64,000 nucleotides of DNA, taken from contig NZ_OCNH01000001.1 in the NCBI RefSeq assembly GCF_900230225.1, forward strand, positions 682,001 through 746,000, given 5' to 3'. Positions 1 through 64,000 of this stretch are shown here, piece by piece. The notes beneath the pieces were generated by a model. It saw only the letters and a program-made list of their open reading frames with translations, had not been told where the DNA came from and made no database searches. Position numbers and translations under genes: made by a program. Within the stretch, counting starts at the first letter, position 1; each line of letters begins with the position of its first letter. Origin of the DNA: Spirosoma fluviale. GTDB lineage: Bacteria; Bacteroidota; Bacteroidia; Cytophagales; Spirosomataceae.

Positions 1-2
1 AG

Positions 3-215
3 CCGTATATGAAACGATGGTGGATTCCCGGAACGATTATCGGCTACGAACATACCTTTGTGCATCAGGCGGCTGATTTCTTCCTGAGTCTCGAAACGGG
101 GGAGTCCTGTGCACCAACGTTTCAGGATGCGCTGGAGACACAGAAAGTATGCGAAGCCGTTATTGAATCGGCAACGTCGAGAAGCTGGAAAGAAACGGGG
201 GCTAAAAACATTTAG
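3..215 (+). CDS. Gfo/Idh/MocA family oxidoreductase, C-terminal end (partial)
   Basis: Only the last ~70 residues are in the window; the frame is open to the left edge, so the internal ATG at 9 is probably not the start. The text [22 protein letters not shown] followed by an acidic Phe-Gln-Asp-Ala helix resembles the C-terminal end of Gfo/Idh/MocA sugar-type NAD(P)-dependent dehydrogenases, where a Glu-His-Thr-Phe segment precedes the terminal helix. The Rossmann domain lies outside, so cofactor and substrate cannot be judged. A rho-independent terminator follows the stop, so this is the last gene of its transcript. Confidence 0.6.
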
Positions 216-233
216 TGTTTGTTGACCTCGAAT

Positions 234-265
234 AAAAAGTGGATGCCTCAGGTGTCCACTTTTTT
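234..265 (+). terminator. rho-independent terminator after the Gfo/Idh gene
   Basis: AAAAAGTGGA is matched by its reverse complement TCCACTTTTT across an 11-nt loop, ending in a T run. It lies 19 bases after the stop of the partial oxidoreductase. The remaining bases to the next gene (266-451) show nothing I can name. Confidence 0.75.
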
Positions 266-451
266 GTGTCCGGCCAGTAATGAAGTTACTGTCTTTCTCC
301 CAATTAACTTTTGCATCTCTCTGGAAAGTCAATATAAATGAAGGTGCATATATGAAAAAATTATCAATGATTTGGCAGCGGAGATGATTACCTGTGCTGA
401 AAAGTCCCTAATTTGTAGCTTGTTCCATTGACAACCTGACTCGTTATCCCT

Positions 452-3256
452 ATGATTCAAAAAATTCTTCTTTCGTTTATGCTTGTCCTGTCGCTGGGCG
501 TTTTAGCGGTTCAGGCGCAGACAATTCCAACTCCCAAAGAACATTTTGGCTTTAACATTGGTGATGACTATCATCTGGCCACTTACACGCAAACCGAAGC
601 CTATTTTAAAAAGCTGGCAGCATCGGATCGAACCAAACTGACAGACATCGGCCTGACGGAAGAAGGACGCCATCAGTTTATGATGATTGTTTCTTCGCCC
701 GAAAACCTGAAGAAACTTGATACCTACAAGAGCATTTCGCAAAGGCTTGCCCGCGCCGAGGGTATTAGCGAAGAACAGGCTCGTGCGCTTTCTGCCGAAG
801 GGAAAGCTATCGTCTGGATTGACGGCGGGTTGCACGCTACTGAGACGGTAGGTACGCACCAACTGATCGAAACGGCTTATCAACTGGTGAGTCGTAAAGA
901 TCCTGAAACGCTCAAAATTCTTGATAATGTCGTGATTCTGATGACCCACGCCAATCCGGACGGCCAGGAGATCGTATCGAACTGGTACATGCGCAACCCA
1001 ACGCCCGAAAAGCGGACGCTGGACAATTTACCCCGCCTATATCAGAAATACGTGGGGCACGATAACAACCGCGATTTCTTCATCATGAACATGAAGGAAT
1101 CCCAGAATATCGGTCGTCAGTTATTCGTGGAATGGATGCCGCAGATCATGTACAACCACCACCAGCGCGGCCCGGCTGGTTCGGTTTTGGCCGGACCTCC
1201 TTATCGTGATCCGTTCAACTACGTGTTCGATCCATTAATGATCACCGGTATCGATGCGTTGGGTGCGGCCATGATTAACCGGCTGAATGCTGAGAACAAG
1301 CCAGGTTTTACCCGTCTTGGCGGTTCTGTTTTCTCGACCTGGTACAATGGTGGCCTGCGTACAACCACGCACTTTCACAATATGATTGGCTTGCTAACCG
1401 AAATTATTGGTAACCCAACCCCCGAAGATGTTCCACTCGTACCTAGTCGCCTGATTCCGAATGGGAATACGCCGTTCCCGGTTACTCCGCAGAAATGGCA
1501 CTTCAAGCAGTCGATTGATTATTCCGTATCGCTGAACTACGCGACGCTGAACTATGCTGCCCGCCATGCCGACGAGTTGCTGTATAACATCTACCGTATG
1601 GGCATGAACTCCATCGAGCGGGGCAGTAAAGATTACTGGACCTTGTCGCCCAAGCGGATTGATGCCATCACACAGGCTTATCAGGCCGATCAGAAGAAAG
1701 CTCCTGGTAGCGGTGCTGCCGCAACGGATCAATATGGTTTGTTACCCCGTGGCGCTTCCGGTATGCCTATTAAATACTACGATACAATCATGAAAGCTCC
1801 GGTGCTGCGTGACCCGCGTGGATTTATTATCACGGCCAACCAGCCTGATTTTCCAACGGCGGTGAAATTTGTGAATGCTCTGATTAAAACGGGCATTCAA
1901 ATCCAGGTAGCTACGGCTGATTTTTCGGTGGCAGGCAAAAAGTATCCGGCGGGCTCCTACATCGTTAAGACCGATCAGGCGTTCCGGCCGCACGTAATTG
2001 ATATGTTTGAACCACAGGATCACCCCAACGATTTTCAGTATCCGGGCGGTCCGCCGGTGCGTCCTTACGATGCGGCTGGCTGGACACTGGCTTTCCAGAT
2101 GGGTGTTCAGTTTGACCGGGTGCTGAATGGCTTTGATGGACCATTCAAAAAACTACCCTATGGCGAACTTCAATCGCCCAAAGGTCATGTCGATGGTTCT
2201 GCCGTGGCAGGCTACGTGCTGGGAGCGCGGGCCAATAATTCGTTTATCGCTGTCAATGACCTGCTTAAATCGGGTGTTGAGGTCTACCGGCTACCAAATG
2301 GAACCGGTGATAAATCGGGTGTTGAAGCCGGGTCGTTCTTTGTGCCAGCCTCTGCCAAAGCGAAGTCGCTTCTGGATAAGTCAGTCAATGATCTGGGACT
2401 TGACGTAATGGGCCTGGCCAAAAAACCAACGGCGTCGATGATTAAGGTTGCGCCGATGCGTATTGCTTTGTGGGATACCTACGGTGGGTCAATGCCCTCT
2501 GGTTGGGTACGCTGGTTGATGGAACAGTATCACTTCCCGATGCAGTTGATTTATGCCCAGGACATCGATGCCGGTGATCTGAAGAAAAAATATGATGTGA
2601 TTGTCTTCGTTACTCGCGCCATTCCTGCAATGGGAAATGCCGCAGGTGGTCGGGGCGAAGGCGAGTATGGCGGTGGCAGAGAGCCCAAAGCGGAAGAGCT
2701 GCCAAGTGAATACCGCCCCTGGTTAGGAAAAATCACCCCCGATAAGTCGATCCCGCAGCTAAAGAAGTTTATGGAAGCAGGCGGCAACGTGATCACTATT
2801 GGCTCCAGTACGAACCTGGCTTATCACCTTGGGTTACCCGTGAAAAATGCGCTGGTCGAGATGACCACCAGCGGACAGGAGCGACCCCTTGCGGCTGAGA
2901 AATACTATATTCCAGGCAGCATTCTGCAAATCGATCTGGATTCTACGCAGCAGGCTACGTGGGGTATGCCCTCAAAAACGGATGTTTATTTCGATGCCAG
3001 TCCGGTATTTAAAATAGCGCCCGATGCCATCGCTAAAGGCGAAGTAAAACCACTGGCCTGGTTCTCGACTGCAAAGCCTTTACGTAGCGGCTGGGCGTGG
3101 GGGCAATCGTATTTACAGGATGGCGTTGCCGCGTTTATGGCACCTGTCGGTTCTGGGAAACTGCTTGCCTTCGGGCCGGAAATTACCTTCCGCGCACAGG
3201 CGCAGGGAACGTTTAAGTTGCTCTTCAATCAGCTTTATGCAGTGAAGATGCCTTAA
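452..3256 (+). CDS. Secreted M14-family zinc carboxypeptidase
   Basis: A 934-residue exported metallopeptidase. A signal peptide is clear (Lys near the N-terminus, hydrophobic stretch 5-19, likely cut after VQA at 20-22). The M14 zinc motif HxxE appears as His128-Ala-Thr-Glu131 after a WIDGGLH strand, and a likely third ligand lies in YNHHQRG near residue 235; the TEIIG segment near 318 could carry the catalytic Glu. The C-terminal third lacks these motifs and may be a class I glutamine-amidotransferase-like or other accessory fold. It is about three times longer than classical carboxypeptidase A but typical of large Bacteroidota M14 proteins. It stands alone between two terminators. It probably trims peptides in the periplasm or outside the cell; substrate unknown. 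Confidence 0.85.
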   Translation: MIQKILLSFMLVLSLGVLAVQAQTIPTPKEHFGFNIGDDYHLATYTQTEAYFKKLAASDRTKLTDIGLTEEGRHQFMMIVSSPENLKKLDTYKSISQRLARAEGISEEQARALSAEGKAIVWIDGGLHATETVGTHQLIETAYQLVSRKDPETLKILDNVVILMTHANPDGQEIVSNWYMRNPTPEKRTLDNLPRLYQKYVGHDNNRDFFIMNMKESQNIGRQLFVEWMPQIMYNHHQRGPAGSVLAGPPYRDPFNYVFDPLMITGIDALGAAMINRLNAENKPGFTRLGGSVFSTWYNGGLRTTTHFHNMIGLLTEIIGNPTPEDVPLVPSRLIPNGNTPFPVTPQKWHFKQSIDYSVSLNYATLNYAARHADELLYNIYRMGMNSIERGSKDYWTLSPKRIDAITQAYQADQKKAPGSGAAATDQYGLLPRGASGMPIKYYDTIMKAPVLRDPRGFIITANQPDFPTAVKFVNALIKTGIQIQVATADFSVAGKKYPAGSYIVKTDQAFRPHVIDMFEPQDHPNDFQYPGGPPVRPYDAAGWTLAFQMGVQFDRVLNGFDGPFKKLPYGELQSPKGHVDGSAVAGYVLGARANNSFIAVNDLLKSGVEVYRLPNGTGDKSGVEAGSFFVPASAKAKSLLDKSVNDLGLDVMGLAKKPTASMIKVAPMRIALWDTYGGSMPSGWVRWLMEQYHFPMQLIYAQDIDAGDLKKKYDVIVFVTRAIPAMGNAAGGRGEGEYGGGREPKAEELPSEYRPWLGKITPDKSIPQLKKFMEAGGNVITIGSSTNLAYHLGLPVKNALVEMTTSGQERPLAAEKYYIPGSILQIDLDSTQQATWGMPSKTDVYFDASPVFKIAPDAIAKGEVKPLAWFSTAKPLRSGWAWGQSYLQDGVAAFMAPVGSGKLLAFGPEITFRAQAQGTFKLLFNQLYAVKMP

Positions 3257-3277
3257 ATATGTTTGAATTTGTGACAT

Positions 3278-3318
3278 AAAAGGAAAGCCTGACCAAGTAT
3301 CGGTCAGGCTTTCCTTTT
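3278..3318. terminator. bidirectional terminator between convergent genes
   Basis: A perfect 17-nt inverted repeat (AAAAGGAAAGCCTGACC and its complement) with a 7-nt loop, A-rich on one side and T-rich on the other, so it can stop transcripts from both the M14 gene and the minus-strand sigma-factor operon. Confidence 0.85.
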
Positions 3319-3337
3319 GGGCGGCTGGTGTTAAAGC

Positions 3338-3772
3338 TTAATTTGAGTTATTAAGCTTGTTCAAAAGCATTTTATTGAACATTTGTTCTGTATTATATAA
3401 TTCTTTTAGCTGAGCCGGGCTAATTACTTTCAGAAAACGACTCATGTATTCCTGATCAAGGTCGGCCAGTTTTTGTTTAGTAGCGTTAACTTCCCGCAGC
3501 CCGTCGACCAATTGGTTATCATTCACGTTACTGCGCGACGGTTCGTTGTTTAACTGCCGAATTCGCCGGTTTAATTCCTGCTTTTTAGCGTTGTATTCAT
3601 TATAAACAGCCCAAAACTGGGGAGCCTGATCAGTAGTCAGGTTAAGGCGATTGGTAATTAATCCAATCTTTGCCGATTCAATTTTCTGGCGTCCGTTGAG
3701 ATCGTTTTGCGCGTAGACAAGTTGAGTCGTTAGCGTCAGGGCAATCATCCAGCCAATCCATGCGTGTTTCAT
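3338..3772 (-). CDS. Periplasmic LTXXQ/Spy-like protein of the sigma-factor operon
   Basis: About 144 residues from the Met that opens a good signal peptide (MKHAWIGWMIALTLTTQLVYAQ). Two upstream in-frame ATGs (3790, 3811) exist, the latter overlapping the preceding gene by 11 bases. The mature part is helical and charged. It contains NRLNLTTDQAPQFWAVYNEY and a second copy-like VISPAQLKELY, resembling the paired LTXXQ helices of Spy/CpxP-type periplasmic proteins, which sense or chaperone misfolded envelope proteins. It is third in a run with an ECF sigma factor and a one-TM protein, so a role in an envelope stress circuit is a reasonable inference. Function is not proven by any catalytic motif. 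Confidence 0.65.
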   Translation of the reverse strand: MKHAWIGWMIALTLTTQLVYAQNDLNGRQKIESAKIGLITNRLNLTTDQAPQFWAVYNEYNAKKQELNRRIRQLNNEPSRSNVNDNQLVDGLREVNATKQKLADLDQEYMSRFLKVISPAQLKELYNTEQMFNKMLLNKLNNSN

Positions 3773-3800
3773 CGCGGTAAAGTTAACCATGCTAAATAAA

Positions 3801-4265
3801 TCAGGAGCCAATAGTCGGATTGTCTGACAAATACTCGTCCTTAATATGCTGCTGAATGTCGGTGGGTAGTACGTTCAGATACTGAATCGCCGTGGTGTCG
3901 GTTCCGAGCGATGAGTGAAGTTGCTGGCTATCGGCCAGTTCATCTGCATTGATGCCCTGCTCATCAAGGTAAGCACTAATGACTTCATCACTCACGCCGG
4001 CCAGTGCTTCATTAGGTAAAGACTCCTGCCGCTGTGGTATTGTTTGCCAAACGAGCAGCGCAATCAGACTGGCACCCACCAGCGATGCTGTTGTGCGTTG
4101 CCAGGACCAGCTAATGCTGAAGGCTGGTTTAGCTTTATGTTGGACACGCGCCTGTACCCGAGCGGGCAGCGTATCGAAATAACCATCCGGTGCCGCAAAC
4201 GGAAGTTGCCGCATCGGGTGTTCAGGTGGTAGTTCGTCGAGCCTAAAGTTTCTATCCTCGTTCAT
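3801..4265 (-). CDS. One-TM anti-sigma-like protein
   Basis: A 154-residue protein directly downstream of an ECF sigma gene. The N-terminal ~55 residues are predicted cytoplasmic and carry FAAPDGYFDTLPARVQARV, a segment seen repeatedly in Bacteroidota proteins encoded next to ECF sigma factors. One hydrophobic helix follows (about residues 58-72, TTASLVGASLIALLVWQ), then an acidic periplasmic tail. No zinc-binding ZAS motif (HxxxCxxC) is present. Position and topology suggest an inner-membrane anti-sigma or accessory regulator; there is no direct motif proof. The downstream LTXXQ-like gene starts at or near its stop. Confidence 0.6.
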   Translation of the reverse strand: MNEDRNFRLDELPPEHPMRQLPFAAPDGYFDTLPARVQARVQHKAKPAFSISWSWQRTTASLVGASLIALLVWQTIPQRQESLPNEALAGVSDEVISAYLDEQGINADELADSQQLHSSLGTDTTAIQYLNVLPTDIQQHIKDEYLSDNPTIGS

Positions 4266-4334
4266 GGTAAGTGGTGTGTGTATTACACAATTCTTTCTCA
4301 GTTCAGGTATTGGACACTGCCCAACGGCGGTGGT

Positions 4335-4907
4335 TTAATCAACGGTATCCGTTTTCGTTATAAAATCCTCAATTTTTTTAACGGCCAGGTGGTACGATGC
4401 TTTTAGCGCTCCAACGGATGTTCCCGTGATTTCCGCAATCTCCTCGTACTTCATGTCATCAAAGTACTTCATGTTAAATACGAGCCGCTGTTTATCGGGA
4501 AGTTTTAGTAGGGCCTTCTGAAGCTTCATTTGGACCTCCTCACCGCTTGGCTCGCTGCCCGATGTAACATAGGCGGAGTTGCTTTCCAGTTTTTCCATCA
4601 ACTCGCCCTCTACGTCACCAATGGGTAGGAAAAACCGTCGGCGTTTTTTGTTGAGGAAGTTAAGGCATTCGTTGGTCGCAATACGGTATACCCAGGTATA
4701 TAACTGACTATCACCCCGAAACTGTTCCAGGCTGTTCCAGACTTTTATAAACGTTTCCTGCACCAAATCATCGGCATCGTCGTGGTCGATAACCATTTTG
4801 CGGATGTGCCAATAGATTTTCTGCTGATACTTGCGTACCAGCAGATTAAAGGCGTAGTTCCGGCTCGACGGGTCGCGGTATTTAACGAGGATCTCTTCGT
4901 CAGTCAT
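4335..4907 (-). CDS. ECF RNA polymerase sigma factor
   Basis: About 190 residues. Region 2 is recognisable in DADDLVQETFIKVWNSL and LYTWVYRIATNECLNFL (-10 recognition), and region 4 in LPDKQRLVFNMKYFDDM followed by the helix-turn-helix YEEIAEITGTSVGALKASYH (-35 recognition). The start chosen is MTDEEI; a longer reading (from 4928) would add seven residues encoded by a dispersed palindromic repeat and is less likely. It heads an operon with the one-TM protein and the LTXXQ-like protein, and probably directs RNA polymerase to an envelope regulon that may include its own operon. Confidence 0.9.
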   Translation of the reverse strand: MTDEEILVKYRDPSSRNYAFNLLVRKYQQKIYWHIRKMVIDHDDADDLVQETFIKVWNSLEQFRGDSQLYTWVYRIATNECLNFLNKKRRRFFLPIGDVEGELMEKLESNSAYVTSGSEPSGEEVQMKLQKALLKLPDKQRLVFNMKYFDDMKYEEIAEITGTSVGALKASYHLAVKKIEDFITKTDTVD

Positions 4908-4916
4908 TCGTTCTAT

Positions 4917-4997
4917 GTAGAGACGCAATACCTTGCGTCTCTGCTGACCGGATGGTCTTTGCTGACGCGAAGAAGACGCAAGGTATTGCGTCTCTAC
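4917..4997. repeat. Inverted pair of GTAGAGACGCAA repeat units
   Basis: Two 24-nt units, perfect reverse complements of each other (4917-4940 and 4974-4997), separated by 33 bases. Each unit is itself a small hairpin: AGACGCAA, TACC loop, TTGCGTCT. The right unit ends on the first base of the stop codon of the transketolase gene. A third unit lies at 5958-5981. Confidence 0.8.
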
Positions 4998-5950
4998 TAT
5001 TTTCTTGCTATTACTTTCTTCACCTGCTCAACAATTTTGTCGGCGGTGAGTCCATATTTTTGCATCAATTGGTCGGGTGTTGCGCTTTCGCCGAAGGTGT
5101 CGTGGACGCCAACGTACTCCAGTGGAGCGGGGTAGTAGCGGGCCAGAACCTGCGCTACACTGTCTCCTAATCCACCATTTATCATGTGCTCTTCGGCTGA
5201 TACCGCACAACCCGTTTTCTTGACCGAAGCCAAAATAGCCTCTTCATCTAACGGTTTAATCGTGTGAATGTTGATAATGTCAGCTTCAATCCCTTCTTCG
5301 GCCAGGATTTCACCAGCTTTGATGGCTTCCCAAACGAGGTGACCCGTGCAGAAGATAGAGACATCTTTGCCTTCATTTACAGTCCAGGCTTTGCCAATTT
5401 CGAACTTTTGATCGGCTGGGGTAAAGACCGGAATCACTGGCCGCCCGAAGCGCAGATAAACCGGGCCAACGTATTCAGCAATGGCAAGGGTAGCCGCTTT
5501 AGTCTGGTTATAATCGCAGGGATTGATAACGGTCATGTTGGGAAGCATCTTCATCATGCCCAAATCCTCCAGAATCTGGTGTGTCGCTCCGTCTTCGCCC
5601 AGAGTCAAGCCTGCGTGGGATGCGCATATTTTAACGTTCTTGTTCGAATACGCCACAGACTGCCGGATCTGGTCATACACCCGACCGGTAGCGAAATTGG
5701 CGAAGGTAGTAGCGAAGGGGATGTGGCCACCAATGGTAAGGCCTGCCGATACACCAATCATGTTGGCTTCGGCAATACCGCACTGAACGAAGCGTTCGGG
5801 GTTTTCTTTAATGAACGTATCTAGTTTCAGTGAACCGGCCAGGTCGGCTGTTAGCGCAATAACGTTGGGGTTTGAGCGGCCCAACTCAGCAATACCCGCG
5901 CCGAATCCCGAACGCGTATCTTTTTTCTCTGTGTATTCGTATTTTTTCAT
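4997..5950 (-). CDS. Transketolase, C-terminal subunit (split type)
   Basis: A 317-residue protein covering the pyrimidine-binding and C-terminal domains of transketolase. The segments ALTADLAGSLKLD, RFVQCGIAEANMIGVSAGL (with the TPP-activating Glu in GIAEANM) and FATTFANFATGRVYDQIRQS are characteristic; GVHDTFGESATPDQLMQKYGL is typical of the C-terminal domain. The N-terminal TPP/Mg-binding half is a separate gene at 7693-8550 on the same strand. Together they form a heterotetrameric transketolase of the pentose phosphate pathway, transferring two-carbon units between sugar phosphates. Such halves are normally adjacent; here an ATPase/Toprim-like pair separates them. The gene is flanked on both sides by GTAGAGACGCAA repeats. 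Confidence 0.9.
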   Translation of the reverse strand: MKKYEYTEKKDTRSGFGAGIAELGRSNPNVIALTADLAGSLKLDTFIKENPERFVQCGIAEANMIGVSAGLTIGGHIPFATTFANFATGRVYDQIRQSVAYSNKNVKICASHAGLTLGEDGATHQILEDLGMMKMLPNMTVINPCDYNQTKAATLAIAEYVGPVYLRFGRPVIPVFTPADQKFEIGKAWTVNEGKDVSIFCTGHLVWEAIKAGEILAEEGIEADIINIHTIKPLDEEAILASVKKTGCAVSAEEHMINGGLGDSVAQVLARYYPAPLEYVGVHDTFGESATPDQLMQKYGLTADKIVEQVKKVIARK

Positions 5951-5957
5951 GGTCTAT

Positions 5958-5981
5958 GTAGAGACGCAATACTTTGCGTCT
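5958..5981. repeat. Solo GTAGAGACGCAA repeat unit
   Basis: A single unit matching the pair at 4917-4997 except for one C/T change in the loop. It fills the gap between the DUF4276 gene and the transketolase C-terminal subunit gene, 7 bases before the latter's start codon, and could form a small hairpin in the mRNA leader. Confidence 0.75.
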
Positions 5982-5984
5982 GTG

Positions 5985-6560
5985 TTAGTTCGCCGAAGCG
6001 AGAGTTTGCAATTTGGTTAAAAAATAACTGGCACTGGGGCAATTTGGGTGCTTGGCGGCATTTTCGATAGTGAAGCCATTGACTAGCATTGTTCTGGCAA
6101 ATACCTTTTTATCACCTATTCCCCTGCCTGTATACTGTTTGCGCAGGGCAACTAATAGTTCAAATGGGTTAATAATTGTCTCTGGTAAATCACAGGTAAA
6201 ACTTGTTTGAAATAAAGTTGACAGCGTATTAGAATCGGCTAGAAACCAGGCTTCCAATTCTTGAACAGCGATACAAACTTCTGTATCCTCAGCCTGATAA
6301 ACTTCGTTTTTTACGGCCGAAAACGATTTGGCATTGTCCATATCACGTAAAATAACAACATAGACTGCACCTGAGTCACGCAATAATTGCACCTGCGTAA
6401 TCATACGTTGGCTGCTGGATTTCAAATTGCCTTTGCCATCCATATCAATGACATCGCCTACTTGTTCAATTCCTTTCGACTGTAGATACGCTTTGAACTC
6501 AGTTGCTTTCAGAATAATCTTTTCACAGGCACCTTCCACAATAAACCCAACCTTTACCAC
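5985..6560 (-). CDS. DUF4276-like Toprim-fold protein, partner of AAA ATPase
   Basis: About 191 residues from a GTG start. The start follows an unusually good Shine-Dalgarno sequence and overlaps the end of the ATPase gene by 7 bases, which implies translational coupling. Sequence features match a DUF4276/Toprim-like nuclease: an initial VGFIVEG strand with Glu9 and Glu13, an acidic DMD triad at 73-75 after a VVIL strand, and VCIAVQELEAWFLAD with Glu101 and Glu103. Toprim domains use one Glu and a DxD pair to bind metal for DNA or RNA cleavage. By analogy to split OLD-like systems (for example PARIS AriA/AriB) it would be the effector nuclease gated by the upstream ATPase. This is inferred; the local sequence looks AT-richer than neighbouring genes, suggesting transfer. 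Confidence 0.7.
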   Translation of the reverse strand: MVKVGFIVEGACEKIILKATEFKAYLQSKGIEQVGDVIDMDGKGNLKSSSQRMITQVQLLRDSGAVYVVILRDMDNAKSFSAVKNEVYQAEDTEVCIAVQELEAWFLADSNTLSTLFQTSFTCDLPETIINPFELLVALRKQYTGRGIGDKKVFARTMLVNGFTIENAAKHPNCPSASYFLTKLQTLASAN

Positions 6561-7627
6561 GGTAAGCCACCTCCTAAAGCTCCGGTAAGCCAAGCTTCAT
6601 CGGTTGGCATGTCGTACAGGTTTCGATCCTTAATTTGCCTGATTTGAGTGGCTCCTTCTCGCTTATTCACCAAAACGATTTCTTCGGTTGTCAGACAACG
6701 AACCAGTGATTCCGAATGCGTATTAAGCCAAATATAATGCCCCTTTTCTTCACACTGTTTACGGAAAAAGTCAACTAAGGTCATTAATACTTGGGGATGC
6801 AAACCGTTCTCAGGCTCCTCAATGCATAAGAATTGGGGCTCCTCACTTTGATAAACTGCGGTCAAAAGAGCGAGAATGTTGAACGTGCCATCGGAGATTA
6901 GCTCACGGGAAAAAGGACGGTCGTAAAATTGGTCATAGTACAACAAAGTATCTTCACCCGTTAATTTATTCCTTACAATTTCTACTTTGTCAAAGCTTGG
7001 AATAAATAAGCTAAGCCATTCATTGAATTCACTGGTTATAGCCGAATCGTTTAACAGTCTACCCAGTACCTTTTCAAGATTTAAGGCCGACAGTGAAAGG
7101 CGGGCATCACTGGTGCCGTTTATTTTTTGGTACTGATTCTTCCCGACGAATAGTCTGGAGAATTTTTTAAAGAATAAATTAAAATCTGCAAGCGCTAAAG
7201 GATTATCAGACGAAAAAGAATGATAGTTATGTGAGGAAGAATCTGCGTGCTTTTCTCCAACAAGTTGGCCATCATTATAAATTTTAGCACCGAAACCTTG
7301 TCCTCCTACATCCGGATTGCGGTTTGTTTCTGCATTGAAAAACCTTTTGTAGCTGCTATCAAATGTTTCGAACTTGCATTCGAAGGAAAAATACAACCTA
7401 TCAGTGGTAGCTTTTCTATTAATGAAATTATCTATTCCCCCGAATATGTCATTAAGCAGTAAACCATCATCTACTGTTCTGGAATAATTTATAAACTCCA
7501 AAGCCTCGAAAATATTCGATTTGCCCGACCCGTTAGGGCCAACAAAGACCGTGAACGGATTCGGCTCAATGAGCTCGATCTGTTCAATGGACTTGAAATT
7601 TTCGATGATCAGGCGTTTGATTTTCAT
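6554..7627 (-). CDS. AAA family (OLD/SMC-like) ATPase
   Basis: A 357-residue ATPase of the AAA_21/AAA_15 type. It begins MKIKRLIIENFKSIEQIELI, the standard first strand of this family. Walker A is GPNGSGKS at 30-37, an ABC-signature-like SDGT at 245-248, Walker B FLCIEEPE at 266-273 with catalytic Glu, and a His switch in THSES at 303-307. The middle (about 60-240) lacks the long coiled coil of SMC proteins. The gene overlaps the Toprim-like gene, so the two are likely one complex. ATPase plus Toprim pairs are a recurrent anti-phage design. Its position between two transketolase halves, bordered by hairpin elements, suggests an insertion. Target and trigger unknown. Confidence 0.8.
   Translation of the reverse strand: MKIKRLIIENFKSIEQIELIEPNPFTVFVGPNGSGKSNIFEALEFINYSRTVDDGLLLNDIFGGIDNFINRKATTDRLYFSFECKFETFDSSYKRFFNAETNRNPDVGGQGFGAKIYNDGQLVGEKHADSSSHNYHSFSSDNPLALADFNLFFKKFSRLFVGKNQYQKINGTSDARLSLSALNLEKVLGRLLNDSAITSEFNEWLSLFIPSFDKVEIVRNKLTGEDTLLYYDQFYDRPFSRELISDGTFNILALLTAVYQSEEPQFLCIEEPENGLHPQVLMTLVDFFRKQCEEKGHYIWLNTHSESLVRCLTTEEIVLVNKREGATQIRQIKDRNLYDMPTDEAWLTGALGGGLPW
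6569..6575 (-). promoter_or_regulatory. Strong Shine-Dalgarno for the DUF4276 gene
   Basis: AGGAGGT on the minus strand, eight bases before a GTG at 6560. It lies inside the last codons of the ATPase gene and decides the start; an upstream in-frame TTG (6593) has no such site. Such a perfect site is rare in this window. Confidence 0.7.
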
Positions 7628-7633
7628 AGCGAG

Positions 7634-7690
7634 GGCGAAAACAGGCTCCGGCTGTTTATTTTAGTAAAACAGCCGGAGCCTGTTTTCGCC
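7634..7690. repeat. CAGGCTCCGG hairpin element, copy 1
   Basis: A perfect 24-nt inverted repeat (7634-7657 / 7667-7690) with a 9-nt loop, placed in the 65-base gap between the transketolase N-terminal gene and the ATPase. Its core AAACAGGCTCCGGCTGTTT is found again at 44402-44474. It may work as a partial terminator within the operon. Confidence 0.8.
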
Positions 7691-7692
7691 TT

Positions 7693-8550
7693 TTAATAAT
7701 CCGTTACACCAATTGACAGCGGTAGTCCGTTCAGGGCTTGGGTTAATTGTTCTGAATTGGGGGCGGTGCCGTGCCATTTGTAGTTACCTACCATGTACTC
7801 TACGCCAAAGCCCATTTCGGTGTGCATCAGGATCATGGTTGGGACTTCAGGATTTTCCTGTGCTTTTTTCAGCGTCCGGATAACATCTTCGATATCGTTG
7901 CCTTCCATCTCGTCGACAAACCAGCCGAAAGCACGGTATTTGGCGGCCAGATCGCGGTTGCTGTTCACATTGTCGGTAGTACCGTCAATTTGAGCATGGT
8001 TAAGGTCGATGATGGCCGTCAGGTTGCCCAGTTTTTTGTTGGGTGCAAACTGAGCCGCTTCCCAAATTTGGCCTTCCTGCTGCTCGCCATCGCCCATCAG
8101 AACATAAACTTGGCTTTTGTCGCCGTTGAGCTTCTTGGAATAAGCGGCCCCACTGGCTACCGATAAACCTTGTCCTAACGAACCTGAGGCAATACGAATG
8201 CCGGGTAGATGCTCAGCTGTGGTAGGGTGACCCTGCAACCGGCTGTCGAGCTTACGGAACGTAGCCAGTTCGCTAACCGGGAAATAACCCGCCCGCGCCA
8301 GAACTGAGTAAAAAACCGGCGAAATGTGACCGTTAGAAAGGAAGAAAAGATCTTCATCCCGACCATCCATATCGAAAACAGGGGTACCATCGGCATCACG
8401 CTTCAGGTTCATTACATCAAAATATAAGGCAACCAAAAAATCAGTGCAGCCTAATGAGCCGCCGGGGTGGCCAGAGTTTACAGCCGCAACCATGCGGAGG
8501 ATGTCGCGTCGGACGGCTACCGCCGTGCTTTTGAGTTGTTCGATTTCCAT
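7693..8550 (-). CDS. Transketolase, N-terminal subunit (split type)
   Basis: About 285 residues from MEIEQLKSTAV; a longer reading from 8589 adds an unlikely leader. The TPP-binding half is evident: AVNSGHPGGSLGCTDFLVALYF, SNGHISPVFYSVLA, GSLGQGLSVASGAA, and the thiamine motif GDGEQQEGQIWEAAQFA with the metal-binding Asp and the later NLTAIIDLNHAQIDG. It acts in the cytoplasm with the C-terminal subunit encoded downstream at 4997-5950; the two genes share strand and order but are separated by 1.7 kb of unrelated genes. A hairpin lies right after the stop, which may reduce read-through to the downstream half. Confidence 0.9.
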   Translation of the reverse strand: MEIEQLKSTAVAVRRDILRMVAAVNSGHPGGSLGCTDFLVALYFDVMNLKRDADGTPVFDMDGRDEDLFFLSNGHISPVFYSVLARAGYFPVSELATFRKLDSRLQGHPTTAEHLPGIRIASGSLGQGLSVASGAAYSKKLNGDKSQVYVLMGDGEQQEGQIWEAAQFAPNKKLGNLTAIIDLNHAQIDGTTDNVNSNRDLAAKYRAFGWFVDEMEGNDIEDVIRTLKKAQENPEVPTMILMHTEMGFGVEYMVGNYKWHGTAPNSEQLTQALNGLPLSIGVTDY

Positions 8551-8608
8551 GGAATAATGCGGGTGGGTTCCCGCTTTTTTAATCAACAATGACGGACTTT
8601 TGTCCGCG

Positions 8609-9058
8609 TTACTTTAAAATTTGATCTGCGTGGTTTTTGGTATCTATCTTATGAAGAATATTCGTGATAATACCCTTCTCGTCAATTAAAAATGTCGTTC
8701 GGACTATTCCCATGTAGGTTCGGCCGTACATAGATTTTTCTTTCCAAACGTCGTAGGCTTCAGCCACTTTCGTGTCTGTATCGGCAATGAGCGTAAAAGG
8801 CAACTCGAATTTATTGATAAATTTCTGATGCGATTTCTGGTCATCAACACTTACCCCCAGTATCTCGTAGCCAGCAGCCCGTAAATCGGCATAGTTGTCG
8901 CGGAGGCTACATGCCTGAGCCGTACAGCCCGGTGTATTGTCTTTCGGATAAAAGTACAGAATTACCTTCTTACCCCGATAATCAGAGAGGTTCACGGGCT
9001 GTCCGTTCTGATCTGTACTCGTAAAATCGGGGGCAGGGTCGCCAATGGTTAAGCTCAT
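8609..9058 (-). CDS. bcp: Thioredoxin-dependent peroxiredoxin, Bcp/PrxQ type
   Basis: About 149 residues from MSLTIGDPAPDF; the in-frame Met six residues upstream is less likely. It has the Bcp hallmarks: PDFTSTDQNGQPVNL, VILYFYPKDNTPGCTAQACSLRDN with the peroxidatic Cys45 and a resolving Cys50 five residues later, and GVSVDDQKSHQKFINKFELPF. It reduces hydrogen and organic peroxides using thioredoxin in the cytoplasm. It is 58 bases upstream of the transketolase gene on the same strand and could be cotranscribed, although their link is probably not functional. Confidence 0.9.
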   Translation of the reverse strand: MSLTIGDPAPDFTSTDQNGQPVNLSDYRGKKVILYFYPKDNTPGCTAQACSLRDNYADLRAAGYEILGVSVDDQKSHQKFINKFELPFTLIADTDTKVAEAYDVWKEKSMYGRTYMGIVRTTFLIDEKGIITNILHKIDTKNHADQILK

Positions 9059-9128
9059 GGTGGTTTTCGATTGCAAATCTATAAGGTTTTAGAAGCCGCT
9101 TTGGTGACCTGGCTTACAGGTTTAGAGT

Positions 9129-11189
9129 TTATCGTTTCTTACGCCCTTTTTTCGGAATCGCTTTTTTGCGAACTACGGGCCGAGGAACCTCAATCGTTGT
9201 GCTATCGGAGCCAATGTTGCCGGAGCGATCTTTAACCTGTACCAATACTTCGGCACCGTCCTCAAACGGTTCATTAGGGTCCAGCTTGTCCGACCATAGC
9301 AGCGCGCGTTTGTAATCGTACTGCATCAACACCCATTCTCCATTAACCAACGCTCTAAACTCCGCAACACCCGACAGGTCATCTCTGATTTTGGCCGTAA
9401 TGCCCTTCGGTGTTGCCGACAGAATCTCGACCGTTGGAGGAGTCGCATCGGTCATCAGCTGAAACCGCCCCAGTGTACGAGTTTTAAATTCAATCTTCCC
9501 TTTTGTCCAGTTCCCGCCCAGGAAGCTTTCCCGGCCACCACTCACCCAGTAGGCTTTAGTACGCATGGTGTCGATGGCAATCGGGTAATTGGGTGTATAC
9601 TGAACCGTCAGGTACTCATTAAGTGGAATAGTCGACTGGTTGATTTCGATACCCCCCCACGGCAATTGACGTATGGCCAAGTGTAAGGTATCGAATAACG
9701 TGGCTGGCTTAAATTCAAGTCGGGTGTTCCCATCTGTAACCACCTCCGAACGGCCGGGTATAACGCGTTTTTTGAAGTTTGTTCGAATTACACCCCTGCC
9801 AAACTGAACGGAATCAGGTAGATTGTAGCGCAAATCTATAAGATAAACGGCTTGGTTGTTACGCACGTAACTAACTGGTTGCTCCGTTACAGTACGACCC
9901 GTAATAAGTTTAGCTATCGGCGCATTGCTGAGGGGAGTATTCTTAACCGTTATTTTAAGTACGTTTTCATCGGTTGTAACGGTAGCGGCCGTTTCTTCAT
10001 CCGTTGATTCTGACGAGTAGCTCGCCGGTTGAAGAGCAATAGAGTCCAGTCGGGTAGGGGTTGACGCTACTTCGGGTAACAGGGTAAACGTTAGTTTTGC
10101 CGAGTGGTCGTAGGCGTCGTAAAGAATCAGGGTTACTTCATGAGGCTGCCCATCCAGTAAAGGCAATCGCCCACGGTAAGCTGCGTTGCTTTGCAGTTTG
10201 TATAGATTCAGACTGTTGCCATCCGCAACATACGCCCGGTGATACCGTTGCCCGGTCGTTTGTTCTACCTCGTAGTTTTCATGTATATTCATGAACCTTG
10301 TTTGCTCATTCGGGAAACTGTTCATGTTATACGCAAATACCTCCCGCCCATCGAGCCGAATTTCCAGGCAGCTGATGCCATTCCGATACGGTGAACCACT
10401 GGTTTTATCGTAGGCCAGAACTTCCATGCCAATCAATCCGGAGGCTGTTATCGGCTTGGTAATGGTGTAGGAGCCATCAGACAGGCGGGTAGGGGCATAA
10501 CTAACTCGTTGATATTCGCCGTTTATACGAGAGCTAGCCGTCATGGTTTTCAGCGCTACCCGTTCAAAATACGGTGGTACGTTGTCCTGAATCTCAGAAA
10601 AATCGTAAAGAAGCGGATTGATGAGATTGTCTTTGGCGTCGCGAATCTCAAAGTGGAGGTGCGGCCCGCCCGAACCTCCTGTATTACCCGATGCGGCAAT
10701 GACATCTCCTTTTTTAACCGGAAACTGGCTCGGTTGAAACCGAAGGTCGATCTCAAAAGTTTTTTTCTGGTATTGCTGTTCCCGAAGGTACGTGCCCAAC
10801 GTATCTTTCAGGGTTTTTAGATGCCCGTAAACAGTGGTTAAGCCGTTGGGGTGTTTGATAAAAACAACGTTTCCATAACCACCCGTAAAAACGGCGATGC
10901 GGGATACGTACCCGTCTGCTGCTGCATGGACATCCAGGCCCTCCCGCCCGCCGGTACGTATATCCAGACCGGCATGAAAGTGGTTAGGCCGCAAATCGCC
11001 CATACCACCCGACAGCGAATTAGCTCCACCTGGCTGAATAGGGAAAAGAAAATAACCAGCCTCAATCGTACCGGGTTGGATGTAGCCTGTCTGATTTACT
11101 GGCGTTGGTTTTGGGCTTGTCTGTCCAAGAGTTATACCGGAACACAACAAGCTGGCTAGGGCCAACGGATAGATTAGTAATTTTCTCAA
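9129..11189 (-). CDS. Secreted M23-family metallopeptidase
   Basis: A 686-residue exported protein with a signal peptide (residues 1-22, ending SGITLGQ). The LytM/M23 domain lies at about 45-190: HxxxD at His72-Asp76 in NHFHAGLD and HxH at His177-His179 in GGSGGPHLHFE, the full zinc set expected of an active glycyl-glycine-type endopeptidase. The remaining ~500 residues are beta-rich, contain repeated DLSGVAEFRALVNG-type Ig-like text, and end in a very basic tail (RKKAIPKKGRKKR). It probably cleaves peptidoglycan crosslinks in the periplasm, the long C-terminal part serving for binding or placement. The neighbours (FAH-family hydrolase, Bcp) give no further clue. Confidence 0.85.
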   Translation of the reverse strand: MRKLLIYPLALASLLCSGITLGQTSPKPTPVNQTGYIQPGTIEAGYFLFPIQPGGANSLSGGMGDLRPNHFHAGLDIRTGGREGLDVHAAADGYVSRIAVFTGGYGNVVFIKHPNGLTTVYGHLKTLKDTLGTYLREQQYQKKTFEIDLRFQPSQFPVKKGDVIAASGNTGGSGGPHLHFEIRDAKDNLINPLLYDFSEIQDNVPPYFERVALKTMTASSRINGEYQRVSYAPTRLSDGSYTITKPITASGLIGMEVLAYDKTSGSPYRNGISCLEIRLDGREVFAYNMNSFPNEQTRFMNIHENYEVEQTTGQRYHRAYVADGNSLNLYKLQSNAAYRGRLPLLDGQPHEVTLILYDAYDHSAKLTFTLLPEVASTPTRLDSIALQPASYSSESTDEETAATVTTDENVLKITVKNTPLSNAPIAKLITGRTVTEQPVSYVRNNQAVYLIDLRYNLPDSVQFGRGVIRTNFKKRVIPGRSEVVTDGNTRLEFKPATLFDTLHLAIRQLPWGGIEINQSTIPLNEYLTVQYTPNYPIAIDTMRTKAYWVSGGRESFLGGNWTKGKIEFKTRTLGRFQLMTDATPPTVEILSATPKGITAKIRDDLSGVAEFRALVNGEWVLMQYDYKRALLWSDKLDPNEPFEDGAEVLVQVKDRSGNIGSDSTTIEVPRPVVRKKAIPKKGRKKR

Positions 11190-11253
11190 AAGCTAGGTAA
11201 TTGAAAACGTAAGCGTTATTGGGTCTACACCTAAGGCGACCTCTTTATAACAC

Positions 11254-11865
11254 TCATTTTACGTCAAATGTCAGCATTGGCTTGTCTTCGATGAAGGCGG
11301 TCAATTGGTCGCCAACGTTTACGGGGCCAACGCCTTTGGGGGTTCCCGTAAATAATATATCGCCCTGTTGTAACAGGAAGTACCGGGATACAAAGGAGAT
11401 CAGGTAATCGATGTTGAACAGCATCAGGCTGGTATTGCCCTGCTGCCGGGTCTCTCCGTTGACATCCAGACGAAAATTTAGGTTCTGTAAATCCGGGAAG
11501 TCAGATTTGGGGATAAAGCCTGAAATGGGAGCGGAGCCGTTAAAACCCTTTGCCAGTTCCCAGGGCAGGCCTTTCGCTTTCAGCTTACTCTGTAGGTCAC
11601 GAGCGGTAAAGTCCACCCCAATACCAATTTCATCGTAATATTTATGGGCGAACTTCTGATCGATGTTCTTACCTACCCGATTGATTTTTACCAGAATTTC
11701 AACTTCGTAATGAACATCGCTGGAAAAGTCCGGATAAAAGAAGGGCTCGTGTTTTAAGGGAATAGCCGTTTCGGGCTTCATGAAAATGACGGGATCTTCG
11801 GGCTGTTCGTTGTTGAGTTCCTTGATGTGTTCAGCGTAATTACGGCCAACGCAAATAATTTTCAT
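11254..11865 (-). CDS. Fumarylacetoacetate hydrolase (FAH) family protein
   Basis: A 203-residue single-domain FAH-fold enzyme. It starts MKIICVGRNYAEHIKELNN, as in the YcgM/FAHD1 group. The metal-binding acidic residues fall in SDVHYEVEILVKI (Glu pair) and the Asp of GIGVDFTARDLQ; FNGSAPISGF and LFTGTPKGVGPVNVGD are conserved family segments. Members act as acylpyruvases, oxaloacetate decarboxylases or isomerases of aromatic degradation. No aromatic pathway is nearby, so an acylpyruvate hydrolase/oxaloacetate role is more likely. The 231 bases upstream (11866-12096) separate it from the divergent M48 gene and probably hold both promoters, though I could not define a -33/-7 pair. Confidence 0.85.
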   Translation of the reverse strand: MKIICVGRNYAEHIKELNNEQPEDPVIFMKPETAIPLKHEPFFYPDFSSDVHYEVEILVKINRVGKNIDQKFAHKYYDEIGIGVDFTARDLQSKLKAKGLPWELAKGFNGSAPISGFIPKSDFPDLQNLNFRLDVNGETRQQGNTSLMLFNIDYLISFVSRYFLLQQGDILFTGTPKGVGPVNVGDQLTAFIEDKPMLTFDVK

Positions 11866-12096
11866 AGAAGTAGGGCGGGCGGCAACCCGAATTTGTGATC
11901 AACTTATGACTATCCAGGGTACAGACAGTCTATGGTATAGCGGTGGATTGATATACCTCTATTAAACTTATACAAATGCTACAAATCTAAGGACTAAAGA
12001 GAGCGTAATCGCACGGGTGCTGAAAATTTTGAACATTTCTGGTACTTTGATCGTCATATTACGTCAGAATACCCTACCAATTAAAAACACACACAG

Positions 12097-12918
12097 ATGA
12101 AGAAAGTAGTAATTGCCCTGTTATCAATCGCGCTGGTCGCTGGCTGTCAGAAAGTACCGATAACAGGCCGGAGCCAGTTGAAATTAGTGCCAAATGATCA
12201 GTTGCTGCCACTTAGTTTTACAAACTACAAGGGCGTTTTAGATACTAGTCGGGTTGTTCAGGGGACAAACGATGCAGAGATGATCAAGCGGGTTGGCAAT
12301 CGGTTGCGCCAGGCTATGGAGCAATATTTAAACGCCAACAATTACGGAAATCGACTGCAAGGGTTCCAGTGGGAGTTCAACCTCATTCAAAGTCCACAGG
12401 TCAACGCCTGGTGTATGCCCGGGGGCAAGGTCGCTTTTTATACAGGTATCCTTCCCTATACGCAAAACGAAGCCGGTGCTGCCGCTGTTATGGGGCATGA
12501 GATTTCGCACGCTATTGCCGAGCATGGTAACGAACGCATGAGTGAAGGGTTGCTGGCTAGTGGACTAATTCAGGGAGGTCAACTTGTAACCGGTACTGCT
12601 GCTCAGGGTAGCAGCAATCAGATTAATTCTATTTTGCTTCAGGCCGTTGGCGCAGCCCTGCCTGCAGGCTATCAGGTCTTGCGCGAACTACCACATAGCC
12701 GTAAGCAAGAGTCAGAAGCTGACCAATTAGGTCTGATATTTATGGCTATGGCCGGTTATAACCCTCAGGAGGCCATCAATTTCTGGGGGCGTATGGCAAA
12801 AGCAGGTGGCGGTAATAAACCACCCGAGTTTCTCTCAACGCACCCCTCCGATGAGCGTCGTATTGCCGATCTACAGAAATTGTTGCCCGAGGCTATGAAG
12901 TACTATAAGAAGGGCTAA
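12097..12918 (+). CDS. M48-family metalloprotease lipoprotein
   Basis: 273 residues. A lipoprotein signal peptide ends with VAGC at 14-17, so the enzyme is membrane anchored. The zinc motif is HEISH at 134-138 (His134, Glu135, His138), and the third ligand is likely the Glu of SRKQESEADQLG near 205, as in the BepA/LoiP/YcaL type of M48 peptidases. These degrade or help fold misassembled outer-membrane proteins. The length matches LoiP/YcaL rather than the larger BepA with TPRs. The stop codon is embedded in the first arm of a very long terminator hairpin. Confidence 0.9.
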   Translation: MKKVVIALLSIALVAGCQKVPITGRSQLKLVPNDQLLPLSFTNYKGVLDTSRVVQGTNDAEMIKRVGNRLRQAMEQYLNANNYGNRLQGFQWEFNLIQSPQVNAWCMPGGKVAFYTGILPYTQNEAGAAAVMGHEISHAIAEHGNERMSEGLLASGLIQGGQLVTGTAAQGSSNQINSILLQAVGAALPAGYQVLRELPHSRKQESEADQLGLIFMAMAGYNPQEAINFWGRMAKAGGGNKPPEFLSTHPSDERRIADLQKLLPEAMKYYKKG

Positions 12919-12982
12919 TTGCCCAGACATAAAAAAAGCCGAAACGTGAGTTTCGGCTTTTTTTATGTCTGGGCAATTAGCC
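12913..12982. terminator. Very long perfect hairpin, bidirectional terminator
   Basis: Two perfectly complementary 33-nt arms (12913-12945 and 12950-12982) around a GTGA loop; the core AAAGCCGAAAC/GTTTCGGCTTT is flanked by A and T runs. The left arm contains the stop codon of the M48 gene. Serves that gene on the plus strand and sucC on the minus strand. A second small repeat, GCCAAGCT-GG-AGCTTGGC, follows at 13012. Confidence 0.9.
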
Positions 12983-13039
12983 GGCTTGGCCTTCAAGATG
13001 ACAGGAATAGGCCAAGCTGGAGCTTGGCCCAGACATTAA

Positions 13040-14257
13040 TTACAACGCAGCTATTACCTGACGTACTTTCTCAGCCGCTTCTTTCAGCAACACAGCCGAC
13101 TGTACTTTCAGACCTGATTCATCAATGATTCTGGCACCTTCTTCTGCGTTTGTACCTTGCAGACGAACGATGATCGGGACCGGAATATCACCAATGGCTT
13201 TGTAGGCTTCTACAACACCCGTAGCTACGCGGTCGCAACGAACAATACCGCCAAAGATATTGATCAGGATGGCCTTCACATTGGGGTCTTTCAGAATGAT
13301 CCGGAAACCGGCTTCAACCGTTTTAGCATTTGCTCCACCCCCAACGTCGAGGAAGTTGGCGGGTTCACCACCCGACAGTTTGATGATATCCATCGTAGCC
13401 ATGGCCAGACCGGCACCGTTTACCATGCAACCCACGTTACCGTCGAGTTTTACATAGTTCAGGTCGTTTGCTGAGGCTTCGACTTCGAGAGGGTCTTCTT
13501 CGGCCAGATCGCGCATGGCTTTCAGGTCGAGGTGACGGTAAAGGGCGTTATCGTCAAGGTTCACTTTTGCGTCAACGGCCAGAATTTTGTTGTCTGACGT
13601 TTTCAGCACGGGGTTAATCTCAAACATCGACGCATCTGTATCGACATACGCTTTATAAAGAGCGGTGACAAATTTTACCATCTCTTTAAACGCTTCGCCT
13701 TCCAGACCAAGTCCAAACGCTACTTTACGTGCCTGGAAAGGTTGTAGACCAACGGCCGGATCAATCCACTCTTTGACAATTTTCTCGGGTGAATGTTCGG
13801 CTACTTCTTCGATGTCCATACCACCTTCGGTGCTGGCCATAATGACGTTGCAGGCTTTTGTACGGTCGAGGAGGATACCGATATACATTTCCTTCGGCTC
13901 CGAAGGACCTGGATAATAGACATCCTCGGCGATCAGAACTTTATTGACCCGCTTGCCTTCCGGACCCGTCTGGTGGGTAACCAGTATGTTGCCAATGAGG
14001 TTTTTCGTTATGTCGCGAACGGCATCGACCGATTTGGCTAACGCCACGCCACGCTGTTCTGAACCAACGATTTGGCCTTTTCCGCGCCCACCAGCGTGAA
14101 TTTGAGATTTGACCACAACAAACTTCTGACCAGACTGGGCAATCAGGAGTTTAGCGGCTTCAACGGCTTTCTCGGGCGACTCAGCAACGATACCCTCTTG
14201 AATGCGGACACCGTACTTTTTGAGAATTTCTTTGCCCTGATACTCGTGTATATTCAT
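13040..14257 (-). CDS. sucC: Succinate-CoA ligase, ADP-forming, beta subunit
   Basis: About 405 residues from [16 protein letters not shown]; the longer reading to 14311 would add 18 unusual residues. The ATP-grasp part shows [16 protein letters not shown] and the C-terminal CoA-ligase part shows [34 protein letters not shown] and [15 protein letters not shown], all diagnostic. It makes ATP from succinyl-CoA in the TCA cycle with the alpha subunit SucD, which is not in this window; split sucC/sucD loci are common in Bacteroidota. Divergent from lolD across a 139-base gap that carries an imperfect inverted repeat. Confidence 0.95.
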
Positions 14258-14321
14258 GACAACTGCAACAAGGAGGATTGGAAATCGTATTTTTGTGCGG
14301 CAAGTTAACATGAAATGAAGA

Positions 14322-14395
14322 ATGAAGAGTGAATAGTGAAGAATAATTACCTTTCACCAGTCATTCTGTAGGCTTCATTTACATTCTTCGTTCTT
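14322..14395. repeat. Imperfect inverted repeat between sucC and lolD
   Basis: GAAATGAAGAATGAAGAGTG is mirrored by a later ATTCTTCGTTCTTA-type arm that ends at the lolD start codon. The first ten bases of the arms match with one change; the rest align poorly. The promoters of the two divergent genes must lie in or beside it. Confidence 0.5.
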
Positions 14396-14396
14396 A

Positions 14397-15059
14397 ATGC
14401 AATCACTTCTTCAAACGACCGATATACGCCGAAACTACGGCGATCTTCCTGTTCTCAAAGGGATTAATTTAACCATCGAGCCGGGCGAGGTGGTTTCCAT
14501 TGTGGGGGCATCCGGGGCCGGTAAAACGACTTTACTGCAAATTCTTGGTACGCTCGATCGACCCGATTCCGGTACATTGCACATTGCCGGACAAAATGTA
14601 TTCACCCTGAACGACCGGCAGCTGGCTCAATTCAGAAACGAGCGCATTGGCTTCGTCTTTCAATTCAATAACCTGCTGCCCGAATTTACGGCGCTGGAAA
14701 ATGTATGCCTGCCAGGGTTTATTGCCGGTAAAGACGAACAGGCTGTTCGGCAGCGAGCCACAGCCCTGCTGACAACGCTCGGGTTAGAACGTCGTCTGAC
14801 AAATCTACCATCACAACTATCGGGCGGGGAGCAGCAACGGGCTGCCGTAGCGCGCGCCTTGATAAACGAACCCGCCATTGTATTTGCCGACGAACCGAGT
14901 GGTAATCTCGACTCGCGCAATGCCGAAGAGTTGCATCAGCTGTTTTTCCGGCTACGGGATGAGCTCGGCCAAACATTCATAATTGTAACACATAATGAAA
15001 CACTGGCGGCCCTCGCCGACCGAACCGTGACGATTCGTGATGGACTTTTATTCACTTAA
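14397..15059 (+). CDS. lolD: Lipoprotein-releasing ABC transporter ATP-binding protein
   Basis: 220 residues, the usual LolD size. Walker A GASGAGKT at 37-44, Q-loop FVFQFNNLLPEFTALENV, signature LSGGEQQRAAVARAL, Walker B IVFADEPSGNLD and the switch His in IIVTHNE are all intact. The PEFTALENVCLPGFIAG text is characteristic of LolD/MacB-type ATPases. It powers extraction of lipoproteins from the inner membrane with LolC/E-type permeases; a candidate permease is encoded at 32604-33812, far from here. It is a single gene, with a T-rich terminator about 210 bases after the stop. Confidence 0.85.
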   Translation: MQSLLQTTDIRRNYGDLPVLKGINLTIEPGEVVSIVGASGAGKTTLLQILGTLDRPDSGTLHIAGQNVFTLNDRQLAQFRNERIGFVFQFNNLLPEFTALENVCLPGFIAGKDEQAVRQRATALLTTLGLERRLTNLPSQLSGGEQQRAAVARALINEPAIVFADEPSGNLDSRNAEELHQLFFRLRDELGQTFIIVTHNETLAALADRTVTIRDGLLFT

Positions 15060-15262
15060 TTAGTGGAAGGAAGAAAGTGCGATTTGAGTATATGTACTTA
15101 TCTCGTCTAGGATAATTAAGTATTTATCCGTTTGTAATCGTCTGACTTTCAACATGTTTAATTTTTGCTTAAAAAATATTTAAGGAAAAGAATCAATTTT
15201 CGATAATTTTGTTTTATTATTGTGTCGAAAAGAAAAGTTTTTCATAACGTTGAGTAAATCAG

Positions 15263-15295
15263 AAAGCCAAGAGAGTGTCTCGCTTGGCTTTTTTG
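15263..15295 (+). terminator. Rho-independent terminator downstream of lolD
   Basis: AAAGCCAAG / CTTGGCTTT stem with an 11-nt loop followed by TTTTTTG. It stops either a long lolD 3' tail or a separate short transcript (see findings). The bases 15060-15262 are AT-rich and hold no reading frame I trust. Confidence 0.7.
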
Positions 15296-15350
15296 TTTGC
15301 CTATAGTTCCAAAAAATTTCTCTGATTTTAGGCCTTATCTTACACAGCAC

Positions 15351-15779
15351 TCATGCCTTCCGCTGCTGATGTAATCGATTAACAAGAGCATCTACACTCC
15401 ATTTACCCGATCCTGTAAAAAAGAAAACCAAGGCCAGCAACACGAATAAAAAAGGATGCTGATCTTCATACCAGATTCTTCCATGACCTACGAAAAGGGA
15501 GATGTAAAGCATCGTGCCAATAACAATCAGGCATCCCAGCCTTGTAAGCAGGCCGATTGTCAGAAGTACCCCCGCCACAAACTCAGACCCTTTTCCAAGA
15601 TAGACCATAAACAAGGGAGATAAGTCTTGCTTAAAAACATCCCAAGCTGCATACTCTTTCATCTTGGCAGCATCAAATACTTCCCACCCATGATATAGTA
15701 GGAATAGCCCTACGATGATCCGAACAAACGCCAGACCTGCGTCTTGTAAAATAGCTTCTGTTGAAAAGAGTTTTTTCAT
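15351..15779 (-). CDS. DoxX family membrane protein
   Basis: About 142 residues from MKKLFSTEAILQDAGL. It has four hydrophobic helices (around 12-32, 55-75, 78-98, 108-125) and the DoxX-type texts ARIIVGLFLLYHGWEVF-like VRIIVGLFLLYHGWE, GKGSEFVAGVLLTIGLLTRLG and the HPFLFVLLALVFFFTGSGKWSVD end. DoxX/YphA-like proteins sit in the inner membrane; some are thiosulfate:quinone oxidoreductase subunits, most are uncharacterised. Nothing nearby suggests sulphur metabolism. The gene is single, downstream of the groEL terminator on the same strand. Confidence 0.75.
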   Translation of the reverse strand: MKKLFSTEAILQDAGLAFVRIIVGLFLLYHGWEVFDAAKMKEYAAWDVFKQDLSPLFMVYLGKGSEFVAGVLLTIGLLTRLGCLIVIGTMLYISLFVGHGRIWYEDQHPFLFVLLALVFFFTGSGKWSVDALVNRLHQQRKA

Positions 15780-15903
15780 GAATGCTGGGCTATTGTCTGT
15801 AAAATTCAATAGTACTATTTTCAATTAACAAAGCTACAATAAGCAGAATGTTAAACTGCCTGAACAAGGGTAATGACATTTCTACGGTGCAGTACCATTA
15901 TAC

Positions 15904-15938
15904 AAAAAAGCCCCCAATCTCTCGATCAGGGGCCTTTT
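15904..15938 (-). terminator. Terminator of the groES-groEL operon
   Basis: On the minus strand, AAAAGGCCCC pairs with GGGGGCTTTTTT over a 13-nt loop and ends in a T run, 52 bases after the groEL stop. Confidence 0.8.
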
Positions 15939-15989
15939 CTGTAATAATCAGGAAAATCTTTTAAATCAAGAAAATCGCGGTTCAGACGA

Positions 15990-17633
<1,644 letters not shown>

Positions 17634-17703
17634 TTAATAATGGATTATTAGTGATGGATTAATAGAAATAGGTTAGTGCAGTTACCTGCGCCCGTCCTTC
17701 TAC

Positions 17704-18000
17704 TTACAGAATTGCGAAAATGTCTGATTCACGCATGATGAGGTACTCTTTGCCCTCAACGGTGATTTCTGTACCGGCGTATTTGCCATACAGAACTGTG
17801 TCGCCCACTTGAACCGTCAGCGGCTCATCTTTCTTGCCTGCACCAACGGCGACGACCGTACCACGCTGGGGTTTCTCTTTTGCCGTGTCTGGAATAATAA
17901 TACCAAACGAAGTTTTTTCTTCGGCCGGTGCGGCTTCTACCAGCACCCGGTCGGCCAGCGGTTTCACGTTTACTTTAACGCTTTCCGTTTCTGCTACCAT
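17704..18000 (-). CDS. groES: Co-chaperonin GroES (Hsp10)
   Basis: 98 residues. [42 protein letters not shown] includes the mobile loop that binds GroEL, and [33 protein letters not shown] is the conserved end. It is first gene of the groESL operon. The upstream 250 bases, shared with a divergent hypothetical gene, contain no inverted repeat of the CIRCE type (TTAGCACTC); a weak sigma-54-like site is noted in the findings. Confidence 0.97.
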
Positions 18001-18250
18001 GATAATGAGTTGATTAAGGTTTTAAACTGTTTGTGTCTTTTAACTTACACGACGATTCTCGACCGCCAATTACTGTGCCAATGCCGTAAACTGCCAAATT
18101 TTCAGGTTTATGCCTGACATACTGCCATTCTTATCTTTAGCTAAATTTCCTTCGGTTGCCTCCGGAATTTGAACATATAGAATTTGGCAATTTGCCGCCT
18201 GATTGCTAGTTTAACGAAAGCATACACCTGAGAATGAATTTTTACAGTTT

Positions 18251-18958
18251 ATGAAAAAATTACAACCCGACTGGTTTACGCAAAATTGGCTCGATGCCGA
18301 ATATCAGAGGTATGTCGTCTTGGCATACTTACAGGCTGTTCAGCAAAACTTCGTGGAACACAAACTTTGGCCGGACCTACCCGAATTACGCAGCCACTAC
18401 GACGCTGGCATTCGTTTTTCGAGGGGCAAAGGTACGCTAAATGCCGCGTTCCCCAAACGTGTCAGCCGAGTTACTGGCCCACCACCCCGAATCGAATACA
18501 AATCTGAGGTAACGGATTCTGCGTTGATGGCAGAGATGGATGCAATTATGGATTTTGCGCTGCCCCGTTTTCAGGCTATGCTGACCGAGGGACAGCAACG
18601 ATGGACTGATATTGCCCAATCGCTGACATTAGCGCCGGTAGGGCTACTCCCTCTGCGGCCGGAAGAAGGTTATCTCTTTCTCCATGCCAGTAACCAGACT
18701 GAGATGCAGGTCTACTACTTCTGTATGACGTTATACTCGGACCAGGAGCCCGGTGGACGGTTGATTCAGCTGCGCTTTGTGGAGGCTGTCCGGAAAAGTC
18801 TGGTCAATACCTTCGAGAACATCAAGCTCGATTTGATTCGTCGTCACCGGCATATGCCAAATCCGGCAACGTTTAGGCTGGAGAGCAAAAAAACGTACCC
18901 TGTACAGGAAACCTTACTGCCCATTGCCCGGCAGCTATTGGCCCAGGCTGTGGCCTAG
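18251..18958 (+). CDS. Conserved hypothetical protein
   Basis: 235 residues, cytoplasmic, no signal peptide or membrane segment. The N-terminal WFTQNWLDAEYQRYVVLAYLQAV helix and a middle PPPRIEYKSEVTDSALMAEMDAIMDFALPRF segment look helical; GYLFLHASNQTEMQVYYFCMTLY and GGRLIQLRFVEAVRKSLVNTFENIKLDLI suggest a central sheet. No catalytic motif is recognisable. It appears to be a Bacteroidota-restricted family. It is a single gene with its own terminator, divergent from groES. Confidence 0.75.
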   Translation: MKKLQPDWFTQNWLDAEYQRYVVLAYLQAVQQNFVEHKLWPDLPELRSHYDAGIRFSRGKGTLNAAFPKRVSRVTGPPPRIEYKSEVTDSALMAEMDAIMDFALPRFQAMLTEGQQRWTDIAQSLTLAPVGLLPLRPEEGYLFLHASNQTEMQVYYFCMTLYSDQEPGGRLIQLRFVEAVRKSLVNTFENIKLDLIRRHRHMPNPATFRLESKKTYPVQETLLPIARQLLAQAVA

Positions 18959-18968
18959 TGCCGCCAAA

Positions 18969-19006
18969 CAAAAAGAGCCATATCCGAAAGGGTATGGCTC
19001 TTTTTG
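18969..19006. terminator. Bidirectional terminator
   Basis: CAAAAAGAGCCATA pairs with TATGGCTCTTTTTG around a 10-nt loop, between the convergent hypothetical gene and secG. Confidence 0.85.
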
Positions 19007-19028
19007 TTTTAGTAATTTTGGGCAAACG

Positions 19029-19448
19029 TTACTTCTGTGGTGTCAAGGCCGAAGTGGATGCACCTGGCGTAGCAGCGCCTGGAGCCGCCTGACTTGGAGC
19101 TGCCCCGTTGGCTGCGCTGGGTGCTGGGGTTGGCGCAGCGGCACCCGGTAAGGTCTGCGTTTGTGCCCGATCTACGTTCGCACTGTTGATGCCGGTTGCC
19201 TGATTGCGGTCAATCATGATGTACGATGCCATTGACAGCACCATAACGCCGATGCCAAGACCCCACGTAATCTGCTCAAGCAGATCGGTGGTTTTCTTCA
19301 CGCCCATGAGTTGGTTAGAGCCTAAGCCTCCAAATTCGCCGGCCAGTCCTCCGCCTTTTGAGTTCTGAATAAGTACAATAAGAATCAAAAGAACGGTGAG
19401 GATACAAATGATGACAATAGTTGCCGTTACCATGAATTCGGTTGTCAC
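19029..19448 (-). CDS. secG: Preprotein translocase subunit SecG
   Basis: 139 residues. Two membrane helices flank the SecG signature LIVLIQNSKGGGLAGEFGG at about 22-42 (first helix 9-28, second about 58-76 with GVMVLSMASYIMI). It is part of the inner-membrane SecYEG channel. After the second helix comes a ~55-residue Ala/Pro-rich tail (APTPAPSAANGAAPSQAAPGA), longer than in E. coli and low in complexity; similar tails are frequent in Bacteroidota SecG. A second Met at residue 6 is an alternative start. Confidence 0.92.
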   Translation of the reverse strand: MTTEFMVTATIVIICILTVLLILIVLIQNSKGGGLAGEFGGLGSNQLMGVKKTTDLLEQITWGLGIGVMVLSMASYIMIDRNQATGINSANVDRAQTQTLPGAAAPTPAPSAANGAAPSQAAPGAATPGASTSALTPQK

Positions 19449-19507
19449 CGGGTCGCCGGTGCGTTAAACAGTTAAGAGTAAATACAAACTAGGTGACAGC
19501 AGTTAAT

Positions 19508-20362
19508 TTATGACTCAGTTGAGCCTTCTGCTGACTTTTTTAATTCACTGATTTTTGCCGCAAAGTACGCGGTTTTTTCTGGGTTTTTCACTATCAGCTT
19601 CTTATAGATTTCGATAGCCTTGTCGATTTTGCCTTGTTTTTCAAGGATTTTGGCGAAACTTTCGGTAACCAGGCTGCCCGAAACGGGTTTGTTTCGCTTC
19701 GTTAAATCTTCCTGTTCAAGTACTTCCCCCGGTTTGCCGCGTACCGGCGATATACGAGGTTCTTTCTTAATAAAGCTGTCAATCAGATCAAGTTGACGTT
19801 GGCGTTCAATATCAGCTGCAGAGAGAGCGGGTTGACCGGGTGTCGCTTCTGCAATCTGTTCAAGGTCATTTTTCAAATTTGTTTCGACCAGTGTAGGGTC
19901 TTCAGGTGTTGGTACTATGAGAGGAAGTTCATTGTGTTCATTAGCCGCTGATCCATCATACTGACCAGGCAATCGTAAGAGGGCCAACCTGGGAAAGGCA
20001 TTGCTTAAGCCCGCTCTCGATTTGAAGAGCGCATAACTTTCCTGCTGGTAATCGTCGGGGATTGGAACATGCTTGGCCGATAGTTCATTCAACTTGGTCA
20101 GCAGGTTTTCAGACCACTGAAATTCGTTATCGATTAACTTTCTGAGGGCATTGCGACTCAAGGCGTGGGCGGCCGCTAATCGCACATAAGAAACCGCCTG
20201 TCCCCGCTGATGAATCGACGCGGCTTTAGCGGTCAACGTATGTAAAGTTTGGCAATAAGGGTATACGGCCAGACTTTCCTGAAGTTGAGTGAAGTCGGTA
20301 GGAGCAAGGTCATCGGGATGAGTGACCCAGTACGAAAATGTTTCTTTGTCGAGTGGCAGCAC
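19508..20362 (-). CDS. TPR-containing hypothetical protein
   Basis: 284 residues, cytoplasmic by lack of signal or membrane segment. The N-terminal part (about 1-110) is helical, with LQESLAVYPYCQTLHTLTAKAA and VRLAAAHALSRNALRKLI. The middle is acidic and low in complexity. The C-terminus has one convincing TPR-like pair, SFAKILEKQGKIDKAIEIYKKL, ending with NPEKTAYFAAKISEL. This matches a Bacteroidota-restricted family often found next to secG; function is unknown, a scaffold or assembly factor role is plausible. It is 59 bases upstream of secG on the same strand, probably one transcript with it. Confidence 0.75.
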   Translation of the reverse strand: MLPLDKETFSYWVTHPDDLAPTDFTQLQESLAVYPYCQTLHTLTAKAASIHQRGQAVSYVRLAAAHALSRNALRKLIDNEFQWSENLLTKLNELSAKHVPIPDDYQQESYALFKSRAGLSNAFPRLALLRLPGQYDGSAANEHNELPLIVPTPEDPTLVETNLKNDLEQIAEATPGQPALSAADIERQRQLDLIDSFIKKEPRISPVRGKPGEVLEQEDLTKRNKPVSGSLVTESFAKILEKQGKIDKAIEIYKKLIVKNPEKTAYFAAKISELKKSAEGSTES

Positions 20363-20480
20363 GAATTAAGTTACGATTTACAATTTGTATTGGATGAATT
20401 GCTTTCGCAGGCTTTGCCGGAGAACAACCATGCGAAAGTACTTCTTTACCACGTAAATCGTTCGTGTGACTGGTAACTTT

Positions 20481-21050
20481 TTACCAGTCGGCTGCTGTCT
20501 TATTGAAAATATCCAGTACAATCTGGTCCAGAATTTTCGGTACCAAACGGCTTTCGTTTTGGCTCAATGTTTGCCCCTGCGGGAAATCCTGATAGAAAGA
20601 AAAGGATTGTTCAAAATTCTTGCTTTCGTCTTTATTATTGTAAAAACGGGCCAAAACTGTGATCTGTAGTCGGTTAACACCCGCCTGGTCCTGGGCTGTT
20701 GGCGCAACCGCCAGCAGGTCGTACCCCGTAATGTTGCCCTCCAGTACCATATCGCCGTTGTTTGGGACAACCTTTAGGCTAGTGTAGCGCTGGTAATATT
20801 CTTTCAGTTTTTCATTAAACGTTAGAGGCAAGTTGGCTGGGCCACCCGCCGTAGCCAGTACAAAATTATTCACCGTAACCGTCTTTATATCGGGTGAAAG
20901 TGTTGTTCCCGTGAACGAATAGACGCCACACGAGGAAATAAAGAGTGAAGAGTTGAGAACGAAGAATAAAAAAAACATCGGTACGATGACTTTATTCTTC
21001 CCTCTTAACTTATCAATCCTCCCTCTCGACTTATTCCTCATCAATTTCAT
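20481..21050 (-). CDS. lptE: LptE-family LPS-assembly lipoprotein
   Basis: About 189 residues. A basic N-region (MKLMRNKSRGRIDKLRGKNK) precedes a hydrophobic stretch ending in FISSC, a lipoprotein cleavage site. The mature protein begins CGVYSFTGTTLSPDIKTVTVNNF, the standard opening of Bacteroidota LptE, and continues with NLPLTFNEKLKEYYQRYTSLKVV. LptE plugs the LptD barrel in the outer membrane for lipopolysaccharide export. The start chosen overlaps the sigma-54 activator gene by 20 bases; the whole signal peptide is encoded by an imperfect inverted repeat. The downstream TPR gene follows after 118 bases. Confidence 0.85.
   Translation of the reverse strand: MKLMRNKSRGRIDKLRGKNKVIVPMFFLFFVLNSSLFISSCGVYSFTGTTLSPDIKTVTVNNFVLATAGGPANLPLTFNEKLKEYYQRYTSLKVVPNNGDMVLEGNITGYDLLAVAPTAQDQAGVNRLQITVLARFYNNKDESKNFEQSFSFYQDFPQGQTLSQNESRLVPKILDQIVLDIFNKTAADW
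20932..21039. repeat. Imperfect inverted repeat inside the lptE N-terminus
   Basis: Purine-rich left arm beginning GAGGAAATAAAGAGTGAAGA (20932-20970) and a pyrimidine-rich right arm ending CTTATTCCTC (20990-21039). The inner ten bases, GAAGAATAAA/TTTATTCTTC, match perfectly; the outer parts align with gaps. It spans the signal-peptide codons of lptE and touches the end of the sigma-54 activator gene. Confidence 0.6.
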
Positions 21051-22413
21051 ATTGTTTGATTTTTCGGTATAACGTGCGTTCTGAGATACCGAGTGCCTGA
21101 GCGGCATATTTTCGTTTATTGTTATTGCGCCGAAGGGCTTTCAAAATCATTTCTTTCTCCTGGCGTTCGAGCGAGAGTGAATCGTCTTCCTCTGTTTCAT
21201 GCGTTACATCTTCAACCTCGGTCAAGTCGTTAATGTCGCCGTCAACATCGTCAAAAATCTGTACGGGCGGGTGGTTGCCATAGGTTTCTGAGGGTGGTAC
21301 CACGTTGCGGGGCGGTGGGTTATCCGTTCGCGTTGTGCCATTGACGGCCGGGAGCAGACGCGTGATGTTGGTGTCGGTCAGCGGGCGATTGTCACCATCG
21401 GGGGCAATAGAATCGAACAGGTCTTTGTGCGTGTGCAGGATGTGGTCGCTATCCTGTTCATTGCCCATCAGGACATCCCGAACGAGTTTTTTGAGGTCGT
21501 TCACATCCCGGCGCATATCGAACAATACTTTATAGAGAAGGTCCCTCTCCGAGAAGTTATCTGCTCCACTGCTTCCATTTGCCTGCGGAAACAGGGCTAA
21601 GGTACGGTTGCTCTGCTGCGGTTGAGGCAGGTATCTCGACAGAGTTTCGGCTTCAATGGGCTTGTTCTGCTCCGACTCAAGGATAGACACCTGTTCGGCA
21701 ATATTCTTTAACTGACGGATGTTTCCCGGAAATGGGTAATTGATCAGCACCTGCTTGGCACCTTCCGTAAGCTGAAGCGGCTTGATTCGGTAACGCTCGG
21801 CAAAATCGGTCGTAAACTTTCGAAACAGCAGTTCGATGTCGTTGCCGCGTTCGCGGAGGGGCGGCACAAAAATGGGGACTGTGTTGAGCCGATAATACAG
21901 ATCTTCCCGGAATTTACCCTTCTCAACGGCTTCCATCAAATTGACGTTTGTAGCCGCCACAACCCGCACGTCCGTTTTCTGGGTTTTGGATGAACCGACC
22001 CGAATAAACTCCCCATTTTCGAGTACGCGCAGGAGCCGGGCCTGGGTGCCGAGGGGCATTTCACCGATTTCGTCAAGAAAAATAGTACCCCCATTGGTCG
22101 TTTCGAAATAGCCTTTTCGGGAATCTACCGCGCCCGTAAAGGAGCCTTTTTCATGGCCAAACAGCTCTGAGTCGATGGTGCCTTCGGGAATGGCTCCGCA
22201 GTTGATGGCAATGAACTGACCATGCTTACGAGCGCTTAGGCTGTGAATAATCTTTGAAAACGATTCTTTACCACTACCACTTTCGCCCGTGATGAGCACG
22301 GTCAGATCAGTTGCCGACACCTGCATTGCTACGTTGATGGCGTAGTTGAGTCCGGATGCGCTACCAATTATACCGAAGCGTTGTTTAACGCTTTGAATTT
22401 CCTGTTGATTCAT
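21031..22413 (-). CDS. Sigma-54-dependent transcriptional activator (no receiver domain)
   Basis: 460 residues. The AAA+ domain starts almost at the N-terminus: Walker A GESGSGKE at 43-50, the sigma-54 contact loop as GSFTGA at 90-95 (Ser in place of the usual Ala), Walker B GTIFLDEIGEM at 109-119, and the FREDLYYRLNTVPIFVPPLRER segment. After an acidic linker, a Fis-type helix-turn-helix closes the protein (KRKYAAQALGISERTLYRKIKQ). There is no response-regulator, GAF or PAS domain, as in PspF, so control must come from a partner or from expression. It is followed by lptE with overlap, suggesting coupling to outer-membrane assembly. Targets unknown. Confidence 0.9.
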   Translation of the reverse strand: MNQQEIQSVKQRFGIIGSASGLNYAINVAMQVSATDLTVLITGESGSGKESFSKIIHSLSARKHGQFIAINCGAIPEGTIDSELFGHEKGSFTGAVDSRKGYFETTNGGTIFLDEIGEMPLGTQARLLRVLENGEFIRVGSSKTQKTDVRVVAATNVNLMEAVEKGKFREDLYYRLNTVPIFVPPLRERGNDIELLFRKFTTDFAERYRIKPLQLTEGAKQVLINYPFPGNIRQLKNIAEQVSILESEQNKPIEAETLSRYLPQPQQSNRTLALFPQANGSSGADNFSERDLLYKVLFDMRRDVNDLKKLVRDVLMGNEQDSDHILHTHKDLFDSIAPDGDNRPLTDTNITRLLPAVNGTTRTDNPPPRNVVPPSETYGNHPPVQIFDDVDGDINDLTEVEDVTHETEEDDSLSLERQEKEMILKALRRNNNKRKYAAQALGISERTLYRKIKQYEIDEE

Positions 22414-22422
22414 AACTACCTC

Positions 22423-22541
22423 TAATGAATAATGTACAATGAATAAAGAATAATGAAGCGTGTAAACCAGGTAATAGGGTAGGTAGTACGACAGTAGGGT
22501 GTACTACTCGTTACTCATTATCCCTTGTACATTATTCATTA
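22423..22541. repeat. Inverted repeat between miaB and the sigma-54 activator
   Basis: TAATGAATAATGTACAA at 22423-22439 is perfectly complementary to 22525-22541; further AATGAATAAAG-type text extends both arms. It occupies most of the 139-base gap. Confidence 0.65.
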
Positions 22542-22552
22542 TCAGTTATCCA

Positions 22553-24067
22553 TTATTCATTGACGACCTCACCCCGTAATGTTGCTGAGGTACACTCAGT
22601 AACCAATACGTTGACATACTGGCCTTTTTGGTGGTTTCCTTTGGGAAAAACGACCATCTTATTCTGGTCATTCCGGCCACAAAGGAAGTCGTCGGAGCGT
22701 TTGGATGTCCCTTCAACCAATACCCGCTGCACCTGGCCGATATGCCGTTGGTTACGTTCTGCCGAATGGCTCAGTTGCCGGGCGATGATCTCGTTCAGAC
22801 GACGCTTTTTTACATCTTCCGGAATATCGTCGGCGTACTTTTTTGCCGCCAGTGTACCCGGCCGTTCCGAATAAGCGAACATGTACGCATAGTCGTAATG
22901 CACATAATCCATGAGCGACAATGAATCCTGGTGTTCTTCTTCGGTTTCGGTACAGAACCCCGAAATCATATCGGTGGAGATACCGCAGTCTTCTCCCAGA
23001 ATTTCCCGAATACGGTCAATTTTGCCGATGTACCAGGGGCGGTCGTAAGTCCGGTTCATCAACTTCAGCACCCGGCTATTTCCGCTCTGCGCGGGCAAGT
23101 GGATGTAGTTACAGATGTTGGCGTACCGGGCCATGGTATGTAGCACATCGTCGGTAATGTCCTTTGGGTGCGAGGTCGAAAAGCGAACCCGAAGGTCGGG
23201 GTGGATTTGAGCCACCATTTCGAGCAGGAGAGCGAAGGTGGTAATGTTAGTATTAGGAGCGAGCGGCCGGCGTTCCGGGAGTGAGGAGTGAGGAGTTGCT
23301 GACGCATGCTCTTCTCCTAACTCCTCGCTCCTCGCTCCTAGTACTTCGGAACTCCACTTATAACTATCCACATTCTGCCCCAGTAGCGTCACTTCGCGGT
23401 AGCCTCGGTCAAAAAGATCCTGCGCTTCGCGGACAATACTGAAGGGGTCCCGGCTGCGTTCGCGACCGCGTGTGAACGGCACCACGCAGAAACTACACAT
23501 GTTGTCGCAGCCCCGCATGATGGATACGAAAGCCGTTACGCCGTTGGAGTTCAGGCGTATTGGCGAAATGTCGGCGTAGGTTTCTTCACGAGACAGAAAA
23601 ACGTTTACCGCTTTCTGCCCCGATTCGGCTTCTTCAACCAGCTTCGGGATATCGCGGTAAGCATCGGGACCTGCCACAATGTCGACCACTTTTTCTTCTT
23701 CCAGTAGCTTTGTTTTCAGCCGCTCGGCCATGCAACCAAGCATCCCGACCAGAAGCTCCGGCTTCTGCCGTTTCAGCCCGGTGAGGTGCTTGAGCCGGTG
23801 CCGGACTTTCTGTTCAGCATTGTCGCGGATGGCACAGGTGTTCAGAAAAATCACATCCGCATCGGCGGCCGACGAGGTTGTGGCATAACCAGCATTCCGC
23901 ATTACGGCTGCGACGATTTCGCTGTCGGCAAAGTTCATCTGACAACCGTAGCTTTCAATATACAGTCGTTTTTTGCCAACCGCTAACTCGTCTTCCAGGG
24001 TGCGTGGTAAGTCGATGTGCTCCTTATCGTCAGGTTGCAGTATGGTTAGTTCGGGTATGAGCGTCAT
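22553..24067 (-). CDS. miaB: tRNA-2-methylthio-N6-dimethylallyladenosine synthase
   Basis: 504 residues. The first iron-sulphur cluster Cys are Cys42 ([12 protein letters not shown]), Cys78 ([11 protein letters not shown]) and Cys112 (LGCMAER); the radical-SAM CxxxCxxC is Cys187, Cys191, Cys194 in [10 protein letters not shown]; a TRAM domain ends the protein. The enzyme adds the methylthio group to i6A37 of tRNAs reading UNN codons. It is longer than usual because of ~30 residues at 240-270 ([11 protein letters not shown]...ERRPLAP) that are encoded by an inverted repeat inserted in the radical-SAM domain. No frame disruption results, so the gene is probably active. Confidence 0.95.
23277..23339. 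repeat. Inverted repeat inserted in the miaB coding sequence
   Basis: Arms GGGAGTGAGGAGTGAGGAGTT (21 nt) at 23277-23297 and its near complement at 23319-23339 differ at three positions, all transitions. It encodes the extra low-complexity segment around residues 243-264 of MiaB. Confidence 0.75.
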
Positions 24068-24220
24068 AATTAGATAATCGATAGGCGCTGGTCGATTAGC
24101 AAAAAGCCCTGGATTGCGGCTATTGACTATCGACTGACGACTTTTTTTGCAAAATTACGAAGAAAGCCCCGATAACGCTGTCATTTTGGCAGGATTTGCC
24201 CGTTAAAATACCTTAAGGTT

Positions 24221-24300
24221 GGTTATTGGTTATTCGTTGATGGTTATTGAGTTATTTATTAATAAATGCACCTTTTACGGATAACGGATAACCAATAGCC
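24221..24300. repeat. Inverted repeat before the tamL stop
   Basis: GGTTATTGGTTATTCGTT at 24221-24238 pairs with 24283-24300; two differences, both transitions. Another, looser inverted repeat with TCGATTAG/CTATCGAC text lies at 24070-24150. Together they fill the gap between miaB and tamL and may act as the tamL terminator. Confidence 0.6.
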
Positions 24301-24302
24301 AA

Positions 24303-26957
24303 TCAAAAGGGGTAACCGATGCCGAAATTTATAATCAGAGGGTTAGGACCGCTGGAGAGCTTGCCGAGAGAAAATTCGCGAAGCAGAAACCGCTTGTCAA
24401 CCGGGCCTTTGTCGCCGTCTATGTATTGGCGGGCCGGGTCCCAGACTTTGATACCCCCATCGAAGCGGATGATGAAAAACGAGAAATCAAAACGCAGTCC
24501 CACGCCTGTACCAACGGCAATTTGGGGGATGAACGAATCGAACCTGAAGACGCCCCTACTATTTGCATTGCTATACGGCAAACGCCATACATTGCCGAAA
24601 TCAATAAAAGCCGCCCCGTTTATATCCGCAAAACCGAGCCGGAACAGGCGTCCCCGTAACTCCGCCGATCCTTCGATCAGCATATCGCCGGGTTTCTCGA
24701 AGGTGTATAAAAATTGATCGGTTCCGGACTTGATGGCCGGTTGAGTGGGGTCTGATGCCGACGGTTGCGGGTAATCGGCACCGGGACCCAGGCGACGTGG
24801 TAACCAGGCGCGAAGACTGTTGCTGCCACCCGCAAAAAATAGCTTCTCGTAAGGAGCCGTCCGGTTAGATCCATAACTGTATACCAGACCAGAGTTCAGC
24901 CGGAAAGCCAGTGTGGTATGCGCATTAAGTGGGACGTAGTGTCTGAAATCGGCGCTGACCCGGATGTACTTATAATACTGCAAACCGCTGGTGTCCGTCG
25001 TTTTGAAGAACTCGCGTAACTGGTAATTTCTAAACAAGTTAAGCGTCGTTCCACCTGACTCCACTACTGTACGGAGGAAATTGGCCCGCTTGTTCTGGCC
25101 AACGGTATTGGTGTTGTAAGTATAGGCAAAGCTGATTCCTGATGCGAAAGATCGTCTGAAACTCAGACCGATTGTATTCCCCAGTTTGCCCAGTGAGTCT
25201 AGTTGCTGTTCAAAAAGAGGTCCCAGCTTTGTGTCGAAATTGGCATTGATGAGGTTAACATCCGCAATAAAAAAACTAAACTGCTTAACCGGACTGGGTT
25301 GCCAGTTATAAGCCATGGTGGCGCGTAGCAGTGACCGCCGGAAATCTGGTCGTAAGGTGTTATTATAGCTTAAGCTGACCTGCGTACGGGGGGTGGCACG
25401 ACTGAAAAAAAATCGCGCCCGTCCCGGAAAGAGGACCTGTGGGAAGGTGACGGAGCTGATAACACCCAGCTCCTGTGAGTTATAGACAATCTGGTTAGTG
25501 GTGGCACTGGTCAGAAAACCCGTTTGTGCTTCAATGCCAAAGCGAACGGTTGTTTCAAAAGTTTCCAGTCCGCCAAACAGATTTCGAACTCGGAAAATCA
25601 GACTGCCAAATCCACCCGGATAGCCGCCCTGACCCTGATAAAGAACCGTAACACCTCCTTCCGCCGTCGCTTCGTATTTGTCCAGCGGAGTGGCCGTAAT
25701 AAGCGTTCGCAGCCGTCGATTGGTGGTATCGGTAAAGTTGAGGTTGACAAACTTGAACTGATTCAGCAGAAATAACTGCCGCTGGGTATCCCGGTAATTG
25801 GTTTGATTATACAGCTGACCCGGCCGCAGGAGAACCTTCGAGCTTAATAATCGGGTCGAAATATCACGGCCACCTAATAAATACGTAATGCCGTCCCGTC
25901 TGGTAGTATCCAGAGCACTGCTGGCAACGGCTGGTTGTGTTTCATCCGGGCTGATCCGCACTTCAACGTCCCCAATGTGGTAAATAGGGTGGGCCGCTTG
26001 TCCCGGCGGGTTCACAATCTGGAGGACCACGTCAACATTACGCCGTAGGGAATCGCCGGGTTCGAGGCCGTTGAAGAACCGTCGGTCATTGCCCCGTCGG
26101 ACGGTGTCGACATCCGTAGCCCGGATATATTGCCGGGAAAAAGCGTAATAGCCCTGATCGCGGAGCAGTGTCTCGATGCGTACTTTCTCCCCCGACATGT
26201 TGTCGAAGTCGAACCGGTCGCCGGTGTGGAGCCGGGATTTATCGAACGATTGCCGAACAATGGAATCGACGCGCGGATCGGCAATTTCGTAAACGATGTT
26301 ACGAAGGTAAAAGGCCGCATTCTCATCAATGAGGTAGTTTACTCTGATTTGGCTACGGCGCAGCGTATCGAGTTCATAGCCCGTTTTTGCATTGAAAAAA
26401 CCCTTATCAGAAAGGTATTTTCGCATCTTAACGGCGTTTGCCTGCGCGTCTTTTTCGGTAAAATAGGAGGGTGGCTCCCCAAGGTTACGCATGACCCAGT
26501 TGCCTTCTTCTGCATTCTGACGAAGGCGCTTCAATTGACGGCCATACCGTCGGTTGAGTTTTTTGAGCTCCCTCGGCTGATCGGCTATTAGCTGGCTTTG
26601 CTGTTCAAATTCATTAGTTTTGGCTTGCAATTCACGGATGGCCTCTTCGCGGTTATACCGGCGGGCACCCAGTTGGTAAAACCATAACTGGGTTGTGATG
26701 GGTAGTCCAAGTAAGCGCCGATTCGGTTTTTGGGGAACCAGACTGATCAGGTCCTCATCCGGAATCGCTTTATTGCCCCGCACACTATGCGATGTAAGTA
26801 TGTACCCATTTTTGCGCAGCTGGCTGGAACTCAGGCAGCCCGACAAAGAAATAACCAGCAAAAGTAAGCTTATCCGCGATGTATGATGTAAGGTATAGGA
26901 TGCATTGCCCGCCAACCAGTCATATACCTTATAGCCTACATCATACATTTTTCTCAT
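24303..26957 (-). CDS. TamA/BamA-family outer-membrane lipoprotein (TamL type)
   Basis: 884 residues. A lipoprotein signal ends LSGC with the Cys at 41, unlike proteobacterial TamA, which is not lipidated; this matches TamL of Bacteroidota. POTRA-like segments follow (HSVRGNKAIPDEDLISLV and GFFNAKTGYELDTLRRSQIRVNYLID), then an Omp85 barrel with the FFAGGSNSLRAWLPRRLGPG substrate-gate motif and the RFDFSFFIIRFDGGIKVWDP strand; it ends GIGYPF with a terminal Phe. It inserts or exports proteins at the outer membrane, usually with TamB, which is not nearby. The start codon shares the bases CATG with that of the divergent methylase gene; Met4 is an alternative start. Confidence 0.88.
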   Translation of the reverse strand: MRKMYDVGYKVYDWLAGNASYTLHHTSRISLLLLVISLSGCLSSSQLRKNGYILTSHSVRGNKAIPDEDLISLVPQKPNRRLLGLPITTQLWFYQLGARRYNREEAIRELQAKTNEFEQQSQLIADQPRELKKLNRRYGRQLKRLRQNAEEGNWVMRNLGEPPSYFTEKDAQANAVKMRKYLSDKGFFNAKTGYELDTLRRSQIRVNYLIDENAAFYLRNIVYEIADPRVDSIVRQSFDKSRLHTGDRFDFDNMSGEKVRIETLLRDQGYYAFSRQYIRATDVDTVRRGNDRRFFNGLEPGDSLRRNVDVVLQIVNPPGQAAHPIYHIGDVEVRISPDETQPAVASSALDTTRRDGITYLLGGRDISTRLLSSKVLLRPGQLYNQTNYRDTQRQLFLLNQFKFVNLNFTDTTNRRLRTLITATPLDKYEATAEGGVTVLYQGQGGYPGGFGSLIFRVRNLFGGLETFETTVRFGIEAQTGFLTSATTNQIVYNSQELGVISSVTFPQVLFPGRARFFFSRATPRTQVSLSYNNTLRPDFRRSLLRATMAYNWQPSPVKQFSFFIADVNLINANFDTKLGPLFEQQLDSLGKLGNTIGLSFRRSFASGISFAYTYNTNTVGQNKRANFLRTVVESGGTTLNLFRNYQLREFFKTTDTSGLQYYKYIRVSADFRHYVPLNAHTTLAFRLNSGLVYSYGSNRTAPYEKLFFAGGSNSLRAWLPRRLGPGADYPQPSASDPTQPAIKSGTDQFLYTFEKPGDMLIEGSAELRGRLFRLGFADINGAAFIDFGNVWRLPYSNANSRGVFRFDSFIPQIAVGTGVGLRFDFSFFIIRFDGGIKVWDPARQYIDGDKGPVDKRFLLREFSLGKLSSGPNPLIINFGIGYPF
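26879..26948. repeat. Inverted repeat covering the tamL N-terminus
   Basis: ATGTATGATGTA (26879-26890) and TACATCATACAT (26937-26948) are perfect complements; AGGTATA/TATACCT continues the stem after a 7-base insertion in the right arm. It encodes residues 4-27 of the tamL product, the region before the hydrophobic signal core. Confidence 0.7.
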
Positions 26958-27705
26958 GCTTTCTAAAAATCAACTTAAGTATATTCAGTCACTGCACCAG
27001 AAAAAGTACCGGCAGCAGCATGGCGCATTTCTGGTTGAAGGAGCCAAAAGCGTTCAGGAAGTTCTGCAATCCGATTTCCAAACGGAACTGGTTGTAGCGA
27101 CCGAAGGATTCTACAAAGAAAACGCACACCTGACAGACCACCAACGAACGCCGATCGAAATTGCGTCAGTGGCCGAACTGGAACGAGCCGGAACTCTCGA
27201 AAGTAACAATGCCGCGCTCGCAGTGGTCAGAACGAAAGAAAACCGTCCGTTATTGGCTGGTCCCAACGAGATTGCCCTGATTTTAGATGATGTTCGTGAC
27301 CCCGGCAACCTCGGTACCATTCTGCGTATTGCCGACTGGTACGGCGTGCGTAAGATTTTGTGTTCCGAAACTACGGCCGATGTCTATAACCCCAAAGTTA
27401 TTTCGGCCAGCAAAGGCTCCTTTACCCGAGTCAACTGGTGGTACGGCGACATTACTCAGGTGCTCGCACAGGCCACTAGTGCGGTATACGGGGCTTTTCT
27501 GGACGGCGATGACGTGCATTCGCTTGGGTTTAGCGTTTCGGGCTATCTGGTAATGGGGAATGAGTCGAATGGGATTCGGCCGGAAGTAGGTACGTTTGTT
27601 AGCCAGCGTGTAACAATCCCGCGCTTTGGCGATGCCGAATCACTTAATGTTGGTATTGCTACGGCCGTGCTGCTGGATAATTGGCGCAGAGTGCTGAAGC
27701 CATAG
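26956..27705 (+). CDS. TrmH/SpoU-family RNA 2'-O-methyltransferase
   Basis: 249 residues. The N-terminal MLSKNQLKYIQSLHQKKYRQQHGAFLVEG is the substrate-binding domain of RlmB/TrmH-like enzymes. SPOUT motifs are clear: motif 1 DPGNLGTILRIADWYG, motif 2 LVMGNESNGI, motif 3 PRFGDAESLNVGIATAVLL. The SAM-binding knot lies at the C-terminus. It methylates a ribose of rRNA or tRNA; which nucleotide cannot be told. It has no intergenic space to the divergent tamL: their start codons overlap by two bases, so its promoter must lie inside the tamL gene. Confidence 0.9.
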   Translation: MLSKNQLKYIQSLHQKKYRQQHGAFLVEGAKSVQEVLQSDFQTELVVATEGFYKENAHLTDHQRTPIEIASVAELERAGTLESNNAALAVVRTKENRPLLAGPNEIALILDDVRDPGNLGTILRIADWYGVRKILCSETTADVYNPKVISASKGSFTRVNWWYGDITQVLAQATSAVYGAFLDGDDVHSLGFSVSGYLVMGNESNGIRPEVGTFVSQRVTIPRFGDAESLNVGIATAVLLDNWRRVLKP

Positions 27706-27738
27706 CGCGTTCCAATTTCTCTACTACAATTCGTTACT

Positions 27739-29619
27739 ATGTATCGACTACTTCGTTTGTTTATTGGTGTGGTGATTCTGCTGGCTTTTCTGCCTAAACA
27801 GAACACACCCAACAGCGACGGGGTAGCCGTTTATCAGCAGTTTTTGATCGATAATAGCCGATTCCGTCAGCAGGTAGAACAGCTGACCGTCTATGTTTCG
27901 ACAAATGCGCCGGACGATTCGCTCAGGGCTGCTTTCAGGCGAAGTCGGTTAGCGTACAAGCAGATGGAGTGGTTGCTGGACTATTACCAGCCGTTTCTGG
28001 CAAGTCATATCAACGGCCCGCCGGTGGTAGAAGTAGAGGGAAATGAGCCGGGGCAGGTGCCAATCCTGCCATCGGGACTACAAGTTGTCGAAACGTTCTT
28101 GTTCCCGGATTACAACCCCACCCGGAAAGCTGAACTCACCCGGGAATTGACCGTTTTACTGACCTATTCAACCCGTCTCGAACAAGGTATTCCCGAAGGC
28201 AAGCTAGGTGATGCTGATATACTGACGTCTATTCAACAGCAACTGTTCCGAATTATTGCCCTGGGTATCAGTGGTTACGATGCTCCGGAAGCAAAAACGG
28301 GTTTAGCAGAAGCCGCTGCAAGCTTGCAGGCAGTGCAAAACGCCTTTCGCCCCTATGCCGCACAACTGCCGCCAGAAATAGCGGTTCAACTAGCCAACCG
28401 CTGGCGGGAGGCCATTGGGGTGTTGGAAAGGTCAAAAAACTTTGAAACGTTCGATAGGGTGTCGTTCATTCGGCAACAATTGTATCCGCTCTGCCGGGCG
28501 TTGAAACAGGCGCGTCAAATCCTGAATATTCCTGCGGGGGGGCGTAATCACTTTTTGTCATCAACCGTAGCTACGCTTTCCGATACCGGGGTATTCCGGC
28601 CGGATTACCTGATCAATTTTGGCGAGTTTGTTAGCACTCCTCAAAAAGTCGCGTTGGGCAGACTCTTGTTTTTCGACCCAATTTTATCCGGGAACAACGC
28701 CCGCAGTTGTGCCTCATGCCACCAGCCTGAGCGGGCATTTACGGACGGACGAGTCCGAAGCCGTTCGTTCAAAGGCCGAAAACAGGTGCTCCGGAATGCC
28801 CCAACACTCATCAATGCCGGTCTGCAAAACGCACAATTTTACGATTCCCGTGCGCTCTACCTGGAAGATCAGGCGCACGATGTGCTGAGCAATGCCCATG
28901 AAATGCGAACATCGCCCCACGAGGTAGTTGCCAAGCTGTCGTCAAGTGCAACGTATCGGAAGATGTTTGCTGAAGCTTTCCCGAATGGGCTAACCGCCCC
29001 GGCCGTCCGGAATGCACTGGCCGCTTACATACGCAGCCTTACCGGACTAAACGCACGTCCGGACCGTTACCTGCGGGGAGATTCGGTGGCGCTGTCGGCG
29101 GAGGAAATGCTGGGGTTCAATCTTTTTCTGGGAAAAGCGCGCTGCGCAACCTGTCACTTCTTTCCCATTTTTAACGGCTTCGTACCCCCACATTACGAAA
29201 AAACAGAAAGCGAAATTATTGGCGTTCCCCGTTCGCCTAAAACCCGCAACGCCCGGCTCGATGCGGATATCGGGAAGTTCGGTACGTATCAGAAAAACCT
29301 TCACCGCTTTGCCTTCAAAACGCCCACCGTTCGTAACGTAGCCTTAACGGCACCGTACATGCATAATGGCGTTTATAAGACACTGGAGCAGGTCGTTGAT
29401 TTTTACAACCGGGGTGGTGGCCGGGGCATTGGTATCCCGCTCGACGGACAGACATTGCCCGACGCACCGCTTAACCTGACCTCGGTAGAGCAAAAAGCCG
29501 TTGTCGCTTTTTTGAACGCCTTAACCGATACAACGGGCCTAACGCAACGTCCGCATGAGTTGCCGCTGATGGATCAACAAACAAAGCTGAACTGGCGAAA
29601 GCCCGGTGGTCGATACTGA
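27739..29619 (+). CDS. Di-haem cytochrome c peroxidase with imelysin-like N-terminal domain
   Basis: 626 residues. Two haem c sites, SCASCH (Cys324, Cys327, His328) and RCATCH (Cys469, Cys472, His473), define the CcpA/MauG-type peroxidase half (about 290-600), with the usual FYDSRALYLEDQAHDVLSNAHEM and APYMHNGVYKTLEQVVDFYNRGGG segments. N-terminal to this is a ~250-residue helical domain with LPSGLQVVETFLFPD at 111-124, reminiscent of the imelysin GxHxxE motif but with Gln115 in place of His. An N-terminal hydrophobic helix anchors or exports it. It would reduce peroxide in the periplasm using c-type electrons. The fusion is discussed in the findings. Confidence 0.88.
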   Translation: MYRLLRLFIGVVILLAFLPKQNTPNSDGVAVYQQFLIDNSRFRQQVEQLTVYVSTNAPDDSLRAAFRRSRLAYKQMEWLLDYYQPFLASHINGPPVVEVEGNEPGQVPILPSGLQVVETFLFPDYNPTRKAELTRELTVLLTYSTRLEQGIPEGKLGDADILTSIQQQLFRIIALGISGYDAPEAKTGLAEAAASLQAVQNAFRPYAAQLPPEIAVQLANRWREAIGVLERSKNFETFDRVSFIRQQLYPLCRALKQARQILNIPAGGRNHFLSSTVATLSDTGVFRPDYLINFGEFVSTPQKVALGRLLFFDPILSGNNARSCASCHQPERAFTDGRVRSRSFKGRKQVLRNAPTLINAGLQNAQFYDSRALYLEDQAHDVLSNAHEMRTSPHEVVAKLSSSATYRKMFAEAFPNGLTAPAVRNALAAYIRSLTGLNARPDRYLRGDSVALSAEEMLGFNLFLGKARCATCHFFPIFNGFVPPHYEKTESEIIGVPRSPKTRNARLDADIGKFGTYQKNLHRFAFKTPTVRNVALTAPYMHNGVYKTLEQVVDFYNRGGGRGIGIPLDGQTLPDAPLNLTSVEQKAVVAFLNALTDTTGLTQRPHELPLMDQQTKLNWRKPGGRY

Positions 29620-29623
29620 CGGC

Positions 29624-30412
29624 TTACATAAACGAACTCATGGCCGATTCGTTGGCCAGTTCCTCCGCGTGTTCTTTACCCAGGTATTTGTCAATGAAAT
29701 AATGGGCTACATACAGTAAAGGTGTTAGCAGAACGGCCGTTGTGGCTTTGTAGATGTAATTGATAATGCCCACCGCCAGAACCTGCGTGAGGGACCAGTT
29801 TCCGAACACGTAAAACGCGATTCCAAGCACCACAAACGAGTCGACCAGTTGCGAAACGAGCGTTGAACCGGTAGCGCGGAGCCAGATTTGGCGACTGCCC
29901 GTAATCTTGCGGAGCGAATGGAATACGTACACATCCAGAATCTGCCCGATCAGGAAAGCCGTAAGCGACCCAATAATGATCCCGAGTCCCTGCCGGAAAA
30001 TCATCTGGAAGGCATTGTTGATGTTGATTGCATTTCCGGCGCTGTCTTTCGCATTCACGTCGAGCCAGAACTGGGCTGGTGGCAGCGTTGTAACGGCGTA
30101 GATGATCAAAAAACTATAGGCAACGAAACCGGCCGTCAGAAATGAAATTCGTCGAACGCCCGCTTTCCCATAATATTCGTTGATAATATCGGAGGTGATG
30201 AACACAAACGGCCAAATGACCGCCCCGGCGGTAAGGTTAAAGTCCAGGATGAAATCACCGAAGAGGTGAATCTGGGCAGGCCTGGTGCCAACTAAGGTCT
30301 CGGCCGAAAAAATTTTAACGCCGATGATTTCGGCGATTAATGCATTCGTCAGAAATACCGCACTTAAAAAGATATATAGATTTGTACGCTTATTGGTAAA
30401 AGACGCAGCCAT
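29624..30412 (-). CDS. yhhQ: Queuosine precursor transporter (YhhQ/VUT family)
   Basis: 262 residues, six hydrophobic helices. Family text includes AEIIGVKIFSAETL, WPFVFITSDIINEYYGKAGVRRISF and GSLTAFLIGQILDVYVFHSLR, ending with a SQLVDSFVVLGIAFYVFG helix. YhhQ imports preQ0/preQ1 for queuosine in tRNA. It ends only 4 bases from the convergent peroxidase gene. QueD and FolE, which act early in the same pathway, are encoded at 39.3-40.5 kb. Confidence 0.88.
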   Translation of the reverse strand: MAASFTNKRTNLYIFLSAVFLTNALIAEIIGVKIFSAETLVGTRPAQIHLFGDFILDFNLTAGAVIWPFVFITSDIINEYYGKAGVRRISFLTAGFVAYSFLIIYAVTTLPPAQFWLDVNAKDSAGNAININNAFQMIFRQGLGIIIGSLTAFLIGQILDVYVFHSLRKITGSRQIWLRATGSTLVSQLVDSFVVLGIAFYVFGNWSLTQVLAVGIINYIYKATTAVLLTPLLYVAHYFIDKYLGKEHAEELANESAMSSFM

Positions 30413-30486
30413 AGATATGTACGAGTTAGGAAGTACGATTTACGATTTTTTTCGAGCGTCGGCAACCGCACTTCGTAATTCAGGTC

Positions 30487-31896
30487 TTATTTACGCTTGT
30501 ATATCCCGGGCGTAGCCGTTTTTTCGTACTGGAGAGACAAGGCCGGGGCACGCTGAAATAACTTTTCTACCACATCTTCGCGATCTATAATGTAATCGGG
30601 CGGGTCTTGCCGGAAATGATCAAATACGTTGATGACGGATTCATAGTTGTCCAGATTTTTAAGGTCATACTTCGCTAAATCCCAGTTTAAATAAGGCGTA
30701 GCCAGCCTGTTTTGGCGATAAGCGCTCAGGTCTTCACCAATGATCAGCACGCGTTTATTGGTGATATTGTTGGGTAAGGGGGAGGGTTGGACCTGTAAAC
30801 TGCTCAGCCGACCCAGGTCAGAACCGGGGATGAGCCCCAGCGAACCCTGATAGAACAGCAGCAACATTAGCGAAAAAGCAATCAGAAAGGTGATTTCGGC
30901 TAGCCAGACTTTCCGGATATTTTCAAAGTAGAAAAAGGCAAAATAGGCCATTGGCGGCACAAAGCTTAGAAAGACCATCGGAGCTAAAAAAGGCATCAAA
31001 CCAATGGTTAGAAAAGCAAAAAGAAACCAGATCGCCATGATTTGCTGTACCCGCTGCTGGAAATTTACGTAGCGCCCTGACCGGTTGAAGAGGCTCAGAA
31101 AACCCAGTACTCCTAACCCGAGCGGTATGAACAGAGAAGCGATCAGCGACTTGAAATCAGACAGTGAATACTGCCGGACCCGAAACACGGACGACAGCAA
31201 ATTTCGGTTGAAATCATCGAGGCTATCGCTCAGGTAATAAAACAGGACCGTGGCCGCAAAAGGAAACAGAAAGCCGAACAACGATAAAGAGTATTGCCGA
31301 AAAGTGGCACCCGTGTAGAATAGTAGTGAGAGAATGGCCCATAAAATGAACAGCGCCGAAGGCAGGTAGAACAGGGCCGCAATGCCAATATAGAACCCTA
31401 CTTCGAACACTTCATCGGTGGCACCCCGTCGTTCCATTTGCCGGATGAGTGTACCAAAGGCCAGTAGCAAAAAACTCGTGGACATCAGGACCGGCGAAAG
31501 CGTGAGGCAATCGAAGGACAGATGCATGAACAACATGTAGATCAGACCCGGCCAAAAAGATCGGTCCGGATACACGTCCCGGTTGTTAGTCAGGTAGTTA
31601 AAGTAAACAATTTGGAATACGGATACCAGCGTTGCGGCTGCATGAAGCACCAGCGACGACCGGCCAACGACGCTGTTGATACCCCAGTAGACTAGCGCCG
31701 ATAATGGACTTATGCTATCCCAGATGTCCCGATATAATAAATTTCCCTGACTCATTTGCTCGCCAACGAGCATCCAGTTGAGTTCAGGAATCAGCAGCGG
31801 AAAGGGATGTAATAGCAAAGGCAGCCGAATGAGCAACAATAAACCCAGCAGACTGACGTACTGATACGGGAAATATGATTTGAAGAAGCGTAGCAA
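30487..31896 (-). CDS. Polytopic membrane protein, DUF6427-like
   Basis: 469 residues with about ten hydrophobic helices, beginning MLRFFKSYFPYQYVSLLGLLLLIRLPLLL. The opening PELNWMLVGEQMSQGNLLYRDIWDSISPLSALVYW is like the first periplasmic loop of GT-C-type glycosyltransferases, where an early Asp/Glu is catalytic, and the family is known as DUF6427 in Bacteroidota. The C-terminal ~90 residues are soluble and end DDPPDYIIDREDVV-like text and LQYEKTATPGIYKRK. It might be a lipid-linked sugar transferase, unproven. It follows the transporter gene on the same strand (gap 74 bases). Confidence 0.7.
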   Translation of the reverse strand: MLRFFKSYFPYQYVSLLGLLLLIRLPLLLHPFPLLIPELNWMLVGEQMSQGNLLYRDIWDSISPLSALVYWGINSVVGRSSLVLHAAATLVSVFQIVYFNYLTNNRDVYPDRSFWPGLIYMLFMHLSFDCLTLSPVLMSTSFLLLAFGTLIRQMERRGATDEVFEVGFYIGIAALFYLPSALFILWAILSLLFYTGATFRQYSLSLFGFLFPFAATVLFYYLSDSLDDFNRNLLSSVFRVRQYSLSDFKSLIASLFIPLGLGVLGFLSLFNRSGRYVNFQQRVQQIMAIWFLFAFLTIGLMPFLAPMVFLSFVPPMAYFAFFYFENIRKVWLAEITFLIAFSLMLLLFYQGSLGLIPGSDLGRLSSLQVQPSPLPNNITNKRVLIIGEDLSAYRQNRLATPYLNWDLAKYDLKNLDNYESVINVFDHFRQDPPDYIIDREDVVEKLFQRAPALSLQYEKTATPGIYKRK

Positions 31897-32113
31897 AGTG
31901 CAGTGAAGCCGTTAATAATTTTCGGAAATACAGGGGCTAAGTCGCAGAGAAAGTAACTTTCCAGAAGCTTGCTCTACCAATAGTCGACGGTAAAATTACA
32001 GGCAATTTCGGCAGAACGGAAAAATGGGCGGATATTTGCAGGATATAGGTCCAGCCGACTGTAAACCATTCAGCACATTGGACCGTTCAGTTTAGTACCC
32101 AAGTACCGATAGT

Positions 32114-32497
32114 ATGGAATCGAAACGACAGCAGAAAGTATCCCGGCAGCTCCAGAAAGATTTGAGTGAAATCTTTCAGCGCGACGTGCCGCATTTGTTT
32201 AATGGGGCCTTCATTACGGTCACCAGTGTGCGTATATCGCCCGATTTGAGCGTTGCACGGGTGTACCTTAGTTTTCTGGCTACCAAGAATAAGCAATTGC
32301 TGCTGGAGACGATTCAGGAGAAAGGCAAAGTGCTCCGGCAACACCTTGGCGACCGGGTTCGCCATCAGTTACGCATTGTCCCCGAATTACATTTCTTTCT
32401 GGACGATACGGCGGATTATGCCGATAAGATGGATAAACTCTTCTCCGGCCTCGACATTCCTCCCGCTCCGGCAGAGGAGGATGAAGACGAGGAATAA
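32114..32497 (+). CDS. rbfA: Ribosome-binding factor A
   Basis: 127 residues. MESKRQQKVSRQLQKDLSEIFQRD and TSVRISPDLSVARVYLSFL, then LGDRVRHQLRIVPELHFFLDDTADYADKMDKLF, are the standard RbfA sequence with its KH fold. It helps 16S rRNA maturation at the 30S subunit. An acidic tail (PAEEDEDEE) is typical of the phylum. It precedes a permease gene, separated by an inverted repeat. Confidence 0.95.
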   Translation: MESKRQQKVSRQLQKDLSEIFQRDVPHLFNGAFITVTSVRISPDLSVARVYLSFLATKNKQLLLETIQEKGKVLRQHLGDRVRHQLRIVPELHFFLDDTADYADKMDKLFSGLDIPPAPAEEDEDEE

Positions 32498-32509
32498 ACG
32501 AATTTTGAA

Positions 32510-32589
32510 TGAGTGAGTGAGCGAATGAGTGAATAGAAACTTTACATGAGTTAGCTATTCAACTATTCACCCATTCACTCATTTGCTCA
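32510..32589. repeat. Inverted repeat between rbfA and the LolE-like gene
   Basis: Two 27-nt arms (32510-32536 and 32563-32589) built of GAGTGA/GAATGA words. They differ at five positions, all transitions; one transversion appears if the arms are extended outward. The loop is 26 bases. Confidence 0.7.
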
Positions 32590-32603
32590 GTCAACATTAG
32601 TAG

Positions 32604-33812
32604 ATGAACCTCCCCGTCTGGATTGCCCGTCGTTACTTCTTCTCCCGAAAAAAACGCAGTTTCATTAGCTGGCTGTCTATTCTGTCGATGCTCGGTGTGG
32701 GCGTCGGTACGATGGCGCTGGTGGTTGTATTGTCCGTTTTTAACGGCATGGAGGAGCTTAATCAGCAGATCTTCAGGACGTTTGAGGCCGATATGACCAT
32801 TGCGCCCAAGCAGGGAAAGCGGTTCTTGGCGACACCCGCCCTGAAAAATCGACTGCAACAGATACCGGGGGTAAATCTGCTGACGACCGTTGCGCAGGAT
32901 AACGCATTGGCCCGCTACGGTAGCGCGCAGACGGTAGTTCGGTTAAAGGGCGTTGATGACAACTATCTGCAACGCCAGCAACTCGATTCGGCATTGCTCG
33001 AAGGGAAATTGCTACTTCGTCGGCAGGGGGTTAACTACGCCATTGTGGCGGATGGCGTTCGTAGTGACCTTTCGGTCTCGCCGATTGATATTCTAACACC
33101 CCTCGAAATTCTGTATCCACAAAGCGGACAGACATTTAGTGTACTCAATCCCGATGCGTTTAATCGCGAAGCTTTTACGGTTTCGGGCGTATTTTTTATT
33201 GAGTCGAAGTACGACAACTTCGTATTGGCTCCTATTTCATCGGCACAAACCCTGTTTGGCTATCAACCCAACGAAGTAACGAGCATTGAAATCCAGCTCC
33301 GACCCGGAACCGACGAAGTGCAGGTAAAACAAGCGCTTCAGGACGTGGTTGGAGATAAGCTGACCGTACAAAGTCGGGACGACTTAAATGTTGACCTGTA
33401 CAGAGCTATACGCGTCGAAAAGTTGTTCACCGCCCTGACGCTTTCGTTTATTATTCTGGTCGCATCCATCAATATATTCTTCTCGCTTTCCATGCTGGTC
33501 ATCGAGAAAAAAGGGGATATTCAGATTTTGTATGCGCTTGGCGCTACGAGGCCCATGGTACGTCGGATTTTTCTGACAGAAGGGGCCATCATTGCCCTGA
33601 CCGGGGCCTGTGCGGGATTGATACTGGGTATTGGAATTTGCCTTGCACAAGAGCGGTATGGATTCATCCGTATGGGTACCGAAAGCTCAATTATCGATTC
33701 CTATCCCGTACGCCTTGACGCCGGCGATATTCTGCTAACGGGCGTGTTAACCATTGTGATGACGATTCTTACATCCTGGTTTCCGGCCCAGCGAGCCGCT
33801 ACTATTCGATAA
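32604..33812 (+). CDS. LolC/E-type ABC transporter permease
   Basis: 402 residues with the MacB/LolE topology: one membrane helix near 23-45 (ISWLSILSMLGVGVGTMALVVVLSVFNGME), a periplasmic domain of ~220 residues, then three helices toward the C-terminus with the FtsX domain (EKKGDIQILYALGATRPMVRRIFLTEGAIIAL). The N-terminal ARRYFFSRKKRSFISWLS is typical of LolC/E. It probably forms the lipoprotein-releasing complex with LolD (14397-15059). It is the only permease gene here, so a homodimer as in LolF systems is possible. Confidence 0.85.
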   Translation: MNLPVWIARRYFFSRKKRSFISWLSILSMLGVGVGTMALVVVLSVFNGMEELNQQIFRTFEADMTIAPKQGKRFLATPALKNRLQQIPGVNLLTTVAQDNALARYGSAQTVVRLKGVDDNYLQRQQLDSALLEGKLLLRRQGVNYAIVADGVRSDLSVSPIDILTPLEILYPQSGQTFSVLNPDAFNREAFTVSGVFFIESKYDNFVLAPISSAQTLFGYQPNEVTSIEIQLRPGTDEVQVKQALQDVVGDKLTVQSRDDLNVDLYRAIRVEKLFTALTLSFIILVASINIFFSLSMLVIEKKGDIQILYALGATRPMVRRIFLTEGAIIALTGACAGLILGIGICLAQERYGFIRMGTESSIIDSYPVRLDAGDILLTGVLTIVMTILTSWFPAQRAATIR

Positions 33813-33843
33813 GTAAATACTGTTCGGGCGGTAGACCAGACTA

Positions 33844-34929
33844 TTAGTCAGCCAGGATCGTCGTCCCTTCGGCAACGTTGATGATGAAGGCTTTTCCCCC
33901 TTCCCGTTCAATAGCCTCGGCCACTTCTTCCGGCTTTTCGGGTGCATACACAAACATGCAGCCACCACCGCCCGAACCGTTGATTTTGCCCCCCAGGGCA
34001 CCGGCCACAAGGGCAGCGTCGATCATACGGTTTATTTTGGGTGTTGAAATGCGTTGTGCATCCCGCAAATTGGCCTGGTGGTCGTTTAACAATTGACCAA
34101 AACGGACATGGTCGAAGTGGGTTTGTGCATCGGCCGACGCTCTCAACATTGCCAGGGCATCACGCAGAATATCCCGATTCGAGAGATTGCCTTTTAGGAG
34201 GACATACTCGTCTTTCGTCAGGAAATCCTTGAATTCTGATACCTCGGTAATGTCTGATGTGTCGAGGGCAAATTGAGGATTGATGGTTTTTAAGTTCTTG
34301 ATAATGTCCAGCATCCCCACCTTAACCCGCTTCAAAATACCGATGGTGTCTTTTGGCTCCTGCGAATCGCCAAGGACAAAGGTGCCCAGGGGTGGGCTAA
34401 GCTTTTCCAGTCGAATTCTGGGTTGAGACTCCAGATAAATAACATTGCCGACCGCTGTCGAGTAATGGTCCATCATGCCGCCGGGCTCGCCAAACTCCAG
34501 GACTTCGGCTACGTACGCCAGTTCAGCAATTTGTTCGGGCGAGAGCAGTCGTGGGTGGTCAGCTAGCTGGGTTAGTATATTAAGCCAGGAAACCAGTAAA
34601 GCCGATGAACTTGAGGTGCCGGAGTTAATGGGAATATTGCCGTGTACCTCGCCCTCAATCCCTTTCTGAAAGGTGAATCCCTCTCGTAGCAGCACATTAA
34701 CTGCCGATCGGAAGTAATCCCGAATCTGCGGATAAGGTAGTTCCTGCCCGTCGAACGGTATATTGACGGTATCATTGATATCCGGCAAATTGAGCCGGAA
34801 ACCGCGCTGTTCGGCTGCCCGAGCGGCCACCTGAATACGGCGGGAAATAGCCGCAGCAATGACGGGTAGGCCCAAATAATCCTGATGTTCGCCAAAAAGG
34901 CAAATACGGCCGGGAGTAGATACTGTCAT
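33844..34929 (-). CDS. GHMP-family sugar kinase (galactokinase-like)
   Basis: About 361 residues from MTVSTPGRICLFGEHQDYLG; a longer start at 34941 is possible. GRICLFGEHQDYLGLPVIAAA is the GHMP motif 1 of galactokinases (GEHxDY), PINSGTSSSSALL the ATP-binding motif 2, and GALGGKINGSGGGGCMFVYAP motif 3. It phosphorylates C1 or another hydroxyl of a sugar; exact sugar unclear because the sequence is distant from GalK (no galactose pathway genes nearby). The FucP-like transporter gene lies directly upstream on the same strand, so uptake and phosphorylation of one sugar is a fair guess. Confidence 0.8.
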   Translation of the reverse strand: MTVSTPGRICLFGEHQDYLGLPVIAAAISRRIQVAARAAEQRGFRLNLPDINDTVNIPFDGQELPYPQIRDYFRSAVNVLLREGFTFQKGIEGEVHGNIPINSGTSSSSALLVSWLNILTQLADHPRLLSPEQIAELAYVAEVLEFGEPGGMMDHYSTAVGNVIYLESQPRIRLEKLSPPLGTFVLGDSQEPKDTIGILKRVKVGMLDIIKNLKTINPQFALDTSDITEVSEFKDFLTKDEYVLLKGNLSNRDILRDALAMLRASADAQTHFDHVRFGQLLNDHQANLRDAQRISTPKINRMIDAALVAGALGGKINGSGGGGCMFVYAPEKPEEVAEAIEREGGKAFIINVAEGTTILAD

Positions 34930-34932
34930 GGG

Positions 34933-35019
34933 TAAACGCAAAGAGCGCTAAGGTTTTGCAAAGAGCGCTAAGTGATGTACATGGCGTTCCTTGCGAAACC
35001 TTAGCGCTCCCTGCGTTTA
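34933..35019. repeat. Inverted repeat with internal direct repeats
   Basis: Two 38-nt arms (34933-34970 and 34982-35019) with six differences, all transitions. Each arm contains a tandem copy of GCAAAGAGCGCTAAG-like text, so direct and inverted repeats are combined. It fills the gap between the transporter and kinase genes. Confidence 0.75.
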
Positions 35020-35027
35020 AAAATAAA

Positions 35028-36248
35028 TTACCAGTTCGCCTTCTTGTGGCCGATTACAGCGTAATACAGAATATAGCCAAATAAGGGTAAAAGCAACGCG
35101 TAGGCCATTTTCGCACTAACGGTATCGGTTAAATACCCGTGTAGCAATGGCAACAAAGCGCCCCCCGAAATACCCATAATCAGCAAGGCCGAACCAATTT
35201 TGGTAAACTTACCCAAGCGGTTCAGGGCTAGCGGCCATATGGCAGGCCACATTGGCGAAATGGCGAAACCCAATAGGGCTACACACAAAATAGACGTGAA
35301 TCCATCGGTCAGGATAGCGCCCGTGGTTAAAATCAGAGCCAGAATAGAGCCAACCCGCAGCGCCATTTGCTGCGAAATGTATTTAGGAATCGCCACGATG
35401 CCGAGAATATAACCGGCCAGCAAACCGTAAAGCGTATAGGTGGTAAAGTATTTGGCTTCGTCATTGGTGAAGCCCATAGCCTTACCGTAGTTAATGATCG
35501 TATCACCGGCAATAACTTCCGCACCTACGTAGCAAAAGATAGCTGCCACGCCCAACACCAGGTTCGGAAATTGCCCAACGCTGGTCCGCGCTGTTAATTC
35601 GGCAGGAGCGTCGTCCTGCTCTTCCGATACTTCGGGCAAATTCGAGTAACGGATTAGAATCGCCAGCACGATTAGTACACCGGTGAGAATCATGTAAGGT
35701 GTTACTACTTTCTCCAACGTAGACGCACCCGAAACAGCGTTGGCACCCGTTAGCAGTAGTCCGCCAAAAATAAACTGGCTGAGTATGCCCGCCAGCTTGT
35801 TGGCAACACCCATGAAACTGATGCGCTGGGCGGCACTTTCGCGGGGGCCTAATATCGTTGCGTATGGGTTCGAGGCTGTCTGTAATACTGTCAGACCAAT
35901 ACCGATCAGAAATAAACCGACCAGAAACAGCGGATACGAAACGGCTTTAGCAGCCGGTACGAAAATAATGGTGCCAACAGCCATGATGAGCAAGCCCATC
36001 GACATGCCATTCTTAAAACCTGTTCGCTTCAACAATGCCGACGATGGGATGGCCATCAGCGTGTAGGAAATGAAGAAGGCAAAAGCAACCAGGTTGGAGC
36101 CTACTGTGCTCAAATCAAATGCCTGCTTAAAAAAAGCAATCAACACGCTATTGACCCACGTAACGAAGCCAAAAACAAAGAAAAGGGCACCAATAATAAG
36201 TAATGGGCCGGTGTAATTTTGGGTTTTAGGCGAAGCAGTGGGTGTCAT
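35028..36248 (-). CDS. FucP-family MFS sugar transporter
   Basis: 406 residues, twelve hydrophobic helices. The family text is clear: FFVFGFVTWVNSVLIAFFKQAFDLS in helix 1, LVAFAFFISYTLMAIPSSALLKRTGFKNGM in the helix 2-3 loop, and ASNPYATILGPRESAAQRISFMGVANKLAG after helix 4, all of the fucose/glucose/galactose:H+ symporter group. It imports a hexose or 6-deoxyhexose. Probably cotranscribed with the GHMP kinase downstream. The AT-rich 175 bases upstream include an inverted repeat. Confidence 0.88.
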   Translation of the reverse strand: MTPTASPKTQNYTGPLLIIGALFFVFGFVTWVNSVLIAFFKQAFDLSTVGSNLVAFAFFISYTLMAIPSSALLKRTGFKNGMSMGLLIMAVGTIIFVPAAKAVSYPLFLVGLFLIGIGLTVLQTASNPYATILGPRESAAQRISFMGVANKLAGILSQFIFGGLLLTGANAVSGASTLEKVVTPYMILTGVLIVLAILIRYSNLPEVSEEQDDAPAELTARTSVGQFPNLVLGVAAIFCYVGAEVIAGDTIINYGKAMGFTNDEAKYFTTYTLYGLLAGYILGIVAIPKYISQQMALRVGSILALILTTGAILTDGFTSILCVALLGFAISPMWPAIWPLALNRLGKFTKIGSALLIMGISGGALLPLLHGYLTDTVSAKMAYALLLPLFGYILYYAVIGHKKANW

Positions 36249-36336
36249 TGGCTTATTTGTAGGGTAAGAGCAAGTTAAGGAAAATAGATTTTAAATTTTT
36301 TTACAAATTAAAAATAGAAATTGAATTTTCAACAAT

Positions 36337-36422
36337 CCTTAGTTATTAGTTATAGAGTTATTAGTTAACAGCTAACTTGGTAACTAAACTAATCCCATTA
36401 ACTCCATAACTAATTACCAATA
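36337..36422. repeat. Imperfect AT-rich inverted repeat
   Basis: TTAGTTATTAGTTATAGAGTT is mirrored by AACTCCATAACTAATTACCAA. Differences include transversions, unlike the other hairpins. It lies just after the stop of the oxidoreductase gene at 36424 and could terminate it on the minus strand. Confidence 0.5.
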
Positions 36423-36423
36423 T

Positions 36424-37800
36424 CTAGTAAAGGTCATTTAGCCCAAAAATTGGCTTATTCGTTTTCCACTTACCTTTTGTAAAATCAGGTATTTCGATGG
36501 GTTTGCTCCCTCCGGCAATACTCTGCTCGGACAGTGGACTAATAGCACTCCAAACGGCTGCGTCGTACACGTCGATGGGGACCGGCCCTTTCGCTTTTAT
36601 CGATTCGATGAAGGCGCGAAGGACAAAGAAATCAATGCCACCGTGACCGGCATTTTCGGCCGTTTGTGCATGGCGTTTCCAGAGCGGGTGATCGTATTTT
36701 TCCTGATAGGCTGCAAAAGGCTCCCAACTGTGGGGTTTTGGCGAAACACCTTCCAGATAGATCATGTCGTTATCGTCCATCCAGATGCCATTGGTACCCT
36801 GCGCTCTGAACCCAAGCGAGTAGGGGCGGGGAGAGTTCGTATCGTGAATGATCACGATGTTTTCGCCATTAGCGCACTGAATAACGGTGGTGACCACATC
36901 GCCGAGCTTAAAATTGACTTTAGCGTTTGGGTGATTAGCACCCCCTTTATCAACAACGTACTTGTGCAGTCCCCGGCTTTTGGTGGCGGTACTGGTCAGG
37001 TGTGTAAAGCGGTTGCCCCGGTTAATGTCGAGCCAGTGGGCTACCGGGCCGAGGCCGTGGGTTGGGTACAGATCGCCGTTTCTGTCGACCGAATGCTGGG
37101 TGCGCCAGTGGGCCTCTGAGTAGCCCTTTTCGCCAAACTCAGCACCAACGCCACCGATGGATTTGCCATCATTGAATTTAATATTGCGTAAGTCGTGTTG
37201 ATAGCCGCAGTGCGCGTAGGTCATTTCACCAAACATGCCCTTACGAATCATGTTCAGTACCGCCAATACATCGCGACGGTAACACACGTTTTCCAGAATC
37301 ATGCAGGGGGAGCCTGTTTTCTCAAACGCATTGACCAGATCCCAGGACTCTTTGAGCGTGACGGTTGCCGATACTTCCACACCGGCATACTTACCCGCAT
37401 TCATGGTCGCTACGGCCATAGGAACGTGCCACTCCCAGGGAGTTGCAATCACTACACCGTCGATGTCGTCGCGTTTGAGCATATCCTTAAACGCTTCATC
37501 GCCTTTGCTGTAGGCTACCGGTGCCTTCCGGCCAGCTTTCTCGATCATGGCCGTTGTGCGGCTGATGGCTTCCGGGGCGGGGTCACAAATGGCGGTTATT
37601 TCGACATCATCCCGATAAAGTGCCTGTTCAACATGGCTGCGTCCACGTGAGCCAACGCCAATAAATGCCAGCCTTACTTTGGGGTCGGCGGGTTTGGCAC
37701 CCGTTAAAATGGCGGGGAAAACGGAGGTCGTGGCAACGGAAGTGGCTGCGCCGGTAAGAGCAGCCGTACGAATAAACTGGCGCCGGGTGGGTGTCTGCAT
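36424..37800 (-). CDS. Tat-exported Gfo/Idh/MocA family oxidoreductase
   Basis: About 458 residues from MQTPTRRQFIRTAALTG; the longer reading to 37854 adds an unlikely leader. The twin-arginine signal is RRQFIRTAALTGAATSV. The Rossmann fold starts VRLAFIGVGSRGRSHVEQAL; the EKP-like motif is VEVSATVTLKESWDLVNA, and the C-terminal part carries GGANHPNAKVNFKLGDVVTT and SKDYWTLS-free text NGIWMDDNDMIYLEG. This group acts on sugars or glycosides in the periplasm with a bound NAD(P). It is related to alpha-N-acetylgalactosaminidase GH109-type proteins; that reading is possible but unproven. Confidence 0.85.
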   Translation of the reverse strand: MQTPTRRQFIRTAALTGAATSVATTSVFPAILTGAKPADPKVRLAFIGVGSRGRSHVEQALYRDDVEITAICDPAPEAISRTTAMIEKAGRKAPVAYSKGDEAFKDMLKRDDIDGVVIATPWEWHVPMAVATMNAGKYAGVEVSATVTLKESWDLVNAFEKTGSPCMILENVCYRRDVLAVLNMIRKGMFGEMTYAHCGYQHDLRNIKFNDGKSIGGVGAEFGEKGYSEAHWRTQHSVDRNGDLYPTHGLGPVAHWLDINRGNRFTHLTSTATKSRGLHKYVVDKGGANHPNAKVNFKLGDVVTTVIQCANGENIVIIHDTNSPRPYSLGFRAQGTNGIWMDDNDMIYLEGVSPKPHSWEPFAAYQEKYDHPLWKRHAQTAENAGHGGIDFFVLRAFIESIKAKGPVPIDVYDAAVWSAISPLSEQSIAGGSKPIEIPDFTKGKWKTNKPIFGLNDLY

Positions 37801-37891
37801 AGCGATAGGAGCGTAGGAGATTTTTACGAACCAAATAACGAGGTTTCGTATCAAAAAACATATGTCGCGCAGATTTTACCCATCGGGGTGG

Positions 37892-37928
37892 GTTTGATGG
37901 CGCAAGGCTCTGCCTCGTGCCATCAAAC
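37892..37928. repeat. Hairpin after the MBL-fold gene
   Basis: Arms of 17 nt (37892-37908 and 37912-37928) with a TCT loop; two differences, both transitions. It ends one base before the stop codon region of the MBL-fold gene and may be its terminator, but no T run follows. Confidence 0.65.
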
Positions 37929-39038
37929 TTAATACTTCCACCAAGTCGATTTAGGATACTTTACCCCAACAGCTATAGGTTCACCAATCATTGGCGTCGT
38001 AACATTCAACTTTTGTTCGGTGGCCCGTTTGGTAAACCGATCAACGGATTCGGTCCAGCCATGAACAGACAGTGAAAATTTAGCCCAGTGTACGGGCAAC
38101 ACGGTTTTGGCGTGGAGTTCCTGTGCTACCGTGGCTACCTCCTCGGGAAACATGTGAATATTGGGCCAGTCTTTACCGTACTGGCCACATTCGAGAATGG
38201 CCAGATCGAACGGACCGTATTTATCACCGATTTCTTTGAAGTGCTTGCCGTAGCCCGAATCGCCACCTAGATACAGCGAATAGCCGTGTAGTTTTAGCGC
38301 GAAAGCAGTCCATAGGGTTCTACCCCGTGCCAGGCTTCGTCCCGAAAAATGGCGGGCCGGTACCGCCGTCATGTCAATATCGGTGTCGACGTGATGGCTT
38401 TCCCACCAGTCAAATTCAACAATCTGGTCGGGCGAGGCCCCCCAACGCTCAAGGTGAGCGCCTACGCCAAGAGCTGTATAGAACTTTTTGACTCTGGGAA
38501 TGAGCTGCTTGATGGTCAGATAGTCAAGGTGGTCGTAGTGGTCGTGGGAAAGTACAAGCATGTCAATTTTCTCCGGCATATCGTCCACTTTGTATACATC
38601 GGATCCCGGAAACGCCTTCCCGAAAAACGAAACCGGCGACGCATTTCCGCTAAAAACCGGATCAACGAGAATGGTAACACCTTTTGATTTTATGAGATAA
38701 GACGAGTGACCGAACCAGACAATGGTGGGAACGGAATCCGAAAGTGCTTTAAGGTCAGTACGGACGGAGGGTAACGGTTTGGGAGGAGTATTATCGGGTG
38801 CTTTATTAAAGAAATCACTCATCATCCCCACGTAAGAGGCATTCTCGCGCATTACTTCAGTTTTTTCCAGATTTTGAAAAGAGCCGTCGCGATAATTGGA
38901 TGAGCGTCTGATTCGTTCCATGCGGGAAGCAGCCGGATCGCTCCCAAATGTGCTTTGCTGCATGAACAGAAAGGTGCTGGCAATCAATCCGGTAATGATA
39001 AATAGTGTTAGGATCATTGGTTTTCGTAAGCGTTTCAT
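37929..39038 (-). CDS. MBL-fold metallohydrolase, NAPE-PLD/UlaG-like
   Basis: About 369 residues from MKRLRKPMILTLFII, which opens a membrane anchor or signal (residues 5-25). The metallo-beta-lactamase motif HxHxDH is present as LVLSHDHYDHLDYLTIK, with the earlier WFGHSSYLIKSKGVTILVDPVFSG and later LGGDSGYGKHFKEIGDKYGPFDLAILECGQYG, as in the NAPE-PLD-type phosphodiesterase group. It would hydrolyse a phospholipid or phosphodiester in the periplasm. The next upstream gene on the minus strand is the Tat oxidoreductase across a hairpin; no obvious operon. Confidence 0.82.
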   Translation of the reverse strand: MKRLRKPMILTLFIITGLIASTFLFMQQSTFGSDPAASRMERIRRSSNYRDGSFQNLEKTEVMRENASYVGMMSDFFNKAPDNTPPKPLPSVRTDLKALSDSVPTIVWFGHSSYLIKSKGVTILVDPVFSGNASPVSFFGKAFPGSDVYKVDDMPEKIDMLVLSHDHYDHLDYLTIKQLIPRVKKFYTALGVGAHLERWGASPDQIVEFDWWESHHVDTDIDMTAVPARHFSGRSLARGRTLWTAFALKLHGYSLYLGGDSGYGKHFKEIGDKYGPFDLAILECGQYGKDWPNIHMFPEEVATVAQELHAKTVLPVHWAKFSLSVHGWTESVDRFTKRATEQKLNVTTPMIGEPIAVGVKYPKSTWWKY

Positions 39039-39315
39039 GGGCTCAGAACGGGTGCTTATCCTGTCTGGTTCCGCACTCAATGTCTGAGTACATGAGAGGG
39101 AACATTACCTGATGAGCGGATGTTATCAGCCTGAACCGATGAAAAATTTTGTTTAATCTTTATTAGGAAACGTTGAACAAAATCAAAAGATCATCGGTTT
39201 GTAAAGTATCAATCGCATACTAAAGAGCGTTCTGGCTACCCGCTCGGCTGTCTGCCTGTGTTGTACACAAACTTTGTAACGACAGGTTGATCGAACTCTA
39301 ATTCGATTCGTTTTT

Positions 39316-39747
39316 ATGGATAATTTTCGGGCCAGTGCCCCACGGGTTGCGGTGTTTCGGAAGGAACACTTCAATGCGGCTCATCGTCTGAATAACCCTA
39401 ACTGGTCGGACGAGAAAAATACGCGGGTATATGGCAAATGCAACAATCCCAACTACCACGGACACAATTATGAGTTGATCGTGCAGGTTATTGGCCCCGT
39501 TGATGATGAAACGGGCTATGTGATCGACATGAAACTACTCGGTGATCTTATTAAAGAACATGTTACGGATCGGTTTGATCATAAAAATCTAAATCTCGAT
39601 ACAGAAGAGTTTGCGGATTTAAACCCATCGGCCGAAAACATTGCCATCGTCATTTATAACATCTTACGTAATCAACTAAACGAGGGTTTAGACCTTAAAA
39701 TTAGACTTTATGAAACTGAACGGAACTTCGTCGAATACCCCGTCTAA
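39316..39747 (+). CDS. queD: 6-carboxy-tetrahydropterin synthase / 6-pyruvoyl-tetrahydropterin synthase family
   Basis: 143 residues. The zinc ligands are His23 (FNAAHRL), His48 and His50 (NYHGHNYEL); Cys42 in GKCNNPNYHG is the catalytic residue; the C-terminal RLYETERNFVEY carries the pterin-binding Glu. It converts dihydroneopterin triphosphate to carboxytetrahydropterin (queuosine pathway) or to pyruvoyl tetrahydropterin. It overlaps folE, which makes its substrate, by 38 bases in another frame, so the two are coupled. The NNPNWSDEKN insertion is like the eukaryote-type PTPS, so the biopterin branch is also possible. Confidence 0.88.
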   Translation: MDNFRASAPRVAVFRKEHFNAAHRLNNPNWSDEKNTRVYGKCNNPNYHGHNYELIVQVIGPVDDETGYVIDMKLLGDLIKEHVTDRFDHKNLNLDTEEFADLNPSAENIAIVIYNILRNQLNEGLDLKIRLYETERNFVEYPV

Positions 39748-40483
39748 TAGCACCTCGTCGAATGGTCAACCAGTACATGGTAGCCATAAAAATGGGTATT
39801 CGCTGGACGGTGCCTATGCTGACGAATTGGTGGACGAAATCGGTGATGCGCATGGTGCGTCGTCTATTGATACCCCCATGCGTCCTGATGCCTTCGCGCT
39901 GGACGATGAATTGAAAATTGACCTTATTGAAGAACATTTCCGGGAAATAATGAGCATTTTAGGCCTGGACCTGACGGATGACAGTCTGAAAGGATCGCCA
40001 CGTCGGGTCGCTAAAATGTATATAAATGAGGTGTTTAGCGGATTGAATCCAGCTAATAAGCCGAAAGCGACTTTGTTCGACAACAAGTTTCGGTACAATG
40101 AAATGCTGGTCGAGAAAGACATTACTGTCCAGACCTACTGCGAGCACCACTTTGTACCCATTATGGGTAAAGCGCACGTGGCCTACATTTCCAGCGGTAA
40201 AGTAATTGGCTTGTCGAAACTGAACCGGATTGTCGAATATTTCAGCAAGCGGCCGCAGGTGCAGGAACGCCTGACGATTCAAATTGCTGAAGAGTTGAAA
40301 CGCGTTCTTGAAACGGAGGATGTGGCGGTGATCATTGATGCCAAGCATTTATGTGTCTCAACGCGTGGTATCCACGATGTCAATAGCTCGACAATTACTG
40401 CATCATACAGTGGCAAGTTCTCCGAAGATGCCACTAAACAGGAGTTGCTTCGGTACGTCACCCAGCCGAGCGTAAGCATTTAA
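39710..40483 (+). CDS. folE: GTP cyclohydrolase I
   Basis: 257 residues. The catalytic domain shows KDITVQTYCEHHFVPIMGKAHVAYI with the zinc Cys and His, GLSKLNRIVEYFSKRPQVQERLT, and KHLCVSTRGIHDVNSSTITA with the second zinc Cys. It opens GTP to dihydroneopterin triphosphate, first step of folate, biopterin and queuosine. About 45 N-terminal residues (SSNTPSNSTSSNGQPVHG...) are low complexity and unlike E. coli FolE; the first ones lie in the overlap with queD, so a later start is possible, for example at MRPDAF. A short-chain dehydrogenase gene follows after 31 bases. Confidence 0.92.
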   Translation: MKLNGTSSNTPSNSTSSNGQPVHGSHKNGYSLDGAYADELVDEIGDAHGASSIDTPMRPDAFALDDELKIDLIEEHFREIMSILGLDLTDDSLKGSPRRVAKMYINEVFSGLNPANKPKATLFDNKFRYNEMLVEKDITVQTYCEHHFVPIMGKAHVAYISSGKVIGLSKLNRIVEYFSKRPQVQERLTIQIAEELKRVLETEDVAVIIDAKHLCVSTRGIHDVNSSTITASYSGKFSEDATKQELLRYVTQPSVSI

Positions 40484-40514
40484 AGTACCCAATTACACTT
40501 CATCAACTTAACTT

Positions 40515-41216
40515 ATGCAGGGCAAAAATATTCTCATTATTGGAGCGAGTTCGGGAATTGGCCATGCGCTGGCGTTACAACTGCAAGATCTGGGTGCTAC
40601 GCTTTTTACTGCCGGTCGAACGCAGCCTGAGGGTATTCAGTCTACTCACATGGTATGGGACATCACCCAAACCCCGGCAGTTGACGCACTGAACCAACTA
40701 CCCGACACGCTTCATGGGTTGGTTTATTGCCCCGGCACCATTAACCTCAAACCGTTCCAACGGCTCACCCTCGACGATTATCGTCGTGACTTTGAGTTGA
40801 ACGTGCTGGGCGCGGTGAGTGCTATCCACGCCAGTTACGCGGTCATTAAAAAGTCGAAATCGGCTAGTATCCTCCTATTCAGTACGGTTGCGGCCAAGTT
40901 GGGAATGGGCATGCATTCGTCCGTATCGGTAGCCAAATCGGCAGTTGAGGGGCTCGGTAAGTCGCTGGCGGCTGAGTTGGCTCCGTTCAATGTTCGCGTA
41001 AATGTGTTGGCTCCTTCCCTGACAGACACGCCGTTGGCGGGCTTTCTGCTGGGTGATGATACCAAACGGGAGGCCGCCAACAAACGGCATCCGCTCAACC
41101 GGTACGGTACACCTGAAGACATTGCCGGTATGGCCGCCTACTTACTCACCGATCAGGCGAGTTGGATAACCGGGCAGATCATCGGCATTGATGGTGGAAT
41201 GGGAAGCTTGAAATAG
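40515..41216 (+). CDS. Atypical short-chain dehydrogenase/reductase
   Basis: 233 residues. The cofactor motif is GASSGIG at 10-16 and the fold is standard, with NVLGAVSAIHAS and the C-terminal WITGQIIGIDGGMG. The catalytic Ser (S123 in LFSTVAAK) and Lys141 are present, but the Tyr expected four residues before Lys is Val137; a His sits at 134. It is therefore a non-classical member or may act on a different proton donor. It lies just after folE in a likely three-gene operon queD-folE-SDR, so a pterin reductase role is conceivable but unsupported. Confidence 0.82.
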   Translation: MQGKNILIIGASSGIGHALALQLQDLGATLFTAGRTQPEGIQSTHMVWDITQTPAVDALNQLPDTLHGLVYCPGTINLKPFQRLTLDDYRRDFELNVLGAVSAIHASYAVIKKSKSASILLFSTVAAKLGMGMHSSVSVAKSAVEGLGKSLAAELAPFNVRVNVLAPSLTDTPLAGFLLGDDTKREAANKRHPLNRYGTPEDIAGMAAYLLTDQASWITGQIIGIDGGMGSLK

Positions 41217-41231
41217 AGGAGAAATATAAGC

Positions 41232-41273
41232 AAGAAGCGGTGCTACGGTTAATAATCGTGGCACCGCTTCTTC
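41232..41273. terminator. Bidirectional terminator
   Basis: AAGAAGCGGTGC pairs with GCACCGCTTCTT, followed by GTTTTTT on the plus strand; it ends the queD-folE-SDR transcript and may also serve the convergent aldehyde dehydrogenase gene. Confidence 0.8.
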
Positions 41274-41287
41274 GTTTTTTGCACAGT

Positions 41288-42898
41288 TTACTTTGTTAGC
41301 TTTCCATCCACGTTCCGCCAGATACCGAGCGGGTTAGCGTTCTGCAAGGCGGGTGGTAATAACTCGTCAGGAAAGCTCTGGTACGTTACCGGCCGGACGA
41401 ACCGCAGAATAGCGGCTGTACCCACCGACGTAGAACGGCTATCGCTGGTGGCGGGGAATGGCCCACCGTGCGTCATCGCTTCCGATACTTCGACACCCGT
41501 AGGGTAGCCGCCAAATAACACCCGGCCCGCTTTCGCCTGAAGCAGAGAAACCCAATCCACCGAGGAGAAGGTCAGTTCGGCTGGTGTTGCGTAAATAGTG
41601 GCCGTGAGTTGACCTTCCAGCGTTGTTAGGCATTCTTCCAGCTCCGCTTCGGTTTCGCAAACGACGATCAACGATGTTGGTCCGAAAACTTCTTCGCTCA
41701 ACGCCGGACTGCTCAGGAAAATAGGCGCTGTCGTGCTCAATACGGCTGGGCGTCCCTGCGTTTGGGTGCTTTCGGCATCAACATCGGCTTCGGCCAGGAC
41801 GTGAACACCCGGAATGATCCGGTTTTGCTGAACACCCTTCTGATATGCCTGACAAATACCCGCATTCAGCATCGTAGCCGGTGCCGACGCTCGAATCTTC
41901 TCGGCTACGGTATCCAGAAAAACCTGCGTTTTCGGCGAATCGAGTAAGAAAACCAGACCCGGATTAGTGCAGAACTGGCCCACGCCCAGGGTGATCGAAC
42001 CCGCTAGTCCGGCGGCTACCATAGCGGCAGAATTTGAACCCGTCTCCTGACTAATGGCACCCGGCAACACAACAAACGGATTGACCGCGCTCATTTCGGC
42101 ATAAACAGGAATCGGCTCCGGGCGACTCTGAGCTACGCGCAGCAGCGCTAAGCCACCGGCCCGCGAACCGGTAAAGCCAACCGCTTTCACGGCCGGGTGT
42201 GCAACCAATTGTTGAGCTACCTCAATGTCGGCATGCAATAGCGAAAAAACACCGTCAGGCATCCCTGTTTTCTGGGCAGCCAATACAATGGCCTGCCCTA
42301 CCAGAGAGGATGTGCCCGGATGCGATGGGTGCGCTTTAACCACAACCGGACAACCGGACGCCAGTGCTGATGCTGTATCACCACCAGCTACTGAGAAGGC
42401 CAGCGGAAAATTGCTAGCGCCAAAAACCACGACTGGTCCCAGCGGCACCAGCATCCGGCGCAAATCGGGGCGGGGTAGGGGCTGACGGTCGGGGAGAGCC
42501 GGGTTGACGCGGGCATCCACCCAGGAGCCTTCACGGAGCACATTGGCAAACAGGCGTAGCTGACCCGTTGTGCGGCCTCGCTCGCCCGAAATACGGCCCG
42601 TGGGCAGTCCGCTTTCCAGAACAGCCCGCTCAATGAGTTCATCACCAATGGCTTCTATTTCGGCCGCAATGGCATCCAGAAAATCGGCCCGTTGCGACCC
42701 ACTAAGCTTAGAATAAATCGGAAAGGCTTCGGCCGCTTTGTCGATGGCCTGATTAGCCTGCTCTGCGGATACGTTCGCGAACTCATCGGCAAGATTCTCG
42801 TGAAGGGAGGGCGCGAAAGCCTTAAAAAAATTACCGTCGCCGGTAACCGGCTCATTGCCAATAAAGCTGAGGGTGACAGATTGTTGCGTCGTTGACAT
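41288..42898 (-). CDS. Aldehyde dehydrogenase, 2,5-dioxovalerate (ketoglutarate semialdehyde) type
   Basis: 536 residues. FGASNFPLAFSVAGGDTASALASGCPVVVKAHPSHPGTS is characteristic of the KGSADH group. The catalytic Cys is in GVGQFCTNPGL, and the general-base Glu in YAEMSAVNP. It oxidises 2,5-dioxopentanoate to 2-oxoglutarate with NAD(P), last step of non-phosphorylative pentose or sugar-acid degradation. Other enzymes of that route (dehydratases) are not in the window. A small membrane protein gene lies 45 bases upstream on the same strand. Confidence 0.88.
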   Translation of the reverse strand: MSTTQQSVTLSFIGNEPVTGDGNFFKAFAPSLHENLADEFANVSAEQANQAIDKAAEAFPIYSKLSGSQRADFLDAIAAEIEAIGDELIERAVLESGLPTGRISGERGRTTGQLRLFANVLREGSWVDARVNPALPDRQPLPRPDLRRMLVPLGPVVVFGASNFPLAFSVAGGDTASALASGCPVVVKAHPSHPGTSSLVGQAIVLAAQKTGMPDGVFSLLHADIEVAQQLVAHPAVKAVGFTGSRAGGLALLRVAQSRPEPIPVYAEMSAVNPFVVLPGAISQETGSNSAAMVAAGLAGSITLGVGQFCTNPGLVFLLDSPKTQVFLDTVAEKIRASAPATMLNAGICQAYQKGVQQNRIIPGVHVLAEADVDAESTQTQGRPAVLSTTAPIFLSSPALSEEVFGPTSLIVVCETEAELEECLTTLEGQLTATIYATPAELTFSSVDWVSLLQAKAGRVLFGGYPTGVEVSEAMTHGGPFPATSDSRSTSVGTAAILRFVRPVTYQSFPDELLPPALQNANPLGIWRNVDGKLTK

Positions 42899-42943
42899 AC
42901 GTTTGAATGAATCGAAACCTGACTTAAGTTTTCGTATTAAGGA

Positions 42944-43144
42944 TCACCTGTTTTTTGATCGCCCGTAAACAGACCTGATAATGAAAAAAGAAACAACGCT
43001 GCTACCAGTAATCCATGCGACTAAACCAATATAGGCATGCTCAAAACCGCCTTTAATCAAAGAAGACAGCTGAGTTGACCATACCATGGTTATCAAACAA
43101 AGAAATAGCACAAATAATGTTTCTTTTGGTAATTTCATGTTCAA
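42944..43144 (-). CDS. Small two-helix membrane protein
   Basis: 66 residues with two hydrophobic segments (LFVLFLCLITMVWSTQL at 10-26 and AYIGLVAWITGSSVVSFFII at 37-56) and a basic C-terminus (RSVYGRSKNR). No family recognised. The gap it fills is otherwise empty and its codon use resembles neighbours, so it is probably real. Start could be Met1 or Met3. Confidence 0.5.
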   Translation of the reverse strand: MNMKLPKETLFVLFLCLITMVWSTQLSSLIKGGFEHAYIGLVAWITGSSVVSFFIIRSVYGRSKNR

Positions 43145-43313
43145 GTGAATTCTAATGTGTGGTTGTTAACAGATTAGAACTATAAGTGCATGACACTAAA
43201 ACAAGTGAGTTCAGTCATGTCCAGGCAATGGCTGAACACTAAGAAGGGTAAAAAAGTGGCCTGAGTACGCATGTTCGTGCATAGACAGGCCATAAAGTTG
43301 ACGTTACGGACTT

Positions 43314-44240
43314 TTAAGCTATTGGCCCAACACGTTCCAGGACAGCTTTCGACTGCCGAATGCCGGCGTATTCGTCCAGTTTATCGCCTTCGTATTCGAT
43401 GCCAATAATGCCTTTAAACTTACTGTCTTTCACAATCTTGAGAATTCGATTGTAATCGGTTTCAACGCAATTGCCGCTGGCATCGAAATCATAGAATTTA
43501 GCCGACGCTCCTTTGGCAAAGGGCATCAGTTCGGCGGTGCCTTTGTAACGGTCGTATTCTTCGGCGCAGGTGTGGTTGTCGCCACGCTTGATGCAGAAGT
43601 TACCGAAGTCGGGGAGGGTACCCACGTTCTTCATGCCCACCTGCTTCATCACACCCGAAAGCCACTGGCCGTTTGACGAATAGCCACCGTGGTTTTCAAC
43701 GATCACGTTGATATTCATCGTTTTGGCAAACTCACCCAGCTTGCTCAGTCCTTCAACGGCTGCTTTGGCGACTTCTTCGGCCGTACCCTGTCCGGCGGCA
43801 TTGACCCGAATGGTCTTACAACCCAGGTATTTCGCACATTCAACCCATTTGTGGTGATTTTCGATTGCTTTCATCCGTTCGGCAGCGTCCGAAGCCCCCA
43901 GATTTCCTTCGCCGTCGATCATGATAAGGTTGTTGGTGATACCGTTATCCTTGCAGCGGGCCAGCAGATCGTTGAGATAGGTTTTGTCTTGTGCTTTGTC
44001 TTTAAAGAATTGGTTTACATACTCAACAATGCTGATATCGAACTCTTTACGGGCAATGCCGGGGAAGTCCAGATTGGTGATTTTTTTGGCAAACAGTGCT
44101 TTATGCAATGACCACTCGGCCAGCGAAATATCGAAGAACATCTTCTTCGCGGGGGCTTCGGCAAAAGCAGTCGGCACAATGGCCATGGCCGCTAATGAGC
44201 CAGCAGCTTGTTTCAAAAACGAACGACGGTCGGTGGTCAT
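43314..44240 (-). CDS. Tat-exported sugar isomerase/epimerase-like TIM-barrel protein
   Basis: 308 residues. Twin-arginine signal: TDRRSFLKQAAGSLAAMAIV. The AP_endonuc_2/xylose isomerase-like barrel follows: MIDGEGNLGASDAAERMKAI, KTIRVNAAGQGTAEEVAKA, NVIVENHGGYSSNGQWLSGVM with the metal-binding Glu-Asn-His, and GIIGIEYEGDKLDEYAGI with a Glu. Substrate probably a sugar or sugar derivative in the periplasm; many Cytophagales carry this paralogue next to Gfo/Idh proteins. Stand-alone here. Confidence 0.82.
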   Translation of the reverse strand: MTTDRRSFLKQAAGSLAAMAIVPTAFAEAPAKKMFFDISLAEWSLHKALFAKKITNLDFPGIARKEFDISIVEYVNQFFKDKAQDKTYLNDLLARCKDNGITNNLIMIDGEGNLGASDAAERMKAIENHHKWVECAKYLGCKTIRVNAAGQGTAEEVAKAAVEGLSKLGEFAKTMNINVIVENHGGYSSNGQWLSGVMKQVGMKNVGTLPDFGNFCIKRGDNHTCAEEYDRYKGTAELMPFAKGASAKFYDFDASGNCVETDYNRILKIVKDSKFKGIIGIEYEGDKLDEYAGIRQSKAVLERVGPIA

Positions 44241-44401
44241 AACGAAACGGGTTTACAAGACATAGGTTTGAGTAAGCAAACGACTGCTTACCGGACAAAG
44301 AAAGCAAACAAGGCTAAATTACTCATTTGATTGACTGGTGGAGCTTAGGTTTAGCGATTACGGAATTGTTTTCTTCCGTAATTTGCCCTACTACTGTAGA
44401 C

Positions 44402-44474
44402 GGCTCAAACAGGCTCCGGCTGTTTGATTTTGTACAACTCTTCGATTAACAAACAGCCGGAGCCTGTTTGAGCC
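44402..44474. repeat. CAGGCTCCGG hairpin element, copy 2
   Basis: Arms of 25 nt (44402-44426 and 44450-44474) with a 23-nt loop, perfect. Shares the 19-nt core AAACAGGCTCCGGCTGTTT with the element at 7634-7690, in both arms. Located between divergent genes, 12 bases before the dehydratase start codon. Confidence 0.8.
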
Positions 44475-44486
44475 CTTTCATCCTTC

Positions 44487-45434
44487 ATGATTACACTCGA
44501 AACCATTCAGGAAGCGCACGACCGCATCCGGCCATTTATTCACCGGACCGCAGTGCTTACCAATCAAACCATCAACGAGCGATCGGGAGCCGAGTTATTT
44601 TTCAAATGTGAAAACTTTCAGAAAATCGGTGCCTTTAAAGCGCGGGGTGGACTGAACGCGGTGTTGCAGGTCGCTCAAAATAAAGAGGGGTCAGCCATTA
44701 CCACGCACTCGTCAGGCAACCACGCGCAGGCTGTAGCCTTTGCCGCCCGGCAGGTTGGTATGCCCGCTTACATTGTGATGCCCCGCACGGCTCCTCAAGT
44801 CAAGAAAGATGCAGTATTGGGCTACGGTGCGGAAGTGATCGAATGCAAGCCAACGCTGGATGCTCGTGAGGCTGGCGTTCGGGAGGTGATGGCGAAAACC
44901 GGTGCGGTGCTTGTTCACCCCTTTGATGATGATCGGGTTATTGCCGGACAGGCTACAGCCGCCAAAGAGCTTATCGAAGACTTTGGAAGCGATCAGCCAT
45001 TCGATGTCATTCTGGCACCGGTGGGTGGGGGAGGGCTGTTGAGCGGAACCGCTCTGGCGACGCATTACCTGTCTCCGTCAACCCGCGTTATCGCTGGCGA
45101 ACCGGAAGGGGCCGCCGATGCGATCCTGTCTTTCAAGAGCGGACATGTTGAGAAAGCGCCTTACATCAACACCATTGCCGACGGGCTCATGACCAGCCTC
45201 AGCGAACGAACATTAGCCATCATTCGGGCGCACGTTACGGATATTCTTACGGTCTCTGACCCCGAAATTATCGCGGCCATGCGGCTTGTCTGGGAACGGA
45301 TGAAAATCATTATCGAGCCATCCTGCGCCGTTCCACTGGCGGTTGTGCTGAAACATAAGGATCAGTTTGCCGAGCAAAAAATTGGTATTATTCTAACCGG
45401 CGGAAATGTCGATTTAGGAAAGCTGCCGTTTTGA
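44487..45434 (+). CDS. Threonine/serine dehydratase (PLP fold type II)
   Basis: 315 residues. The PLP Lys is in QKIGAFKARGGLNAV (KARGG), the phosphate-binding loop is PVGGGGLLSG, and THSSGNHAQAVAFAARQVG and GEPEGAADAILSFKSG are also typical. Length and lack of an ACT domain point to the catabolic threonine dehydratase/serine racemase group rather than IlvA. It deaminates threonine or serine to 2-oxobutyrate or pyruvate, or racemises serine. The GNAT gene begins one base after its stop, so these are likely cotranscribed. Confidence 0.88.
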   Translation: MITLETIQEAHDRIRPFIHRTAVLTNQTINERSGAELFFKCENFQKIGAFKARGGLNAVLQVAQNKEGSAITTHSSGNHAQAVAFAARQVGMPAYIVMPRTAPQVKKDAVLGYGAEVIECKPTLDAREAGVREVMAKTGAVLVHPFDDDRVIAGQATAAKELIEDFGSDQPFDVILAPVGGGGLLSGTALATHYLSPSTRVIAGEPEGAADAILSFKSGHVEKAPYINTIADGLMTSLSERTLAIIRAHVTDILTVSDPEIIAAMRLVWERMKIIIEPSCAVPLAVVLKHKDQFAEQKIGIILTGGNVDLGKLPF

Positions 45435-45435
45435 T

Positions 45436-45843
45436 ATGGTTCGTATTCAACCCATTACCCCTGAGAAAACCTACCTGCTTCGGCATTCAGTTTTGTGGCC
45501 TGATAAACCCCTCGATTATGTGAAAGTCGATAATGACGACGAGGGTTTCCACTTCGGGGCCTTTCGGGAGGGTGAGCTGATTGCCGTTATTTCGTTGTTT
45601 GTGAACGGATCAGAAAGCCGCTTTCGAAAGTTTGCAGCCCGGCCTGACTGTCAGCGGCAAGGCGTAGGAACGTTATTGCTGAATCATGTGATGGCCGAAG
45701 CGAAACGGCTGGGTGCTACCGTTCTTTGGTGCGATGCCCGCCTGGAAACGGCTGACTTTTACCGTCGATTTGGCATGGAAGCCGTTAGCGAGGTATTTTA
45801 CAAAGGACCCATTCCCTACGCCAAATTTTCGCGTACCTTGTGA
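45436..45843 (+). CDS. GNAT-family N-acetyltransferase
   Basis: 135 residues. The acetyl-CoA-binding motif is RQGVGTLLLNHVMAEAKRLGA at ~75-94 (Q/RxxGxG/A). The fold begins VRIQPITPEKTYLLRHSVLWPDKPLDYVKVDNDDEG, typical of a group of small GNATs of unknown substrate. It lies immediately after the threonine dehydratase gene. Confidence 0.85.
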   Translation: MVRIQPITPEKTYLLRHSVLWPDKPLDYVKVDNDDEGFHFGAFREGELIAVISLFVNGSESRFRKFAARPDCQRQGVGTLLLNHVMAEAKRLGATVLWCDARLETADFYRRFGMEAVSEVFYKGPIPYAKFSRTL

Positions 45844-45891
45844 GCAATCCGGCAGACATACCGGAGTTTACTAACCCTAAATCATACCCTC

Positions 45892-46254
45892 ATGAAGTAC
45901 GTACTGAATGTTATGCTGGCTGTTTCTCTATTACTTATTTCTGTGAACGTAAATGCGCAGACTGCCCCAAAGGACACGACTATTCTAAGAGCCTATGTGG
46001 GTTCTTACACGTTTGCCAGTGGTAGCCCCATTCAGAAATTTACGGTTACTGCCGAAAAAGGCGAGTTGTATGGTGAAGCAGATACCTTCGGAAAAAATAA
46101 ACTGGTGAAGCAGGCTAAAGCCGATACCTATCAATCGACTAGTTCCTACGGCTCTATCATCACCTTCGCCTGGGATACTGCTACCAAAGCCGTGGCAAGT
46201 CTGACGATGGCTGTTCAAGGCACCGAGTTAACCGCTAAGAAGGATAATCCATAA
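45892..46254 (+). CDS. Secreted hypothetical protein, DUF3471-like
   Basis: 120 residues with a signal peptide (MKYVLNVMLAVSLLLISVNVNAQ). The mature part has YVGSYTFASGSPIQKFTVTAEKGELYGEADTFGKNKLV and a MAVQGTELTAKK end, the pattern of a small lipocalin-like or DUF3471 domain that often trails beta-lactamase-type enzymes. Here it stands alone. Role unknown. Confidence 0.65.
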   Translation: MKYVLNVMLAVSLLLISVNVNAQTAPKDTTILRAYVGSYTFASGSPIQKFTVTAEKGELYGEADTFGKNKLVKQAKADTYQSTSSYGSIITFAWDTATKAVASLTMAVQGTELTAKKDNP

Positions 46255-46310
46255 CCAAACGATTACTCAGGGAGTTGAGTAATTAATGCTATAATTGACT
46301 CAACTCAACG

Positions 46311-47627
46311 ATGAAAACAACAAGAATACTACTGTCGGCTGCTGCGCTGTCCGTTGCTATGCTGGCGTGTAACCAGAAAAAAGAATCCAGTCAAGCCGGA
46401 GAGACGGTAGCCACTGCCGATACAACGATTGCGTTACCGGCCCCCTACGCTACCGAATCAAGCAAAAAGTTCAGTAATGTCGTTGGCTGGCCGGAAGGAA
46501 AGACGCCTAAAGCACCCGCCGGTTTTACCGTTACAGAATATGCTCGTGATCTGGCCAGTCCCCGCTGGATTTATGTCGCCCCAAATGGTGATGTCTTTGT
46601 AGCCGAATCCAATACCGAACGGAAGGGTATCAAAACGAAAGTGGTAAATGCCGTAACGGGAAAGAGCAATTCAGAGCGAACCGAAGCCAGTGCGAACCGA
46701 ATCACCCTCCTGCGCGATACCAATAAGGATGGCAAACCAGAGGTGAAAGAATCGTTCCTGACTGGTCTGAATCAGCCTTTTGGCATGCTGGTGCTTGGCG
46801 ATAATTTCTATGCGGCCAACACCGATGGGATTATGATGTATGACTACAAACCCGGCCAGACCAAGATAACCGCCCCCGGTAAAAAGATTTTGAGCTTACC
46901 AGCGGGCGGCTATAACAACCACTGGACGCGTAACTTGCTGGCCGGGCCTGACGGAAAGAAAATATTCGTTTCGGTAGGTTCGGGCAGCAATGTCGCCGAA
47001 CATGGCATCGAAAACGAAGTGCGTCGGGCCAATATTCTCGAAATTAATCCCGATGGCAGTGGCGAACGCGTTTTCGCCAGCGGCCTGCGAAATCCGGTGG
47101 GCATGGGCTGGCAACCTACCACTAAAACGCTGTACACTGCCGTTAACGAACGCGATGAACTGGGCGACGAACTCGTACCCGATTACCTGACCAGCGTAAA
47201 AGAAGGTGCCTTCTATGGCTGGCCGTACGCTTATTTCGGCCAAAATGAAGACCCCCGCCGGAAAGGCGAACGCCCCGATCTGGTTAAAAAGTCAGTCGTT
47301 CCCGATGTGCCACTTGGTGCACACACCGCTTCACTTGGGTTGGCTTTTTATGATAAAGCCGCTTTCCCGGAGAAGTACCGAAATGGGGCTTTTGTCGGTC
47401 AGCACGGTTCCTGGAATCGCTCGTCGTTTTCGGGCTATAAAGTGGTCTTTGTGCCGTTTAAGGATGGTAAACCCGGTAAACCAGAGGATTTTCTGACTGG
47501 ATTTTTGACGGGTCAGGACAAAGACGCCTATGGCCGACCGGTGGGTGTTGCCGTATTGCCCGATGGGTCTATGCTGGTAGCGGATGATGCTAGTGGCCGG
47601 ATCTGGCGTGTAACGGCAACTCAATAA
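46311..47627 (+). CDS. Sorbosone dehydrogenase-like (soluble aldose/PQQ-type propeller) lipoprotein
   Basis: 438 residues. Lipoprotein signal with MLACN at 17-21. The six-bladed propeller text of the sorbosone/PQQ-dependent sugar dehydrogenase group is present: DLASPRWIYVAPNGDVFVAES, FGMLVLGDNFYAANTDGIM, RRANILEINPDGSGERVFASGLRNPVGMGWQP, VNERDELGDELVPDYLTSVKEGAFYGWPYAYFGQ, and GQHGSWNRSSFSGYKVVF. It would oxidise sugars at the outer face of a membrane; whether PQQ is made or bound is not visible here. No haem motif. The next gene is convergent across a perfect hairpin. Confidence 0.85.
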   Translation: MKTTRILLSAAALSVAMLACNQKKESSQAGETVATADTTIALPAPYATESSKKFSNVVGWPEGKTPKAPAGFTVTEYARDLASPRWIYVAPNGDVFVAESNTERKGIKTKVVNAVTGKSNSERTEASANRITLLRDTNKDGKPEVKESFLTGLNQPFGMLVLGDNFYAANTDGIMMYDYKPGQTKITAPGKKILSLPAGGYNNHWTRNLLAGPDGKKIFVSVGSGSNVAEHGIENEVRRANILEINPDGSGERVFASGLRNPVGMGWQPTTKTLYTAVNERDELGDELVPDYLTSVKEGAFYGWPYAYFGQNEDPRRKGERPDLVKKSVVPDVPLGAHTASLGLAFYDKAAFPEKYRNGAFVGQHGSWNRSSFSGYKVVFVPFKDGKPGKPEDFLTGFLTGQDKDAYGRPVGVAVLPDGSMLVADDASGRIWRVTATQ

Positions 47628-47635
47628 GTTGAGAA

Positions 47636-47687
47636 GTTACCAAAAGAAAAGGGCCGATGCACACATCGGCCCTTTTCTTTTGGTAAC
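47636..47687. terminator. Long perfect hairpin, bidirectional terminator
   Basis: Perfect 24-nt arms (47636-47659 / 47664-47687) with a CACA loop; the core AAAAGGGCCGATG/CATCGGCCCTTTT is enclosed in further pairing. It sits between convergent stop codons at 47627 and 47696. Confidence 0.9.
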
Positions 47688-47695
47688 GCAGATTG

Positions 47696-49390
47696 TTAGA
47701 ATTGATAGAGTAGTCGTGCCCGTAGGCCCATCAAGGTAGAGGATTGCCAGTTTTGACCGGGCTGAAAAGGTTGTGAAGCCGCTTGTGTAGGTATAGTCAA
47801 TACCGGGCTCCCTTGTAGTACCCAATGCCCGTTTTGCCATTCGATACCTGCACTCAACGCAACGTTATTGAATAAGGGCACAGTCCGTTTATCGCTGACA
47901 CTGAGTTGCTCAAAGCCTCGTTGAGGAATGGGTACGGGGCAGAGATAAGTTGCATTTTCGGTACTTGACATCGTTAAGTAGGTACCCGCTGTTGGTACAA
48001 ATGACACCGTCTTGCTGAGCGCAACCCGATAGCCTACAGAAATTGGAAGTAACATGCGGGTTGTGCGGGTATCTATGTTAAAAATATCCCGACGAGGATC
48101 AATTCCATGGGCGAATTCCTTCCGGAAATTCCGGCGCATACGAATATCGAAATCAAAATCACTACCAAACTTATCTCCTGAGTAGGTTGCCTGACTTACT
48201 CCGGCACCTACTACCCAGTGTTTACCCAGCAGTACTTCTGTAAATACACCAGCACTTGTTAGTTTGGATGCAACTTCGCCACCAATGCCAGCCCTGAAAT
48301 GCAAGCGGGCTACACGCTGGGTTTCGGGTGTCTGGGTGGGTTCAGCACCATCTACAACCGTTGTTCGCGCCGGGCGCATACGCTTTGCACGCAGCGCCAT
48401 TATCTTCGTCCAGTTAGTACTTGGTATAGATAGAGGTAAGCTGCTGATAGACTCAATGTTGGCTGAAGTGAATGGGTTTCCTGGCTTAGACGGAGTTGAT
48501 TCCATTGGTGCCTGGGTATAATCTGTCTGGTTTGGAGTCGATTCCTTACCCAAACCAGTAACTTTATTCCCTTTTCGATAAGTTGAACTAACCGTAAACT
48601 CACCAGACAAACCTGATTCCCGATTGTTGGTATACCGGCCACGCTGTTTCCGTACACGGGTGAGACGATCGGCTGTTTGGGGCGATTTTACCGCTGTACT
48701 ATTGAGGTTTTCACTGGTTATAGAAGAAGTAGACGATTCCCCATACGCGTCTGTGTTCGGGTTATTGGTTAAATTATCCGATTGTTTTGGTTGATCTACT
48801 GACTTTTGACTCCGGTTGGTTGCTGCGTACCGCTGTTCCCGCTGTTCTGAAGGTATTTCCGGACGATCGACGTACCGTTCTTCATTGGGCGGGACTACAT
48901 GGGATTTTGACGGGACAGTAATGTAACGGGTTATATAGACCGTATCACGTGGCGGTTGATTGACCATGTTCGAGTTACCACCCGACGCCGGGGAGGTTGT
49001 TTTAAGGTCTGGTCTTACCCCGTTTTCGGTGGGTTGCCTTTGCGTTACCTTATCTGCTTCCGGAGTTGTGGTGCCGGGTTGGCTTTTTGCTGATTGGCCG
49101 GGCACTGGTTTTCTTAACTGGCTTATCGTCTCCCGTAGTTGATTGATCTCACGTTGTTGCCAGAAGCCAAAGCTTATCATGACTACAGCACTTACAGTGG
49201 CAGCCGCCATTAACCAGGGTTTGGCAGTCCATATACTACTGCCAAAGGGCTGGACAGGGGTTGGCGCAGCCGGTTGAGGCATTCCGGTTTGCAGGGAAGC
49301 CTGCATCCGGGTCCAGTCTTTTTCGGAAAATTCCGGCCGAATACTTTCCAGTTTTCGCCGGATAATATCGGAAAATCGGTCAGTTTTCAT
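47696..49390 (-). CDS. Predicted trans-envelope sigma-factor partner with outer-membrane barrel
   Basis: About 564 residues from MKTDRFSDIIRRKLESI, which overlaps the sigma gene stop by 11 bases; a longer reading adds 36 residues with no support. The N-terminal 50 residues (FSEKDWTRMQASLQ) are cytoplasmic in type. A single membrane helix follows (about 55-72, WLMAAATVSAVVMISFGFW), then a short coiled coil (QQREINQLRETISQLRK), then about 250 low-complexity Ser/Thr/Pro/Gln residues, and finally a ~190-residue beta-rich domain of PorT-like type (HFRAGIGGEVASKLTSAGVF...MLLPISVGYRVAL) that ends with Phe (LLYQF), as outer-membrane barrels do. It may connect sigma-factor control to the outer membrane. 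It is an inference, not a proven topology. Confidence 0.65.
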   Translation of the reverse strand: MKTDRFSDIIRRKLESIRPEFSEKDWTRMQASLQTGMPQPAAPTPVQPFGSSIWTAKPWLMAAATVSAVVMISFGFWQQREINQLRETISQLRKPVPGQSAKSQPGTTTPEADKVTQRQPTENGVRPDLKTTSPASGGNSNMVNQPPRDTVYITRYITVPSKSHVVPPNEERYVDRPEIPSEQREQRYAATNRSQKSVDQPKQSDNLTNNPNTDAYGESSTSSITSENLNSTAVKSPQTADRLTRVRKQRGRYTNNRESGLSGEFTVSSTYRKGNKVTGLGKESTPNQTDYTQAPMESTPSKPGNPFTSANIESISSLPLSIPSTNWTKIMALRAKRMRPARTTVVDGAEPTQTPETQRVARLHFRAGIGGEVASKLTSAGVFTEVLLGKHWVVGAGVSQATYSGDKFGSDFDFDIRMRRNFRKEFAHGIDPRRDIFNIDTRTTRMLLPISVGYRVALSKTVSFVPTAGTYLTMSSTENATYLCPVPIPQRGFEQLSVSDKRTVPLFNNVALSAGIEWQNGHWVLQGSPVLTIPTQAASQPFQPGQNWQSSTLMGLRARLLYQF

Positions 49391-50021
49391 GATACGGAAT
49401 TGAGGCTGTAGAGCCTGATTTAAAATACTGGGCTTCTTTGAGCAGTACTTGTAGTTTCTGCCGGGCACGGGCAAAATTAGAGCGTACTGTTGCTTCATTA
49501 TGGCTAAGTATGCCCGCTATTTCGTGAAGACTATAGCCGTCTACAACGTGCATCATGAATACCGTGCGATACGTTGGGGACAACTGTTGCACCAGGGCCA
49601 AAATGTCCTCAGCGGCAATCTGATCGACTACATCTACATCAAAGGCCACTTGCTCGCCTGTTTCCAGGGACGCGTGTTGCTCAAATCGATGATTTTTTCG
49701 GTAATGGCTGATGGCTGTGTTGACTAAAATTGTCCGCAGCCACGCTTTAAAAGGTAACGTTTCGTCATAACTGTCTAAATGTTGGAATGCTTTTAAAAAT
49801 CCTTCGTTCAGCACGTCTTCCGCTTCTTCAACACTCGAACTGTAGCGCAGACAAATGCTCTTGGCATACCCAAAGAATTGTTTGAATAGCGTTCGTTGCG
49901 CGCGCGGGTCGTTGGCGCGGCAGGCCCGTATGACACTCAGAAGGTCATTATCGGCGAACGAGGACGATTTTCGGAAAAACAAAATTCGGTCGGATTTATG
50001 TAAACATTCCTGACTACACAA
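49380..50021 (-). CDS. ECF RNA polymerase sigma factor (second)
   Basis: 213 residues. Region 2 appears in YSSSVEEAEDVLNEGFLKAFQHLD and LPFKAWLRTILVNTAISHYRKN, and region 4 in VQQLSPTYRTVFMMHVVDGYSLHEIAGILSHNEATVRSNFARARQKLQ. It differs from the sigma factor at 4335-4907. The start could be later than the first Met, as the N-terminus MCSQECLHKSDRILFF is atypical. It overlaps the downstream one-TM/barrel gene, which is its likely regulator. Confidence 0.88.
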   Translation of the reverse strand: MCSQECLHKSDRILFFRKSSSFADNDLLSVIRACRANDPRAQRTLFKQFFGYAKSICLRYSSSVEEAEDVLNEGFLKAFQHLDSYDETLPFKAWLRTILVNTAISHYRKNHRFEQHASLETGEQVAFDVDVVDQIAAEDILALVQQLSPTYRTVFMMHVVDGYSLHEIAGILSHNEATVRSNFARARQKLQVLLKEAQYFKSGSTASIPYHEN

Positions 50022-50028
50022 AGACTAC

Positions 50029-50051
50029 GCAACGTTATACGTTAACGTTGC
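50029..50051. promoter_or_regulatory. Palindrome upstream of the sigma gene
   Basis: GCAACGTTA (50029-50037) and TAACGTTGC (50043-50051) are perfect complements separated by five bases, 8 bases upstream of the sigma start codon. It could be an operator or a leader hairpin; no regulator is identified. Confidence 0.3.
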
Positions 50052-50151
50052 ATGTAGACGGTTGGTTATCAACTTTTTTTTTAGAAAAAGCAACGCTTGT
50101 GTTCAGGTGAACGTATGGGTAACGAATGGGTTTACTCGCCCCATTTAGTGT

Positions 50152-50856
50152 TTGCTAATGAACGTGTTAGTGATTGGCGACGAACATACCTATGGTTATG
50201 GATTGTCCGTCGGAAAGCTTAGTTACATAGGTCATTTTATCCGGCAGATGGGCCGTACCGGGCGGCCAGTATCGGTGGATGTTTATGCTCACCTTACGAT
50301 GTCACAAACGATAGCCACCCTGGCCCAGTTGCCATTAAACCGGTATGATCTTATTATACTTCAACTGGACCATACGCTGGTTCAGGTTCCCGCTTCTCAA
50401 TTAGCTTCCTCAACGGTTGTTCACCTGCCTGCTATGCATCCGGAACAGATGATTGCCAGTGAAAGAACCGTTAAATCTAGTTTGAAATCAATAGGAATAA
50501 CGTTACGTTCGTTTATATGGCCTAATCGGGAGCGTATGGCCATTTCGGTGTTGCTGAATCAGCTAAGACCGTACCGACATAATGTTTTGTTGTTAACTCC
50601 GCTTGCCAATCAGAACACAGTCAGTCGTTGGCTACAGCGACGTAGTCGTGCTGTGGTATTGAAGGAAGCAGATAAGCGTTTGGTAAGCGTTTTTGACACC
50701 GATTCAATAATCCGGCCAAGAGAAGAGTATTTTCTGCCAAATGACCATGTACACTTGAACGACATCAGTCACGAGTTGCTGGGGCGTTCGTTATATGATT
50801 TCTATCAATCGGCACCAACCATTGTTACTATTCAGTCCATTCGCAAGGACTACTAA
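50152..50856 (+). CDS. SGNH-like protein lacking the nucleophile serine
   Basis: 234 residues. The start of the protein is like an SGNH/GDSL hydrolase (MNVLVIGDEHTYGYG), where GDSxTxG is the norm, and the end has NDHVHLND, matching the DxxH catalytic pair (Asp198, His201). The residue in the nucleophile position is Glu11, not Ser, so a normal hydrolytic mechanism is not possible. It may be a pseudoenzyme or have another activity. No signal peptide, so it is cytoplasmic. It is the last intact gene before the decayed region and is transcribed away from the sigma factor. Met3 (50158) is an alternative start. Confidence 0.6.
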   Translation: MLMNVLVIGDEHTYGYGLSVGKLSYIGHFIRQMGRTGRPVSVDVYAHLTMSQTIATLAQLPLNRYDLIILQLDHTLVQVPASQLASSTVVHLPAMHPEQMIASERTVKSSLKSIGITLRSFIWPNRERMAISVLLNQLRPYRHNVLLLTPLANQNTVSRWLQRRSRAVVLKEADKRLVSVFDTDSIIRPREEYFLPNDHVHLNDISHELLGRSLYDFYQSAPTIVTIQSIRKDY

Positions 50857-50869
50857 GAAGCTGTTTGAG

Positions 50870-51250
50870 TTAATGCCAAACTTGTTCTATGGTACGCCTG
50901 ATGGGAGCGATCCAAATAAACATTTGGGCCGATAAGATGGTGCGCTCGTAGTCTTTAGCCAGCCCTCGATGGTTTCCCAACCAAGAAATAGTTCGCTCCA
51001 CTATCCATAGCCAGTGATGAATAACTAGTTTACTATCAGTGGGTTGATTCGCAATAGGAGACTTTGGAATTACCACCCGCATAGCCTATATAGTTTCCAA
51101 TTGCTCTCTAAAATGGCCACTAAACGTAGTGTCAGCATACATCAACACCAAATCATCCAACATAGGATTAAGGTGTTCAGCCTGTTTTCAAAGCAAAACA
51201 CCTGCTTTGCTATCGGCTACATTGGCTGGTGTCTGATCCTGAAAAAAAGT
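50870..51250 (-). pseudogene. IS5-type transposase remnant
   Basis: The minus strand reads FQDQTPANVADSKAGVLL, stop, KQAEHLNPMLDDLVLMYADTTF, ..., stop, then VVIPKSPIANQPTDSKLVIHHW and WIVERTISWLGNHRGLAKDYE, in a single frame. This matches the C-terminal third of IS5/IS1031-type transposases (PANVxDR motif, VVERTIAWL-type Glu region). Two in-frame nonsense codons (TGA 51188-51190, TAG 51086-51088) and absence of the N-terminal part show decay. Only a fragment of the element remains, and I find no terminal inverted repeats. Confidence 0.75.
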
Positions 51251-51320
51251 TGTCAGTTTTGGAATTACTAATAATTGGTTAAAATTAATCCTGTTAGGGG
51301 TTGTCAGTTCAACAGTTTGT

Positions 51321-52275
51321 TCAAGTTTCACTAGGTTGGCTATGGTCTTGCAATCGGTTATGTCGCTTGTAATTTTTAGGTTTCCAATGCTTTTTGAGCG
51401 GTTGATTGGTCAGATGAGCAACTGCCGGGGTTAAGAAATCACAACTCATATGAGGTTGCAAGTGGTTGTAGTTATGAATACTTCTGCCAACTGCCTTAAG
51501 TGCTTCATCAAAACTAGTAAAGACCCGGTTTAAGCGAAAATCCGTCTTTAAAATGCCATTGACTCGCTCAGCTATCGAATTCTCATAAGGATCACCATGC
51601 TGGGTCATACTGATGGATATGCCGGCACTTTTTAACTTTCGAACGTACTCAAAACTACAATACTGACTACCTCGATCTGACGGGGCCGCCCGCGCGGTGG
51701 TGGATGAGTTCTTTCCCCTTTTCCCAGTTATTTTTTAAGGCCATCTCCAGCGCTCGAAGGCTACCTTCAGCCGTTAAAAAAGGATGCAGGCAATAACCCA
51801 CAATTACCTTCGAGTACGCATCGGTGATGATGGACAAATAACCAAATCCAAGCCCAATACAGAGATACGTGATATCACACACCCACGCTTGACTGGGTGC
51901 ATCAATGACTCTGTCAATGAGCAAATTAGGGTATTTTTTTAAGCTGTGATTGGAATCAGTAGTCTTGGGAATCTGCCGTTTACGACGCAGAATCAGATTA
52001 TGAGCCTGCAGGATAGTATGTAATTTATCCCGCCCTACCTTAATCCCACTCTTGATAAAGGGTTCATTTAACAAGAGATGGAGTTTGCGAGTACCCAGCC
52101 CCGGAATATCGCGTCTAATGGCCATGACCATGTCTAAAACCAACATAGACTGGCTAACAGATCGTTGGGCATACTCGTCCCGCCGACAAAAGGCTTGTCG
52201 GCTCACCCCAAACAGTCGGCAAAGGCTTCCGACACTTACCTTTGCTATCTCGCTTTCGCGAAGCTTTAAGACCGT
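51321..52275 (-). pseudogene. IS3 transposase orfB (DDE integrase), interrupted
   Basis: Reading past a 16-bp insert, the frame gives LRESEIAKVSVGSLCRLFGVSRQAF..., a DDE domain with CDITYL (first Asp), HSDRGSQYCS (second Asp) and ENSIAERVNGILK (Glu), and the end KNYKRHNRLQDHSQPSET. The insert (51681-51696) sits exactly between the His of HH and the Ser of SDRG, so the frame is lost there and a stop follows. Without it the integrase core would be complete. Confidence 0.8.
51681..51696 (+). repeat. 16-bp GC-rich insert, copy 3 (inverted)
   Basis: CGGGGCCGCCCGCGCG on the plus strand, inserted in IS3 orfB between codons for His-His and Ser-Asp-Arg. Opposite orientation to copies 1 and 2; one C/T difference. 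Confidence 0.8.
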
Positions 52276-52282
52276 TTGTTAC

Positions 52283-52298
52283 CGCACGGGCGGCCCCG
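52283..52298 (-). repeat. 16-bp GC-rich insert, copy 2
   Basis: CGGGGCCGCCCGTGCG on the minus strand, in the 3' end of IS3 orfA after an AAAAAAGTCTG run. Identical to copy 1. Confidence 0.8.
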
Positions 52299-52327
52299 CA
52301 GACTTTTTTCGGATTGGTAGCTTTAGC

Positions 52328-52343
52328 CGCACGGGCGGCCCCG
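52328..52343 (-). repeat. 16-bp GC-rich insert, copy 1
   Basis: CGGGGCCGCCCGTGCG on the minus strand, in IS3 orfA after GAAAATGA. Removing it joins GAA AAT GA-G CTA AAG, restoring the expected ENELK reading. Confidence 0.85.
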
Positions 52344-52666
52344 TCATTTTCGGCCACTTCAATCATCGTGTTAAGCGCTAGGATCAACAAGTTTGCCTGT
52401 TGAAGCGCTTTCTCTAACTCCTCATTACGCTGCTTTAAGGCCAATACATCCTGCTTTTGGGTCTTGTTCATAGCAGGTAAAGTTATCAAGCCGGTCTGTA
52501 TTTTTTGTTGATACAAATTGACCCAATTGCGCAGGGTATAGCTGTCGTGGATGTCGAGGCCTTCCATTACCTGGCTTGGTGCTTCTCCGCCAAAGAGGAT
52601 ACGAAAGACGGCTGTTTCTTTCAATTGCTCACTGTACTGAAAGCGGGTGAGCAGGTCGCGGGTGTT

Positions 52667-53059
52667 TTAGGCTGGCTTTGGTGCAGCCACCAGTAACCGC
52701 CATTTCCGCTGGTTCCAGAACCGGTGCCAGACGCCTGCCTCATCCGCCTTATAGAAGCCCGACTGGCGCTCCGGCTGCCCCGGTTCAATAATCGTCCAGC
52801 AGTCCCCTTTCAGCAGACCACTCAGCTTGTGGATCGTTCCCGCCTGCACATGGTGGGTTGTCCCCGGTAGGCGCTTGTGACTGGTCAGGGCTAAGGTCCC
52901 ATCGTCTTTGGGCTTTGCTACTACCTCAATGTAGCCCCCCGACAAAATGGTCGTGCGAAAAGACCATGGGTGATCATGAAACAGCTCGTCATTGGCCGCC
53001 GTAAAATGATGTAGCACCCGGCCATCGCCTAGGTGATATTTAGTAAAGGTTTTATTCAT
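52667..53059 (-). CDS. Cupin-like hypothetical protein
   Basis: About 130 residues from MNKTFTKYHLGDGRVLHHF; an upstream Met at 53104 is also possible. A cupin core is suggested by HDHPWSFRTTILSGGYIEVV and THHVQAGTIHKLSGLL, with His-x-His and later His residues that could bind metal. Similar proteins occur in phages and mobile regions; function unknown. The stop codon is shared with the frame of the adjoining IS3 element, so the natural C-terminus may have been replaced. Confidence 0.6.
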   Translation of the reverse strand: MNKTFTKYHLGDGRVLHHFTAANDELFHDHPWSFRTTILSGGYIEVVAKPKDDGTLALTSHKRLPGTTHHVQAGTIHKLSGLLKGDCWTIIEPGQPERQSGFYKADEAGVWHRFWNQRKWRLLVAAPKPA

Positions 53060-53104
53060 TCGCTCCAGGCGAATAATGTCTTTGGGGGTTGAATACGATT
53101 GCAT

Positions 53105-53639
53105 AGATTTCGGTTAGCCTGAGCAGTAGCCGGCCGCTCCCGCTTTATTGTCAACCGCAAAAATAGTAATGAAGTTAGTCGAAAGTCTATACCTATAAGA
53201 GTCTTTACGAGTCTACCTGGCGTGGCATTGTCAACACGACTGACTCGGTCACTACGGCTGGTTCATTCCGCAACGAGGGAACGAGCGAGGCTCCTTGATT
53301 ACCTAGACCCGTATGGCGGGCAGCGCACGCGACTGATAAGATTTGACAGATATAAAAAAATCACTGTCTCGTAAAACGCTCCTAAGTGAGACGAAGAGAC
53401 TTTCATATTTTTGATAAGGATAGTTGATGTTCTCACCCTGCATGGTCGTTTTGGCCAGTAGGACCTGAAGCTCATTGAAAGCCGGTCAACCGAACAAAAC
53501 TCAGGGTGTCAAGCGTAAACGTTCTTTCCGTTGACCCTCTCCAGCAGGATAGGGTGAACCTGTTAGCAACCCGGTTGGTACAATTCGTATATTGGGGCTA
53601 ATCAGTCACTTTCTTAGGAAATCTCAACGCTCAGCAAGT
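53105..53639. other. Gene-free stretch
   Basis: No convincing reading frame, RNA or terminator in these 535 bases. GC content looks mixed, and short direct words such as GAACGAGCGAGG appear, but nothing recognisable. It lies in the decayed region and is probably degenerate. Confidence 0.5.
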
Positions 53640-53918
53640 ATGAAAACCCTTACCGTTGCTATTGACCTCCGCTCGTTTTTGCTAGGTGCGTTTGCTCTAG
53701 GCGGCCTACTGACGCTAACCAACTTCAAGCCCGCCCACGACGGCCAGCCCGACCCGACGGTTGTGGATACACGCCGGTTTCAGGTTGTGGCTAGCGATCG
53801 ACAAACGATTATTCTGGACACCAAAACGGGACGATTCATTCTCGATCCATTTGGCACCACCAAACCCAAATGGGTAGTTGGCGATTTTGAGGAGCTGCAA
53901 AAGCCGGGAGGCAAATAA
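53640..53918 (+). CDS. Small membrane-anchored hypothetical protein
   Basis: 92 residues from MKTLTVAIDLRSFLLGAF. One hydrophobic helix (about 11-27, SFLLGAFALGGLLTLTN) is followed by a soluble tail with RRFQVVASDRQTIILDTKTGRFILDPFG, beta-strand-like. No family recognised. The codon use is normal, so it is likely real. Confidence 0.55.
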   Translation: MKTLTVAIDLRSFLLGAFALGGLLTLTNFKPAHDGQPDPTVVDTRRFQVVASDRQTIILDTKTGRFILDPFGTTKPKWVVGDFEELQKPGGK

Positions 53919-54239
53919 AAACGCTACTCTTCAGCGTCTGAACCCCGTCGAGCGAGACTAGTCAATCCTTTATTTTTCTACCATTAACCTCCCCAGCTTG
54001 ATACGATAGAACTTCATTTATCTGCTTCTCTAAATGGGCGTCTAATCGAGCTGCTGGAAAAAGAACGGTCAACTACTATCCTTAGCCTTCGGTCAATGAT
54101 CCTAAAAAACGAGTAATTTCGATACGAAACCAGGCATCCGTTTTTTCGACGACAATAAGTAGTCGTGCTATACCTTAACGTCAATTCTAGTGGCTACTGT
54201 GCTAGCATTAAAGTAAACTTCACGACAAACCCATCAACG
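53919..54239. other. Gene-free stretch
   Basis: These 321 bases show no reading frame I trust and no terminator. A weak inverted text CGACGAC/GTAGTCGTG lies near 54150. It separates the small membrane protein from a Crp/Fnr pseudogene. Confidence 0.5.
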
Positions 54240-54547
54240 ATGAATGAACAATTTCAAGCCCATATAAGCAAGTTCATACTAATGAGTGAAGACGAATTTG
54301 CTCAGGAAAACTGTTAGCCCACCATCCCGGCATGGAGAATTATTTCCGATGCGTGTACCAGAAAGCCTACTCAGCGGCCCAGATGCGGGTGAAGTTCTTG
54401 TATGACTTCTCCCGGGAAGACCTCTATCATTATTTTCGTAAGAGCCAGCCTGAGTTTTTACAGCGCGTTCCCCAATACCTCATCGCTTCGTACCTCAATA
54501 TTACGCCCGAATACCTAAGCGAAATCCACAGGAAGAGTGTTTCTTAA
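54240..54547 (+). pseudogene. Crp/Fnr-family regulator with internal deletion
   Basis: An ATG at 54240 opens MNEQFQAHISKFILMSEDEFAQ, the normal N-terminus of Bacteroidota Crp/Fnr regulators, then meets a stop after ENC. Shortly after, ENYFRCVYQKAYSAAQMRVKFL and RVPQYLIASYLNITPEYLSEIHRK encode the C-terminal helical part and winged-helix recognition element. The cyclic-nucleotide-binding beta barrel (about 100 residues) is gone. The ATG-start C-terminal fragment (54332-54547) could still be translated but is not expected to work. Confidence 0.75.
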
Positions 54548-54615
54548 ACTAGATTAAGTTTCGCTCCAATGAGCGTTTTCACCTTTGTGCTATCCAGTTA
54601 AACGGATAATACAAC

Positions 54616-55058
54616 ATGAAAATCGTGATTATTGGCGGTACCGGCCTCATTGGTAGTCAGCTGGTAAAAACCTGTCAGACAGCGTTGACGTGCTGGTTGC
54701 CTCACCGCAAACTGGCGTGAACACAGTTACCAACCAAGGGGTTGAGGAAGCTCTGACAAACGCAGACGTGGTTGTCGATGTCTCTAATTCACCCTCGTTT
54801 GCCGATCAGGATGTGATGACTTTCTTTACGTCGTCCACCCAAAACATAGTGGCAGCCAGTAAAAAAGCAGGTAGTAAACACCTGGTTATACTCTCCGTAG
54901 TGGGTACCGACCAGCTCCAGAAAAGTGGGTACTTTCGGGCCAAAAAAGCGCAGGAAGACTTGATCAAAGCCTCAGGCATTCCCTACACCATTGTTCAGGC
55001 CACTCAGTTCTTCGAAAGAAGAGATGGCCCAATTGCAAACGCCCCATACAACCCATGA
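54616..55058 (+). pseudogene. NmrA-like NAD(P)-binding protein, frameshifted and truncated
   Basis: MKIVIIGGTGLIGSQLVKT is the Rossmann start, but a one-base loss in an AAAAA run near 54668 shifts the frame (expected NLSDSVDVLVASPQTG). The rest continues in another frame through SNSPSFADQDVMTFF, SKHLVILSVVGTDQLQKSGYFRAKKAQED and IPYTIVQATQFFE, then ends abruptly at ~55018, where the phosphopantetheinyl transferase gene on the other strand begins its last codons. The C-terminal third is missing, so it is not functional. Confidence 0.75.
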
Positions 55059-55609
55059 TGGCTTATTGACAGCGGTATCGAGACTGAATTGCCAACGGTC
55101 AATAGGGGTACCCCAATGCTGTCTTTGGAAATAAGAATCTCCTGTTCTGGGGTATCGAATAGCCCGGAAACGTGCTGTCTGATCTGCTCCCGAATCTGGT
55201 ATTGATGAGTCCCGTAATCGGTCGTCCCGAACGGAACGATGACCTGTGTGTATCTGGGCATCGCATTGGCGGCAAATGCCACGGTGCTGATGTACTGCGG
55301 AGTCATGACCGATTTTGTCCGGTAGGCTTCGTGATAGAAGACGTCGCCGGTTACGGTTTCAGACGCTGGCTCGCTGAGGTGACATCCGATTTTCGAGGGA
55401 GCGAAAATGCGGTTTCCAGTGCGCCGGACGGCCAGTTTGTAGGCGCTTTCTTTCATACTCCACAACAGCCAAACCAGTTGGTCTGGGTCGTTGGCACTGT
55501 GAATCAGTTGTTGTTCGTGGGGGGTAAAGATTTTGTCGAGGTAGCCCCTTCGGCGCCAGTTGCTTTCGCGCTTTGCCAGGGCTAAATCGACAATATCGTT
55601 CCCGATCAT
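55004..55609 (-). CDS. 4'-phosphopantetheinyl transferase (AcpS/Sfp-like)
   Basis: 201 residues. The two catalytic motifs are present: MIGNDIVDLALA (Asp5, Asp8) and LWSMKESAYKL (Glu and Lys). It would attach the phosphopantetheine arm to the ACP encoded 4 bases upstream (overlap). It is the last gene of the polyketide operon, and a dedicated activator fits a self-contained pathway. Its 3' end abuts the NmrA pseudogene. Confidence 0.85.
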   Translation of the reverse strand: MIGNDIVDLALAKRESNWRRRGYLDKIFTPHEQQLIHSANDPDQLVWLLWSMKESAYKLAVRRTGNRIFAPSKIGCHLSEPASETVTGDVFYHEAYRTKSVMTPQYISTVAFAANAMPRYTQVIVPFGTTDYGTHQYQIREQIRQHVSGLFDTPEQEILISKDSIGVPLLTVGNSVSIPLSISHHGLYGAFAIGPSLLSKN

Positions 55610-55866
55610 GCTTTTTCGGCCAGTTTTTTGTTGATCACATCCATCGATGAACCCACGGTCAGCATTTGTTCCATGGCTTCATTGTCGATCACAATGTCGA
55701 ATTCCTCTTCAACATCCAGCGCAATGTCGACCAGATTGGCGGAGTTGATTTTCAGGTCATTGATGAAATCGGTTTGCTCGGTAACGTGCTCGAATGCCTG
55801 TTCATCCTGAACGTACGGCTTTACTATTTTTTTAAGCGTGGTGATTAACTCGTCTTTGGTTTGCAT
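55606..55866 (-). CDS. Acyl carrier protein of the polyketide operon
   Basis: 86 residues. The attachment serine is Ser42 in DLKINSANLVDI; the usual DSL is replaced by Asn-Ser-Ala, still consistent with an ACP. The helical pattern is acidic and typical (TLKKIVKPYV, EEEFDIVIDNEAMEQM). It probably carries acyl intermediates between the operon's ketosynthase, dehydratase and reductase and hands the chain to the type III PKS. A 4-base overlap with the transferase gene is present. Confidence 0.88.
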   Translation of the reverse strand: MQTKDELITTLKKIVKPYVQDEQAFEHVTEQTDFINDLKINSANLVDIALDVEEEFDIVIDNEAMEQMLTVGSSMDVINKKLAEKA

Positions 55867-55874
55867 ACGGTTGT

Positions 55875-57146
55875 TTACGGGTAAAACGTCTTTAAGATAA
55901 CACAGGCATTCACATCGCCGAACCCGAAGTTGGCCTTCGCAAGTACGGTACTATTTTGCGTAATTACCTGCTGTGGTATTCGATCCGGGGCGATCAGTGC
56001 CGAAATTTCCGGATGAAGGTCTTCGCTATTGATGGATGGGTAAATAAACCCGTGGTGCAGTTCCAGCACAGCCGCCACACACTCGATGCTCCCGGCCGCA
56101 CTCAGACAATGCCCTACCATCGACTTCAGGGAATTAATGTACGGAAAATCGGCCCCCCGCCGACCCAGGGCCTCGCACCAGGCCGTCACCTCGGCCGAGT
56201 CTTTGATGGTGGCCGTCAAATGCCCGTCGATAAGGTCGATTTCGTCGGGCTGAATACCGGCCTGTTGAATGGCTTGCTGGATGCATCGTTTTACGGCCTG
56301 GGCGTTGGGGGCTGTCATGGAGCCACCGCCCCGCTGCCCGCCCGAGTTCTGATGCCCGCCCAGCACTTCGGCGTAAATGGTGGCCTTTCGCTCAAGCGCC
56401 GACTCCAGCGATTCCAGCACCAGCGCACCGGCCCCGCTGCCCGGCACAAATCCGCTTGCCGTGGCACTCAGCGGCCGTGAGGCCCGTTCGGGGTCGTTGT
56501 TGAACTGGTACGGCATCACGCGCATAGCGTCGAAACCTCCCCAGATGTACGGGCCGTGGTCGCTGCAACTACCCGCCAGCACCCGTTTCGCCTGTCCGTT
56601 GGCAATGCGTTCGTACCCTAGTAACAGGGCTTCGGTACCCGTGGCACAGGCCGATGAATTGGCCGAAAGCTGGTTACCACAGCCAATCATGCCGCCGAGA
56701 AAGGCACTGACGCCACTGGTCATCGTCTGGATAACAACCGTGCTGCCCAACCGCCTGACCTGCCCCTCGTCAACTTTATAAATGGACTCTCGGAATTTAT
56801 CGACGCCCAGCATACCCGTCCCGAAAACGATGCCGCTGTCCCAATCCGGTTCGTTAGTGGCAATAGGCAATCCGGCGTTTTGCCAGGCTTCCATACCCGC
56901 GATCACGCCGTAGACGATGCCGCTGCTGTTGAGCTGCCGGAGCTGTAACTCACTGAAATACTGTTGCTTGATGGCTTCGGTAACGGGTGGGATACCACCA
57001 ATCTGGCACGAGAACTTCAATTCGGCCAGATCAGGCTGAAAGGCAATGCCGCTTTGTCCCGCCCGGATAGCGTCCAGAAACGACGGGACGCCCACCGCAT
57101 TGGGAGCGGCAACGCCCAGCCCCGTAATAACAACTCGGTTACGCAT
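55875..57146 (-). CDS. Beta-ketoacyl-ACP synthase (KAS II type) of the polyketide operon
   Basis: 423 residues. Catalytic Cys167 in SANSSACATG, His307 in IDGHLTATIKD and His344 in SMVGHCLSAAG with Lys339 complete the triad; the first His segment deviates from the usual HGTxTxxND. It elongates acyl-ACP with malonyl-ACP. Located between the ACP and the dehydratase genes, it is probably pathway specific, distinct from the housekeeping FabF. It overlaps the dehydratase gene by 8 bases. Confidence 0.9.
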   Translation of the reverse strand: MRNRVVITGLGVAAPNAVGVPSFLDAIRAGQSGIAFQPDLAELKFSCQIGGIPPVTEAIKQQYFSELQLRQLNSSGIVYGVIAGMEAWQNAGLPIATNEPDWDSGIVFGTGMLGVDKFRESIYKVDEGQVRRLGSTVVIQTMTSGVSAFLGGMIGCGNQLSANSSACATGTEALLLGYERIANGQAKRVLAGSCSDHGPYIWGGFDAMRVMPYQFNNDPERASRPLSATASGFVPGSGAGALVLESLESALERKATIYAEVLGGHQNSGGQRGGGSMTAPNAQAVKRCIQQAIQQAGIQPDEIDLIDGHLTATIKDSAEVTAWCEALGRRGADFPYINSLKSMVGHCLSAAGSIECVAAVLELHHGFIYPSINSEDLHPEISALIAPDRIPQQVITQNSTVLAKANFGFGDVNACVILKTFYP

Positions 57147-57618
57147 GAGTAGTCGGTTTCATCATTCCCGAAATGGTGCCCCGGCAAACGAGTTCGCCCC
57201 GGCTGTTCAGCATTTCGACTTTACAGGATAACTTGTTAAATCGAAAATACTCTTTTGTTGACCGCACGGTTACCGTTTCGCCGGGAAAAACGGGCTTGTA
57301 AAAATCAACCTGCGTGCCGGTCATGGCAATGGCAATGTTGGAGGTCAGGGTGTCGGACAACAGGAAAATGCCCAGGCAGACCACGCCAATCTGGGCCATC
57401 ACTTCCGTTAGAATGACCCCCGGCGTTACGGGTGCCTGTTTAAAATGGCCGAGGTAAAAAAAGGAATCGTCGGGAAAGGTATAACTGCCTTCAGTACCAT
57501 TTTCATCGACATGCTGCAATGTATCGACAAACAGAAACGGCGGGCTGTAGGGAAGTTTTTCGAGTATGGATGTAAAATTCTGCAAGTGTATCAGTTTATT
57601 GAAGATGTTCGCCACCAT
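57139..57618 (-). CDS. 3-hydroxyacyl-ACP dehydratase (FabZ-like hotdog)
   Basis: 159 residues. The active His is His58 in YLGHFKQAPVTPGV and the Glu is Glu72 in ILTEVMAQIG, with the same 14-residue spacing as FabZ. It removes water from 3-hydroxyacyl-ACP. It overlaps the enoyl reductase gene by 23 bases. Confidence 0.88.
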   Translation of the reverse strand: MVANIFNKLIHLQNFTSILEKLPYSPPFLFVDTLQHVDENGTEGSYTFPDDSFFYLGHFKQAPVTPGVILTEVMAQIGVVCLGIFLLSDTLTSNIAIAMTGTQVDFYKPVFPGETVTVRSTKEYFRFNKLSCKVEMLNSRGELVCRGTISGMMKPTTHA

Positions 57619-58393
57619 TGACCGGAATGACGGTGCCGTTGATCCAGGCCGCTTCGTCTTTACAAAGTAAATAGACCACGTTGGCTACGTCCTCGGGCGT
57701 TGTCAGCCGCGAGAATGGGTTCCGTTCGAGGGTGTGTGATCGAAGGGAGTCGGCCCCCGGAATCATACGAAACGAGGCAGTGTCCGTAACCCCCGCCATA
57801 ATGCAGTTGGCCCGAATGCCATACGGTGCCATTTCCAGCGCAATACTTCGGGAAATGGCTTCCAGAGCGGCTTTGGCAGCCGAAACAGCGGCATAGTTTC
57901 GCCAGGCTTTTTGACTGCCTTCGCTGGTAAAACTAATGACGCGGGTATCAGCAGCAAATAAACCCGCGTCAAACAGATCTCTGGTCCAGTCGTACAAACT
58001 AATGGCCATGGCGTCGATGGTTAGCTGAAAATCGTCGTGCTGAAGGGGGCGCTGGCCGTCGGCAACCATCGGTTTTAAATTCCCTTTGGCAATACTGTGG
58101 ATGAGCGCCCGGACTTTGCCCATAGCGCCCAAAACGTTGGTTAAGGTCGCAATAACTTCGGCCCGCTTTTCGGGATTGGTTGCGTCGACATTGTAGTGTT
58201 TCAGTAAAACGCCTTCGCCCTCGATCTGATTAAATGCGGCTTCAACGTCCGGCAAGTCAATTTTTCGGGTGCGGTGAATAAGGCACAGGTTCAACCCGTG
58301 TTTCGCCAATTTTTTGGCCGTGGCCAACCCCAGTCCTGAACTCCCGCCCAGAATAACCGCCCAATACTGCTTGCCTGAAAACTCGTTTACCAC
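57596..58393 (-). CDS. Enoyl-ACP reductase, FabL-like SDR
   Basis: 265 residues. The nucleotide motif is GGSSGLGLA at 16-24. The catalytic pair is Tyr167 and Lys174 (Y-x6-K, in NYAAVSAAKAALE), the spacing of FabI/FabL enoyl reductases, not the Y-x3-K of ketoreductases. ITPEDVANVV-like TTPEDVANVVYLLCKDEAAWINGTVIPVNGG closes the fold. It reduces the enoyl-ACP; a specific ketoreductase is not in the operon and may come from FabG. It overlaps the type III PKS gene by 7 bases. Confidence 0.82.
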   Translation of the reverse strand: MVNEFSGKQYWAVILGGSSGLGLATAKKLAKHGLNLCLIHRTRKIDLPDVEAAFNQIEGEGVLLKHYNVDATNPEKRAEVIATLTNVLGAMGKVRALIHSIAKGNLKPMVADGQRPLQHDDFQLTIDAMAISLYDWTRDLFDAGLFAADTRVISFTSEGSQKAWRNYAAVSAAKAALEAISRSIALEMAPYGIRANCIMAGVTDTASFRMIPGADSLRSHTLERNPFSRLTTPEDVANVVYLLCKDEAAWINGTVIPVNGGEHLQ

Positions 58394-59439
58394 TGTAATA
58401 AAACGCGTTGCGCCGTAAAACCGGGACCAAAACTTAACATGAGGCCATATTCACCTTCGTTGAGCGGCTTGTCCATAAATCGTTCCAGTACGTAAAGTAC
58501 CGTGGCGCTCGACATATTGCCATACAGCCGCAGCACTTCTTTGGTGTCGTCAATATTCTTTCCCAGCTTCCCGAACAATTCCTGCACGACTTCCACGATC
58601 TTGCGTCCGCCGGGATGAAAAATAAGGTGCGAAATGTCCTCGATGACCAGCCCGTTCTTTTTCAGGAATGGGTGAATAATGGCCGGAAAATGTTCGGCAA
58701 TATTGTCCGTTACGGCTTTATCGAGCACCATTTGCAGGCCACTGTTTGTCAGGTTGAAGCCCATCATGTGGGTGGCATCGTAAAAATGGTACATCTCTTC
58801 CGACACTACCTCCGGACCTTTATCGTCTTCGTGTGACGAGAGCAGGACGCAGGCGGCCCCATCGCCGAAAATGGCCGCGCTCACGATGTTGGCCATCGAG
58901 AAATCGTTCAACTGAAACGTGGCCGTTGGCGATTCGACCGCCAGCAGTGCCGCCCGTTTGCCGGGATTCGCTTTCAGGAAATTCTTGGCGTAGATAATGC
59001 CCGAAACCCCCGCTACGCAGCCCATTTCCGTTACCGGCAACCGCACCACATCCTGCTTCATCTGCATGCTGTTGATCAGGTAAGCATCCAGCGATGGAAT
59101 CATGATGCCGGTACAGCTTACCGTAATGAGGTAGTCGATATCCGTTGTCTGCCAGTTGACTTTTGCCAGCGCTTTGGTAAGAACATCTTCGCCCAGTTTG
59201 ATGCATTCCCGGCTATAAATGGCGTTCTTATCTTCAAACGAGGTACTTGAAAACACCTCCGCCGGACTCATGACGGAGTAGCGCCGATCGACGGCAGCAT
59301 TCTCAAAAATCTTCTTTACTTTTCGTTGGAAACGGCTTTCCTGACCCTCCAGCCAGGTATCCAGAAATGGTAAAATGTCATTCGTATCCCGCCAGTTTTC
59401 GGGTAAGGATTTTGCAACTGCCGCAATTTTTACACTCAT
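58387..59439 (-). CDS. Type III polyketide synthase
   Basis: 350 residues. The catalytic triad is intact: Cys141 in EMGCVAGVSG, His275 in LIFHPGGRK, Asn308 in YGNMSSATV. The GFGPG loop appears as SFGPGFTAQRV. Such enzymes extend a fatty acyl starter with malonyl-CoA and cyclise it to an alkylresorcinol or alkylpyrone. Neighbouring genes could supply the starter and modify the ring. The stop of the methyltransferase gene overlaps its start by 4 bases. Confidence 0.92.
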   Translation of the reverse strand: MSVKIAAVAKSLPENWRDTNDILPFLDTWLEGQESRFQRKVKKIFENAAVDRRYSVMSPAEVFSSTSFEDKNAIYSRECIKLGEDVLTKALAKVNWQTTDIDYLITVSCTGIMIPSLDAYLINSMQMKQDVVRLPVTEMGCVAGVSGIIYAKNFLKANPGKRAALLAVESPTATFQLNDFSMANIVSAAIFGDGAACVLLSSHEDDKGPEVVSEEMYHFYDATHMMGFNLTNSGLQMVLDKAVTDNIAEHFPAIIHPFLKKNGLVIEDISHLIFHPGGRKIVEVVQELFGKLGKNIDDTKEVLRLYGNMSSATVLYVLERFMDKPLNEGEYGLMLSFGPGFTAQRVLLQW

Positions 59440-60149
59440 AGGGTTTCAATAATCCATTGGTAGCGAAAAGCCCAACGCCAGTTGATACGATAGGCTGTTA
59501 ACCGTAATTGTTTCGAAAATGCGACTAATTCCTGTTTCTTAAACCCGCGTAAAATGGACGTCAGGCCATCCTCGCGCGACAGTTTGTTGAGCCGGAAGAC
59601 AAAGCAAATGAGCTGGAAAAGCCGGTACGCCAGCGCCGAGCGTTGTAAGTCGTTGATAACGACCCCAAGCTTCGCTTTTTGCGCCAGTAAACCCATTAAA
59701 TACAAGATTTCCTGGTCGCTGAAGTGGTGCAGCGTCAGCGTACATAACGCAATGTCGTACTCGACCGATGCAAAAGGTTCGTCGAATATGTTTTGAGTAT
59801 CGTACCGGATTGTTGGGTAAGCCGTTGAACTGGCTTTGGCATGATTGACGGTATAGGCGTTGGCGTCGATGCCAAGCACATCCACCCGAATGCCTTCCTG
59901 TTTGGCAAAGTCAACGACTTCCCGGCACATATCGCCGTTACCGCAACCAATATCGATTATGGAGAAAACCCGGTCTTTCGGTTGATTTTTAAGTAGTTCC
60001 CTGATACCATCGATGGTGACCCGGTTGCCGCCCAGCCATTGGTTGATAATGGCAATTTTGTCCAGGGCATCACGCAGTTCGTCGCCTTCTAACGAAAAAT
60101 CATCCAGATATTCTTCTTTGGTGGTACGCTGCGTAGTACTTAAAAACAT
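59436..60149 (-). CDS. SAM-dependent methyltransferase of the polyketide operon
   Basis: 237 residues. Motif I is SIIDIGCGNGDM at 63-74. The sequence is of the UbiE/Coq5-like class I type, with the LCTLTLHHFSDQEILYLMGLL motif. The adjacent type III PKS and flavin oxidoreductase suggest it O- or C-methylates the phenolic lipid, as SrsB does in Streptomyces. Start overlaps its neighbour by 4 bases. Confidence 0.85.
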   Translation of the reverse strand: MFLSTTQRTTKEEYLDDFSLEGDELRDALDKIAIINQWLGGNRVTIDGIRELLKNQPKDRVFSIIDIGCGNGDMCREVVDFAKQEGIRVDVLGIDANAYTVNHAKASSTAYPTIRYDTQNIFDEPFASVEYDIALCTLTLHHFSDQEILYLMGLLAQKAKLGVVINDLQRSALAYRLFQLICFVFRLNKLSREDGLTSILRGFKKQELVAFSKQLRLTAYRINWRWAFRYQWIIETL

Positions 60150-60199
60150 CAGGTTCGCTTTAGGGTGATTGATTGTCGGTACGACATACTGTAAACGAA

Positions 60200-61342
60200 T
60201 TAGACAAGCAAGGGTTTGCCGTGCGTTTGCTTAATAAGTATAGGCAATACGCCGGGTGTACGTTGCAGGCTTTTCAATAAAACATCCGTAATACCCGGAT
60301 AAGACAATACCGTTTGGGCAATGCGGCCGGTCAGCAGTCGGGTTCTGAACTCGGCCGACCAGCCATTGGTGTATTGTTTTTCCAAAGCAGACCGGTTCGC
60401 TAGTTTACCATTAAAAAACTGAATGACCAATTCCGATACCAGTTTGGCACTGTGAATAGCCATCGCCATGCCGTTTCCGCAAAGGGGGTGAATAAGACCG
60501 GCCGTGTCTCCGCACATCAGTATATGGTTTTCGACCGGGCTTTTTTTGTCGAACGAAATCTGACTAATCGTTAGCGGCCTGGTAAAAAGAGGGGTGGCCT
60601 TGGCGAAAAAATCATCCAGAAAAGGGTTTTTTCTCAGCACGTGCTGCTGAAAGGAATCGATGTTCCTGAACGCTTTGAAACTCCGGTAATTAACCAGATA
60701 GCAAGCGTTCACAATCCCGTTTTCGACCTGGGAAAGTCCACAGTAACCACCATCAAAATTATGCAGGGCCACCAGGTCGTTCGGGAAGTTGGCCTTATAG
60801 TGCGCTTTGACGCCCAGCCAGCCCGACTCCCGGCTGGCAAACGGTCGATTGAGCCGCTTGTCCAGTTGAGATCGCTTGCCATACGCGCCCAGAACGATCT
60901 TCGCCATGTACGTTTGTTTCGTCGCCGTAGTTACGGTAAAGCCATCGTTCGCAAACTGAATATCCGTTACGTCCGCCTGCCGAAGGTCGACGCCTGCCAA
61001 TTTTGCTTTATCGGCCAGAAACTGGTCGAGGGTATACCGACTCACGCCAAAGCCGCCCAGCGGTAACGTACTTTCGACGGTTTTTCCGGCGGCTGTGCTG
61101 AGAAGAAAGCGGCTAATGCGGGAGGGGTTCAACTCGTCGATGCCAACGCCAAGGTGTTGCAGGTAGGGGAGCACTTCGTTGGAGATATATTCTCCGCAGA
61201 CTTTATGCTGGGGATACGCCTGTTTCTCCAGCAATAAGACGTGTACTCCTGCGCGGGCCAGATGAATACCGGCGGTCAACCCGGCCAGACCGCCCCCAAT
61301 GATAAGTACATCGGCATCAACTGTCATTCGGGTTGGCTTCAT
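60200..61342 (-). CDS. FAD-dependent oxidoreductase (geranylgeranyl-reductase/UbiH-like)
   Basis: 380 residues. The FAD motif is DVLIIGGGLAGLTAGIHLARAGVHVLLLEK at 11-40, and the second site is MCGDTAGLIHPLCGNGMAMAIHSAKL. This group oxidises or reduces aromatic or isoprenoid substrates; beside a type III PKS, a hydroxylase converting an alkylresorcinol to a hydroquinone or quinone (SrsC-like) is the most likely role. It is the first gene of the operon, 50 bases before the methyltransferase. Met6 is an alternative start. A strong inverted repeat lies upstream. Confidence 0.85.
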   Translation of the reverse strand: MKPTRMTVDADVLIIGGGLAGLTAGIHLARAGVHVLLLEKQAYPQHKVCGEYISNEVLPYLQHLGVGIDELNPSRISRFLLSTAAGKTVESTLPLGGFGVSRYTLDQFLADKAKLAGVDLRQADVTDIQFANDGFTVTTATKQTYMAKIVLGAYGKRSQLDKRLNRPFASRESGWLGVKAHYKANFPNDLVALHNFDGGYCGLSQVENGIVNACYLVNYRSFKAFRNIDSFQQHVLRKNPFLDDFFAKATPLFTRPLTISQISFDKKSPVENHILMCGDTAGLIHPLCGNGMAMAIHSAKLVSELVIQFFNGKLANRSALEKQYTNGWSAEFRTRLLTGRIAQTVLSYPGITDVLLKSLQRTPGVLPILIKQTHGKPLLV

Positions 61343-61386
61343 GGGTGATAAAACGAGTGATTTGTAAATTAGGTTTTAGGTCAGGG

Positions 61387-61466
61387 CAAGCCGTAGCCTG
61401 GACGGCCACGTCCGGGTGAAAAGAGGAAATATACCATCCGGACGTGGCCGTCCAGGCTACGGCTTG
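61387..61466. repeat. Perfect inverted repeat upstream of the polyketide operon
   Basis: Two 29-nt arms (61387-61415 and 61438-61466) are exact complements, with a 22-nt loop; core CCGTAGCCTGGACGGCCACG. No T run follows, so it is not an ordinary terminator. It starts 44 bases before the oxidoreductase start codon. The rest of the gap, to 61705, is AT-rich and probably contains promoters for both sides. Confidence 0.8.
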
Positions 61467-61705
61467 ATAATCTTAAACAGGTTGGTACTTACTTTTTTGT
61501 CAAAAGTACATGAAACAAAACCATAATTCAGTGTATCAAAATTAACATTATCTTCTCTTGATTTTAAGCTAATGTGCTGATTTACAAACTTTACTTGGTT
61601 GGTTGTTTATTTATAAGTATTTGAACAATTACCGAAAGCCTGCGCGGGAGTATTGCCGTAAGTTTGATATGAAGCAATTCCTAAATCGCCTGCTTCGTAT
61701 CCGGT

Positions 61706-63031
61706 ATGAGTCAAAAGCAACGCATCTTTTTCTGGTCGATCACAGCCGCCCTGGGTGGTTTTCTGTTCGGCTTCGATACGGCCGTTATTTCTGGTGTTGA
61801 ACAGTCACTGCAAACGTTATGGCATCTTAACGTATGGGAGCATGGACTTACGGTATCCATTGCCCTGATCGGTACCGTTGTCGGCTCCATGCTGGGAGGT
61901 ATTCCAACGCAGCAACTAGGCCGAAAAAAGACGCTGTTCTGGATTGCCGTTTTGTATTTATTAGCTTCCGTTGGTACGGCCCTTGCTACCAACTGGCCTG
62001 TTTTTCTCGTCTTCCGATTTTTGGGCGGTCTGGGCGTTGGTGCATCGTCGGTAGCGGCACCCATGTACATCACGGAGATTTCGCCCGCCAAATCGCGTGG
62101 TAAGCTGGTTGGCATGTTCCAGTTCAATGTTGTGTTAGGCATACTGATCGCCTACCTCTCCAACTTTCTGTTGCAGGACCTCGGCAACGATGCGTGGCGC
62201 TGGATGCTGGGTGTACAGGCGCTGCCTTCTCTGATCTTTCTGATTGCCGTGCTTAACATTCCGGAAAGCCCCCGCTGGCTGTTACTGGCCAAAGGTCGGG
62301 TAGCTGAAGCCCGCGATGTGCTGAACATGATCGACCCCGAAACGGCCGACGAAACCTTACTGGCTCTGCAGGATAATGCTGAGCATCAGAACAAAAATGC
62401 CCGGTTATTCTCCGGTCAGTATAACACCCCCGTTATGCTGGCTGTGCTGTTTGCCGTATTCAATCAGGTATCGGGTATCAACGCCATCATCTACTACGCC
62501 CCCCGGATCTTTGAAATGACGGGCCTGGGTAAGAGTTCGGCGCTGTTGTCATCAGCGGGCATCGGTCTGGTGAACCTCGTTTTTACCATGATCTCCATGA
62601 ACCTGATCGACCGCTTTGGCCGACGTACGCTCATGAAAATTGGCTCTGTGGGGCTCATTGTCACGCTGGCGTTGGTGGCGCGCGCTTTTTACGTGGAGGA
62701 TTTCAGTGGTATGACCGTGCCGCTGCTGCTGTTCGGGTACATCGCTTTCTTTGGTTTCTCGCAGGGGGCCGTTATCTGGGTATTCATTTCGGAGATATTC
62801 CCGAATGAAGTGCGGTCGGGTGGACAGGCGCTGGGTAGTTTCACCCACTGGTTCATGGCCGCCATTATTACGTTCTCATTTCCGTATCTGGCTGAACATT
62901 TCGGCGGTGGAAACACTTTTCTGTTCTTTACCATCATGATGGTGTTGCAGCTCCTGTTCGTGGTGCGGCTCATGCCCGAAACAAAGGGTACCAGTCTTGA
63001 AAAAATTGAAAAAACATTCGTTGTCCATTAA
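61706..63031 (+). CDS. Sugar porter family MFS transporter
   Basis: 441 residues, twelve helices. Sugar-porter motifs are intact: GFLFGFDTAVISG in helix 1, GRKKTLFWIAVLY in the 2-3 loop, PESPRWLLLAKGR after helix 6, and PETKGTSLEKIE at the end. This is the XylE/GalP/GLUT group, which imports hexoses or pentoses with protons. The kinase gene follows after 11 bases, so transport and phosphorylation of fructose or a similar sugar is likely. Confidence 0.92.
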   Translation: MSQKQRIFFWSITAALGGFLFGFDTAVISGVEQSLQTLWHLNVWEHGLTVSIALIGTVVGSMLGGIPTQQLGRKKTLFWIAVLYLLASVGTALATNWPVFLVFRFLGGLGVGASSVAAPMYITEISPAKSRGKLVGMFQFNVVLGILIAYLSNFLLQDLGNDAWRWMLGVQALPSLIFLIAVLNIPESPRWLLLAKGRVAEARDVLNMIDPETADETLLALQDNAEHQNKNARLFSGQYNTPVMLAVLFAVFNQVSGINAIIYYAPRIFEMTGLGKSSALLSSAGIGLVNLVFTMISMNLIDRFGRRTLMKIGSVGLIVTLALVARAFYVEDFSGMTVPLLLFGYIAFFGFSQGAVIWVFISEIFPNEVRSGGQALGSFTHWFMAAIITFSFPYLAEHFGGGNTFLFFTIMMVLQLLFVVRLMPETKGTSLEKIEKTFVVH

Positions 63032-63042
63032 TCCTACTCATC

Positions 63043-63936
63043 ATGAATCCAACAATAACCTGTTTCGGCGAAATTCTTTGGGATGTATTACCCACCAGTA
63101 AGCAACCCGGCGGAGCGCCCATGAATGTGGCCGCTGATCTGCGAAATTTTGGTGTGAATTCTCAACTGATCAGTCGGGTTGGAAGCGATGAGCTAGGCCG
63201 TGAACTGCTCGATTTCCTGAGCCAGAAAGGACTTCCGCTGGATTTGGTTCAGGTGGGCCAAACACACCTGACGGGTGTAGCCAAAGCCAATATCTCGGAC
63301 CTGAACGAGGTGACCTATAAGATTGTCCAGCCGGTGGCCTGGGATTATATTCAACTGGAACCTAATCTGGTTGACGCGGTGCGGAATAGTGATTTGTTCG
63401 TGTATGGTAGTCTGGCCGCCCGCAGTCCGCAAACGTACCAAACATTGCTGGCCTTGCTGGAGGTGGCCCCCCGGAAAGCGTTCGACGTTAATCTGCGGGC
63501 TCCTCATTACACCCGTGCCATTGTGGAAGAACTGCTCGCCAAAGCAGACATTGTTAAACTGAACGAACACGAACTGGTCGAACTGTCGAGCTGGTACGGT
63601 GAAGAAAACGACCTGCACCGGGCTATGTACCAGATTCGTAGTCAGTACAGGCTTGAAAAACTCATCGTAACCCTGGGCGAGCATGGGGCTGTCCTGCTGG
63701 ACAGAGCCGGGCTGCACAGTCAGGTCGGGTTTCCGGTCGAGGTGGCCGATACAATTGGTAGCGGAGATGCGTTTCTGGCTGCTTTCCTGCACAAAACGTT
63801 ACAGGGCGAGACGCCCCGAAAAACCCTTGAGTTTGCCTGCGCTACCGGTGCCTATGTGGCTGGACAGCGCGGAGCGACGCCTTCGTTTACGGAGGAAATC
63901 ATTGTAAATCAGTACTTGATCTCGACAACCGTTTGA
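63043..63936 (+). CDS. PfkB-family carbohydrate kinase (fructokinase-like)
   Basis: 297 residues. The PfkB signature 1 is GGAPMNVAADLRNFGVNSQLISRVGSDELG, and signature 2 is DTIGSGDAFLAAFLH with the catalytic Asp. FGEILWDVLPTSKQPGGAP is typical of fructokinases. It phosphorylates fructose, probably at O6. It is cotranscribed with the sugar porter. Confidence 0.88.
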   Translation: MNPTITCFGEILWDVLPTSKQPGGAPMNVAADLRNFGVNSQLISRVGSDELGRELLDFLSQKGLPLDLVQVGQTHLTGVAKANISDLNEVTYKIVQPVAWDYIQLEPNLVDAVRNSDLFVYGSLAARSPQTYQTLLALLEVAPRKAFDVNLRAPHYTRAIVEELLAKADIVKLNEHELVELSSWYGEENDLHRAMYQIRSQYRLEKLIVTLGEHGAVLLDRAGLHSQVGFPVEVADTIGSGDAFLAAFLHKTLQGETPRKTLEFACATGAYVAGQRGATPSFTEEIIVNQYLISTTV

Positions 63937-63944
63937 CTGGCTGT

Positions 63945-64000
63945 ATGCCGTCGGCTCCCAAACTTTGCCCGGCGTGTCAGAAGCTACCTGTTTCGGTAAA
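63945..64000 (+). CDS. Start of a possible gene at the right edge
   Basis: ATG at 63945 begins MPSAPKLCPACQKLPVSV, with a CxxC pair, and the frame is open to the end of the window. It could be a small zinc-ribbon or a longer gene; too short to judge. It is 8 bases after the kinase stop. Confidence 0.3.
   Translation, partial: MPSAPKLCPACQKLPVSV

Follow-up and report, generated by a model that had tools for sequence, protein, structure and literature searches.

A probable superfamily of mobile 16-bp hairpin elements in the Spirosomataceae

Three copies of a 16-bp GC-rich sequence interrupt the transposase genes of an IS3-type element in a Spirosoma genome. They very likely represent, when the claim is taken as a whole, a superfamily of non-coding mobile micro-elements found in the Spirosomataceae and mobilised in trans by some enzyme yet to be identified. 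The exact unit, its dispersal, its empty sites, a target rule, covariation and recent independent insertions are shown by the comparisons described below. The enzyme, the intermediate and the idea that one machinery is common to all families are inferred: no enzyme has been found and movement itself has not been observed as an event. The DNA at the centre of the analysis (the window) is a stretch of 64,000 nucleotides, positions 682001-746000 of contig C4 of genome G000 (Spirosoma).

The three 16-mers lie at positions 52328-52343 (copy 1) and 52283-52298 (copy 2) on the minus strand and 51681-51696 (copy 3) on the plus strand, the last being antisense to the transposase gene. Copies 1 and 2 read CGGG-GCCG-CCCG-TGCG, followed by GC and GT respectively, and copy 3 reads CGGG-GCCG-CCCG-CGCG followed by GT. 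Coordinates, sequence and orientation were all as recorded in a first-pass annotation, which had also noted the absence of a target duplication; both observations held in full, with no target bases duplicated or lost relative to homologous elements. The window contains no exact matches beyond these three, and six matches with up to three mismatches where 1.52 would be expected. The host of the inserts is a broken IS3-type element on the minus strand, made up of orfA and orfB pieces (51321-52660; outer ends not determined). Pfam searches of the pieces around the inserts gave rve_3 at 1.7e-13, above the curated cut-off, and rve at 5.6e-07, below it. Copy 2 lies at the orfA/orfB junction; an A6G heptamer (52303-52309, minus strand) stands four bases upstream of it and is present in all rows of our alignment except L286. 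Such heptamers are the usual -1 frameshift sites of IS3 elements, a role that can be assigned only by analogy in the present case. Copy 3 adjoins the codons for HSDRGSQYCS, which we take to be the second Asp motif of the DDE site. An Rfam scan of 4 kb around the inserts returned a single sub-threshold match (mir-344, E 0.82), located outside them. A possible fourth element, CCGG-GTCG-CCGG-TGCG (CCGGGTCGCCGGTGCG), is found on the plus strand at 19448-19463, followed by TT and upstream of secG (identified by Pfam at 1.5e-17); there is no empty-site evidence for it, and the same 16-mer was found as an insertion at another locus (L001).

The window element was aligned with nine relatives that are approximately 70% alike, and opposite each insert the relatives that lack it show a gap of precisely 16 bases. 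Site 1 is empty in eight of the nine, the exception (L286) having the variant CGGG-GGCG-CCCG-TGCG at the same point. Site 2 is empty in seven, the remaining two (L283 and L285) carrying TCGG-ACCG-CCGA-TGCG in the opposite orientation at the same point, and site 3 is empty in all eight relatives that cover it. It was the presence of different 16-mers at the same points in L286, L283 and L285 that first raised the suspicion of a class of elements rather than a single sequence.

Site 2 is occupied repeatedly: CGGG-type elements fill it in the window, in a copy from a second genome (L358, G007) and in a Runella rosea copy (L368), and the TCGG type does so in L283 and L285. Because other copies too have an insert at site 2, and probably at site 1, hot spots for insertion are likely. 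In a tree of the IS copies, L283 clusters (support 95/95) with L279 and L282, neither of which has an insert, and L285 falls outside, so that their shared insert requires either two gains or one gain plus losses; a single origin could not be ruled out by a group test on the tree. The Runella rosea copy, which is on a plasmid and is annotated as fragments, has a related 16-mer, oriented as in the window, at each of the three sites, with 3, 1 and 4 differences out of 16 bases from the window counterparts. The encoded pieces of the two elements are 40–52% identical in amino acid sequence over 148 and 52 aligned codons. Either recurrent target choice or old shared descent could account for the same-site inserts in the two elements.

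The state of the window element bears on the age of its inserts. Its two orfB pieces extend for 194 and 106 codons without an in-frame stop, and their uncorrected non-synonymous difference from L305 and L280 is 0.13–0.16 per site, synonymous change being saturated. The open pieces and low non-synonymous difference suggest that the transposase gene was working until recently. The inserts are thus likely to be young relative to the divergence of the gene, unless they are tolerated, although this is an inference from sequence alone. Tolerance is made less plausible by a stop codon at 52279-52281, just past site 2 in the relatives' frame, where insert-free relatives have a histidine codon (as read from the alignment). 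This stop also means that the inserts are not the only damage to the window element.

Evidence that 16 bp is the unit comes from an all-against-all survey of 297 loci (1.2 Mb) for clean indels of 6–60 bases, which was blind to the 16-mer sequence. Exactly 16 bases were gained or lost in 83 of the 111 such indels, or at 68 of 84 indel sites when these were collapsed by context, making 16 bp the commonest indel length in this range in the loci compared. Most of these loci had been chosen because they carried the canonical 16-mer. When sites belonging to the canonical family (with up to one mismatch) were dropped, and with them this selection bias, 41 of the remaining 56 sites were still exactly 16 bp. 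The unit length is confirmed by perfect head-to-tail arrays of three and of five 16-mers in genome G189. Canonical units are also nested within a TCGG-type 16-mer in this genome (L218, L223), and a multi-copy repeat (L223, L236, L218, L237) was seen there with one, two or three tandem 16-mers inside the TCGG-type unit.

The 41 non-canonical sites were placed in register using loop and tail bases only, allowing shifts of up to eight bases on both strands. At least five of the six anchor bases were matched by 34 of them, a standard reached by only 12 of 3000 random contexts from rve loci. All four stem pairs were present in 17 of the 34 (shuffle mean 2.4, maximum 8) and three pairs in four more; the other 13 had fewer than three, several of these appearing to be misregistered. 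At least 21 of the 41 therefore fit an architecture of a 4-bp stem, a loop with CG, the complementary stem and an NGCG tail. The other 20 do not fit in the anchor-only register, in part because that register is ambiguous. Across 25 distinct 16-mers, 96% of stem cells are paired and the covariation score is 0.445 versus 0.141, with none of 500 shuffles scoring as high and slid stems reaching at most 0.113. These 25 rows were hand-picked from the well-registered insertions, eight seemingly misregistered rows with four or five anchors being excluded; the selection retained five sequences in which a stem pair was mismatched or wobbled and three that departed from the usual loop or tail. Folding energy, considered as a further line of evidence for a hairpin, was rejected, as the energies of five 16-mers did not improve on those of shuffled sequences (z -0.38 to -1.28), and the hairpin claim consequently rests on covariation.

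The canonical 16-mer is widely dispersed. Genome G000 has 15 exact copies and no match to a reversed-pattern control. Exact copies occur in 33 of 36 genomes from the same genus and, with these included, in 82 of 222 genomes from the same family, representing 18 of 36 genera; the control matched twice across the 222. Counts peaked at 120 (G189) and 78 (G205). A scan of named genomes found the 16-mer in at least Spirosoma, Larkinella, Runella, Emticicia, Rudanella, Dyadobacter and Lacihabitans. Many high-GC genomes from other phyla were also returned, though matches there are likely to arise by chance.

A more general pattern, HNGGNYCGCCNNNGCGG, captures the wider class. G000 has 76 matches compared to 10 for the control, and G007 has 183 compared to nine. 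Stems other than CGGG/CCCG are found in 60 of the 76 in G000, and both outer pairs are complementary in 39 of these 60 (shuffle mean 12.8, maximum 23). When the search was extended to 391 genomes of the order, the 18 same-genus rows totalled 1443 matches versus 160 in the control, and most Spirosoma genomes examined have dozens to a few hundred matches each; one of the 18 (G019) was not above control (15 versus 18). Order-wide rows other than these 18 were judged by eye without a tally. The family is patchy, with G147 (153 matches, 10 in control) and G205 (201 and 2) at one extreme and G037 (none in either) and G098 (6 and 19) at the other. Most other families are near control, as in family f11 (29 and 29 in G231, 53 and 51 in G273). 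Outside the family, counts above control were seen in G236 (f16; 76 and 29) and G264 (f17; 17 and 0), where related elements are possible. A different sequence, CCGGTCCGCCGCGGCGG, recurs exactly in several genomes (G450, G373 and G436, family f18) and is possibly another short repeat.

What lies around the elements was assessed from 40 pieces touching inserts in G000, G007 and G009, drawn from 66 copies; copies without long touching pieces were excluded. Five of the 15 exact copies in G000 are inside two IS3-type genes and one touches a piece of the PDDEXK_2 transposase family, whilst copies in G009 and G007 touch DDE_Tnp_1, IS110, IS1 and IS3-type pieces. Others are found with ordinary genes (AAA_3, PfkB, ribosomal L11, PdxJ), though whether inside or beside them was not resolved in every case. 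Several individual settings were also recorded. A canonical 16-mer between a tRNA-Thr gene and an EF-Tu gene is conserved in three species (L011/G000, L034/G004 and L035/G005), Pfam having been run on the neighbouring genes of the G000 copy only. Another interrupts a Y1 (IS200-like) transposase gene in G204 (L309, 428-443). Some palindromic repeats have a 16-mer at mirror positions in both arms (L009 at 1501 and 1583, L078, L099, L071, L013); in L061 only one arm carries it, the other looking like an empty site. In intergenic DNA, canonical 16-mers often come after an A+T-rich stretch ending in AATCCTG or AATCCCG (L041, L070, L087, L097 and others).

The insertions follow a simple target rule. 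At 159 non-redundant sites (from 198 inserts) the preceding base is a purine in 126, the next base G in 150 and the second T in 123, and little else stands out in the flanks. With no shared flank beyond purine|GT at these 159 sites, the possibility that the 16-mers are the ends of a longer IS or MITE was rejected. When the flanks of the 198 inserts were joined, an ungapped homologue was found for 61, five of these rows being self matches from tandem arrays, and the target site duplication that is the classical hallmark of transposons and MITEs is absent at the ungapped empty sites. The six right-hand bases are repeated immediately to the left at ten of the 159 sites, compared to 0.51 expected by shuffling, mostly within tandem units of 7–8 bases. 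Target duplication was considered for these ten and rejected in favour of pre-existing tandem units, because IS sites with empty relatives show no such repeat.

Recent movement is indicated by near-identical IS copies from two different genera. Over 1303 aligned bases, L221 (G189) differs from L249/L250 (G205) by 20 substitutions, and has no indels relative to it other than four 16-base inserts, of which each copy has two; both assemblies are fragmented (about 240 and 350 contigs, respectively). The suggestion in the first-pass annotation that the 16-mer is a very short mobile or recombined unit is thus supported by dispersal, empty sites, recent independent insertions and a covarying hairpin class. 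As to whether it is a known repeat or a new class of insert, which that annotation had left undecided, the 16-mer turns out to be one family within a wider covarying class. Two outcomes had been named there as refuting the idea. The first, absence of the 16-mer everywhere else, is clearly not the case given its spread through the genus and family. The second, that intact relatives carry the 16-mers at the same sites, is not met by any of the nine nearest relatives, none of which has the canonical 16-mer there, although the distant and fragmented Runella rosea plasmid copy, with related 16-mers at all three homologous sites, complicates this test.

In the mechanism that we propose, each element would comprise a 4-bp stem, with the inner GG/CC nearly fixed and the outer two pairs free to vary as long as they remain complementary, a 4-nt loop (NYCG in most cases), the complementary stem and an NGCG tail of 4 nt. 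An unidentified enzyme acting in trans would insert a copy between a purine and G (usually GT), neither duplicating nor removing target bases. The enzyme probably recognises the hairpin in single-stranded form, either as DNA or as an RNA intermediate, a route suggested by the covariation of the stem and the absence of target duplication. Within a transposase gene a 16-bp insertion would shift the frame and break the gene, whereas insertions into intergenic DNA, tandem heptamer-like repeats and palindromic repeats would be tolerated.

Four other explanations were considered. The first assigns the 16-mers to the REP or REPIN elements, with a RAYT (Y1 HUH) transposase moving them. In favour of this are the hairpin with an unpaired tetranucleotide, the lack of target duplication, the occurrence of inverted pairs and the report of CGTC-tagged REPs in Bacteroidetes (PMC3733652). 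Against it, the NGCG tail (CGCN on the other strand) is neither GTAG nor CGTC, and the 4-bp stems compare with 8–9 bp in the CGTC repeats (PMC3733652). Furthermore, among 30 Y1 loci scanned (out of 53 PF01797 matches in 12 genomes) only two have a CGGG-stem element: one, that in L309, falls within the Y1 gene and throws it out of frame, as elements do in other transposases, and the other (L334) is about 380 bases from the Y1 gene. Three further Y1 loci hold just looser hairpins. Finally, G006 has 38 exact copies with no PF01797 match at E 0.001, and G013 has 32 with one weak match. We consider this explanation unlikely.

Also improbable is a host-directed process that writes frameshifting 16-bp hairpins into transposase genes in order to silence IS elements. 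Points in its favour are the three inserts in 663 bp of the window, the four in 1.3 kb at 1.5% divergence in the L221 comparison, the repeated filling of some sites and the share of exact G000 copies (a third) in two IS3-type genes. In G007, moreover, an element lies within 900 bases of five of 11 weak rve matches but only one of 13 strong ones (two of two and none of one, respectively, in G000). This split, at 50 bits, was chosen afterwards and is partly circular, as the inserts themselves lower the score. Against the idea, the 33 rve matches checked in G009 (contig C1; 38 in total) are all more than 2.4 kb from any of its 17 exact copies, many copies are outside IS genes, and selection purging inserts from useful genes would yield the same pattern. 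A bolder form, in which dedicated machinery copies 16-base hairpins via single-stranded DNA or RNA with a preference for recurrent sites in transposase genes, and so constitutes a heritable anti-IS mutation system, is as a joint claim doubtful.

Less probable still is that the inserts are removed from RNA or bypassed in translation, leaving the genes active. Compatible with this are the two window pieces, which together run for 300 codons free of in-frame stops and differ little from relatives at non-synonymous positions, and the related inserts at the same three sites in the distant Runella copy. Weighing against it are the in-frame stop that adjoins site 2 in the window copy (again as read from the alignment), the annotation of the Runella copy as fragments, the insert-free state of several of the nearest relatives and the fact that recent insertion accounts equally well for the open pieces. 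A sequencing or assembly artefact such as an adapter or linker, which short, identical, GC-rich sequences might suggest, can be all but excluded and was rejected, as the 16-mer occurs in isolates, single-contig genomes and metagenome bins across many genera, orthologous copies are common to several species and the families covary.

The preferred reading, a superfamily of 16-bp elements mobilised in trans, can be set against systems already described. Searches of the literature by titles and abstract openings found no description of such elements in the Spirosomataceae, and we know of no mobile DNA smaller than these 16-base hairpins, which may be among the smallest mobile pieces of DNA known. 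Like REPs and REPINs, they have a hairpin with an unpaired tag, inverted pairs and some copies within genes (PMC3116915, PMC3733652; see also PMC2884548). They differ in length (16 bp versus 20–40 bp, with stems of just 4 bp), in having an NGCG tail rather than an unpaired GTAG or CGTC tag and in that no RAYT gene flanked by 16-mers was found in the 30 of 53 Y1 loci scanned; membership of the REP/RAYT group is not supported and appears unlikely. By analogy, the GC clusters and double-hairpin elements of fungal mitochondria are short GC-rich hairpins that likewise insert without a visible enzyme but are longer units in organelle DNA.

By analogy, the closest known kind are the small dispersed repeats (SDRs) of Nostoc and its relatives, reportedly described by Elhai et al. 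2008, a likeness of general features rather than of compared sequences. SDRs are 21–27 nt long, share a secondary structure with compensatory changes and are often found within tandem heptamers. Likenesses include tiny size, dispersal, lack of coding capacity, confinement to one clade and nested copies, families with a common secondary structure and compensatory changes (met here by the 0 of 500 shuffles) and embedding in tandem heptamers or small repeats (met here by the ten of 159 sites). The differences lie in the unit, which is 16 bp by indel survey and tandem arrays rather than 21–27 nt, in the host, Spirosomataceae of the Bacteroidota rather than cyanobacteria (which were outside our search), and in the target, purine|G(T) rather than HIP1 (SDR5 and HIP1 are treated in PMC4390886). 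To our knowledge, how elements too small to encode or span a transposon end are able to move has not been explained since the cyanobacterial SDRs were described. Ordinary annotation passes over inserts of this kind as frameshifts, and the closely related filled and empty sites identified here should make the hunt for the enzyme tractable, by gene association and by trap. The 16-mers would provide a second case after the cyanobacterial SDRs, in another phylum and with a smaller unit, a clear architecture and a simple target rule.
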